A stretch of DNA of 36,388 bases, taken from contig NZ_JAEHHL010000014.1 in NCBI RefSeq assembly GCF_016623495.1, positions 1 through 36,388 of the forward strand, read 5' to 3'. The stretch comes from Thermohalobaculum xanthum. Its GTDB lineage: Bacteria; Pseudomonadota; Alphaproteobacteria; Rhodobacterales; Rhodobacteraceae. Under the pieces are notes generated by a model. The model was not told the origin of the DNA. It did no database searches and was given only the letters and a program-made list of their open reading frames with translations. Position numbers and translations under genes: made by a program. The stretch's first letter is position 1. Every line of letters starts with the position of its first letter. Below are positions 1 through 36,388 of this stretch, in pieces.

Positions 1-962
1 TTGCGTCCCTCGGCGCGCGACAGCGACTCCGCCGCCCGGGCGGCGCGGTCGAGGTCCGCGGCAAACCGTTCGGCCGTCTCGCGGGCGGCCCGCGCCCGTT
101 CCTCGGCCAGCTTCTCGGCGCTCTCGGCCGCGCCGAGCCGCTCGGCATGCGCGCGTGCCGCCTCCAGCGCCTTCGTGGTGCGTGCCGCCGCGGCCTCGCG
201 CTTGGCCCGGTCGGCGGGGTCGGCGAGGTCGGCGAGCCGCGCACGCGCCGCGCGGCGGGTCTCGAGGTCGCGGCCCAGCGCCGCCAGATCGCGGGCGAGG
301 ATTTCCTCCTCTTCGGCCAGGCGGTCGACCTCGGCCGCTGCCTCGGCATAGGGCCCGCCCGCCTTGGGCCGGCCGGTCGCGGTCACGAGCTGGTCGAGCG
401 CGGCGGCGCAGCGGTCCGCGACCCGCAGCATCCGCCGGCCGCCGGTCAATGCCTCGACCTCGCCGCCCGCGACCGAGGTCAACACGTCCTCGCGCGCGCG
501 CTTTTCCTCGTCGCGTTCGCGCGTGGTCGCGCCTTCCATCCCGGTGATGCCCTGCCGGACCCATAAGAGACCGGCGGGCCCGCCCGCGCCGCCGCTGACG
601 AGGCCCGTGATGAAAGCCTCCGCCTCGTCCGCCTGGGCGATGATCCTCCCCGAGCCGAGATCCGCTGCACGCGCGAAGCGGCCGCCGAAGAATTGCTTGG
701 AGATGCGGAACGCTCCGGCTTCCGTCTCGATATCAGCCTCGATCAGCGGGCTTCCGCCGCTGTAGGGCCGCAGATCGCGCACCGCCTGCGCGTTCGAGCC
801 ATGCGGCGTGAAGAACAGCACGTGCAGCGCGTCGAAGGCGGTCGACTTGCCGGCCTCGTTCGGCGCGGCCAGCACGTTCACGCCGTCGGCGATGCCCTCG
901 ATCGCCACGCCCCGCGCGGCAAAGCGCCGGACGTTCCACAGCCTGAGTGCGCGCAGCCTCAT
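1..962 (-). CDS. AAA-family ATPase, SbcC/YhaN-like (partial, C-terminus beyond window)
   Basis: Reading the minus strand from an ATG at 962-960 gives an open frame running off the window at base 1 (about 320 codons seen). The N-terminus has the RecF/SMC/SbcC-type ATPase start: a short beta-rich lead-in, then Walker A APNEAGKST at residues 33-41, followed by a FFTPHG-type segment. From about residue 160 the sequence becomes Ala/Arg/Glu-rich with heptad character, as expected of the coiled-coil arm of SbcC/YhaN proteins. Its ATG overlaps the TGA of the upstream phosphoesterase gene (ATGA, 959-962), so the two are probably translationally coupled. Known role of the family: the ATPase partner of an SbcD/Mre11-type nuclease in processing DNA ends. 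Walker B and signature motif lie outside the window, so SbcC versus YhaN cannot be settled. Confidence 0.85.
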   Translation of the reverse strand, partial: MRLRALRLWNVRRFAARGVAIEGIADGVNVLAAPNEAGKSTAFDALHVLFFTPHGSNAQAVRDLRPYSGGSPLIEADIETEAGAFRISKQFFGGRFARAADLGSGRIIAQADEAEAFITGLVSGGAGGPAGLLWVRQGITGMEGATTRERDEEKRAREDVLTSVAGGEVEALTGGRRMLRVADRCAAALDQLVTATGRPKAGGPYAEAAAEVDRLAEEEEILARDLAALGRDLETRRAARARLADLADPADRAKREAAAARTTKALEAARAHAERLGAAESAEKLAEERARAARETAERFAADLDRAARAAESLSRAEGR

Positions 963-2083
963 GCGTCCTCGACCGCATAGGCATAGAGGCGCGCAAGCGC
1001 GGTGGCCGCCGCCGCGCGCTCGGCCGGCGCCAGCGCCATGTCGTTCGCGTCGGCCATCAGCGCCTCGGCCGCCTGCCGCAGCGCGCCGCCACGGTCGATG
1101 GCGTCGAGGTCGTCCGCCTCGGGCTCGATCGCAAGCCCGTCCTCGCGGAACTCGAAATAGGCGAAATCGGGTGCCGCCTCGTCGGCCGCGGCGGCCAGCG
1201 CGGTGCGTCCGGCCAGGCGCGCATGCCCCTCCGCCTCGAGCCGCAGCAGCGTGCGGCGGCGCTCGGCCATTGCCGGCAAGGCGGCGTCGAGCCGCGCGCG
1301 GGGGTCCTCGGCCGGCAGCAGTGCCAGGCGGATCCGCCGCCACGAGAAGGTCCCGGTCTCGACCGGCGCGACCTCGGGCGTGGCGCCGGGACCCGCGATC
1401 GAAACCGCCAGCGCCCGCCCCGGCGCGTCGTGCTTGAAGCGGTCGGGCTCGGGCGTGCCGCAATACCAGGTGCGCGGCCCGATGCGGATCTGCCCGTGCC
1501 AATCGCCCAGCGCGAGGTAATCGAGGCCCGCCGTCTCGGCCCGGTCGGGGGCGATCGTGTCGGCGGCGCCCTCCTCGCCGAAGTCCTGCACGGCGCCATG
1601 GGCAAGGCCGATGCGCAGCGCGCCCTCGGGCGTCGCGGCGGCGTCCATCCATGCCGTCAGATCGCGCCCGGGGCGGCGCGTGGTGCAGGGCGCGGGCAGG
1701 AGCACGACGCCGGGCCCAAGCTCGACCGGCGCGGGCGCGGTCGCCAGTGTCACATTCTGCGGCGCCCGGTGCGCCATCTCGGCCCAAAGCTCGTCCGCGG
1801 CCAGCGCGTCGTGGTTGCCAGGCAGCAGCACCCAGCGCAGCGCCGGGTCGGCGGCCATCTCGGCCAGCGCCTGGCGCAGGGTCGCGGGCGCCGGCGTCGC
1901 GGTGTCGAACACGTCTCCCGCGACGAGGATGACTTCGGCCCCCGCATTGCGCGCGGCATCGGCAAGCCGCGCCAGCGCGCCGCGCCGGGCCGCGCTCAGC
2001 TGCCCGCGGAACTCCTCGGGCATCTGCCCGAAGCGCTTGCCAAGATGCAGGTCGGAACTGTGGAGGAAACGGAACATCGTCAT
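959..2083 (-). CDS. SbcD/YhaO-like metallophosphoesterase (DNA repair exonuclease subunit)
   Basis: A 374-residue protein with the calcineurin-like metallophosphoesterase motifs in the order used by SbcD/Mre11: SDLHLG (Asp11, His13), VAGDVFDT (Asp57), GNHD (Asn90, His91), LAHG (His162) and GDWHG (His196). The C-terminal 150 residues are Ala/Glu-rich and helical-looking, resembling the capping or partner-binding region of the YhaO/SbcD family. It precedes and overlaps by 4 bp an AAA ATPase with SbcC/YhaN character, the usual nuclease-ATPase pairing. Family knowledge: Mn-dependent nuclease acting on DNA ends or hairpins in the cytoplasm. The alternative, a stand-alone phosphodiesterase, is unlikely given the partner. 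I give no symbol because YhaO and SbcD cannot be separated by eye. Confidence 0.88.
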   Translation of the reverse strand: MTMFRFLHSSDLHLGKRFGQMPEEFRGQLSAARRGALARLADAARNAGAEVILVAGDVFDTATPAPATLRQALAEMAADPALRWVLLPGNHDALAADELWAEMAHRAPQNVTLATAPAPVELGPGVVLLPAPCTTRRPGRDLTAWMDAAATPEGALRIGLAHGAVQDFGEEGAADTIAPDRAETAGLDYLALGDWHGQIRIGPRTWYCGTPEPDRFKHDAPGRALAVSIAGPGATPEVAPVETGTFSWRRIRLALLPAEDPRARLDAALPAMAERRRTLLRLEAEGHARLAGRTALAAAADEAAPDFAYFEFREDGLAIEPEADDLDAIDRGGALRQAAEALMADANDMALAPAERAAAATALARLYAYAVEDA

Positions 2084-2156
2084 CCGGAAACGGCGTCGTC
2101 GCCCCGACTAAAGCGCGAAAGACGCAAGTCTTCAAGCGCTGCGCCCCGCCCGCGCA

Positions 2157-2187
2157 TTGACACTCCGGTGCTGCGCGGCCCTAACAT
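2157..2187 (+). promoter_or_regulatory. Candidate sigma-70 promoter of the amidoligase cassette
   Basis: A perfect TTGACA lies at 2157-2162. The best -10 is TAACAT at 2182-2187 (19-bp spacer); CTAACA one base earlier gives 18 bp. It sits in the 133-bp gap between the divergent phosphoesterase gene and the cassette, about 30 bp before the ATG at 2217. A GGAGG ribosome-binding site follows at 2204-2208. The -35 is strong and the -10 weak, so this is a reasonable but unproven call. Confidence 0.42.
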
Positions 2188-2216
2188 ATTGCAACGCAGC
2201 ATCGGAGGCCGGCCGA

Positions 2217-5200
2217 ATGAGCATCAACGCCGCGATCACGCATCGCACGACCTATCGGTACGACCGCCGCATCACCCTTGGCCCCCAGGTCATCCGCCTG
2301 CGCCCCGCGCCGCATTCGCGCACCAAGATCCTCGCCTTCAGCCAGAAGATCTCGCCCGAGCCGCATTTCATCAACTGGCAGCAGGACCCGTTCGGCAACT
2401 ACCTCGCCCGCGTCGTCTTTCCCGAGAAGGTCGAGAGCTTCGAGGTGGTGGTCGACCTGGTCGCCGACATGGCGGCGGTGAACCCCTTCGACTTCTTCCT
2501 CGAGGACAGCGCTTCCCACGTGCCGTTCTCCTACCAGGACGAGGTGAAGAAGGACCTCGCCCCCTATCTCGAGACCGCGCCGCACGGCCCGCGCTTCGAG
2601 GCGATGCTGGCCGGGATCCCGCGCGAGCGGATGCACACCGTCGATTTCCTGGTCGAGGTCAACCGCCATGTGCAACAGGCCGTCGGCTACACGATCCGCA
2701 TGGAGCCGGGTGTCCAGACGCCCGAGGAGACGCTGCAGAAGGCCACCGGGTCGTGCCGCGACTCGGGGTGGCTGCTCGTCCACCTGCTGCGCCGGCTCGG
2801 GCTCGCCGCGCGCTTCGTGTCGGGTTACCTGATCCAGCTGACTCCCGACGTGAAGGCCGTCGACGGCCCCAGCGGGCCCGAGGCCGACTTCACCGACCTG
2901 CACGCCTGGTGCGAGGTCTACGTCCCCGGCGCGGGCTGGATCGGGCTCGACCCGACCTCGGGGCTCTTCGCCGGCGAGGGGCACATCCCGCTCGCCGCGA
3001 CCCCCTCGCCCAAGTCGGCGGCGCCGATCTCGGGCGTGCTCGAGAAATGCGAGGTCAGCTTCGATCACCAGATGGAGGTGCGGCGCGTGCGCGAGGAGCC
3101 GCGCGTCACCCTGCCCTTCACCGACGAGCACTGGGCGCGCATCGACGCCGCCGGGCACGAGGTCGACCGGATGCTGGACGAGGGCGACGTGCGCCTGACC
3201 ATGGGCGGCGAGCCGACCTTCGTCTCGGCTCATGACCGCGACGCGGACGAATGGAACACGGCCGCCGTGGGCCCGACCAAGCGCGACTATGCCGACCGGC
3301 TGATCCGCCGCCTCCGCGATGCCTTCGCGCCCGGCGGCGTGCTGCATTACGGCCAGGGCAAGTGGTATCCGGGCGAGCAGCTTCCGCGCTGGGCCTTCGC
3401 CCTCTACTGGCGGCGCGACGGCGTGCCCCTGTGGCACGATCCCGAACTGATCGCCACCGAGCGCCGGCAGGACGCGACCATCGCGGATGCCGAGCGCTTC
3501 GCTGGCGCGCTGGCCGAGGCGCTCGAGCTCCCGCGCGAGGCGGCCGAGCCGGCATGGGAGGATCCGATCACCTACGTGCTGCAGGAGCACCGCCTGCCCC
3601 AGAACCTCGACCCGGCGAACAACCGGCTCGAAGACCCGCTCGAGCGCCGCCAGATGGCACAGGCCTTCGAGCGCGGCCTGGGCACGCCCACCTGCATCGT
3701 CATCCCGTGCCAGCTTGCGATGAGCCAGGCCGCCGACGGGCCGCGGAACCGCCGGATCCATCGCTGGGCGACCGAGAAATGGAAGACCCGGCGCGGGCGG
3801 CTCTACCTCGCACCGGGCGACAGCGCCGCGGGCTACCGCCTGCCGCTGACCTCGCTGCCTTTCCTCGGCGAGGGCGACTATCCCTTCCTGTTCCAGCGCG
3901 ACCCCTTCGCGCAGCGTCCGCCGCTTCCGGTCTCGACACTCAGGATGCAGCCGCGCGACGAGGCGGCCGGTGTTCCGCCCGGCCCGCAGGCCGAGCGCCC
4001 GGGCGAGGCCGCGCGCTATTGGGACCGCCCGTCGGACCGCCCCGCCTCGGGCGCCGGTGGGGCCTGGGTGAACGTGACTGCGTCTGCCACGCCGCACGAC
4101 CCCGCCCGCGCGATCCACACCGAATATGTCCGGACCGCCGTGACGGTCGAGCCGCGCGACGGCAAGCTTTGCGTCTTCATGCCCCCCGTGCCCAATGCCG
4201 AGTCCTATGTCGACCTGATCGCCGCGGTCGAGGAGGCCGCGGCCGCGACGGGCCAGCCGGTCCATCTCGACGGCTACTCGCCGCCTTGGGACCCGCGCCT
4301 CAATGTCATCAAGGCGACGCCCGACCCGGGGGTGATCGAGGTGAACATCCAGCCCGCCACCAGCTGGGAGGAGCAGTGCCGGATCACCGAGACGCTCTAT
4401 GACGCCGCGCGGCACGAGGGGCTCGACACGGTGAAGTTCATGCATGACGGGCGCATGGTGGGCTCGGGCGGCGGTAACCACATCGTGGTCGGTGGCGCCA
4501 GCGCCGAGGACAGCCCCTTCCTGCGCCGCCCCGACCTGCTGGCGAGCCTGATCCGCTACTGGCAGCGCCACCCGTCGCTCAGCTACCTGTTCTCGGGCGT
4601 GTTCATCGGGCCCACCAGCCAGGCGCCCCGGATCGACGAGGCGCGGCAGGACGTGCTCTACGAGCTCGAGATCGCGCTCGGCCAGATCCCCGGACCCGAC
4701 GGCGCGCCGCCGCCTTGGCTGGTGGACCGGATCCTGCGCGACCTGATGACCGACCTGACCGGCAACACGCACCGGGCCGAGATCTGCATCGACAAGCTCT
4801 ACTCGCCCGACGGGCCGACCGGTCGGCTGGGCCTGGTCGAGTTCCGCGCCTTCGAGATGCCGCCGCATCCGCGCATGGCGATGGCCCAGTCGCTGGTGCT
4901 GCGCGCGCTGATCGCCTGGTTCTGGCGCCGGCCCTACGACCTGCCGCCGGTCCGCTGGGGCACGGCGCTGCACGACCGCTTCATGCTGCCCCACTACGTC
5001 TGGGAGGATTTCCTCGACGTACTCGCCGACCTCTCGGGCGGGCTCGGCATCCATTTCGACCCGGAATGGTTCAAGGCGCAGTTCGAATTCCGCTTCCCTC
5101 TGCTGGGCGATGTTGCGCGCCGGGGCGTCAAGCTCGAACTGCGCGCCGCGCTCGAACCCTGGCACGTGCTGGGCGAAACCGGGGCCATCGGTGGCACGGC

Positions 5201-5636
5201 GCGCTATGTCGACAGCTCGCTAGAACGCGTGCAGCTCAGGGTCGACGGCGACCTCGCCGGCCGCTACAAGCTGCTGTGCAACGGCTGGGACGTGCCGCTG
5301 ACCGCGACCGATCGCGCCGACGAGCATGTCGCGGGCGTGCGCTTCCGGGCCTGGCGCCCGGCGCAATGCCTGCATCCGACCATCGACGTGCACGCGCCGC
5401 TGACGTTCGACCTGTGGGATACCTGGTCGGCGCGGTCGCTGGGCGGCTGCGTCTATCACGTGGCGCATCCCGGCGGGCGCAGTTTCGAGACCCAGCCGGT
5501 CAACGATCTCGAGGCCGAGGGCCGTCGCATGGCGCGATTCGAATCGATCGGCCACAGTCCGGGACGAATCAGCCCCATGACGCCGAGAAAGAGCCCCGAG
5601 TTTCCACTGACGCTGGACCTCAGGCGCCAGTATTGA
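2217..5636 (+). CDS. Transglutaminase-like domain fused to DUF2126 putative amidoligase
   Basis: A 1139-residue protein. The frame is open further upstream, but ATG 2217 is chosen for its GGAGG (2204-2208) and because the family's N-terminal strand ([13 protein letters not shown]) follows at once. Residues 1-80 resemble the bacterial transglutaminase N-terminal domain. Residues 140-250 are a transglutaminase-like core with an apparently complete triad: Cys180 in TGSCRDSGW, His229 in LHAWCEV, Asp245 in GLDPTSG. From about residue 310 to the end the protein matches DUF2126, which the literature classes as a putative amidoligase related to glutamine synthetase-fold enzymes; the [12 protein letters not shown] stretch near residue 755 resembles their active-site glycine-rich motif. 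Known of the family: predicted ATP-dependent amide-bond ligase coupled to a thiol peptidase-like domain; substrate unknown. First gene of a tight cassette with the ATP-grasp/alpha-E fusion and a second transglutaminase. Confidence 0.9.
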
Positions 5637-5681
5637 GAGAATCAACGCCGCCCGGTGGATGGCGGGCCCAGGGGGTGAGGA

Positions 5682-8228
5682 ATGATGGCCGAGGGCGCTC
5701 GGGCCGCGGGAGCGAGTGGTGACGCCGGTCTGCGGCCGCCCGCGCCGCCATACAAGGCCGCCGCGGACAGGCATGACGAGGCCGTCGACGCGACAGGCCG
5801 CGTGCGGACGCACTGGGAGCGGCTCGCGGGCTGGCTTGCCGAGGCCGGCCCCCCCGTGATCGACGCCATCGCGAGCGAATTGGGCCGGCTGCGCGACGAA
5901 TCGGGCATCGCCTTCACCGCGCGCACGGTGGCCGCGCCGGGCGCGGTCGATCCGCTGCCGGTGGTTCTCTCCGCTTCGGACTGGGCGACGCTCGAGCGCG
6001 GGCTCGCGCAGCGCGCGCGGCTGGCCGAGGCCGTGATCGCCGATCTCTACGGGCCGCGCTGCACGATCCGCGAGGGGCTGCTTCCGCCCGGCGTCGTGTT
6101 CGGCTCGGACGCCTTCGCCGCGCATGCCGCGGGCTGGGAGAAGCCGCCCGAGCGCTTCACCCTGGTGTTCGAGGCCGATGTCGCACGCGGCGCGGACGGG
6201 CGCTGGATGATCCTCGCCGACCGTCTCGACGCGCCGCTGGGCGATGGCTGGCTGATCGCCAACCGCATCGCCACCAGCCAGGCCATCGCCGAGCCCTTCA
6301 TCGATTGCGGCGCGCGCCGCATCGCGAGCCATTTCGCGCGTTTCCAGGACCTGCTCGACAGCCTCACCGGTTGGGAGGGGCGGCTGGCCCTTCTTACGGG
6401 GGGCGAGCGCGACCCACGCTATTTCAGCCATGCGTACCTGGCGCGCTATCTCAACGCGACGCTGGTCGAGCCCGCCGATCTCACGGTGCGCGACGGCGCC
6501 GCCTTCGTGAAGACCCTCGACGGACTGAAGAAGGTCGACGTGCTGCTGCGCGGCGTGCCCGACCGTCGGATCGACGCGCTGCACCGGCCGCGCAGTGCTG
6601 CGCCCGGCGCGCCCGCCCTGACCGTTGCCGCCCGCGCGGGCGGGCTGGTGATGGGCAACGCGATCGGCACCGCGGCGATGGCTTACCGCGCCCTCGCGCC
6701 CTACGCGCACCGGCTCTGCGAGCGGCTGCTGGGCGAGCCGCTCGAGATCCCCGACGCGCCCTGCCTCTGGCTGGGCGACCCGGCGGCGCGCGCCCAGGTG
6801 CTCGAGGAGCTGCCCTTCTGGCGGATCGAGCCGCTGACCGGCGGCGCCAGCCCCGATGCCGCGCCGCTCCTGCCCGAGGACCCCTCGGCGATGACAGGTG
6901 CCGAGCGCGACCGGCTCGCCGTCGCGCTCGAGCGCGTGGGCGAGCGCTTCGCCGCCGTGGCGACCCCGCCGCTCGCCACCACGCCCGCCTGGTGCGCCAA
7001 CGGCCTCGAGCCGCGCGAGTGGATGATGCGCGTCTTCGCAAGCTGGGCGGGCGAAAGCTGGTCCGTCGCGCCGGGCGGGGTTGCCGCCACGGTCGAGCCC
7101 GGCTGCCCGCCGCCCGCACTCGGCTTCGGCAAGGACGTCTGGGTCCTGCCTGATCCCGGCAGCGCGGCGAAGGACGAGGCCGCAAGCCTCCTGGCCGCGC
7201 GCCTCGCGGGCGGGCATCTGCGCCGCACCGGGCGCGAGCTTCTGAGCCGCGTGGCCGACGAGGTGTTCTGGCTTGGCCGCAATGCCGAGCGCGCCGAGTC
7301 GGTGCTGCGCATCCTCAATGTCTGCCTGCAGCGCTACCTTTCGGGCAACCGGATCGACGCCGATCCCGCGGCGCTGACGACGCTCCTGTCGGTGCATGCC
7401 CGCGAGGACGACCGCGCGCCTGCGCCGGCCCGCCTGCGCGAGACGCTGGTACGGCTGATCGGCGACCCGGACGAGCCCGAGGGGCTCGCGCCCACGCTGG
7501 CGCATCTGCGTTCGGGCGCGGCTCGCGCGCGGCTGTCGATCTCCGAGGAAAGCTGGCGCTACATCGACCGGCTCTGCGCCGATCCGCGCTGGCGCGGGCG
7601 GCTCGATTTCCGCGCCTCGGGCGAGATCGCGCGGTTGATCGAGGACGCCCTGCGCAGCCTCGCGGCCTTCGCCGGATCGGCCCAGGAAAACCTGACCCGG
7701 AACTTCGCCTGGCGCTTCCTCGAGATGGGCCGCCGGATCGAGCGCGGCAGCCAGATCGCCCGCATCGTGGGCCGCATCGCCGGCCGCGAGCGCGAGAACG
7801 AGGAAAGCTTCCTGCGCGCGCTGCTGACCTATTCGGATTCCGCCGCGGCCTATCGCGCGCGCTACATGATGGTGCCGACGCCGGCGGCGGTGATGGACCT
7901 GCTGATCCTCGACGAGACCAACCCCCGCAGCCTCGGCTTCCAGCTCGCCCAGCTCGAGCAGGTGCTGTCGATGCTGCCCTCCGAGACGCCCTACCGCCGG
8001 CCCGAGCACCGCCGCGCCCTCGCTCTGCTGACCGAGGTGCGGCTGACCGAGGCAGACGCCGTGGCCGCCACCGACGCGAACGGCGCGCGCCCGGCGCTTG
8101 GCGCGCTCATGTCCCGCTGCCGCAGCGAGCTTGCCGAGGTCTCGGACACGCTCGCGCGCGCCTATTTCGCGCATGCCGAGGCGCCGGTCGCGCTGATGAG
8201 CCAGGGCCGCCTGGGCGAGACGCCATGA
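5682..8228 (+). CDS. Circularly permuted ATP-grasp domain fused to alpha-E (DUF403) domain
   Basis: An 848-residue protein made of two parts usually encoded as neighbours (COG2308 and COG2307). Residues 50-460 look like the circularly permuted ATP-grasp type 2 family: ADLYGPR near 125, a VFEADVARGADGRWMIL stretch near 165-180, and GNAIGTAAMAYRALAPY near 325. The last segment aligns with the family's (N)P(L/I)GxGV...P site but lacks its usual GxGV pattern. Residues 510-830 are the alpha-helical alpha-E domain, starting LLSRVADEVFWLGRNAERAE. Two ATGs lie at 5682 and 5685; GTGAGG (5675-5680) is better spaced for 5685, so the true start may be one codon in. The TGA overlaps the next gene's ATG (ATGA, 8225-8228). 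Inference: a ligase forming amide bonds on a peptide or small acceptor, with alpha-E as an accessory module. Confidence 0.88.
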   Translation: MMAEGARAAGASGDAGLRPPAPPYKAAADRHDEAVDATGRVRTHWERLAGWLAEAGPPVIDAIASELGRLRDESGIAFTARTVAAPGAVDPLPVVLSASDWATLERGLAQRARLAEAVIADLYGPRCTIREGLLPPGVVFGSDAFAAHAAGWEKPPERFTLVFEADVARGADGRWMILADRLDAPLGDGWLIANRIATSQAIAEPFIDCGARRIASHFARFQDLLDSLTGWEGRLALLTGGERDPRYFSHAYLARYLNATLVEPADLTVRDGAAFVKTLDGLKKVDVLLRGVPDRRIDALHRPRSAAPGAPALTVAARAGGLVMGNAIGTAAMAYRALAPYAHRLCERLLGEPLEIPDAPCLWLGDPAARAQVLEELPFWRIEPLTGGASPDAAPLLPEDPSAMTGAERDRLAVALERVGERFAAVATPPLATTPAWCANGLEPREWMMRVFASWAGESWSVAPGGVAATVEPGCPPPALGFGKDVWVLPDPGSAAKDEAASLLAARLAGGHLRRTGRELLSRVADEVFWLGRNAERAESVLRILNVCLQRYLSGNRIDADPAALTTLLSVHAREDDRAPAPARLRETLVRLIGDPDEPEGLAPTLAHLRSGAARARLSISEESWRYIDRLCADPRWRGRLDFRASGEIARLIEDALRSLAAFAGSAQENLTRNFAWRFLEMGRRIERGSQIARIVGRIAGRERENEESFLRALLTYSDSAAAYRARYMMVPTPAAVMDLLILDETNPRSLGFQLAQLEQVLSMLPSETPYRRPEHRRALALLTEVRLTEADAVAATDANGARPALGALMSRCRSELAEVSDTLARAYFAHAEAPVALMSQGRLGETP

Positions 8229-9106
8229 TCTACGATGTCACCCACCGCACGGTTTACGACTATGTCGAGAGCGCGGCCTTCTCGCAGCACCTCCTGCGGC
8301 TGACGCCGCGTGACACCAATGGTCAGCGCGTCCTCTCGAGCCGCATCTCCCTCGACCCGCGCCCGGACGAGATCGTCCTCGAGCGCGACATGTTCGGCAA
8401 TCTCGCCCATGCCGCGACCGTGAGCCGGCCCCACGGGCGGTTCGAGATCGTCGCGATCAGCCGCGTCGAGCGCCAGTCGCCGTCCGCGTTCATCTTCGAG
8501 GCGTCGAGCCCTTGGGAGGACGTCCGCGCCATCGCGACCGGCGCGGCCGCGGGCCCGGTGCCCGACGATGTCGCACCCTTCGCCTTTCCCACCGCGCTCA
8601 CGACGGCAAACGAGGAGATCGAGGACTGGGCGCGCGACTGCTTCGCGCCCGGCCGCCCGGTGCTGGCCGCGGCGGCCGCTCTCTCGGCCCGGATCCATGC
8701 CGAGTTCGACTACGTGCCCGGCGCGACCGCCGCCGACACGCTGCCGGCCGAGAGCTTCGCGGCGCGGCGCGGCGTGTGCCAGGACTTCGCCCATGTCATG
8801 CTGGCCGCGCTGCGCGCCCGCCGGCTGCCCGCGCGCTACGTCTCGGGCTATCTGCGAACCATCCCCCCGGCGGGGCAGCCCCGGCTTGCCGGGGCCGATG
8901 CCAGCCATGCCTGGGTGGCGGTGTGGGACCCGGCGCTCGACTGGGTCGAGTTCGATCCGACCAACAACATGATCCCGGGCGAGGACCACATCACCCTTGC
9001 CTGGGGCCGCGACTACTCGGATGTCAGCCCGGTCTCGGGCATCGTGGTGGGTGCGGGCGCGCAGAGCCTGCATGTCGGGGTTGACGTCATGCCCGCAGGT
9101 GGGTGA
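8225..9106 (+). CDS. Transglutaminase-like cysteine peptidase family protein
   Basis: A 293-residue protein starting at an ATG that overlaps the stop of the ATP-grasp/alpha-E gene (ATGA), so translational coupling is likely. Residues 1-100 match the bacterial transglutaminase N-terminal beta domain (start MIYDVTHRTVYDY). The catalytic core follows with an intact triad: Cys185 in RRGVCQDFAH, His228 in DASHAWVAV, Asp244 in VEFDPTNN. No signal peptide or membrane segment is seen, so it should be cytoplasmic. Proteins of this kind regularly accompany COG2308/COG2307 genes. In bacteria the fold more often hydrolyses or transfers peptide amide bonds than crosslinks proteins. It shares the fold and triad of the N-terminal part of the 2217 gene product but lacks the DUF2126 ligase part. 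The exact reaction is unknown. Confidence 0.9.
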   Translation: MIYDVTHRTVYDYVESAAFSQHLLRLTPRDTNGQRVLSSRISLDPRPDEIVLERDMFGNLAHAATVSRPHGRFEIVAISRVERQSPSAFIFEASSPWEDVRAIATGAAAGPVPDDVAPFAFPTALTTANEEIEDWARDCFAPGRPVLAAAAALSARIHAEFDYVPGATAADTLPAESFAARRGVCQDFAHVMLAALRARRLPARYVSGYLRTIPPAGQPRLAGADASHAWVAVWDPALDWVEFDPTNNMIPGEDHITLAWGRDYSDVSPVSGIVVGAGAQSLHVGVDVMPAGG

Positions 9107-9157
9107 AGGGTTCAGGGTTCCGCCGCGGCCCGGCGGCGCTGTCCAAGGTTACCCGCC

Positions 9158-10069
9158 ATGTCTGCCGGTCTCATCGCCGCCCCCGCCACCGGCGCGCGTC
9201 CAGCGCTGCTTTGGGTGGCGATGCTTGGCATTGGCGCCGCCTGGGGCTCGACCCAGCTCCTGGCGAAGATCGGCATGGCGGCAGGACATCATCCGGTCGG
9301 GGTCACCTTCTGGCAGGCGCTGATCGGGCTTGTCATCCTCACCATCGCGATGCGCCTGACCGGCCGGCGCCTGCCGCTCGGGCGCAGGCATCTTGCCTTC
9401 TACGCGGTCTGCGGCTTGCTCGGCACGGCGCTGCCCTCGACCCTCAGCTACGAGGGGATCAGGCATCTGCCGGTCGGCGTCCAGTCGATCGTGCTCTCGA
9501 CCGTGCCGATGATGACGCTGGTGCTGGCGCTGCCGCTTCGGATCGAGCGGGCCGAGCCGCTGCGCGTGCTCGGCCTCGGCCTCGGGTTGGCCGCCATGCT
9601 GCTGCTGGTCGGCCCCGAGGCGAGCCTGCCCGACCCCTCACAGGCGGCCTGGGTGGTGCTACCGGTGCTGGTCGCGCTTTCGTATTCGGCCGAGAACGTG
9701 GTGATCGCGCGATGGATGCCGCCCGGAACGGACCCGGTGCAGGCGATGTGCGGCCTGCTGCTGGCGGCGACGCTCATGGTGGCCCCGACCATGCTGGCGC
9801 TGGGCGCCACCCCCGACCTGTCGGATTTCGGCTGGCGCGAAGGGGCGCTGCTTGCCTCGGCGGTGCTGAATGTCGGCTGCTATCTCGGCTTCGTCTGGCT
9901 GATCGCCAATGGCGGCGCGGTCTTCGCCGCGCAGACCGCCTACGTGGTCACCGGCTCGGGCGTGGCACTCGGCATGATGGTCCTGGGCGAGCGCCATTCG
10001 CCCTGGGTCTGGGCGGCGCTCGGGCTTCTGTTCGCGGGGCTCGCGCTGGTCAGGCCACGGCGGGCCTGA
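9158..10069 (+). CDS. EamA/DMT-family drug-metabolite transporter
   Basis: A 303-residue, strongly hydrophobic protein with about ten predicted transmembrane segments in two repeats, the pattern of the EamA (DUF6, RhaT/YdcZ) branch of the drug/metabolite transporter superfamily. The first helix contains [17 protein letters not shown], the usual start of an EamA repeat. The second repeat begins near residue 165 ([20 protein letters not shown]) and ends with the typical [24 protein letters not shown]. It lies in the inner membrane and probably exports a small metabolite; the substrate cannot be read from sequence. It follows the transglutaminase gene by 51 bp on the same strand, so read-through from the amidoligase cassette is possible, but a functional link is only a guess. 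Its 3' end overlaps the convergent ubiG gene by 20 bp. Confidence 0.88.
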
Positions 10070-10799
10070 CCGCGGCGGTCACGTAGTTCACCGACAGGTC
10101 GCGCTCCGAGACGCGCCAGCTCCATGTCAGCGGGTTGAACTGGAAGCCCTTGCGGTCGACCGGGGTGAGGCCGGACTTGCCGATCATGTCGAATAGCTCG
10201 TCGGGCGTGATGAACTTGCGCCAGTCATGGGTGCCGCGCGGCAGCCAGCGCATCACCTGTTCGGCGCCGACGATGGCCATCATGTAGCTCTTGGGATTGC
10301 GGTTGATGGTCGAGCAGATCATGATCCCGCCGGGCTTCACCAGCGCCGAGCAGGCGTCGAGATAGGCCTGCGGGTCGGGCACATGCTCGACCACCTCCAT
10401 GTTCAGAACCGCATCGAAGCTCTCGCCCGCCTCGACCAGGGCCTCGGCCGTGGACACGCGGTAGTCGATATCGAGCTCCATGCGCGCGGCGTGGATGCGG
10501 GCCACGGGGATGTTGCGCTCGGCGGGGTCGACGCCGGTGACGCGGGCACCCAGGCGCGCCATCGGCTCGGCCAGCAGGCCGCCGCCGCAGCCGATGTCGA
10601 GGATCGAGAGCCCCTCGAACGGGCGCCGTGCCGCCGGGTCGCGGCCATGCTGGGCCGCGATCTGGTCGACGGCATAGCCCAGCCGGCAGGGGTTCAGCAT
10701 GTGCAGCGGGCGGAACTTGCCGTTCGGGTCCCACCACTCGTCGGCGATCGCCTCGAACTTGGCGACCTCGGCGGAATCGACGCTTGCGCCCTGTGCCAT
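10050..10799 (-). CDS. ubiG: Ubiquinone biosynthesis O-methyltransferase UbiG
   Basis: A 249-residue class I SAM-dependent methyltransferase. The SAM-binding motif I is [13 protein letters not shown] (about residues 67-79), followed by GVDPAERN as the acidic end of strand 2 and [10 protein letters not shown] as the post-motif characteristic of UbiG. The N-terminal [19 protein letters not shown] stretch is specific to the UbiG/Coq3 family, and the C-terminal [14 protein letters not shown] is also typical. Reaction (family knowledge): both O-methylations of the ubiquinone ring, at the 2-polyprenyl-6-hydroxyphenol and 3-demethylubiquinol steps. Start ATG at 10799 has GGGAGG about eight bases upstream. 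Its end overlaps the convergent transporter gene by 20 bp. Confidence 0.95.
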
Positions 10800-10924
10800 G
10801 TTGCGCCCTCCCTTTTCAGCTTGCCTTGCATGGGCTCACCGGCTGACATAGGTCAAACCTGCGTTCGCCGCCACGGGGGTCGGCGGCTGCGTCCGATCGC
10901 CACGGCCCAGGGAGCTGTCGCCGC

Positions 10925-11899
10925 GTGAACATCCGCCAGCGAACGCCTGACGAGACCCGGCTCTACACACCGGTCGAGCCGCATACCCGGTTCCACCTCG
11001 ACGTCGGCGACGGGCATTCGATCTATGTCGAGATCTCGGGGCTCAGGCAGGGCCCCACCGCGATCGTGCTGCATGGCGGGCCCGGCGCCGGGTCGAGCCC
11101 CTTCATGCGCCGCTTCTTCGACCCGGAGCGCTGGCGCGTGGTGATGTTCGACCAACGCGGTGCGGGCCGCTCGCGTCCGCATGGCGGGCTCGAGATGAAC
11201 ACCACCTGGCATCTCGTGCAGGACATCGAGGCGATCCGCGCGCATCTGGGGGTCGAGAGCTGGCTCGCCTTCGGCGGCTCGTGGGGCTCGACGCTTGCGC
11301 TGCTTTACGCCCAGACCCATCCTGGGCGCGTCACCGGGCTGGTGCTGCGTGGCATCTTCACCCTGACGCGGCGCGAGCTCGACTGGTTCTATGGCGGCGG
11401 CGCAGCGCGCTTCTTCCCCGAGGCCTGGGAGGACTTTATCCAGCCGATCCCGCCAACCGAGCGCGGCGACCTGATCGCGGCCTATCACCGCCGGCTGACA
11501 GGCCCGAGCGAGGCCGAGCAGCTGCGCTTCGCGCGCCCCTGGGTGCGGTGGGAGACGGCGACCGCCGCGCTTCGCCCGGTCAATGCGGGCTTCGTCGATG
11601 GCGCCTATGCCCGTGCCTTCGCGCGGATCGAGTGCCATTACTTCCAGCATGGCGGCTGGCTCGAGGACGACCGCCAGATCCATACGCGCATGGATCGCAT
11701 CGCCGATGTGCCCGGCGTCGTTGTCCAGGGCCGCTACGACATGATCTGTCCGCCCGCCACCGCGGTCGAGCTGGTGCGCGCATGGCCCGCGGCGGGGCTG
11801 CGCATCGTCGACGATGCCGGTCATGCGCTGTCCGAGCCCGGGATCTCGGCGGAGCTGGTGCGCGCCACCAACCGTTTTTCGATGACCGCCCACGACTGA
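10925..11899 (+). CDS. pip: Proline iminopeptidase (alpha/beta hydrolase, S33)
   Basis: A 324-residue alpha/beta hydrolase matching bacterial prolyl aminopeptidase throughout: LYTPVEPHTRFHLDVGDGH at the N-terminus, oxyanion motif HGGPG (residues 50-54), DQRGAGRS (76-83), nucleophile motif GGSWGS with Ser119, then an Asp in VQGRYDMICP and His in DDAGHALSEP completing the triad. It removes N-terminal proline from peptides in the cytoplasm (family knowledge). The start is a GTG at 10925 preceded by GGAG at 10911-10914; no in-frame ATG is closer and the family N-terminus is complete from here. It diverges from ubiG, with 125 bp between them. Confidence 0.93.
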   Translation: MNIRQRTPDETRLYTPVEPHTRFHLDVGDGHSIYVEISGLRQGPTAIVLHGGPGAGSSPFMRRFFDPERWRVVMFDQRGAGRSRPHGGLEMNTTWHLVQDIEAIRAHLGVESWLAFGGSWGSTLALLYAQTHPGRVTGLVLRGIFTLTRRELDWFYGGGAARFFPEAWEDFIQPIPPTERGDLIAAYHRRLTGPSEAEQLRFARPWVRWETATAALRPVNAGFVDGAYARAFARIECHYFQHGGWLEDDRQIHTRMDRIADVPGVVVQGRYDMICPPATAVELVRAWPAAGLRIVDDAGHALSEPGISAELVRATNRFSMTAHD

Positions 11900-11928
11900 G
11901 CGCCGACCGCAGGATCGGGCGTCGGCGC
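11900..11928. terminator. GC-rich hairpin between convergent pip and FG-GAP genes
   Basis: GCGCCGAC at 11900-11907 pairs perfectly with GTCGGCGC at 11921-11928 around a 13-nt loop. It begins directly after the pip stop codon and lies in the 48-bp gap between two converging genes, where a bidirectional terminator is expected. There is no T-run on either side, so it is not a canonical intrinsic terminator. Confidence 0.33.
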
Positions 11929-11947
11929 GCGGTCGCGGCCGGCGATC

Positions 11948-13939
11948 TCACGCGAAGTCGAAACCCTCCAACCCGGCATCGGGCATGATCTGCCATGGCG
12001 CCTCGTACGCCGGACCGTCGCCGGGGCTGCTGGCAAACAGCGCCCACGGGCCACCCGTCCCCGGGTCGCGCGCCGCAAGCCCCGGCGAGGCGGCGTCCCC
12101 GCCCGGCGCGGACCAGGGGCCGGCGCTCGGGTCGCCGAAGTCGAAGTGATCGGCGAGGCGCGCGCGAAGCCCGGCGGCGCGGCTATCCGCAGGCTCCGCT
12201 ATGTCGTCTCCCGCGCTCGGTTTGCTCGCCATCAGTGCGCGCTGCTCGGCCGTCAGGATTTCGTTCGCGGCGATCATCTCGTGTGGTCCGCGCAGCTCGG
12301 GCGTCGTCGCCGGGTCGTTGTCGACCTCCTCCGGCGGAGGCGGCGAAGCGGCCGCGACCGGCGCCGTCACGAGGGCGCTCTCCACGCTGACGGCGGTGCT
12401 GACGCGCGCGAGTTCGATCCTGCCGTCGATCGTGCCGTCGAGCGCGTCAAGCGCGGCGAGGATGCCGGGGCCGCCATGGACGAGGTAGACCGCGCCCGTA
12501 TCCACCCGCGCGCCGTCATTCGCGAGGTCCGCGCCGATCAGCAGGTCGTTCCAGCCGTCGCCATTGATATCGCCCGCCGCGGCGACGGTGATGCCTGCCG
12601 CGTCGAAGCTGCCCGCGCCGAGGAAGAGATAGCCCTGCCCGGGCGCGACGCTGTCCGCGGACACCACCGCGCCAGGGCCGCTCTCTGAGCCGAACAGCAA
12701 GAGGGCCCCGCCGGGGGCGATCCGGCCGGGCGCGGGCGCGCGCGGGATGCCGACCAGCAGATCGTCGAAGCCGTCGCCATTGACGTCGCCCACGCCGGCG
12801 ACCGAGGTGCCAAGATCCCCGCCGTCGGCGGCGCCGTCGATCCGGAAACCCGCCGCGCCATCGAGCGCGCCGAGGTCGATGGCGGCGGCAAGGCCGTCCC
12901 GCCGCCCGAACACGACATAGGCCGAGCCCCGCCCGTTCGCCGCCTCGGGCGCGCCGATGATGACGTCGTCGATACCGTCGCCGTTCACGTCGCCTGCGGC
13001 TGCGACCGACACGCCGGCCAGGTCGCCCGAGACCGCGCCGCGCAGCACGACGCCATCGCCTGCCGCGAGCGTGCCGAGGTCGATATCGGCCTGCCACCCG
13101 CCGTCGCGGCCGAACACGATGTAGGCGGCGCCCGACTGCGCCGCGGCCCCGTTCGCCTCGGGCGCGCCGATCAGCAGGTCGTCGATCCCGTCGCCGTTGA
13201 AATCCCCCGCCGACGAGAGAGCGGCCCCGGCGGCATCGAGCGCGGCGCCGCCGATGATCCGAAGCCCGCCGCCGCCCGTGTCGAGATCGCGGTCGCCGCT
13301 GCCCCCGAGCCGCAACTCGACGACACCGGCGCCGAAGCGCGTGCCGACGCTCGCGCCGGGCAGGCCGATGGCCGAGTCGGCCCGGCCGTCGCCGTCGATA
13401 TCGCCCACCATCGCGACGGAAAAGCCCGCATAGGACCGAAGCGTGCCGCCGTTCATCTCCTGCGAGACGCTGCCGGTTCCGGGGGCGCCGCTGCTCCACC
13501 CCTCGAGCGCCGCGGCGCCGCCGAATACGGCGAAGGCGCTGCCGGCGTCGACGCCGGCGCCGTGGTCGCGGAACGGCGCGCCGATCAGCAGGTCGCCGAA
13601 GCCATCGCCGTCGATGTCGCCGCCGCCCGCCACGGCCGCGCCCACACGGCCATGCGCCTGCGAGCCCTCGAACACGGTGACGCGCGGGTCGCCGGCCGCC
13701 GTGGCCAGGCGCAGCGCGGGCGCGAAGCCGCCCGGACCGCCGCGCAGCAGCACGGCCTCGCCCACCGAGGCCGAGACCAGCACGCCGCCCGCGTCGCGCA
13801 CCGAGGCGCCCGGGGCGCCGAGGATCAGGTCGGCCCAGCCGTCGCCATCGACATCACCCGCGACCGAGATGGCATAGCCCAGCTGTGCCCCCTCGCTGCG
13901 GCCGAAGAATACGCATCCGCTCTGGACGATCTCGGCCAT
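11948..13939 (-). CDS. FG-GAP repeat (integrin-alpha-like beta-propeller) protein
   Basis: A 663-residue protein whose first 500 residues contain seven FG-GAP/calcium-loop repeats of the form G-D-(V/I/F)-(D/N)-G-D-G-x-x-D-L-(L/I)-(I/L)-G-x-P, near residues 29-42, 108-121, 180-193, 246-259, 317-330, 385-398 and 457-470. Seven repeats fit one closed seven-bladed propeller like the integrin alpha head, with a DxDxDG-type Ca2+ loop in most blades. No N-terminal signal peptide is visible. The last 160 residues are Pro/Ala/Gly-rich and acidic and end in LEGFDFA, an acidic-hydrophobic tail of the kind seen on type I secretion substrates, so one-step export is plausible but inferred. ATG 13939 has GGGGAG closely upstream. 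No dedicated ABC/MFP exporter genes are adjacent. Function unknown; adhesion or surface binding is the usual guess. Confidence 0.87.
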   Translation of the reverse strand: MAEIVQSGCVFFGRSEGAQLGYAISVAGDVDGDGWADLILGAPGASVRDAGGVLVSASVGEAVLLRGGPGGFAPALRLATAAGDPRVTVFEGSQAHGRVGAAVAGGGDIDGDGFGDLLIGAPFRDHGAGVDAGSAFAVFGGAAALEGWSSGAPGTGSVSQEMNGGTLRSYAGFSVAMVGDIDGDGRADSAIGLPGASVGTRFGAGVVELRLGGSGDRDLDTGGGGLRIIGGAALDAAGAALSSAGDFNGDGIDDLLIGAPEANGAAAQSGAAYIVFGRDGGWQADIDLGTLAAGDGVVLRGAVSGDLAGVSVAAAGDVNGDGIDDVIIGAPEAANGRGSAYVVFGRRDGLAAAIDLGALDGAAGFRIDGAADGGDLGTSVAGVGDVNGDGFDDLLVGIPRAPAPGRIAPGGALLLFGSESGPGAVVSADSVAPGQGYLFLGAGSFDAAGITVAAAGDINGDGWNDLLIGADLANDGARVDTGAVYLVHGGPGILAALDALDGTIDGRIELARVSTAVSVESALVTAPVAAASPPPPEEVDNDPATTPELRGPHEMIAANEILTAEQRALMASKPSAGDDIAEPADSRAAGLRARLADHFDFGDPSAGPWSAPGGDAASPGLAARDPGTGGPWALFASSPGDGPAYEAPWQIMPDAGLEGFDFA

Positions 13940-14060
13940 GCCCGCTCCCCCCGTGCCGCCGACGGCGCGCGACTCGCGCGGTCACCGGCAGGGACAGGGG
14001 AGGGAACAAAGGTGAACATCGCGTGCATGACACGCGGCAGGGGCCGGCCCGCCCGGCGCC

Positions 14061-14453
14061 TCAGTCGAGGTCGCGCTTCACGGCCGGGTTCGACAGCATC
14101 CGGCGCGTGTCGTCCATCTGGTCGTAGGTCCGGTCCAGCGCGAAATGCAGGTCCGGCGCGAACTTGAGCGTGATCTCGCGGCTGACCAGGTGGCGGAACT
14201 CGGCCCGCGCGCGGTTGAGCGCGGCCAGAGCCCCCGCCGCGTCGCGCCCGCCCAGCGGCATGACGTAGACCGTCGCCTGCCGAAGATCGGGCGAGATGCG
14301 CACCTCGCCCACGGTGATCGGCACGTTCTCGAGGTCGCTCACATGGTGCTCGCCGCGCAGCAGGATGCCCGACAGCGCGCGCCGGATCGTCTCGCCGACC
14401 CGAAGCTGGCGCTGGCTGGGGCCCTCGGCCCGCTCGTGTCCGCGTTTCGCCAT
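14061..14453 (-). CDS. rbfA: 30S ribosome-binding factor A
   Basis: A 130-residue KH-like protein of the RbfA family: PSQRQLRVGETIRRALSGIL at the N-terminus, then ITVGEVRISPDLRQATVYVMP in the core and FRHLVSREITLKFAPDLHFALDRTYDQ leading to the C-terminus, as in alphaproteobacterial RbfA. The frame is open to 14489, but the ATG at 14453 (MAKRGHER) is preferred because AGGAG lies nine bases upstream and the extra 12 residues look non-homologous. RbfA assists maturation of the 16S rRNA 5' end within the 30S subunit (family knowledge). It is the last gene of the rimP-nusA-rnpM-infB-rbfA series and is followed by the unrelated FG-GAP gene; truB, often next in other genomes, is not here. Confidence 0.93.
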   Translation of the reverse strand: MAKRGHERAEGPSQRQLRVGETIRRALSGILLRGEHHVSDLENVPITVGEVRISPDLRQATVYVMPLGGRDAAGALAALNRARAEFRHLVSREITLKFAPDLHFALDRTYDQMDDTRRMLSNPAVKRDLD

Positions 14454-14495
14454 TGGCCTGCTCTCCTCTCCCGCCGCGCGGGGCTCCAAACGCGC

Positions 14496-14521
14496 GCCGC
14501 GGCGCCTTGCGACGCCGCGGC
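14496..14521 (-). terminator. Nine-bp GC hairpin between infB and rbfA
   Basis: GCCGCGGCG (14496-14504) and CGCCGCGGC (14513-14521) form a perfect nine-bp stem with an eight-nt loop in the infB-rbfA gap. Read on the minus strand, the stem is followed by GCGCG and only three T residues, so it is at best a weak or partial terminator. It may instead be a processing or stability element separating rbfA expression from infB. Confidence 0.3.
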
Positions 14522-14559
14522 TGATCTTCCCGGCCGCGCACAGCCGCGCGGCGGTGCCG

Positions 14560-17262
14560 TCACAGCGTGCGCTCGACCTCTTCGCGCTCGAAGATCTCGA
14601 TCACGTCGCCCTCGCGGATGTCCTCGTAGTTCTCGAAGGCCATGCCGCATTCCTGGCCGGCGCGGACTTCCTTGACCTCGTCCTTGAAGCGCTTGAGCGT
14701 CTTGAGCTTGCCCTCGTGGATCACGACATCGTCGCGCAGCAGGCGCACGCCGACATCGCGCCGCGCGACGCCGTCGGTGACCTCGCAGCCCGCGACCTTG
14801 CCGACGCCCGAGACCTTGAAGACCTGCTTGATCTTGGCATAGCCCAGATACTTCTCGCGCACCTCGGGCGAGAGCAGGCCCGACGCCGCCTGCTTCACGT
14901 CATCCACGAGGTCGTAGATGATCGAGTAGTAGCGGATCTCGACGCCCTTCTGGTTCGCCGCCTCGCGTGCCGGGGCATTGGCGCGGACGTTGAAGCCGAT
15001 GATCGGCGTGTTCGAGGCATCGGCCAGCGTCACGTCCGATTCCGTGATCGCGCCCACGCCCGAATGCAGCACGCGCACGCGCACCTCGTCGTTGCCGACC
15101 TTTTCGAGCGCCTGGACGATCGCCTCGGCCGAGCCCTGCACGTCCGCCTTGACGACGAGCGGCAGTTCCTTGACGTCCGCATCGGTCTTGGCCTGGGCCA
15201 GAAGCTGGTCGAGCGTCGCGCGCGCACCCTGTGCCGCCTGCTTCTCGCGGGCCTTGCGCTGGCGGTAGTCAGCGATCTCGCGGGCCTTGGCCTCGGACTC
15301 GACCACGTTCAGCGTGTCGCCGGCCTCCGGCGTGCCCTGCAGGCCGAGAACCTCGACCGGCTCGGACGGGCCCGCTTCCTCGACGCGCTCGCCCTGGTCG
15401 TTCATCAGGGCGCGCACACGGCCCCACTGCTCGCCGACGACAAAGATGTCGCCCAGCTTCAGGGTGCCGCGCTGCACCAGGACGGTCGCCACGGGTCCGC
15501 GGCCGACATCGAGCTTGGCCTCGATCACCGCGCCCTCGGCGGCGCGGTCCGGGTTCGCCTTCAGTTCGAGAATCTCGGACTGCAGGACGATCGCCTCGAC
15601 CAGCTTGTCGAGCCCCTTGCCGCTGATCGCCGACACCTCGACGTCGAGCACGTCGCCCGACATCTCCTCGACCACGACCTCGTGCTGCAGCAGCTGGGTG
15701 CGGACCTTCTGCGGGTCGGCGCCCGGCTTGTCGATCTTGTTGATCGCCACGATCATCGGCACGCCCGCCGCCTTGGCATGGGCGATGGCCTCGATCGTTT
15801 GCGGCATGACGCTGTCGTCGGCTGCGACCACCAGGATCACGATGTCGGTCACGTTCGCACCGCGGGCGCGCATCGAGGTGAAGGCGGCGTGGCCCGGCGT
15901 GTCGAGGAAGGTGATCTTGTGCCCGTCCTCGGTCATGATCTGGTAGGCGCCGATGTGCTGGGTGATGCCGCCGGCCTCTCCCGCCACCACGTTGGTCTTG
16001 CGCAGCGCGTCCAGCAGCGACGTCTTGCCGTGGTCGACATGGCCCATGATGGTCACGATCGGCGCGCGCGGCGTCAGGTCCTCGGCCTTGTCCTCGGCGG
16101 TCTCGATCGCCTCCTCGACGGCCGATTCCGAGACGCGGATGACGCGATGGCCGAATTCCTCGGCAATCAGCTCGGCCGTGTCCTGGTCGATCGACTGGTT
16201 CTGGGTGGCCATGATGCCGTTCTTCATCAGGGCCTTGATGACGTCGGCGACGCGCTCGGCCATGCGGTTGGCCAGCTCCTGCACGGTGATCGCGTCCGGC
16301 AGGCGCACGTCGCGCAGAACCTTCTCGCGCGGCTCCTGTCCGCCGCCCATGCGGCGCTTGTCGCGCTCCTGGCGCCGGCGCATCGCCGCGAGCGAGCGCT
16401 GGCGCCCGCCCTCGTCGTCGCCGAGCTTGGAGATCGTGAGCTTGCCAGTGCGGCGCTTCTCGTCGCCGGCGCGGCGCGACGGCGCGGGCTTCTTCGCGGC
16501 GCCGGGACCGCCACGGCCACGACCGCGGCCCTCGTCTTCCTCGACCGCGCGTCCCGCCGGGCCTTCCGGCGCAGTCGCGGCGGGCTTGGCCCGGGGCGCG
16601 GCGGCGGCTGCCGACGGGGCGGGGGCCGGCGCAGGCTCGGCCGCGGCCTCGGGGGCCGAGACGGCCTCCTCGGCCTTGCGCTTGGCCTCGGCCGCGGCCT
16701 CTTCCTCGGCGCGGCGCTTGGCTTCCGCCTCCTCGGCCTTGCGCCGGGCTTCTTCCTCGGCGCGGCGCTTGGCCTCTTCCTCCGCGCGGCGCTTGGCTTC
16801 CTCTTCCTCGGCCTTGCGGCGGCGCTCGTCGTCGACCTTGGCCTGCTTCAGGGCCTCGAGACGGCGCGCGTATTCTTCCTCGGAGAGGGTGTTGAGCATC
16901 TTCGGCCGCTGCTGGCGCGGCCGCTGCTGGGTGTCACCCTCGGTGCCGCGCGCGGGCGCGGCGGCCGGCGCGGCGTCACCGCGCGGCTTGAGTTTGACGG
17001 TCGAGGGCTTGCCCCCCGCCGGCCGCGCCGTGGCCGGAGCGGCCGGCGTCGCTGTCGCCTGGCCCGCGCTGCCCGCACCCGCGGCGCCGGCGCCCGCGGC
17101 GGGACCCGCCGGCGGCACGATCCGCTTCGACCGCTTCATCTCGACGACGACGGCCTTGCTGCGGCCGTGGCTGAAGCTCTGGCGCACCGAGCCGCGCACG
17201 CCGCCGCCCGGGCCTCCGCGCCCACGCCCACCCGTCTTGCCGTCGTTGTCCTTATCGCTCAT
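14560..17262 (-). CDS. infB: Translation initiation factor IF-2
   Basis: A 900-residue GTPase. The N-terminal 330 residues are low-complexity: Gly/Arg-rich, then Ala/Pro-rich stretches around a Lys/Arg/Glu/Ala coiled-coil repeat (roughly residues 148-200). The G domain begins at about residue 400 with G1 GHVDHGKT (407-414), G3 DTPGH and G4 NKID, followed by domains II-IV ending in [11 protein letters not shown]. It places initiator tRNA on the 30S subunit (family knowledge). The ATG at 17262 lies inside the end of the upstream rnpM gene (11-bp overlap). The coiled-coil region is encoded by near-repeats of an 18-30 bp unit at about 16670-16820; this codes for the heptads and is not a separate element. 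Length is normal for the family. Confidence 0.97.
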
Positions 17263-17979
17263 CGATCACCTTGTCCGGGAGCCGCGAGGCCCCTTCTTCC
17301 GTCAATTTACCCGAAGCCCGCGCGGGGACCCGTGCTTCCTCGTCCGTCACAGGAGGGGTGCGGAAACCCGCGAGCCGCCCTGCCTCGATCAGGGCACGAT
17401 CCGCGATGCCGCCGGCGTCGAGCGCCGCATGTATCGCAAAATCACGCCCAAAAGCCAAACCCAATTCCCCGCTGTCGAGGAGGTCGATCCGCCCGGCATG
17501 GTCGGGCGCGATCCGCGCAAGCTTGGCGCGTCCGTCGGCGGCCGCGTCCGAGGCCGTCACCAGCACCCCGACCCTGCCTTCGCCAAGGCGCGCGCGGACC
17601 TTCTCGAAGCCCGCTACCGCCTGCCCCGCCTTGCGCGCAAGCGCGACCAGGTCGACCAGCCGCCGCGCGATAAGCGCCTCGAGCTGGTCCGCGAGGTCCG
17701 GCGCGACCCTGACCGGCCGGCGGAAGGCGCGGGCGAAGAGGTTCTTCTTCAGCGCCTTCGCGACGGCCGCTCGGTCGGCGCTCAGCCAAGCGCCGCGGCC
17801 CGGCAGCTTGCCCGCGAGGTCCGGCACGACGCTGTCGTCGGGGCCGAGGACGAAGCGGATCAGCGGCCCGGTCGGGCCGCTTTCGCCGCTGGCGATGCAG
17901 CGGCGCTCGGGCGCGTCATGCGCCCAGCCTCGCCCGCCGCGGGTCATCGCCTTGTCTCCATCCTCGACCACCGTCAGAC

Positions 17980-17983
<4 letters not shown>
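17252..17983 (-). CDS. YlxR (DUF448/RnpM)-L7Ae-like fusion RNA-binding protein
   Basis: A 243-residue protein joining two small RNA-binding folds. Residues 15-95 are the YlxR/DUF448 domain: [25 protein letters not shown], then [12 protein letters not shown] and a Lys/Phe-rich KKNLFARAF helix. Residues 105-200 resemble YlxQ/ribosomal L7Ae: [21 protein letters not shown] and [18 protein letters not shown]. In Firmicutes these are separate genes between nusA and infB; the fused form is common in alphaproteobacteria. The start is GTG 17983, which overlaps the nusA TGA (GTGA), and the stop lies inside infB, so all three genes are tightly coupled. YlxR has been linked to RNase P modulation in Firmicutes; whether that holds here is unknown. 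Confidence 0.9.
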
Positions 17984-19632
<1,649 letters not shown>

Positions 19633-19633
19633 C

Positions 19634-20242
19634 TCAGGCATCCTTCCTGTGCATCGGAACCTCTTCCTCCTCGGTCTCGGGGGTGACCCCTTCCTCGTCA
19701 GTCTCGATTTCGTCGAAATCCTGCTCGTTGAAGGCGTTCTTGCGTGCCTTCAGGCTCTCGGCCACCAGCTCGTCGGTCAGCACCAGCTTGGCGTCGGACA
19801 GCCAGTCGAATTTCAGGCCGATCGTGCCCTCGTCGATCTCGATCAGCACCTCGTCGCCCTCGACCCCGGCCAGGATGCCCTTGAAGCGCTTGCGGCCGTC
19901 GATCATCTCGGCGGTCTCGAGCTTGGCCTCGTAGCCCTCCCAGCGGTCGAAGTCGTGCAGCCGCGTCAGCGGCCGGTCGATCCCGGGCGACGAGACCTCG
20001 AGCGCATAGGCGTCCGAGATCGGGTCCTCGACATCGAGCACCGCCGAGAGCGCGCGGCTCAGATTGGCGCAGTCCTCGACCTCCATGGTGCCGTCGGCGC
20101 GCTCGGCCATGATCTGCAGCGTCTTGCGCTTGCCGCCCATGAACCGAAGGCGCACCAGCTCGAAGCCCATCGCCTCGACCGTCGGCTGGACGATCTGGGC
20201 GAGGCGCTCATCCATCGGTGCCTTGGCGACCATGCTGGTCAT
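19634..20242 (-). CDS. rimP: Ribosome maturation factor RimP
   Basis: About 202 residues with the RimP core: [59 protein letters not shown] and a C-terminal Sm-like domain ([20 protein letters not shown]), then an acidic tail rich in Glu. It assists 30S maturation (family knowledge). The frame stays open to an ATG at 20284, but that ATG lies inside a terminator-like hairpin (20276-20293). ATG 20242 (MTSMVAKAP) is preferred, with GGAGG 11 bases upstream; ATG 20233 is a further option. First gene of the operon, with a candidate promoter and attenuator just upstream. Confidence 0.92.
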
Positions 20243-20271
20243 CGGCGTCGTTGCCTCCGGGGCTCGAAACG

Positions 20272-20293
20272 AAAAGCGGGCCATGCGGCCCGC
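20272..20293 (-). terminator. Intrinsic-terminator-like hairpin in the rimP leader (candidate attenuator)
   Basis: On the minus strand GCGGGCC (20293-20287) pairs with GGCCCGC (20282-20276) around a four-nt loop GCAT, immediately followed by TTTT C GTTTC. This is the shape of an intrinsic terminator. It stands between the candidate promoter (20353-20381) and the rimP start (20242), so it would stop transcription before the operon unless bypassed. Since the operon encodes NusA, feedback control at this site is an attractive inference. Confidence 0.6.
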
Positions 20294-20352
20294 CTGACGA
20301 TTCCCGGTGGGGGTCTCGCCGTGTCCAGCGAGGCCGCCGCGATGTTGGCGCT

Positions 20353-20381
20353 GATATACGCCCGGGCCGGGGGATTCGCAA
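20353..20381 (-). promoter_or_regulatory. Candidate sigma-70 promoter for rimP-nusA-infB operon
   Basis: On the minus strand TTGCGA (20381-20376) and TATATC (20358-20353) are separated by exactly 17 bp, each matching the consensus at four of six positions. Transcription would start near 20346 and give a leader of about 105 nt that contains the terminator-like hairpin before rimP. Confidence 0.5.
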
Positions 20382-20407
20382 CCCCCGCGCGACCGGTGCT
20401 GCCTGGC

Positions 20408-21124
20408 TCAGGCCGTCAGCCCGCCGTCGATCACCAGCTCCGCGCCGGTGGTGAAGGACGAAGCGGGAGAAAGCAGGTGGACGACCGCAGCTGCAACCTC
20501 GTCGGCCTGCGCGAAACGGCGCATCGGGATGCCCGCGCGCATCCGCTCATGCGCGGTGCCGGGGTCGCGCAGGGCCTGCGCGATCTGGTCCACCATCGGC
20601 CCCTCGACGAAACCCGGATGGACCGAGTTGCAGCGGATCGGCGGGTCGAGCCGCGCGCCCTCGAGCGCCACCGACTTGGTCAGCAGCCTGACCGCGCCCT
20701 TCGACGCGGTATAGGCGGCCAGCCGGGCGTGGCCCGACAGCCCCGAGACGGAAGAGAGGTTGACGATCGAGGCGCCGGCGCTTTTCCGCAGCAGCGGCCA
20801 GGCGGTCTTGCAGCCCAGGAAGGTGCCGTCGGCATTGACCGCCATCACGCGGCGCCAGTCCTCGAACGAGGTTTCCGCCAGCATGCCGACATGGATGATT
20901 CCGGCCGCGTTCACCAGCCCGTCCAGCCGGCCATGCGCTTCGGCGATCGCCGCGATCACGCGCTGCCAGTCGGCCTCGCGGGTCACGTCGAGGGCATGGT
21001 CGATGCCCGCGCCGGGCGCCCTGTCGGTGGCGATGGCAACGCCGCCCGCGGCGCGGATCTGCGCCACGCTGGCCGCGCCGAGCAGGCCCGAGGCGCCGGT
21101 CACCAGGACGACCCGGTCCGCCAT
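20408..21124 (-). CDS. Short-chain dehydrogenase/reductase (SDR) family oxidoreductase
   Basis: A 238-residue classical SDR: nucleotide-binding TGASGLLG (residues 9-16), NAAG (72-75), the catalytic Ser in NLSSVSG (124-125), Tyr138 and Lys142 in YTASK, then SVHPGFVEGPM and a C-terminal TGAELVIDGGLTA. The glycine motif ends GLLG rather than GxG, a mild variant. It is an NAD(P)-dependent oxidoreductase; the substrate cannot be predicted. The ATG at 21124 is the simplest start, but an in-frame GTG at 21142 overlaps the TGA of the upstream LysR gene (GTGA) and would add six residues. It is cotranscribed with that regulator in either case. Confidence 0.9.
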   Translation of the reverse strand: MADRVVLVTGASGLLGAASVAQIRAAGGVAIATDRAPGAGIDHALDVTREADWQRVIAAIAEAHGRLDGLVNAAGIIHVGMLAETSFEDWRRVMAVNADGTFLGCKTAWPLLRKSAGASIVNLSSVSGLSGHARLAAYTASKGAVRLLTKSVALEGARLDPPIRCNSVHPGFVEGPMVDQIAQALRDPGTAHERMRAGIPMRRFAQADEVAAAVVHLLSPASSFTTGAELVIDGGLTA

Positions 21125-21138
21125 CACGCCCGTGGCGC

Positions 21139-22050
21139 TCACGCGCCGGCCCCGAAGGTCTCGGCGATGCGGGCGGCCAGCGCCGCGATGCAGCCGTCGG
21201 GCTCGGCATCGCTGCTGACGCGCAGCGCGAAGCGCGCGCTGCCGGGGTCGGGCAGGCGCTCGCTCGCGCCGAGCCGCACGAAGCCGGGCTCGACCAGGCT
21301 GCGGGGCATCGGCGCCACGGCAAGATCGGCCGCGACCGCCGCGCGCTGGGCCGTGTAGAACTCCGAGATATAGGCCACGCGCCACTCGATCCCGGCCTGG
21401 TCGAGGGCGTCGAGCGCCTGCCGCCGCCAGGCGCAGCCCTGCGCCGCGATGGCCAGCGGCAGCGGCCGCTGCCGCCAGGCCGAGCCGCCCTCGCGCCCGA
21501 CCCAGACCAGCGGCTCCTCGTAGAGCGTGCGGTCGGTCGTGCGCCACTTGACGGCGCAGCCCGGGGTCATGACCGCGAGATCGATCTCGCCCCGGTCGAG
21601 CTTGGGCGCGAGGTCCAGCGATGGGCCCATGGTGACGTTGACCAGCACGCGCGGGTGCGACTTGGCGAAGCCGGCCAGCACCTGTGTAAGGCACACCCCG
21701 GCGACGTCGTCGATGATCCCGACCGAGACCTCGCCCTCGAGATCGGGGGCGCGGAAGGCATCGAGCGCGGCGCGCTCGGCCTCGATCAGCCGGCGCGCAT
21801 GCGGCATCAGCCGCTCGCCCGCCGCGGTCAGGCGCATGCCGCCGGGCAGCCGTTCGAACAGGACATGGCCCAGCGTGTCCTCGAGCTTGCGCAGCTGCAT
21901 CGACAATGCCGCCGGCGTGCGGCCGACCCGCGGCGCGGCCAGCGTGATCGTCCCGGTGTCGGCGATCGCGGCAAAGCTGCGCAGCACGTCGATGTCGAGA
22001 CTTGCCGCCGGCGACGGCGCGGAGGACGGAAGTGGCATGATGCGATTCAT
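21139..22050 (-). CDS. LysR-family transcriptional regulator
   Basis: A 303-residue LTTR. The winged HTH covers about residues 18-75 (LDIDVLRSFAAIADTGTITL, then TPAALSMQLRKLEDTLGHVLF ER). A periplasmic-binding-like effector domain follows from about 105, starting GEVSVGIIDDVAGVCL. Effector unknown. It is followed by an SDR gene with touching or overlapping ends and diverges from a DUF1127 gene across 118 bp, the classic geometry for a LysR regulator acting on a shared intergenic region. The start could be ATG 22050 or the ATG four codons in. Confidence 0.9.
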   Translation of the reverse strand: MNRIMPLPSSAPSPAASLDIDVLRSFAAIADTGTITLAAPRVGRTPAALSMQLRKLEDTLGHVLFERLPGGMRLTAAGERLMPHARRLIEAERAALDAFRAPDLEGEVSVGIIDDVAGVCLTQVLAGFAKSHPRVLVNVTMGPSLDLAPKLDRGEIDLAVMTPGCAVKWRTTDRTLYEEPLVWVGREGGSAWRQRPLPLAIAAQGCAWRRQALDALDQAGIEWRVAYISEFYTAQRAAVAADLAVAPMPRSLVEPGFVRLGASERLPDPGSARFALRVSSDAEPDGCIAALAARIAETFGAGA

Positions 22051-22168
22051 GGCATGACTTCAGCATTCCTGAATCCGAACGTCAATAGAATAAGCTTCTC
22101 TAAACTGGTGGTGCCCCCCATCTTCCCTGCATCGCGTCCCGTCGACGCCCAACCCGAGGAGAGGACCA

Positions 22169-22396
22169 ATGCTCAGCCTGCTCGCCAACTTCTTCTTCCG
22201 CGTGATCGAGCGCAAGCGCCAGCGCGCGGCCCTGCACCGCCTGCTGCAGATGAACGACCGCATGCTCGACGACATCGGCATGCGCCGGTCCGAGATCGAG
22301 GATGTTCTCAGCCATCCCGCCGACGACTGCGGGTCGCTGGTGCGCGAGGCCCGGCGCCGGTCGCAGTTCGTGCTCGCGCTCGATCGCTGCGTGTGA
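22169..22396 (+). CDS. DUF1127 family small arginine-rich protein
   Basis: A 75-residue basic protein. The N-terminal half is a hydrophobic/basic helix (MLSLLANFFFRVIERKRQRAA), followed by the DUF1127 signature: LLQMNDRMLDDIGMRRSEIEDVL. A strong GGAGAGGA ribosome-binding site precedes ATG 22169. Work in other alphaproteobacteria links small DUF1127 proteins to phosphate/carbon metabolism and RNA turnover; whether this one does the same cannot be told. It diverges from the LysR gene and may be under its control. Confidence 0.87.
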   Translation: MLSLLANFFFRVIERKRQRAALHRLLQMNDRMLDDIGMRRSEIEDVLSHPADDCGSLVREARRRSQFVLALDRCV

Positions 22397-22515
22397 CCGG
22401 CCCGCGAGGAAGCGGGTCGCAAGGCGTGGCGCCCGCCGGCCGGTGCCGGCTGGCAGGCGCCCGCGCGACTCGCGCCTGGAATCTGAGATGCTCTTTCAAA
22501 TCAATAGATTGACGT

Positions 22516-22535
22516 CGATTTCACGCGTGAAATCG
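22516..22535. promoter_or_regulatory. Perfect 20-bp palindrome (possible operator)
   Basis: Bases 22516-22535 read identically on both strands, centred on ACGCGT and flanked by CGATTTC/GAAATCG arms. A shorter inverted repeat, TCAAT-AG-ATTGA, lies just before it at 22501-22512. The locally AT-rich patch stands out from the GC-rich surroundings, in the gap between the convergent DUF1127 and YcjF-type genes. A dimeric repressor site or a hairpin-forming terminator core (without T-run) are both possible. Confidence 0.45.
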
Positions 22536-22585
22536 CCCGCACCCGGCCCATTCGGCCCCCGCGGCATCGCGATCGGCCCTGGCGA

Positions 22586-23623
22586 TCACCCCTTGCGGCG
22601 CGGTGCTGTCGGCGTCTCGCCGGCGCTGCTCTCGGGCGTCTCGCGCCAGCCGCGCAGGGCGTCCAGCACCAGTCCCGCGGCGCGCGGCGCCGGCCGGGCC
22701 GCGAAGGGCAGCGGGCGGCAGACCTCGACGGCGGCCACGCCCACGCGGGCGGTCAGCGCCGCGTTCACCGCCGCCTCGCCGAAGCGGCGCGACAGCTTGC
22801 CCAGCACGCCGCCGCCGACCATCGGCCCCAACAGGTCGTCGGTCGCGGCCACCGCCCCGGTCGCCACCAGGTGAGCCGCGACGGTGCGCAGCAGTCGCCA
22901 CGAGCCCAGCGCGCCGGCCCGCCCGCCGTAGATCTCGGCCACCTCGCGGATCATCGCCAGGTTGACGACCAGAACCGCCAGCACGTCGGCGGCCGGCATG
23001 GGGACCACGGCAGTGATCGCCGCGACCTTGCGCGCCGCCCGCGCGACCGCCCGCTCGGCCCGCTGGTCCAGGGGCGCGAGCAGCGTGCGCTCGGCCACCG
23101 CCAGCAACGCCGCGGCATCGGGCGTGTCGGGCCGGGCCGCGTCGACACGGGCCAGCGGCTCGTCCATTGCCGGGCGCCCGCGGTAGAGCCGGGCCAGAGC
23201 GTCGAGAACGTCGTCCGCCTTCTCCGCCCCCGACGCGGCAAGCGTGGCCCGCCGCCGGATCTCGCCCACCCGCTGAACCCGCGCCAGCGCGGCGAGCTCG
23301 CGAATGATGAAGCCCGCGAGCGTCACCGCCAGCACTGCCGCCAGCGCGGTCGCGCCCCATCCCAGCCAGTCCGAGCGCGTGAAGAGCTCGCGCAGGAAGC
23401 CCTCGATCCCGGTGGCGACCCAGATGCCCACGAGCCCCAGCGCCGAGATCCAGAACAGCCGGCCCATGGCCGAAAGCCCCGGCCGCCCCACCCCGCGCAG
23501 CGCCCGCTCGGCCGCGGCAGGCGCCCCGTCGGGCGGCGGCGGAGCCTCGGCCGGCGTCGGTGCCGGTGGCAGCGGCGTCTCGCTGAGGTCGATGATCAGG
23601 GGGTCGCGGCGCTCGCCGGTCAT
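22586..23623 (-). CDS. TIGR01620/YcjF-type inner-membrane protein (DUF697-like)
   Basis: A 345-residue protein: a proline-rich cytoplasmic N-terminus (about 1-50), two transmembrane helices near 55-73 and 86-107, then an Ala-rich helical domain with AARKVAAITAVVPMPAADVLAVLVVNLAMIREVAEIYG that matches the DUF697/YcjF core. The usual partner of YcjX, whose gene ends just upstream; the two form a conserved pair often controlled by stress factors (phage-shock or heat shock) in proteobacteria. ATG 23623 is used. An in-frame GTG at 23632 overlaps the ycjX TGA and would add three residues. Confidence 0.85.
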   Translation of the reverse strand: MTGERRDPLIIDLSETPLPPAPTPAEAPPPPDGAPAAAERALRGVGRPGLSAMGRLFWISALGLVGIWVATGIEGFLRELFTRSDWLGWGATALAAVLAVTLAGFIIRELAALARVQRVGEIRRRATLAASGAEKADDVLDALARLYRGRPAMDEPLARVDAARPDTPDAAALLAVAERTLLAPLDQRAERAVARAARKVAAITAVVPMPAADVLAVLVVNLAMIREVAEIYGGRAGALGSWRLLRTVAAHLVATGAVAATDDLLGPMVGGGVLGKLSRRFGEAAVNAALTARVGVAAVEVCRPLPFAARPAPRAAGLVLDALRGWRETPESSAGETPTAPRRKG

Positions 23624-23628
23624 CTGCG

Positions 23629-25077
23629 TCACTCCAGCCTGTCGCCGATCAGGAACTCGACCGCCTGGTCGAGCCGCAAATGCGGCGGTCCCTCGCCATG
23701 CGGCCAGCGCGGCGGCGCGAACTGGAAGGTGGCATAGCTCATGTCGGGCCAGCTTGCCGGGGCCTCGCCCGGCATCGCGCCGCCGGCGGCCGCGAGCAGG
23801 CTGGCCGGGTCCTCGGGCAGCGCGCCGGGATAGATCGCGACCTCGTGCCCGTCGCTCGCGCGGGTGCCGCGCACCAGGCCCACGCGCTTGCCCTTCTCGG
23901 TCACGTCCTGCTCGGCCGTCGCGCGGATCGCGGCGATCGCCATCCCGCGCGTCTTGGCCCCGCGGAACGCCGCCCGCCGGGCGGCCTCGGCCAGCATCGC
24001 CTCGACGAGGCGGGCAAGCCGGCCATGCTGCGCGTGATGCAGGTGGTCCGCCTTCGAGGCGACGAACAGGATGCGGTCGATCCGGCGCGCACCGGTGACG
24101 CGGTCCAGCCATCCCGGCCGGCCGTGGCGGAACGCGGCCAGAGTTTCGCTCATCGTCGCCGTCAGGTCCGCCAGCGCGCGCGGCCCGCCCGCCACCGCGC
24201 CCAGCGCGTCGATCAGCACAACCTGGCGGTCGAGGCGCGCGAAGTGGTTGCGGAAGAACGGCTTGGCCACGACTCGGCGATACGCGTCGAAGCGGTCATG
24301 CATCTCGGCATAAAGGCTGCCCCGTGCGCCTCGCTCGGGCCGCGGCAGCGGGGCGAAGGTCAGTGCCGGCGATCCGGCGAGATCGCCCGGCATGAGGAAC
24401 CGCCCCGGCGCCAGTGCCGACAAGCCGGCCTGCCGGCAGGCGAAGAGATAGTCGCGATAGGCGCCCGCAAGCGCCTCGGCCACCGCCTCGTCATGGGGCG
24501 CCGAGGGCTCGGCCGCGGCGAGGGCCTTGTGCCAGCCGGCGGCATGCGCCCGGCGCGCCGGGCTTTGCGCCGCGGCCAGCGCGCCAGCGGCCCAGTCGTC
24601 GTATTCCTGCTCGATCAGCGGCAGGTCGAGAAGCCACTCGCCGGGATAGTCGACGATGTCGAGGTTGAGCGTCGCCGGGCCGGCCAGCCCGGAAAGCCAG
24701 CTGCCCGGCCGGAACCGGATGGCGACGCGGATCTGGCTCACGGATCGGGTCGATTCCGGCCAGCGCGGCGGCGTCGCGGCCAGCGCCGAGAGGTGGTTCT
24801 CGATGGCGAAGCGCGGCACGTCCGGGTCGGGCTGGGGGCGCAGCATCGCGGCCTCGATGCGCCCCTCGGCCTCGGCTCCCAGAAGCCGCATGCGGTTGCG
24901 GTCCAAGAGGCTGGCGACCAGCGAGGTGATGAAGACCGTCTTGCCCGCGCCGGACAGGCCGGTCACGCCCAGCCTCAGGGTGGGGTCGAACGCCGAGGCC
25001 GCGCCTTCGCGCAGCCGGTCGAGCCCATCGAGTAGGTCGTCGGCCAGGCCGCCGAGCCCGAATCCGCCAAGTGCCAA
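23629..25077 (-). CDS. YcjX-family P-loop GTPase-like protein
   Basis: About 482 residues. The N-terminus reads LADDLLDGLDRLREGAASAF, then Walker A GVTGLSGAGKT (37-47) and the family-typical VFITSLVASLLDRNRMRLL. Other YcjX motifs follow: LDIVDYPGEWLLDLPL, FFRNHFARLDRQVVLIDALGA and ILFVASKADHLHHAQH (an NKxD-like SKAD element). The frame is open to 25212, but that would overlap the divergent truA start. TTG 25077, with GGGAG/AAGGG just before it, begins exactly where family members begin, so it is my choice with moderate confidence. A cytoplasmic, stress-associated nucleotide-binding protein of unsettled function, partner of the following YcjF-type gene. Confidence 0.85.
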   Translation of the reverse strand: MALGGFGLGGLADDLLDGLDRLREGAASAFDPTLRLGVTGLSGAGKTVFITSLVASLLDRNRMRLLGAEAEGRIEAAMLRPQPDPDVPRFAIENHLSALAATPPRWPESTRSVSQIRVAIRFRPGSWLSGLAGPATLNLDIVDYPGEWLLDLPLIEQEYDDWAAGALAAAQSPARRAHAAGWHKALAAAEPSAPHDEAVAEALAGAYRDYLFACRQAGLSALAPGRFLMPGDLAGSPALTFAPLPRPERGARGSLYAEMHDRFDAYRRVVAKPFFRNHFARLDRQVVLIDALGAVAGGPRALADLTATMSETLAAFRHGRPGWLDRVTGARRIDRILFVASKADHLHHAQHGRLARLVEAMLAEAARRAAFRGAKTRGMAIAAIRATAEQDVTEKGKRVGLVRGTRASDGHEVAIYPGALPEDPASLLAAAGGAMPGEAPASWPDMSYATFQFAPPRWPHGEGPPHLRLDQAVEFLIGDRLE

Positions 25078-25210
25078 GCCCTTGCTCCCAATCCGCCGGG
25101 ACGGCTTCAAACATGGTGCGGCTGCGCGTGGCATGCAAACCCGCAGACGCCGCACCCCGATTTTCCGAGCGCGCTTGCGCATCCCCGCCGATTGAAGCAA
25201 GAGGCGCATC

Positions 25211-25966
25211 ATGCCGCGCTATCGCCTCACGATCGAGTATCACGGTGGCCCCTTCGTCGGCTGGCAACGCCAGGCGCAGGGGACCTCGGTGCAGGGCGCG
25301 ATCGAGGCGGCGCTGGCGGCGCTCGAGCCGGGCGAACACCGGGTGCAGGGCGCCGGGCGGACGGATGCCGGGGTGCATGCGACCGGCCAGGTCGCGCATT
25401 GCGACCTCGGTCGCAACTGGGATCCCTTCCGGCTGGCCGAGGCGCTGAACCACCACCTGCGGCCGGCGCCGGTCGCTGTCCTGGCCGCCGCGCGGGTGGA
25501 CCAGGATTTTCATGCCCGGTTCTCGGCCATACACCGGAACTACACCTACCGGATCGTGAACCGCCGTGCGCCGCTGACGCTGGATGCGGGGCGTGCGTGG
25601 CGCGTGTCGAACCCGCTCGACGCCGGGGCGATGCAGGCCGCCGCCGATCTGGTGATCGGGCGGCACGACTTCACCACCTTCCGCTCGGTCCAATGCCAGT
25701 CGGCCTCGCCGGTGAAGACGCTCGATGACTTCCGGGTCGAGCGCCGGGGCGACGAGATCCTGTGCCACCTCGGTGCGCGCAGCTTCCTTCACAATCAGGT
25801 TCGCAGCCTCGTCGGCACGATCGAGCGCGTCGGCGCCGGGCGCTGGCCGGTCGAGCGCATGGCCGAGGCGCTGGCCGCGCGCGACCGATCCGCCTGTGGT
25901 CCGGTGGCGCCGCCGGACGGGCTGGTGCTCACGGGCGTCCGCTATCCGGGCGATGCGAATGGTTGA
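25211..25966 (+). CDS. truA: tRNA pseudouridine synthase A
   Basis: A 251-residue Tru[19 protein letters not shown] at the N-terminus, catalytic Asp52 in [17 protein letters not shown], then [11 protein letters not shown] and the C-terminal [17 protein letters not shown] signature. It converts uridines 38-40 of the tRNA anticodon arm to pseudouridine (family knowledge). AAGAGG lies about six bases before ATG 25211. It is divergent from ycjX and convergent with the AraC gene. Confidence 0.96.
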
Positions 25967-26038
25967 CGCGGGCGCGACCCCGGGGGCGCTGAACGACGGT
26001 GCCTTCCGTGCCCGGTCCCCGGCGAGCGCGATCCGCGC

Positions 26039-26776
26039 TCAGGCGGCGCTGCGGCGGATCCGCATCGGGCACTCGCCGTGGATCTTGCGGAAGGCGCGCG
26101 TGAGGGCCTCGGCCGAGGCATAGCCGTAGCGATGCGCGACGGCCTGCACCCGGTCGCCGCGAACAAGGTCCTGCCGCGCCAGCGTCATCCGCCACTCCCG
26201 CAGATAGGCAAGCGGCGTCCGGCCCACCGTGCCCGCGAAAAGCTCGGCGAAGCGCGAGGGCGAGAGCGCCGCTTCGGCAGCAAGGTCCGGGACTGTCCAG
26301 GCCCGCTCGGGGGCATCGTGCATGGCGACGATGGCGCGGCCGAGGCGCGGGTCGGCGAGGCCCGCTAGCAGGCCCGGCGAGGCGGCGCCGCGGGCGATCT
26401 CGGCGCGCAGCAGCCGGATCACGATCACCTCGCCCAGGCGGTCGAGCACGGGCCCGGCACCGCAGCGCATCTCGCTTGCTTCAGCCGCGAAGACGCGAAG
26501 CAAGGACGCGGTCTCGCTGCCCGTCTCGACCGTCATCTCGACCCTTTCGGGCAACGCGGCCAAGAGCGGGTTCGATGCACCGCCCCAGTCGAGGCGCGCC
26601 GTGATCGCGTCGCACCCGAGGCCGAGCCGCCCGCTCTCGTGCGGTGTCAGCGAGACGCGCATCGCACCGTCCTTGCCGGCGCGGCAGATCCCGAGATTGG
26701 CCACGGCCTCGCGGGCGGGCGTCACCGTGAGCGAGAATCGCGCGATCAGGGTGGAGAGGCGGTCGAGGCGTGGCAT
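26039..26776 (-). CDS. AraC-family regulator with cupin-type N-terminal domain
   Basis: A 245-residue regulator. The N-terminal 130 residues resemble the AraC cupin_6 sensor domain (LGCDAITARLDWGGASNPLLAALPERV). The C-terminal 100 residues hold the two HTHs: WTVPDLAAEAALSPSRFAELFAGTVGRTPLAYL and VQAVAHRYGYASAEALTRAFRKIHGECP. It is divergent from a peroxiredoxin-like gene with an 88-bp gap, and members of this subfamily frequently control an adjacent oxidoreductase or redoxin gene, so that gene is the likely target (inference). Confidence 0.9.
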   Translation of the reverse strand: MPRLDRLSTLIARFSLTVTPAREAVANLGICRAGKDGAMRVSLTPHESGRLGLGCDAITARLDWGGASNPLLAALPERVEMTVETGSETASLLRVFAAEASEMRCGAGPVLDRLGEVIVIRLLRAEIARGAASPGLLAGLADPRLGRAIVAMHDAPERAWTVPDLAAEAALSPSRFAELFAGTVGRTPLAYLREWRMTLARQDLVRGDRVQAVAHRYGYASAEALTRAFRKIHGECPMRIRRSAA

Positions 26777-26864
26777 CGGTCGGCGTTCCTGTCAGAAAAA
26801 TCGGAATTCCCTGATCTCAGGACCTGCTAGACCATGAGCCACGCAGCAGATCAAGGAGGTTTCC

Positions 26865-27401
26865 ATGCTGATCCCCCGCAAGCCCGTCCCGGCGCTGAGC
26901 CTGCCCATGCTGGGCGGCGGCGTGTTCGACCTCGCGACCGAGACCTCGGAGCGCGGCACGGTCGTGTGCTTCTATCGCGGCTTGCACTGCCCGATCTGCG
27001 CCAACTACCTCACCGAGCTGGAGAAGCGGACCGCGGACTTCGCCGAGCGCGGCGTCACGACGATCGCGATCTCGACCGACGGCGAGGAGCGCACCGCGGC
27101 GATGGCCGAGAAGATCGGCGCCAAGGCGCTGCGCTTTGCGCACAGCCTGTCGCTGCAGGGCGCGCGCGAGTGGGGGCTCTACCTTTCGGCTGGGCGCGGC
27201 AAGACCTCGATCGGCATCGAGGAGCCGGCGCTCTTCTCCGAGCCCGGTCTCTTCATGGTGACGCCCGAGGGCACGCTCTATTACGGCTCGGTCCAGACCA
27301 TGCCCTTCGTCCGGCCGCATTTCTCGGAACTGGTCGGTGCGCTCGATTTCGCCATCGCCAAGAATTACCCGGCGCGCGGCGAGTTCACGGGCGCCGTCTG
27401 A
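26865..27401 (+). CDS. Peroxiredoxin-like (AhpC/TSA-type redoxin) protein
   Basis: A 178-residue thioredoxin-fold protein. The active-site region is VVCFYRGLHCPICANYLTEL with Cys42 and Cys45 in a CPIC arrangement after the FYRG stretch characteristic of the redoxin/AhpC-TSA family. FMVTPEGTLYYG later in the chain corresponds to the usual redoxin strand pair. No signal peptide, so cytoplasmic. Likely thiol-dependent peroxide reduction or disulfide chemistry; the exact substrate is unknown. ATG 26865 has an ideal AAGGAGG (26853-26859). It is divergent from the AraC regulator and immediately upstream of rpoH. Confidence 0.88.
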   Translation: MLIPRKPVPALSLPMLGGGVFDLATETSERGTVVCFYRGLHCPICANYLTELEKRTADFAERGVTTIAISTDGEERTAAMAEKIGAKALRFAHSLSLQGAREWGLYLSAGRGKTSIGIEEPALFSEPGLFMVTPEGTLYYGSVQTMPFVRPHFSELVGALDFAIAKNYPARGEFTGAV

Positions 27402-27410
27402 AACGGCCTG

Positions 27411-27438
27411 CGGCGGGCGCGCCCCGCGCCGCCCGCCC
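27411..27438 (+). terminator. GC-rich hairpin after the peroxiredoxin-like gene
   Basis: GGCGGGC pairs with GCCCGCC, with additional GCG/CGC pairing and a small bulge inside, roughly 27411-27438. It is followed by ATTCTTC, a weak T-tract. It would separate the redoxin transcript from rpoH. Confidence 0.33.
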
Positions 27439-27463
27439 ATTCTTCGAAAATCCTGCCATGAAG

Positions 27464-27493
27464 TGATCCGATCCCGTCCGCCCCCCGTAACAG
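27464..27493 (+). promoter_or_regulatory. Candidate sigma-E (RpoE/ChrR-type) promoter of rpoH
   Basis: TGATCC (27464-27469) and TAACAG (27488-27493) are separated by 18 bp. TGATCC is the -35 sequence I recall for Rhodobacter sphaeroides RpoE (singlet-oxygen response) promoters, whose -10 begins TAA. It stands about 50 bp before the rpoH ATG, and RpoE control of rpoHII is described in that species. Confidence 0.5.
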
Positions 27494-27544
27494 TCTCCAG
27501 AGCCGCGCCAGACGGTGGGGACGATGACAGGGAAGAGGACTCGC

Positions 27545-28432
27545 ATGGCAACTGCATCCAGTGTTTCCCCCGGCGACGTTGCCCGTCAGGCCATGTCCGC
27601 CGAGCTTCTTGACGCCGCGACCGAGCATGCGCTGGCCTGCCGGTGGCGCGACGAGCGCGACGAGGCCGCGCTGCATCGCCTGGTCACGGCCTACATGCGG
27701 CTCGCCATCTCGATGGCGGCGAAATACCGACGCTATGGCGCGCCCATGTCGGATCTGATCCAGGAAGCGAGCGTCGGGCTGATGAAGGCGGCCTCGAAGT
27801 TTGACCCCGACAGGGGCGTGCGCTTCTCGACCTACGCGGTCTGGTGGATCAAGGCCTCGATCCAGGATTACGTGATGCGCAACTGGTCGCTGGTGCGCAC
27901 GGGCTCGACATCCTCGCAGAAGTCGCTGTTCTTCAACATGCGCCGCGTGCGCGCGAGGATCGAGGCCGAGCTCGCGCATGACGGCGGCGAGGTGACCCCC
28001 GCCGACATGCGGCGCGAGATCGCCGAGGAGCTGGGCGTGCCGCTGCGCGATGTCGAGATGATGGAGGCGCGGCTTGCCGGCGCGGATTTCTCGCTCAACG
28101 CCCAGCAGGCGGGCGAGGATGGCCGCGAGTGGGTCGAGACGCTGGAGGATGAAGCCCCGCGCCCGGACGAGGTGGTCACCCGCCGCAGGGATCTTGGCAC
28201 GGCGCGCGGCTGGCTCAACGACGCCTTCACCGCCCTGACGCCGCGCGAGCGCATGATCATCGGCGCCCGCAAACTGGCCGACGAGCCCGAGACGCTGGAG
28301 AGCCTCGGCGAGAAGCTCGGCCTCTCGAAGGAGCGGGTGCGCCAACTCGAGGCGCAGGCGCTGCGCAAGATGCGCGCGCGTCTCGAAAGCGCTCACGGCG
28401 GGGCCGTCGGCGAACTGGCGGCGACCCTCTGA
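27545..28432 (+). CDS. rpoH: RNA polymerase sigma factor RpoH (sigma-32 family, probably RpoH2 type)
   Basis: A 295-residue sigma factor. Region 2: HRLVTAYMRLAISMAAKYR, then DLIQEASVGLMKAASKFDP and FSTYAVWWIKASIQDYVMRNW. The sigma-32-specific RpoH box appears as SQKSLFFNMRRVRARIE (124-140). Region 4.2 is ETLESLGEKLGLSKERVRQLEAQALRKMR. The frame opens at 27515, but ATG 27545 is preferred for AGAGG six bases upstream. Rhodobacteraceae usually have two RpoH paralogues; the upstream sigma-E-like promoter and the QKSLFFN variant of the box suggest RpoHII (oxidative and photo-oxidative stress) rather than the heat-shock RpoHI, but I cannot confirm this from sequence alone. A strong terminator follows. 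Confidence 0.92.
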   Translation: MATASSVSPGDVARQAMSAELLDAATEHALACRWRDERDEAALHRLVTAYMRLAISMAAKYRRYGAPMSDLIQEASVGLMKAASKFDPDRGVRFSTYAVWWIKASIQDYVMRNWSLVRTGSTSSQKSLFFNMRRVRARIEAELAHDGGEVTPADMRREIAEELGVPLRDVEMMEARLAGADFSLNAQQAGEDGREWVETLEDEAPRPDEVVTRRRDLGTARGWLNDAFTALTPRERMIIGARKLADEPETLESLGEKLGLSKERVRQLEAQALRKMRARLESAHGGAVGELAATL

Positions 28433-28450
28433 CGCCCCCCTAGTCCCTCA

Positions 28451-28487
28451 GACGCCCGGAGCCCCCTCCGCTCCGGGCGTCCTTTTT
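28451..28487 (+). terminator. Intrinsic terminator of rpoH
   Basis: GACGCCCGGAG (28451-28461) pairs perfectly over 11 bp with CTCCGGGCGTC (28471-28481) around a nine-nt loop, then C and TTTTT (28483-28487). It lies 19 bp after the rpoH stop codon. There is no T-run on the minus-strand side, so it acts for rpoH only. Confidence 0.9.
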
Positions 28488-28494
28488 GTTCCGA

Positions 28495-30009
28495 TCACCG
28501 GACGAGCTTGACCTCCTCGCCGCGGGCGGGCTGGGCGCCGCTGCTCAGGCCGTTGAGAACGCGGAACCGCTCGACCGGCAGCGCATCGACCGCCATGCGC
28601 CGGCCAAGGCTCTCCGCGGTATCGCCGGCGCCAACCGTCACTATCTCGATCCGCCGCGCCTTGATCGCCCGCCGCTCGGCGTCACTCAGCCGGCGGAACG
28701 TCTGCGCCGAGCGCGCCATGGCGTCGAGAGCATTCGAGCCGCGCGGCGCGAGCCCGGTGAAGCGGTAGAGCTTGCCGTCGAGCCTGACGGCCACGAGAAG
28801 CGCGTTGTATGTCCCGTTCTGCAGCTGCACCGGCAGCACTGCCTGTGCCGCAGGCAGCCCGTTGATGGTGATCTGCCTCAGCCCCTGGAGCTGCCCGGTC
28901 CGGACCTCTCGCGCGATCTGTGGCGCCCACTGGCGTGCGATATAGTTGTCCAGCGCGCCGCCGGGATCGTTCGCCCCGTCGAAGACGATCCGCGTGTTGC
29001 CCGAGCCGCTCGCGACGACCGCCGAGGGCGTGTTGGTGATGCGGTAGCCCGCGGGCACGTCGAATGCGAAGCCGAGGACCGGGTGACTGAACGAGGTGCC
29101 CTCGACGATCCCCTGCTCGGGCGACTGGCCATAGGTCATGCCGTTGATCGCCGCGAGGTATCGGTCGGTCCCGAGCTCGCCTTCGCCCGAGATCGCGCCC
29201 TCGGCGCGGGCCGTGTCGACCGCCTGTCGCGTGCGCGGCCCGGTGGCGGGGTGCGACGCGAAGAAATCGACCTGGTTGGCATCGTAGCTCTTGCCCGCTG
29301 CCCGCGCATCGAGGGCCGAGGAAGCCGCGAGGTTGTCGAGGAACTCGGCCTGGGCATAGGGGTCGTAGCCCGCACGCGCCAGGTACCTGATGCCGAGATG
29401 GTCGGCCTCGAGCTCGTCCTGCCGCGAATAGCTGGCGACGATGCCGCCCGCCGCGACCTGGCCCAGCTCGAGCGCGCCGCGGGTCAACGCGGGGTCGGCG
29501 CCCATCACCGAAAGGCCGATCGCGCCCAGCAGCAGCCCCAGCCCCGCAATGGTCGAGCGGTCCTGGCGCTCGCCGCCATGCCCGGCCGTGACATGGCCGA
29601 TCTCGTGCCCGATCACGCCGGCAAGCTGCGCCTCGTTCTCGGCCAGCGCCAGGAGCCCGCGCGTGACGTAGACATAACCGCCCGGCGTGGCGAAGGCGTT
29701 GACCACGGGGGTGTCGAGAACCGTGAAGGTCCAGCGCTCGTTTGGCTGCTCGGAGACGGCTGCGACCCGCCGTCCGACGCGCTCGACGTAAGACGTCACC
29801 TGCGCGTTGCGGTATTCGCCGCCATACTGCGCGACGATCTTCGAATGGTTCGAGTCGCCGTCGCGCTGTTCCGACGCCGAGCGAACCGTCGAGGTCTCGG
29901 GCGCGCTCGTGCCGGAAAAGCCGCCGCTTCCGGCGGTGGTCTGGCAGGCGACGAGCGCGCTGGCGCCAAGCGCGAGCGCCGCCGAACGCAGCAGTCTTGC
30001 CAAGGTCAT
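28495..30009 (-). CDS. M48-family Zn metalloprotease lipoprotein (COG4784 type) with C-terminal LysM-like segment
   Basis: A 504-residue protein beginning with a lipoprotein signal (MTLARLLRSAALALGASALVAC, lipobox LVAC with Cys22). An M48 peptidase domain follows: the zinc motif HEIGH (His135, His139) and a third ligand Glu199 in SRQDELEADHLG. A second half (about 330-450) resembles the domain usually attached to these periplasmic proteases, and the final 50 residues (IEIVTVGAGDTAESLGRRM ... GEEVKLVR) look like a LysM-type module. Likely anchored in the outer membrane, facing the periplasm, in envelope quality control in the manner of BepA/LoiP (inference). The frame opens at 30078, but ATG 30009 begins the signal peptide and has GGAG upstream. 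Confidence 0.9.
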   Translation of the reverse strand: MTLARLLRSAALALGASALVACQTTAGSGGFSGTSAPETSTVRSASEQRDGDSNHSKIVAQYGGEYRNAQVTSYVERVGRRVAAVSEQPNERWTFTVLDTPVVNAFATPGGYVYVTRGLLALAENEAQLAGVIGHEIGHVTAGHGGERQDRSTIAGLGLLLGAIGLSVMGADPALTRGALELGQVAAGGIVASYSRQDELEADHLGIRYLARAGYDPYAQAEFLDNLAASSALDARAAGKSYDANQVDFFASHPATGPRTRQAVDTARAEGAISGEGELGTDRYLAAINGMTYGQSPEQGIVEGTSFSHPVLGFAFDVPAGYRITNTPSAVVASGSGNTRIVFDGANDPGGALDNYIARQWAPQIAREVRTGQLQGLRQITINGLPAAQAVLPVQLQNGTYNALLVAVRLDGKLYRFTGLAPRGSNALDAMARSAQTFRRLSDAERRAIKARRIEIVTVGAGDTAESLGRRMAVDALPVERFRVLNGLSSGAQPARGEEVKLVR

Positions 30010-30106
30010 CTTCGTCTCCCGGTCGGGCTTTCGGCCTTTCGCGATCCCCAGGTTGGGGGTGCCATGGATTGACCGCAAGCGCGGCTTCCACTACCCCTGC
30101 GCGCAG

Positions 30107-30183
30107 GACCCCGTAGCTCAGCAGGATAGAGCGGTCGCCTCCTAAGCGACAGGTCACAGGTTCGAATCCTGTCGGGGTCGCCA
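30107..30183 (+). tRNA. tRNA-Arg (anticodon CCT), CCA encoded
   Basis: A full cloverleaf can be drawn: acceptor GACCCCG/CGGGGTC (30107-30113/30173-30179), D stem GCTC/GAGC, anticodon stem GTCGC/GCGAC with loop CTCCTAA (anticodon CCT at 30141-30143), T stem ACAGG/CCTGT with loop TTCGAAT, discriminator G and CCA at 30181-30183. Reads AGG codons, which are rare in such GC-rich genomes. DNA composition and gene content change just past its 3' end. Confidence 0.97.
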
Positions 30184-30584
30184 AGCGAACATAAAACCAT
30201 TTAATATCAAATATTTATGTAGCATTCTCGGAATGCGGGTTGCCGGGGTTTGAATTTTCCCGTTCCGTTCTGACCTGAGAGATCTCTCCGTCGGTCAGGA
30301 TCATCATCGACCTAAGGTCGAAAGCTTGGCTCTGAGGTGTCTCTCGGCGTCGCCCTGCTCTAACTGCCACTTTCAGCGAGGGCGCATTATGGGCAGGATC
30401 ATAGGGTGAGGTTGTGTGCCATGCAGATGGACTGCCTCAAACGCTTCGAGCTCCGCTCGAAGTGGTCACCCACTGCGCGAACGAAGCTGCCATTCGCTAG
30501 GCCTCGCCGGATGGCGGCTCCCGGCCCTTTCCAGACTTTCGTGCTTCATGCGGCGAAGGTCCGGTTCGAGCCCAAAGCCGTCGC
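30184..30584. other. Gene-poor, compositionally distinct stretch after the tRNA
   Basis: About 400 bp without a supportable gene. The first 40 bp are notably AT-rich. Short open frames here (such as 30406-30645) have no ribosome-binding site, recognisable motif or family-like composition. A 16-bp sequence at 30484-30499 recurs inverted at 32324-32339. No integrase or repeat of the tRNA 3' end was found. Confidence 0.5.
30484..30499. repeat. 16-bp inverted repeat, left copy
   Basis: AAGCTGCCATTCGCTA here is the exact reverse complement of 32324-32339. The two copies lie in the non-coding DNA on either side of the sulfurtransferase and lipocalin-like genes. Could be a dispersed intergenic repeat or the remains of a mobile-element end. 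Confidence 0.45.
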
Positions 30585-31505
30585 TCATGACGTCTCGATC
30601 GGCATGTTTTCGTCGGCACTCCACTCGGCCCATGACCCGTCATAGAGACGCGACCGCTCGAACCCGGCCGTGCGAAGAGCGAGCAGTCCGCACGATGCCG
30701 CCAGTCCGCGTCCGCAATACGCTATGACCTCCTTGTCGGGCGAGAGGCCCTTACCGGAATAAAGGGCACGGAGATCGTCTTGGTCGGCGAACCGAAACGA
30801 TCGCCGTTCCGACAATTTTCTCGCGCGCTCGGCGTATGAGACCAGTGCAAGTTCCGGATCGATGTTCGAGATTGCCGGAACATTCACGGCGCCGGGTATG
30901 TGGCCCGAACGCCCGCCCCAGAGATGCGTTCCAGCTCCTCGAAACAAGTCGTTTGGAAGGCAGTCGACCAGAACTACCCCGGGATCGCCTATCGCATCGA
31001 GAACGTCGGACTTCCGGGCGATCCACTGTTCGCGGCGTTCGGCGCGGAACGTTGCTGCCGGCGGTCGATTGTCGCCCGACTCCAGAGGCCGCTCCTCAAG
31101 TTTCCACTGCTGCAGTCCGCCATCCAGCACGTGGACCTTGTCGTGACCATAATAGGAGAGCGCCCACCACAGCCTCGCGGCGGCAAGCGGAATGCCGGAA
31201 TCGTCGTAGACCACCACATGGGAGCTGTTCGCGACGCCCAGCCGTCCCATCGTTTTCTCGAAGTCCTCTGGTCCTGCGATCATGTCCGGCAAAGGACTGT
31301 GAGGATCGCAAAGCTCCGACGCCATTCCGACATGGACCGCACCCGGGATATGCTCGCGGCGAAAATCCTCTGGGTCGTCATATGCAATGCCCCTGCCGTG
31401 CTCCTCGCGAAACTTCCATCGAACATCGATGATGCGCAGGTCCGGATCCTCAAGATGTTCGGCCAGCCATGACGTGGCCACGAGTGGGCTCAGCTGCGCG
31501 GTCAT
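30585..31505 (-). CDS. Two-domain sulfurtransferase (rhodanese/SseA type)
   Basis: A 306-residue protein of two rhodanese domains. The N-terminal one (about 8-140) carries DDSGIPLAAARLWW, where Asp102 replaces the active-site Cys, so it is the inactive structural domain. The C-terminal one has the catalytic loop IAYCGRGLAA with Cys264. LDGGLQQWK and HIPGAVNVPA are typical connecting motifs. Family role: transfer of sulfane sulfur (thiosulfate or 3-mercaptopyruvate) to cyanide or other thiophiles; the active-site loop CGRGLA differs from the textbook CRxGxx/CGSGVTA patterns, so donor preference cannot be read. On the lower-GC side of the tRNA. No strong ribosome-binding site is visible. Confidence 0.9.
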   Translation of the reverse strand: MTAQLSPLVATSWLAEHLEDPDLRIIDVRWKFREEHGRGIAYDDPEDFRREHIPGAVHVGMASELCDPHSPLPDMIAGPEDFEKTMGRLGVANSSHVVVYDDSGIPLAAARLWWALSYYGHDKVHVLDGGLQQWKLEERPLESGDNRPPAATFRAERREQWIARKSDVLDAIGDPGVVLVDCLPNDLFRGAGTHLWGGRSGHIPGAVNVPAISNIDPELALVSYAERARKLSERRSFRFADQDDLRALYSGKGLSPDKEVIAYCGRGLAASCGLLALRTAGFERSRLYDGSWAEWSADENMPIETS

Positions 31506-31540
31506 CGGCGATCTCGCTACCTGTGATATGTCCTCATCAA

Positions 31541-31546
31541 ATTATA
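31541..31546 (-). promoter_or_regulatory. Candidate -10 element for the sulfurtransferase gene
   Basis: The minus strand reads TATAAT, a perfect -10 hexamer, 36 bp before the sulfurtransferase ATG (31505). No convincing -35 is seen at 16-18 bp, so an activator may be needed, or the match may be chance in this less GC-rich patch. Confidence 0.35.
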
Positions 31547-31777
31547 GCGCACCACAGCGCATATGGCCGCTCCGTCCGCACCCCGGTCGCCCACGGAGGA
31601 CACGCTCGATGGCCGCTGCTGGTAGGTGCGGTCATTCCCGACGACGGCGCATTTCGACGGCTTCGAGCCCTTAGCTGATATTGGCGACTGGAGCGGCTCA
31701 GAAGGAATGTCGGGAGCTGGGTTCTTCCGCCGTGTGCTGGTGTCTGGTAGCTTCGGGGACACCTGCGGGGCGGACAG

Positions 31778-32212
31778 ATGACCGGAATTACACCGCTTAC
31801 CGGCACCTGGGAGCTGGTGGCGTGGTACAACGAGACAGCGGATGGAAGGCGGATCTATCCGCTGGGTGAACGAGCGACGGGGTACATCAGCTATTCGCCC
31901 GACGGCTTCGTATTTGTGCATCTGAGCGCGGCAGACCGGGCGCTCTACGCGGTAAACGATCCCTTCGGGGGGAGGGCGGAGGAGGACTCGGCGGCGATAA
32001 AGTCGCAGATCAGCTATGCTGGTCCCTACGAGTACCACGTTGACCACGTGATCCATCAGGTCACTCAGTCTTCCTGCCCGAACTGGGTCGGGACCGAACA
32101 GCGGCGCAGGGTCGAATTTCGAGGCGAGGGGCTTCGGCTGAGCGCGACGGGGGTGCTGTTCCAGGGCGAGGAGGTCACAGCAATCGTGGACTGGCGGCGA
32201 GCAAGGGGTTGA
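31778..32212 (+). CDS. Lipocalin-like domain protein
   Basis: A 144-residue protein that fits the Lipocalin_5 type: LTGTWELVAWYNETADGRRIYPLGERATGYISYSPDGFVFVHLS near the N-terminus, then SYAGPYEYHVDHVIHQVTQSSCPNWVGTEQRRRVEF, ending in a short strand. Such proteins form a beta-barrel that may bind a small hydrophobic ligand. No signal peptide. The function of these small proteins is not known; they are often next to regulators and oxidoreductases. ATG 31778 has only a weak purine-rich stretch upstream. It is divergent from the sulfurtransferase gene, with about 270 bp between them in which no further gene is supported. Confidence 0.8.
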   Translation: MTGITPLTGTWELVAWYNETADGRRIYPLGERATGYISYSPDGFVFVHLSAADRALYAVNDPFGGRAEEDSAAIKSQISYAGPYEYHVDHVIHQVTQSSCPNWVGTEQRRRVEFRGEGLRLSATGVLFQGEEVTAIVDWRRARG

Positions 32213-32495
32213 ACGCGGCTCAGCTCTACGAAAGAGCGGCGAAGGCGCGCATTTTCGGCTGGTTCCGCTGAACTCGGTGAGTCTTCGTACTGCCTCGGCC
32301 GAGAAAGGTTGCTAGTCGTCTTATAGCGAATGGCAGCTTAGTCCGCTGAGCGGCCTTTCGTGATCCGTGCAGCGAATGGCCGATCTGAACCCGAAGCGGA
32401 CGATCATCGCAGTGGAACGGGCCAGCGTTGGTTTGGCGGAAGATCAAATTCTGCGCCACCGCCGACTTTGCCCAGGACGAACCGGCTTTCGCCAA
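32213..32495. other. Non-coding stretch with short repeats
   Basis: About 280 bp between two convergent genes. It contains the right copy of the 16-bp inverted repeat (32324-32339) and a direct repeat of AGCGAATGGC at 32325-32334 and 32371-32380. Open frames through it look like chance. It may be a decayed gene or a lineage-typical intergenic repeat. Confidence 0.45.
32324..32339. repeat. 16-bp inverted repeat, right copy
   Basis: Exact reverse complement of 30484-30499. Part of it (AGCGAATGGC) is repeated directly at 32371-32380, which suggests a repeat family rather than a single chance match. Confidence 0.45.
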
Positions 32496-33521
32496 TCACT
32501 CCCTTGTCGGGTCGGACGGTCCCCCGCCATTCCTATCCCTCCAGGCCGCTGGGGTTTCTCCGGTCCAGCGCCGGAATGCCCGGATGAAAGCGCTGGGGTT
32601 CGAGAAGTCGAGGGTAAGGGCGAGGTCAGCGATAGTGAGCTTGCTCATCGAGAGAAGATCACGTGCGATCGCAAGCCGGACGGCATCCCGAACCTCCTCG
32701 AAGGAGGTGCCCTCTCGCGCCAGCGCCCGGCGCAGGGACCGGGGTCCTATGTCAAGATGCCGGGCCACCTTTGGCATGCCCGAGTTACCTTCGAGCAAAA
32801 GTGCGCGAAGCGCCCGTCTTGTCCGGTGCGTCCATTCGGCCGAGTCGAGTGCAGGTTGCGAAAGCATTTCCTTCATCGCCCGGGCTCTCAACTGCGGATC
32901 CGCAGTGGGCAAAGGGAAAGCCATATCGTCCAATGAAAGATAGAATCCTGTCTCTGCCGCACCGAAGTGGACCTCCGCACCCAGGCTGGACCATCGACCG
33001 GGGCTGCGCGGCATTGGTCGCATGGATAGGTACTCGCGCGGATGAATGGCGCCCCGTGTGAGTTCGGTGACGATCCGGTTGAGTGTTGCGAGGACCAAGT
33101 CTTGGGTTATGGGAGAAATGATCAGGCCGGGTCTGTGGACACCGTAGCCGAAAAAAATGTCGTTCGCCTGCCTGCGGAGATAGGTGGCGGCCCCCGAGGT
33201 ATTCCGATCCTGCGACGCCGAGAGATCCAGGAGGGCCTCTCCAAGAGTTGGCGCGGCCCGAACCACGTGAGACAACGGGCCCAGAACGGACGTCGTGTTC
33301 TTTGCGCCGAGTAGAAGTCCGAAATCCTCACGACCCGTAAGCGCGACGGCATTCTCCAGGATCGTCAGGACAGTACTCAACTCGAAAAAACGGTTGGGAA
33401 CCAAAGCTTCCTCGACGAGACCGGTGCCCGCAAGGACATCCTCTATCGGAACCGCCAGCTCGGCGAGTAGACCGGGAAGTGGGACGAGGGGATCTGAACG
33501 CTGTTTTGGTGGCTCGGACAT
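32496..33521 (-). CDS. AraC-family regulator with arabinose-binding-type N-terminal domain
   Basis: A 341-residue regulator. The N-terminal 200 residues resemble the 'Arabinose_bd' domain found in OruR/ArgR-type AraC regulators (LPGLLAELAVPIEDVLAGTGL, then LTILENAVALTGREDFGLLLG). The C-terminus has two HTHs: GMPKVARHLDIGPRSLRRALAREGTSFEEVRD and LTIADLALTLDFSNPSAFIRAFRRWTGETPAAWR. The frame opens upstream at 33659, but ATG 33521 (MSEPPKQRS) with GAGG nine bases upstream is the better start, since the upstream extension would cover the divergent promoter region. It faces away from the arylsulfatase gene across 152 bp, so it probably regulates it (inference). Confidence 0.9.
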   Translation of the reverse strand: MSEPPKQRSDPLVPLPGLLAELAVPIEDVLAGTGLVEEALVPNRFFELSTVLTILENAVALTGREDFGLLLGAKNTTSVLGPLSHVVRAAPTLGEALLDLSASQDRNTSGAATYLRRQANDIFFGYGVHRPGLIISPITQDLVLATLNRIVTELTRGAIHPREYLSMRPMPRSPGRWSSLGAEVHFGAAETGFYLSLDDMAFPLPTADPQLRARAMKEMLSQPALDSAEWTHRTRRALRALLLEGNSGMPKVARHLDIGPRSLRRALAREGTSFEEVRDAVRLAIARDLLSMSKLTIADLALTLDFSNPSAFIRAFRRWTGETPAAWRDRNGGGPSDPTRE

Positions 33522-33673
33522 AGGAACTGTCCTCAAAAGGCAATCGCCGCTTGCAGCCATGTGGTAGCTTTTGGGCCATCCGCGCAAGACCTGCGGCACG
33601 ACGCGACCAGCCGCACTTATGCATCGAAGCTGGGTGCGGCGCTTTTTCAGAACCTGCAAGATTGGAGGAGTAC

Positions 33674-36172
33674 ATGCAAAGAGTTGTCATCGCCGTGTTC
33701 CTGGCCACGGTCGCCCTCCCGCTTGGGCTTGCCAATCCGGTTTTCGCTCAGAGCGACATCGGATCGCCGAGCGGCACGATTACCCTCGACGGAAGTCAAA
33801 TTCCCCCCGCCCCAATGCCTTTTGGCGGCAAGATCGAGGACGATGCGCTAAAGTCCACGCCCTGGTGGCCTCCTCGTGCCGTACCGCCTGCTGAAGCCCC
33901 GAACGTCCTCCTCATCATCACCGACGACGCTGGGTTCTCGGTTCCGAGTACTTTTGGCGGTGTTATTCCGACCGAGACGATGGACAAGCTCGCCACGGAA
34001 GGACTGAGCTACACGCAGATCCACTCCACGTCCCTGTGCTCGCCGACACGTGCCGCGCTCATCACCGGGCGTAACCACCACTCCGCGGGTTTCGGCGTGA
34101 TCTCGGAGCAGTCCACGGGGTACCCCGGCTACAACAGCATCATCTCCGAGGACAAGGCAACGATCGGGCGTATCCTGCTCGACAATGGCTACAATACCTC
34201 TTGGTTCGGTAAGGACCACAATACCCCCGCCTTCGAGGCAGCACAGTCCGGCCCGTTCGACCAGTGGCCCACGGGGATGGGTTTTCAGTACTTCTACGGC
34301 TTCGTCGGTGGCGACGCGAACCAGTGGCAACCGAACCTGTTCCGAAACACCACGCAGATCTATCCCTTCGATGGACATGAAGGAGAGTGGAACCTCATCA
34401 CCGCGATGGCAGACGATGCGATCAACTGGATCACCGACATGCACCAGATCGATCCATCCAAGCCATTCTTCGTCAAATACGCACCCGGCGCCACGCATGC
34501 GCCGCATCACCCCACGAAGGAATGGGTCGAGAAGATCGAGGCGATGCATCTCTTCGATGATGGCTACGAGGTACTGCGCCAGACAATATTCGAGAACCAG
34601 AAGAAGATGGGTCTTGTGCCGCAGGATGCAACGCTCACACCCTGGCCTTCCGAACACATCAAGCCTTGGGACCAGTTAACTGACGTCGAGAAGAAACTGT
34701 TCATCCGTCAGGTCGAGGTATTTGCCGCTTATGCCGCCTATTCCGACCACGAGATCGGTCGCCTGATCCAGGCCGTCGAGGACATCGGTGAACGGGACAA
34801 CACGTTGATCATCTACATCAACGGCGACAACGGGACGAGCGCCGAGGGAGGACCGCTGGGTACCCCGAACGAAGTGGCGTTCTTCAATGGGCACAACATG
34901 ATCCCCGCGGAGACCCAGATGCAGTGGTACGACGTCTGGGGCACCGAAGAGACCTACAACCACATGTCGGCAGGATGGTCCTGGGCATTCGACACACCGT
35001 TCGACTGGTTCAAGCAGAACGCTTCACGGCTCGGTGGCATCCGGCAGAACATGGTGGTGTCGTGGCCTGCCAAGATCACCGACAAGGGCGGGCGGCGCGA
35101 TCAATTCATGCATGTGATCGACGTGGTGCCGACAATCCTCGAGGTCACCGGGATACCCGCGCCCAAGGAGGTCGACGGAATCGAGCAGGCGCCGATCGAG
35201 GGAACGAGCTTTGCCTACACGTTCGACAAGGCCAACGCCGACGTTCCGAGCCGCCACGCCACCCAGTATTTCGAGATGATGGGTCAGTGGGCGCTGTACC
35301 ACGAGGGCTGGCTCCTCAGCACAGAAGTGAACCGCACCCCTTGGGACGCCTTCGGCCCGGCGAACACCGATCCCCTGAACAACCAGGTGTTTCAGCTCTA
35401 TGACCTTAGCAAGGACATGAACCAAACCAACGACATTGCAGACGCCAATCCGGAGAAGGTCAAGGAGATGAGGGCGCTCTTCGCCGAGGAGGCCAAGAAG
35501 TACCAAGTCTTTCCACTTGACGCGTCCTTTGCCGCCCGCGTCGTTGCGCCACGTCCAAACATCACGGCGGGGCGGAGTGAGTTCACCTATACCAAGCCTA
35601 TGGTCGGACTGCCGCAGGGCGACTCGCCTTCGATCCTCAATGCCTCATACACCATAACGGCAGAGATCGAAGTGCCCGCAAGCGGGGCCGAGGGGATGAT
35701 CCTGACCTCTGGCGGCCGTTTTGGCGGCTACGGCTTCTACCTGAAGGACAGCAAGCCCGTCTTCCTGTGGAACATGGTCAACCTCGAACGCCTCAAGTGG
35801 GAGGGGACCGAAGTGCTCAGCCCCGGCAAGCACGTGGTCGAGTTCGACTTCAAGTACGACGGGATGGGTGTGGGGACGCTCGCCTTCAACAGCTTCGATG
35901 GAGTCGGAAAGGGCGGTACCGGAATCCTGAGGGTCGACGGGAAAGACGTACAGACGCAAGCCATGAAGAACACGCTGCCGATGATCCTCCAGTGGGATGA
36001 AAGCTTCGACATCGGTTCGGACACTCTGACCGGTGTCAACGACGCGGACTATTCGCCACCATTCAAGTTGACTGCGAAACTCGACAAGCTGACCATTAAG
36101 GTCGATCGACCCCAGATCAGCGACGCCGACAAGGCAAAGCTGGAAGCTGCGATGCAAAGAGCCAAAGACTGA
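33674..36172 (+). CDS. Periplasmic arylsulfatase (type I, Cys-type)
   Basis: An 832-residue secreted sulfatase. Signal peptide MQRVVIAVFLATVALPLGLANPVFA with an AXA-type cleavage after residue 25. Metal-binding Asp84-Asp85 in LLIITDDAG, and the sulfatase signature CSPTRAALITGR with Cys122 as the residue normally converted to formylglycine. Later NGDNGTSAEGG supplies further metal ligands. Residues beyond about 630 (beta-rich: YTITAEIEVPASGAEGMILTSGG ...) look like a C-terminal beta-sandwich domain. It hydrolyses sulfate esters; the substrate is unknown. Maturation needs a formylglycine-generating enzyme or anSME, neither of which is in the window. ATG 33674 has GGAGG (33664-33668). It is divergent from the AraC-type regulator. 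Confidence 0.94.
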   Translation: MQRVVIAVFLATVALPLGLANPVFAQSDIGSPSGTITLDGSQIPPAPMPFGGKIEDDALKSTPWWPPRAVPPAEAPNVLLIITDDAGFSVPSTFGGVIPTETMDKLATEGLSYTQIHSTSLCSPTRAALITGRNHHSAGFGVISEQSTGYPGYNSIISEDKATIGRILLDNGYNTSWFGKDHNTPAFEAAQSGPFDQWPTGMGFQYFYGFVGGDANQWQPNLFRNTTQIYPFDGHEGEWNLITAMADDAINWITDMHQIDPSKPFFVKYAPGATHAPHHPTKEWVEKIEAMHLFDDGYEVLRQTIFENQKKMGLVPQDATLTPWPSEHIKPWDQLTDVEKKLFIRQVEVFAAYAAYSDHEIGRLIQAVEDIGERDNTLIIYINGDNGTSAEGGPLGTPNEVAFFNGHNMIPAETQMQWYDVWGTEETYNHMSAGWSWAFDTPFDWFKQNASRLGGIRQNMVVSWPAKITDKGGRRDQFMHVIDVVPTILEVTGIPAPKEVDGIEQAPIEGTSFAYTFDKANADVPSRHATQYFEMMGQWALYHEGWLLSTEVNRTPWDAFGPANTDPLNNQVFQLYDLSKDMNQTNDIADANPEKVKEMRALFAEEAKKYQVFPLDASFAARVVAPRPNITAGRSEFTYTKPMVGLPQGDSPSILNASYTITAEIEVPASGAEGMILTSGGRFGGYGFYLKDSKPVFLWNMVNLERLKWEGTEVLSPGKHVVEFDFKYDGMGVGTLAFNSFDGVGKGGTGILRVDGKDVQTQAMKNTLPMILQWDESFDIGSDTLTGVNDADYSPPFKLTAKLDKLTIKVDRPQISDADKAKLEAAMQRAKD

Positions 36173-36184
36173 CGCCGAAATTTT

Positions 36185-36210
36185 GGGGTCGTCACTTGGT
36201 GGACGACCCC
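36185..36210 (+). terminator. Nine-bp hairpin after the arylsulfatase gene
   Basis: GGGGTCGTC (36185-36193) pairs perfectly with GACGACCCC (36202-36210) around an eight-nt loop, 12 bp past the stop codon. No T-run follows on the plus strand (a short TTTT precedes it), so it is a probable but non-canonical terminator. Nothing gene-like is seen from here to the end of the window. Confidence 0.48.
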
Positions 36211-36388
36211 ATCCCGAACATCTGCTGGCTCTCAGTATGGTCGAGTGTCGTACCTGACAGAAGGTCGGTGCGGAAGACTGACGGTTTAGCAAATGCGCCG
36301 CTCACTTATCATTATCGGCTGCTTCGTCCGCTGTGCTGCCTTTCGTTTGTCCGACGTCAGCGCCTATGGGCCATCTGAGTTGATTTCA

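Follow-up and report, generated by a model that had tools for sequence, protein, structure and literature searches.

A putative DUF2126 module of the Anbu/transglutaminase/ATP-grasp/Alpha-E system in Thermohalobaculum xanthum, with a fused ATP-grasp that looks like a pseudo-ligase

The three-gene cassette found in a 36,388-nucleotide stretch of the Thermohalobaculum xanthum genome (hereafter the window) is, in the reading that we favor with moderate confidence, a module ('type II', marked by DUF2126) of the Anbu/transglutaminase/ATP-grasp/Alpha-E system, with a putative role in amide synthesis or remodelling linked to nitrogen limitation. The genes are closely packed: 45 bases separate genes 1 and 2, and genes 2 and 3 share ATGA at 8225-8228 (Table 1). 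Pfam profile searches identify PF08379, PF01841 and PF09899 (DUF2126) in gene 1, PF14403 (CP_ATPgrasp_2, 300 bits), PF04174 (179 bits) and PF04168 (Alpha-E, 216 bits) in gene 2, and PF08379 with PF01841 in gene 3. Both the tight packing and the domain assignments of a preliminary description of this DNA are thereby borne out.

Table 1. Positions of the cassette genes, their domains and the downstream gene in the window
Feature	Position	Strand	Basis
Gene 1, transglutaminase-DUF2126	ORF 2157/2217-5636	+	ORF present; Pfam
Gene 1 domains: transglutaminase fold, residues 6-246 (Cys180/His229/Asp245); DUF2126, residues 276-1136	2217..5636	+	
DUF2126 domain, putative glutamine-synthetase-like amidoligase	3042..5624	+	Conserved residues; glutamine-synthetase-like fold weakly supported
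Gene 2, fusion of a circularly permuted ATP-grasp with Alpha-E	5682..8228	+	Pfam, Foldseek
Gene 2 ATP-grasp domain, predicted to lack catalysis (pseudo-ligase)	5958..7085	+	
Gene 2 codons 179-181, A-D-R where separate paralogues have the E-D-N motif	6216..6224	+	
Alpha-E domain of gene 2	7239..8168	+	Pfam
Gene 3, transglutaminase-fold protein standing alone, with an intact Cys-His-Asp triad	8225..9106	+	
EamA transporter gene, 51 bases 3' of gene 3, same strand; not counted in the system	9158..10069	+	

The wide conservation and co-occurrence of these genes hold up in other genomes: among the best 80 of 587 DUF2126 loci, 74 contain the fused ATP-grasp/Alpha-E gene at least in part, and 70 contain the second transglutaminase. 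Five of the ten loci without this transglutaminase are cut by a contig end (L063, L070, L081, L085 and L086), and three (L053, L064 and L082) have an Anbu/Alpha-E/ATP-grasp set adjoining DUF2126, with L053 also ending at a contig edge 2.1 kb downstream. For the remaining two, L079 and L128, no partner was found in the 10 kb downstream of DUF2126.

A full classical ('type I') operon, composed of separate ATP-grasp, Alpha-E, transglutaminase and Anbu genes, is present on another contig of the same genome (G000:C28, locus L047). Its Anbu matches crystallised Anbu sequences with E-values of 1.2e-58 to 6.6e-76. The PF00227 profile alone misses this protein (18.7 bits against a cut-off of 22.4), and the absence of a PF00227 match was therefore not counted as evidence. 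No Anbu or other Ntn peptidase lies within the window, and the cassette does not have the make-up of a classical Anbu operon, as L047 does; the absence of a proteasome-like partner noted earlier stands for the window but not for the genome. The association extends beyond this species: Alpha-E is found in 92 of 92 DUF2126 genomes (86 with at least two copies) versus 79 of 207 genomes without DUF2126 in a 299-genome sample of the phylum, and in all 18 DUF2126 genomes among 61 sampled relatives. Two Alpha-E copies also occur in 11 genomes of the phylum sample that have no DUF2126. The two operon types lie at most 12 kb apart in 28 of 83 comparable genomes; they are adjacent in L041, L043 and L076, and form a single strand-run in Burkholderia, Pelomonas and Marinobacter. 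No Anbu was found at loci L094, L121, L124, L129, L130 and L051.

Judged by sequence, the cassette consists of proteins paralogous to those of its own genome's classical operon. It shares three domain families and paralogous proteins with the Anbu operon as described in PMC5666114 and PMC6376114, and sigma-54/NtrC-type sites are common to both operon types in other classes. Unlike that operon, the cassette has no Anbu, its ATP-grasp and Alpha-E are fused with loss of ATP-grasp residues, and it contains an additional transglutaminase-DUF2126 gene. According to PMC6376114, no specific complex was seen between the Yersinia Anbu and the proteins of its own operon. Another likeness is offered by the rlo operon of Pseudomonas aeruginosa (PMC12239564), where a transglutaminase fold, an ATP-grasp and a protease follow a similar logic and one of the partners is inactive. 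There, however, the inactive partner is a membrane-bound transglutaminase, and the portion of the account available makes no mention of DUF2126 or Alpha-E.

The ATP-grasp part of gene 2 has the fold of glutathione synthetase and glutathionylspermidine synthetase-type ATP-grasp proteins (3n6x, 2hgs, 2io7), with 3n6x matched by Foldseek at E 9.9e-25 and TMt 0.82. Unlike those enzymes, it is missing motif residues: A179-D-R181 occupies the position of the E-x-N motif, the glycine loop is absent, and the lysine is lost as well. In glutathione(-spermidine) synthetases the E-x-N residues are Mg ligands, and the motif residues, among them this lysine and the loop, act as metal and phosphate ligands. 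The loss is general, since among 86 fused proteins the glutamate is found once and the asparagine never, compared with 35/35 and 34/35 in separate (type I) proteins; the lysine is kept in 13/86 and the two glycines in 5/86 and 7/86, compared with 34-35 of 35 in type I. The ATP-grasp part of the fused gene is nevertheless under purifying selection (dN/dS 0.16). The Alpha-E part carries the conserved ER pair, with E536 nearly invariant and R537 invariant in 49 sequences. The fused ATP-grasp looks like a conserved pseudo-ligase, presumably without catalysis, and DUF2126 would be left as the one plausible ATP-dependent ligase of the cassette. The fused protein of the window retains just 5 of 13 type II switch residues, the split between type I and type II in the ATP-grasp tree has a support of just 0.53, and the fused gene is present without DUF2126 in one genome (G048). 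Our literature search noticed no pseudo-ATP-grasp for this system; Iyer 2009 was outside that search and may describe one.

These observations bear on the view of the cassette as a stand-alone system for peptide synthesis or tagging, in which DUF2126 and ATP-grasp would both form amide bonds and the transglutaminases would cross-link. Both families are Pfam amidoligase or ATP-grasp members and the fold is kept, as such a system would have it. The fused protein has nonetheless lost the residues that its separate paralogues keep, so that the 'two kinds of amide-bond ligase' of the preliminary description probably do not survive. Neither does its stand-alone character: DUF2126 always accompanies Alpha-E in our samples, mostly in two copies, and the Anbu operon is in the same genome. 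We regard two active ligases in an independent cassette as improbable.

DUF2126 spans the full length of its profile in gene 1 (positions 1-826 of 826, 1263 bits against a cut-off of 27), and its polar residues E332, K382, E708, N710, H755, E875 and R877 are invariant in 49 aligned proteins. Evidence for a glutamine-synthetase fold is weak: the model has a pLDDT of 74.5 and its best glutamine-synthetase match has E 0.067 and prob 0.82. The closest solved structure to the gene 1 model is 3isr, a putative cysteine protease. DUF2126 amidoligases (PF09899) were reportedly described by Iyer et al. in 2009; gene 1 resembles them in its full-length domain, conserved residues and N-terminal transglutaminase domain, and does not differ from them in domain content. 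Our literature search found no paper that uses the name DUF2126. Both transglutaminase-fold proteins of the window have an intact Cys-His-Asp triad, in agreement with their earlier assignment as thiol enzymes. The triad of gene 1 is invariant in 49/49 sequences of one alignment and at 93/93 for each residue in another, and that of gene 3 is conserved at C 84/84, H 84/84 and D 83/84, the remaining sequence having a gap.

We clustered 6892 flanking ORFs of at least 50 aa from the 80 DUF2126 loci, reaching 10 kb, and inspected the 25 widest clusters. No conserved small substrate gene is found among them, which upholds the reported lack of a substrate-peptide gene within this range; shorter peptides and more distant genes would escape. 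The widest cluster consists of ABC-transporter ATPases from 18 genera and the rest reach at most 8 genera, the narrower ones including genes that read as GlgB- and GlgP-like in Rhizobiaceae-type loci. The EamA gene of the window was considered as a conserved exporter and rejected: L032, a locus from the same genus, was the only one in which a relative of it turned up beside the cassette. PADLOC anti-phage models returned no families for the three cassette proteins at E 0.01. A pathway for a secreted or bioactive small molecule, that is, an amide metabolite made independently of NRPS as E-64 is by an ATP-grasp ligase, has two parallels: Foldseek matches 9cjn, the E-64 ATP-grasp Cp1B (PMC12568646), and an antinematode metagenomic clone with ATP-grasp, alpha-E, transglutaminase and protease genes appears in a review table (PMC7764037). 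We hold this to be a poor candidate, as the 25 widest clusters contain no conserved tailoring, export or resistance neighbor, the clone's genes as tabulated fit the classical operon rather than DUF2126, and the Cp1B-like domain of the cassette is the very one with the lost motif.

In other classes, the upstream sequences of both operon types point to nitrogen regulation, with sigma-54 and NtrC-like sites clearly more frequent than chance would give. Sigma-54-like sites precede type II in 12/17 loci of other classes versus 12/185 other ORF upstreams, and in a second sample they precede 14/20 type II and 13/20 type I operons. One Pseudomonas-like site accounts for 5/12 and 6/14 of the positive type II rows, so the independent cases are fewer; excluding these rows leaves 7/12 and 8/14. 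NtrC-like palindromes occur in 9/17 type II upstreams of other classes where 0.72 are expected. With one mismatch allowed, type I upstreams have a sigma-54 site in 0/16. The window's own class has no clear enrichment of either element: sigma-54-like sites are found in 5/63 upstreams (1.09 expected) and NtrC-like sites in 3/69 (2.58 expected); one of these three belongs to the window, and the set is not enriched. The best sigma-54 match in the window has 3 mismatches, and membership in an NtrC/sigma-54 regulon is not indicated there. The NtrC-like match has 2 mismatches and is unmatched in 60 shuffles; located 39 bases before the ATG, it is too near the start for an enhancer. No sigma-70-type promoters were detected within 1800-10400.

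In the ntrC-mutant table of PMC5491218, Burkholderia cenocepacia I35_5080-5083 are listed with -8.2, -9.4, -9.4 and -6.0, and I35_5083 is described as a 'large protein containing transglutaminase-like domain'. The gene order in this species—ATP-grasp, Alpha-E, transglutaminase, transglutaminase-DUF2126—agrees with I35_5080-5083, and I35_5083 was paired with DUF2126 by this order and the description, not by its own sequence. The table places this likely DUF2126 orthologue in the NtrC regulon. Co-regulation with urea and nitrate genes (PMC5491218 and PMC7801951) and the NtrC-type sites would also suit salvage rather than synthesis, with transglutaminase-fold amidases or peptidases freeing nitrogen from peptides and amides under nitrogen limitation and DUF2126 recycling the acyl part; the match of the gene 1 model to 3isr points the same way. 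Pure hydrolysis, however, needs no ATP-dependent ligase, and no substrate transporter family is conserved among the 25 widest neighbor clusters except generic ABC ATPases. We consider salvage unlikely, if the most credible of the alternatives.

In the type II module as we envisage it, DUF2126 would be the sole ATP-dependent carboxylate-amine ligase. The pseudo-ATP-grasp/Alpha-E protein would act as a non-catalytic subunit holding the substrate or a partner, for which the active ATP-grasp/Alpha-E pair encoded by the sister operon is a candidate, and the two transglutaminase-fold enzymes would form thioesters on the product, followed by transfer or hydrolysis. Together, these parts may produce a small, peptide-like amide and remodel it under limiting nitrogen. 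A bolder extension, which we put forward only as a speculation, is that the DUF2126 cassette joins with the Anbu operon in one NtrC-controlled two-ligase pathway throughout Pseudomonadota. Here, the active ATP-grasp/Alpha-E pair and the pseudo-ATP-grasp/Alpha-E scaffold would pass an acyl chain to DUF2126 and the thioester-forming transglutaminase domains, and a nitrogen-rich peptide metabolite or protein tag would be built and, with Anbu, dismantled in nitrogen starvation.

The question of the substrate is narrowed by these results: DUF2126 is the first ligase candidate to assay, ahead of the fused ATP-grasp, and the two operons belong in one study, best carried out in a relative with functional NtrC that is limited for nitrogen. 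If the proposal is true, a widespread nitrogen-stress metabolite or tag produced by stand-alone ligases would await discovery.

The gene cassette of the window is real, widespread and built of known families. An ORF check and a Pfam profile search confirmed the reading frames, overlaps and domains assigned to it in the preliminary description. The window spans an entire contig of the 4.05 Mb genome (33 contigs), and its region 14560-36172 represents ordinary chromosomal surroundings. Relatives of gene 1 occur in 186 records of a plasmid collection, 25 of them with a query coverage of 80% or more; several of the listed records are megaplasmid- or chromosome-sized replicons.

Features of the window and of three related loci
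Feature	Position	Strand	Remarks
SbcD-like gene	959-2083	minus	divergent, upstream of cassette
Gene 1, transglutaminase-DUF2126	2217-5636	plus	ATG 2217 best fit; TTG 2157 also open
Gene 2, ATP-grasp/Alpha-E fusion	5682-8228	plus	start 5682
Gene 3, transglutaminase	8225-9106	plus	start 8225, within end of gene 2
EamA gene	from 9158		after cassette
FG-GAP repeat protein	11948-13939	minus	663 aa
IF-2, NusA, DUF463 (YcjX-like), DUF697, M48 peptidase, rhodanese, sulfatase genes	14560-36172
tRNA-Arg	30107-30183
L038 (genome G016), transglutaminase-DUF2126	8372-11338		split over three overlapping frames; broken or mis-sequenced
L039 (genome G018), Anbu-containing operon	5745-10168		separate ATP-grasp
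L129 (Marinobacter), ORF downstream of cassette	17638-18222		start ChaC-type gamma-glutamylcyclotransferase-like by eye

Alpha-E was searched for in the T. xanthum genome and 60 relatives, and is present in 37 of these 61 genomes as two kinds of match: separate proteins, and the C-terminal part of a frame of ~800-900 residues, as in the window. T. xanthum carries both. Its second operon encodes an ATP-grasp protein (468 aa), Alpha-E (309 aa), a transglutaminase (273 aa) and a protein of 246 residues whose matches include crystallised, proteasome-like Anbu proteins (E 1.2e-58 to 6.6e-76). We call operons of this kind, with separate genes, type I, and those of the window's kind type II. DUF2126 occurs in 18 of the 61 genomes, all 18 with Alpha-E; one genome, G048, has the fused gene and lacks DUF2126. 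Of 299 genomes in a phylum sample, 171 carry Alpha-E and 92 carry DUF2126. None of these 92 lacks Alpha-E: 83 have two copies, 3 have three and 6 have one, the extra copies being presumably type I. Among the 207 genomes lacking DUF2126, 79 have Alpha-E (one copy in 68, two in 11). The association has a Fisher p of 1.9e-29, uncorrected for shared ancestry.

Where the best place of each domain is listed (83 genomes), the two lie within 12 kb of each other in 28. Co-occurrence of the cassette genes in other genomes is borne out by the best 80 of 587 DUF2126 loci: the fused gene is present, in whole or in part, in 74 and the second transglutaminase in 70, and the same locus holds a type I ATP-grasp in nine cases and Anbu in four. 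A divergent Anbu/Alpha-E/ATP-grasp set adjoins DUF2126 in L053, L064 and L082, where neither a separate transglutaminase nor a fused gene was detected (the L053 sequence stops after 2.1 kb of downstream DNA). In Burkholderia (L094), Pelomonas (L121, L124) and Marinobacter (L129, L130), type I ATP-grasp and Alpha-E lead into type II in a one-strand run, with no Anbu found within these loci. A Burkholderia cenocepacia record contains a run of six genes (ATP-grasp, Alpha-E, transglutaminase, transglutaminase-DUF2126, fused protein, transglutaminase). Two loci, L079 and L128, have transglutaminase-DUF2126 with no fused gene in the 10 kb downstream. Rhizobiaceae-type loci (L060, L062, L068, L069, L072, L073, L075, L083, L096, L099, L100, L105) carry glycogen branching enzyme- and phosphorylase-like genes, named from sequence reading, downstream of the cassette, probably as shared synteny.

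The transglutaminase triad is intact in all 93 type II gene 1 proteins and in gene 3 (C and H 84/84, D 83/84). DUF2126 has a large set of residues invariant in 49/49 proteins, including E332, K382, E708, N710, H755, E875 and R877, and its model gives weak support to a relationship with glutamine synthetase. The ATP-grasp half of gene 2 matches the fold of glutathione/glutathionylspermidine synthetases in a structure comparison, among whose matches 3n6x is a type I sequence, and by these enzymes we take the E-x-N, lysine and glycine-loop residues to be metal and phosphate ligands. We aligned 35 type I (17 full, 18 partial) and 86 type II domains. The E of E-x-N is present in 35/35 type I versus 1/86 type II domains, the N in 34/35 versus 0/86 (Arg in 76), the motif lysine in 34/35 versus 13/86, and the two loop glycines in 35/35 each versus 5/86 and 7/86. 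All eight chosen residues are kept in 34/35 type I domains, and type II domains retain one to five. The sole type I exception, from L039, keeps the E and lacks the motif N and Lys, apparently a second, separate pseudo-ATP-grasp. In gene 2 of the window, A-D-R takes the place of the E-D-N of the sister protein in the same genome. The domain is not decaying, as indicated by dN/dS of 0.16 against same-genus L032 (Alpha-E 0.22, DUF2126 0.16, last gene 0.20), and we predict a conserved pseudo-ligase. Thirteen positions switch conserved residue between the types, including N156 to R181; the window protein shows the type II residue at only 5 of these positions and is thus a divergent member. In line with this, its Pfam score is 300 bits, versus 540 for the sister, though a Burkholderia fused protein reaches 461 and has also lost E and N, keeping one lysine. 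The tree splits the types with weak support (0.53), so it does not establish a single origin.

Upstream of gene 1, sigma-54-like elements (at most two mismatches, core intact) are found in 12 of 17 loci from other classes (16 beta/gamma, one Verrucomicrobiota), in 11 of the 12 at 51-69 bases. Controls gave 12/185 for other ORFs of these loci, taking the most upstream start codon, and 2/17 for the reverse strand; shuffles preserving base composition only predict 0.26. Of the remaining 63 loci, which judging from their titles are almost all alpha, five carry such an element (1.09 expected). Type I lies directly upstream of type II in 5/17, which may need no promoter of their own. NtrC-like palindromes occur in 9/17 (0.72 expected), versus 3/69 when the alpha loci are taken together with the window and the type I sets (2.58 expected). 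The window is among these three: its match (two mismatches, reached in 0/60 shuffles) lies 39 bases upstream of the ATG, nearer to the start than an enhancer would usually be. A second, hand-picked sample from other classes (20 per type, possibly sharing species with the first) gave sigma-54-like elements in 14 type II (0.35 expected) and 13 type I loci (0.28), and NtrC-like sites in nine and seven. The stricter initial scan (one mismatch) gave sigma-54-like elements in 5/93 type II (0.22 expected) and 0/16 type I upstream regions (0.1). An identical Pseudomonas-like element accounts for 5/12 and 6/14 of the type II positives, with counts of 7/12 and 8/14 without it. Near the first gene of the B. 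cenocepacia run lie a sigma-54-like site (4383) and an NtrC-like palindrome (4304), one mismatch each; given the most upstream possible start at 4335, the actual start is assumed to lie further downstream.

Strong reductions in an ntrC mutant are reported for I35_5080 (DUF404/407), 5081 (DUF403), 5082 and 5083 (transglutaminase-like), all of them common to the ntrC-dependent set and the sigma-54 regulon (PMC5491218). Since the I35 gene order fits the six-gene run, I35_5083, described as a 'large protein' in that source, is in our own assignment very likely the DUF2126 gene. Nitrogen limitation of wild-type P. putida raises PP_2686-2688 about 11-15-fold and PP_2685 only 1.1-fold (PMC7801951); PP_2685 and PP_2688 are up on nitrate versus ammonium (PMC8050072). 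These domains are associated with urea-metabolism domains in marine metagenomes (PMC3597751), and Anbu operon expression is reported as unchanged under several other conditions (PMC5666114). Phosphate release by a type I ATP-grasp is reported, and no specific complex with Anbu (PMC6376114). An antinematode clone is listed with type I-like genes (PMC7764037).

Judged by their motifs, nitrogen-stress-type promoters accompany relatives of the cassette in other classes. In our revised reading, the cassette is a module of the Anbu system, the one that contains DUF2126, and includes a conserved predicted pseudo-ligase.
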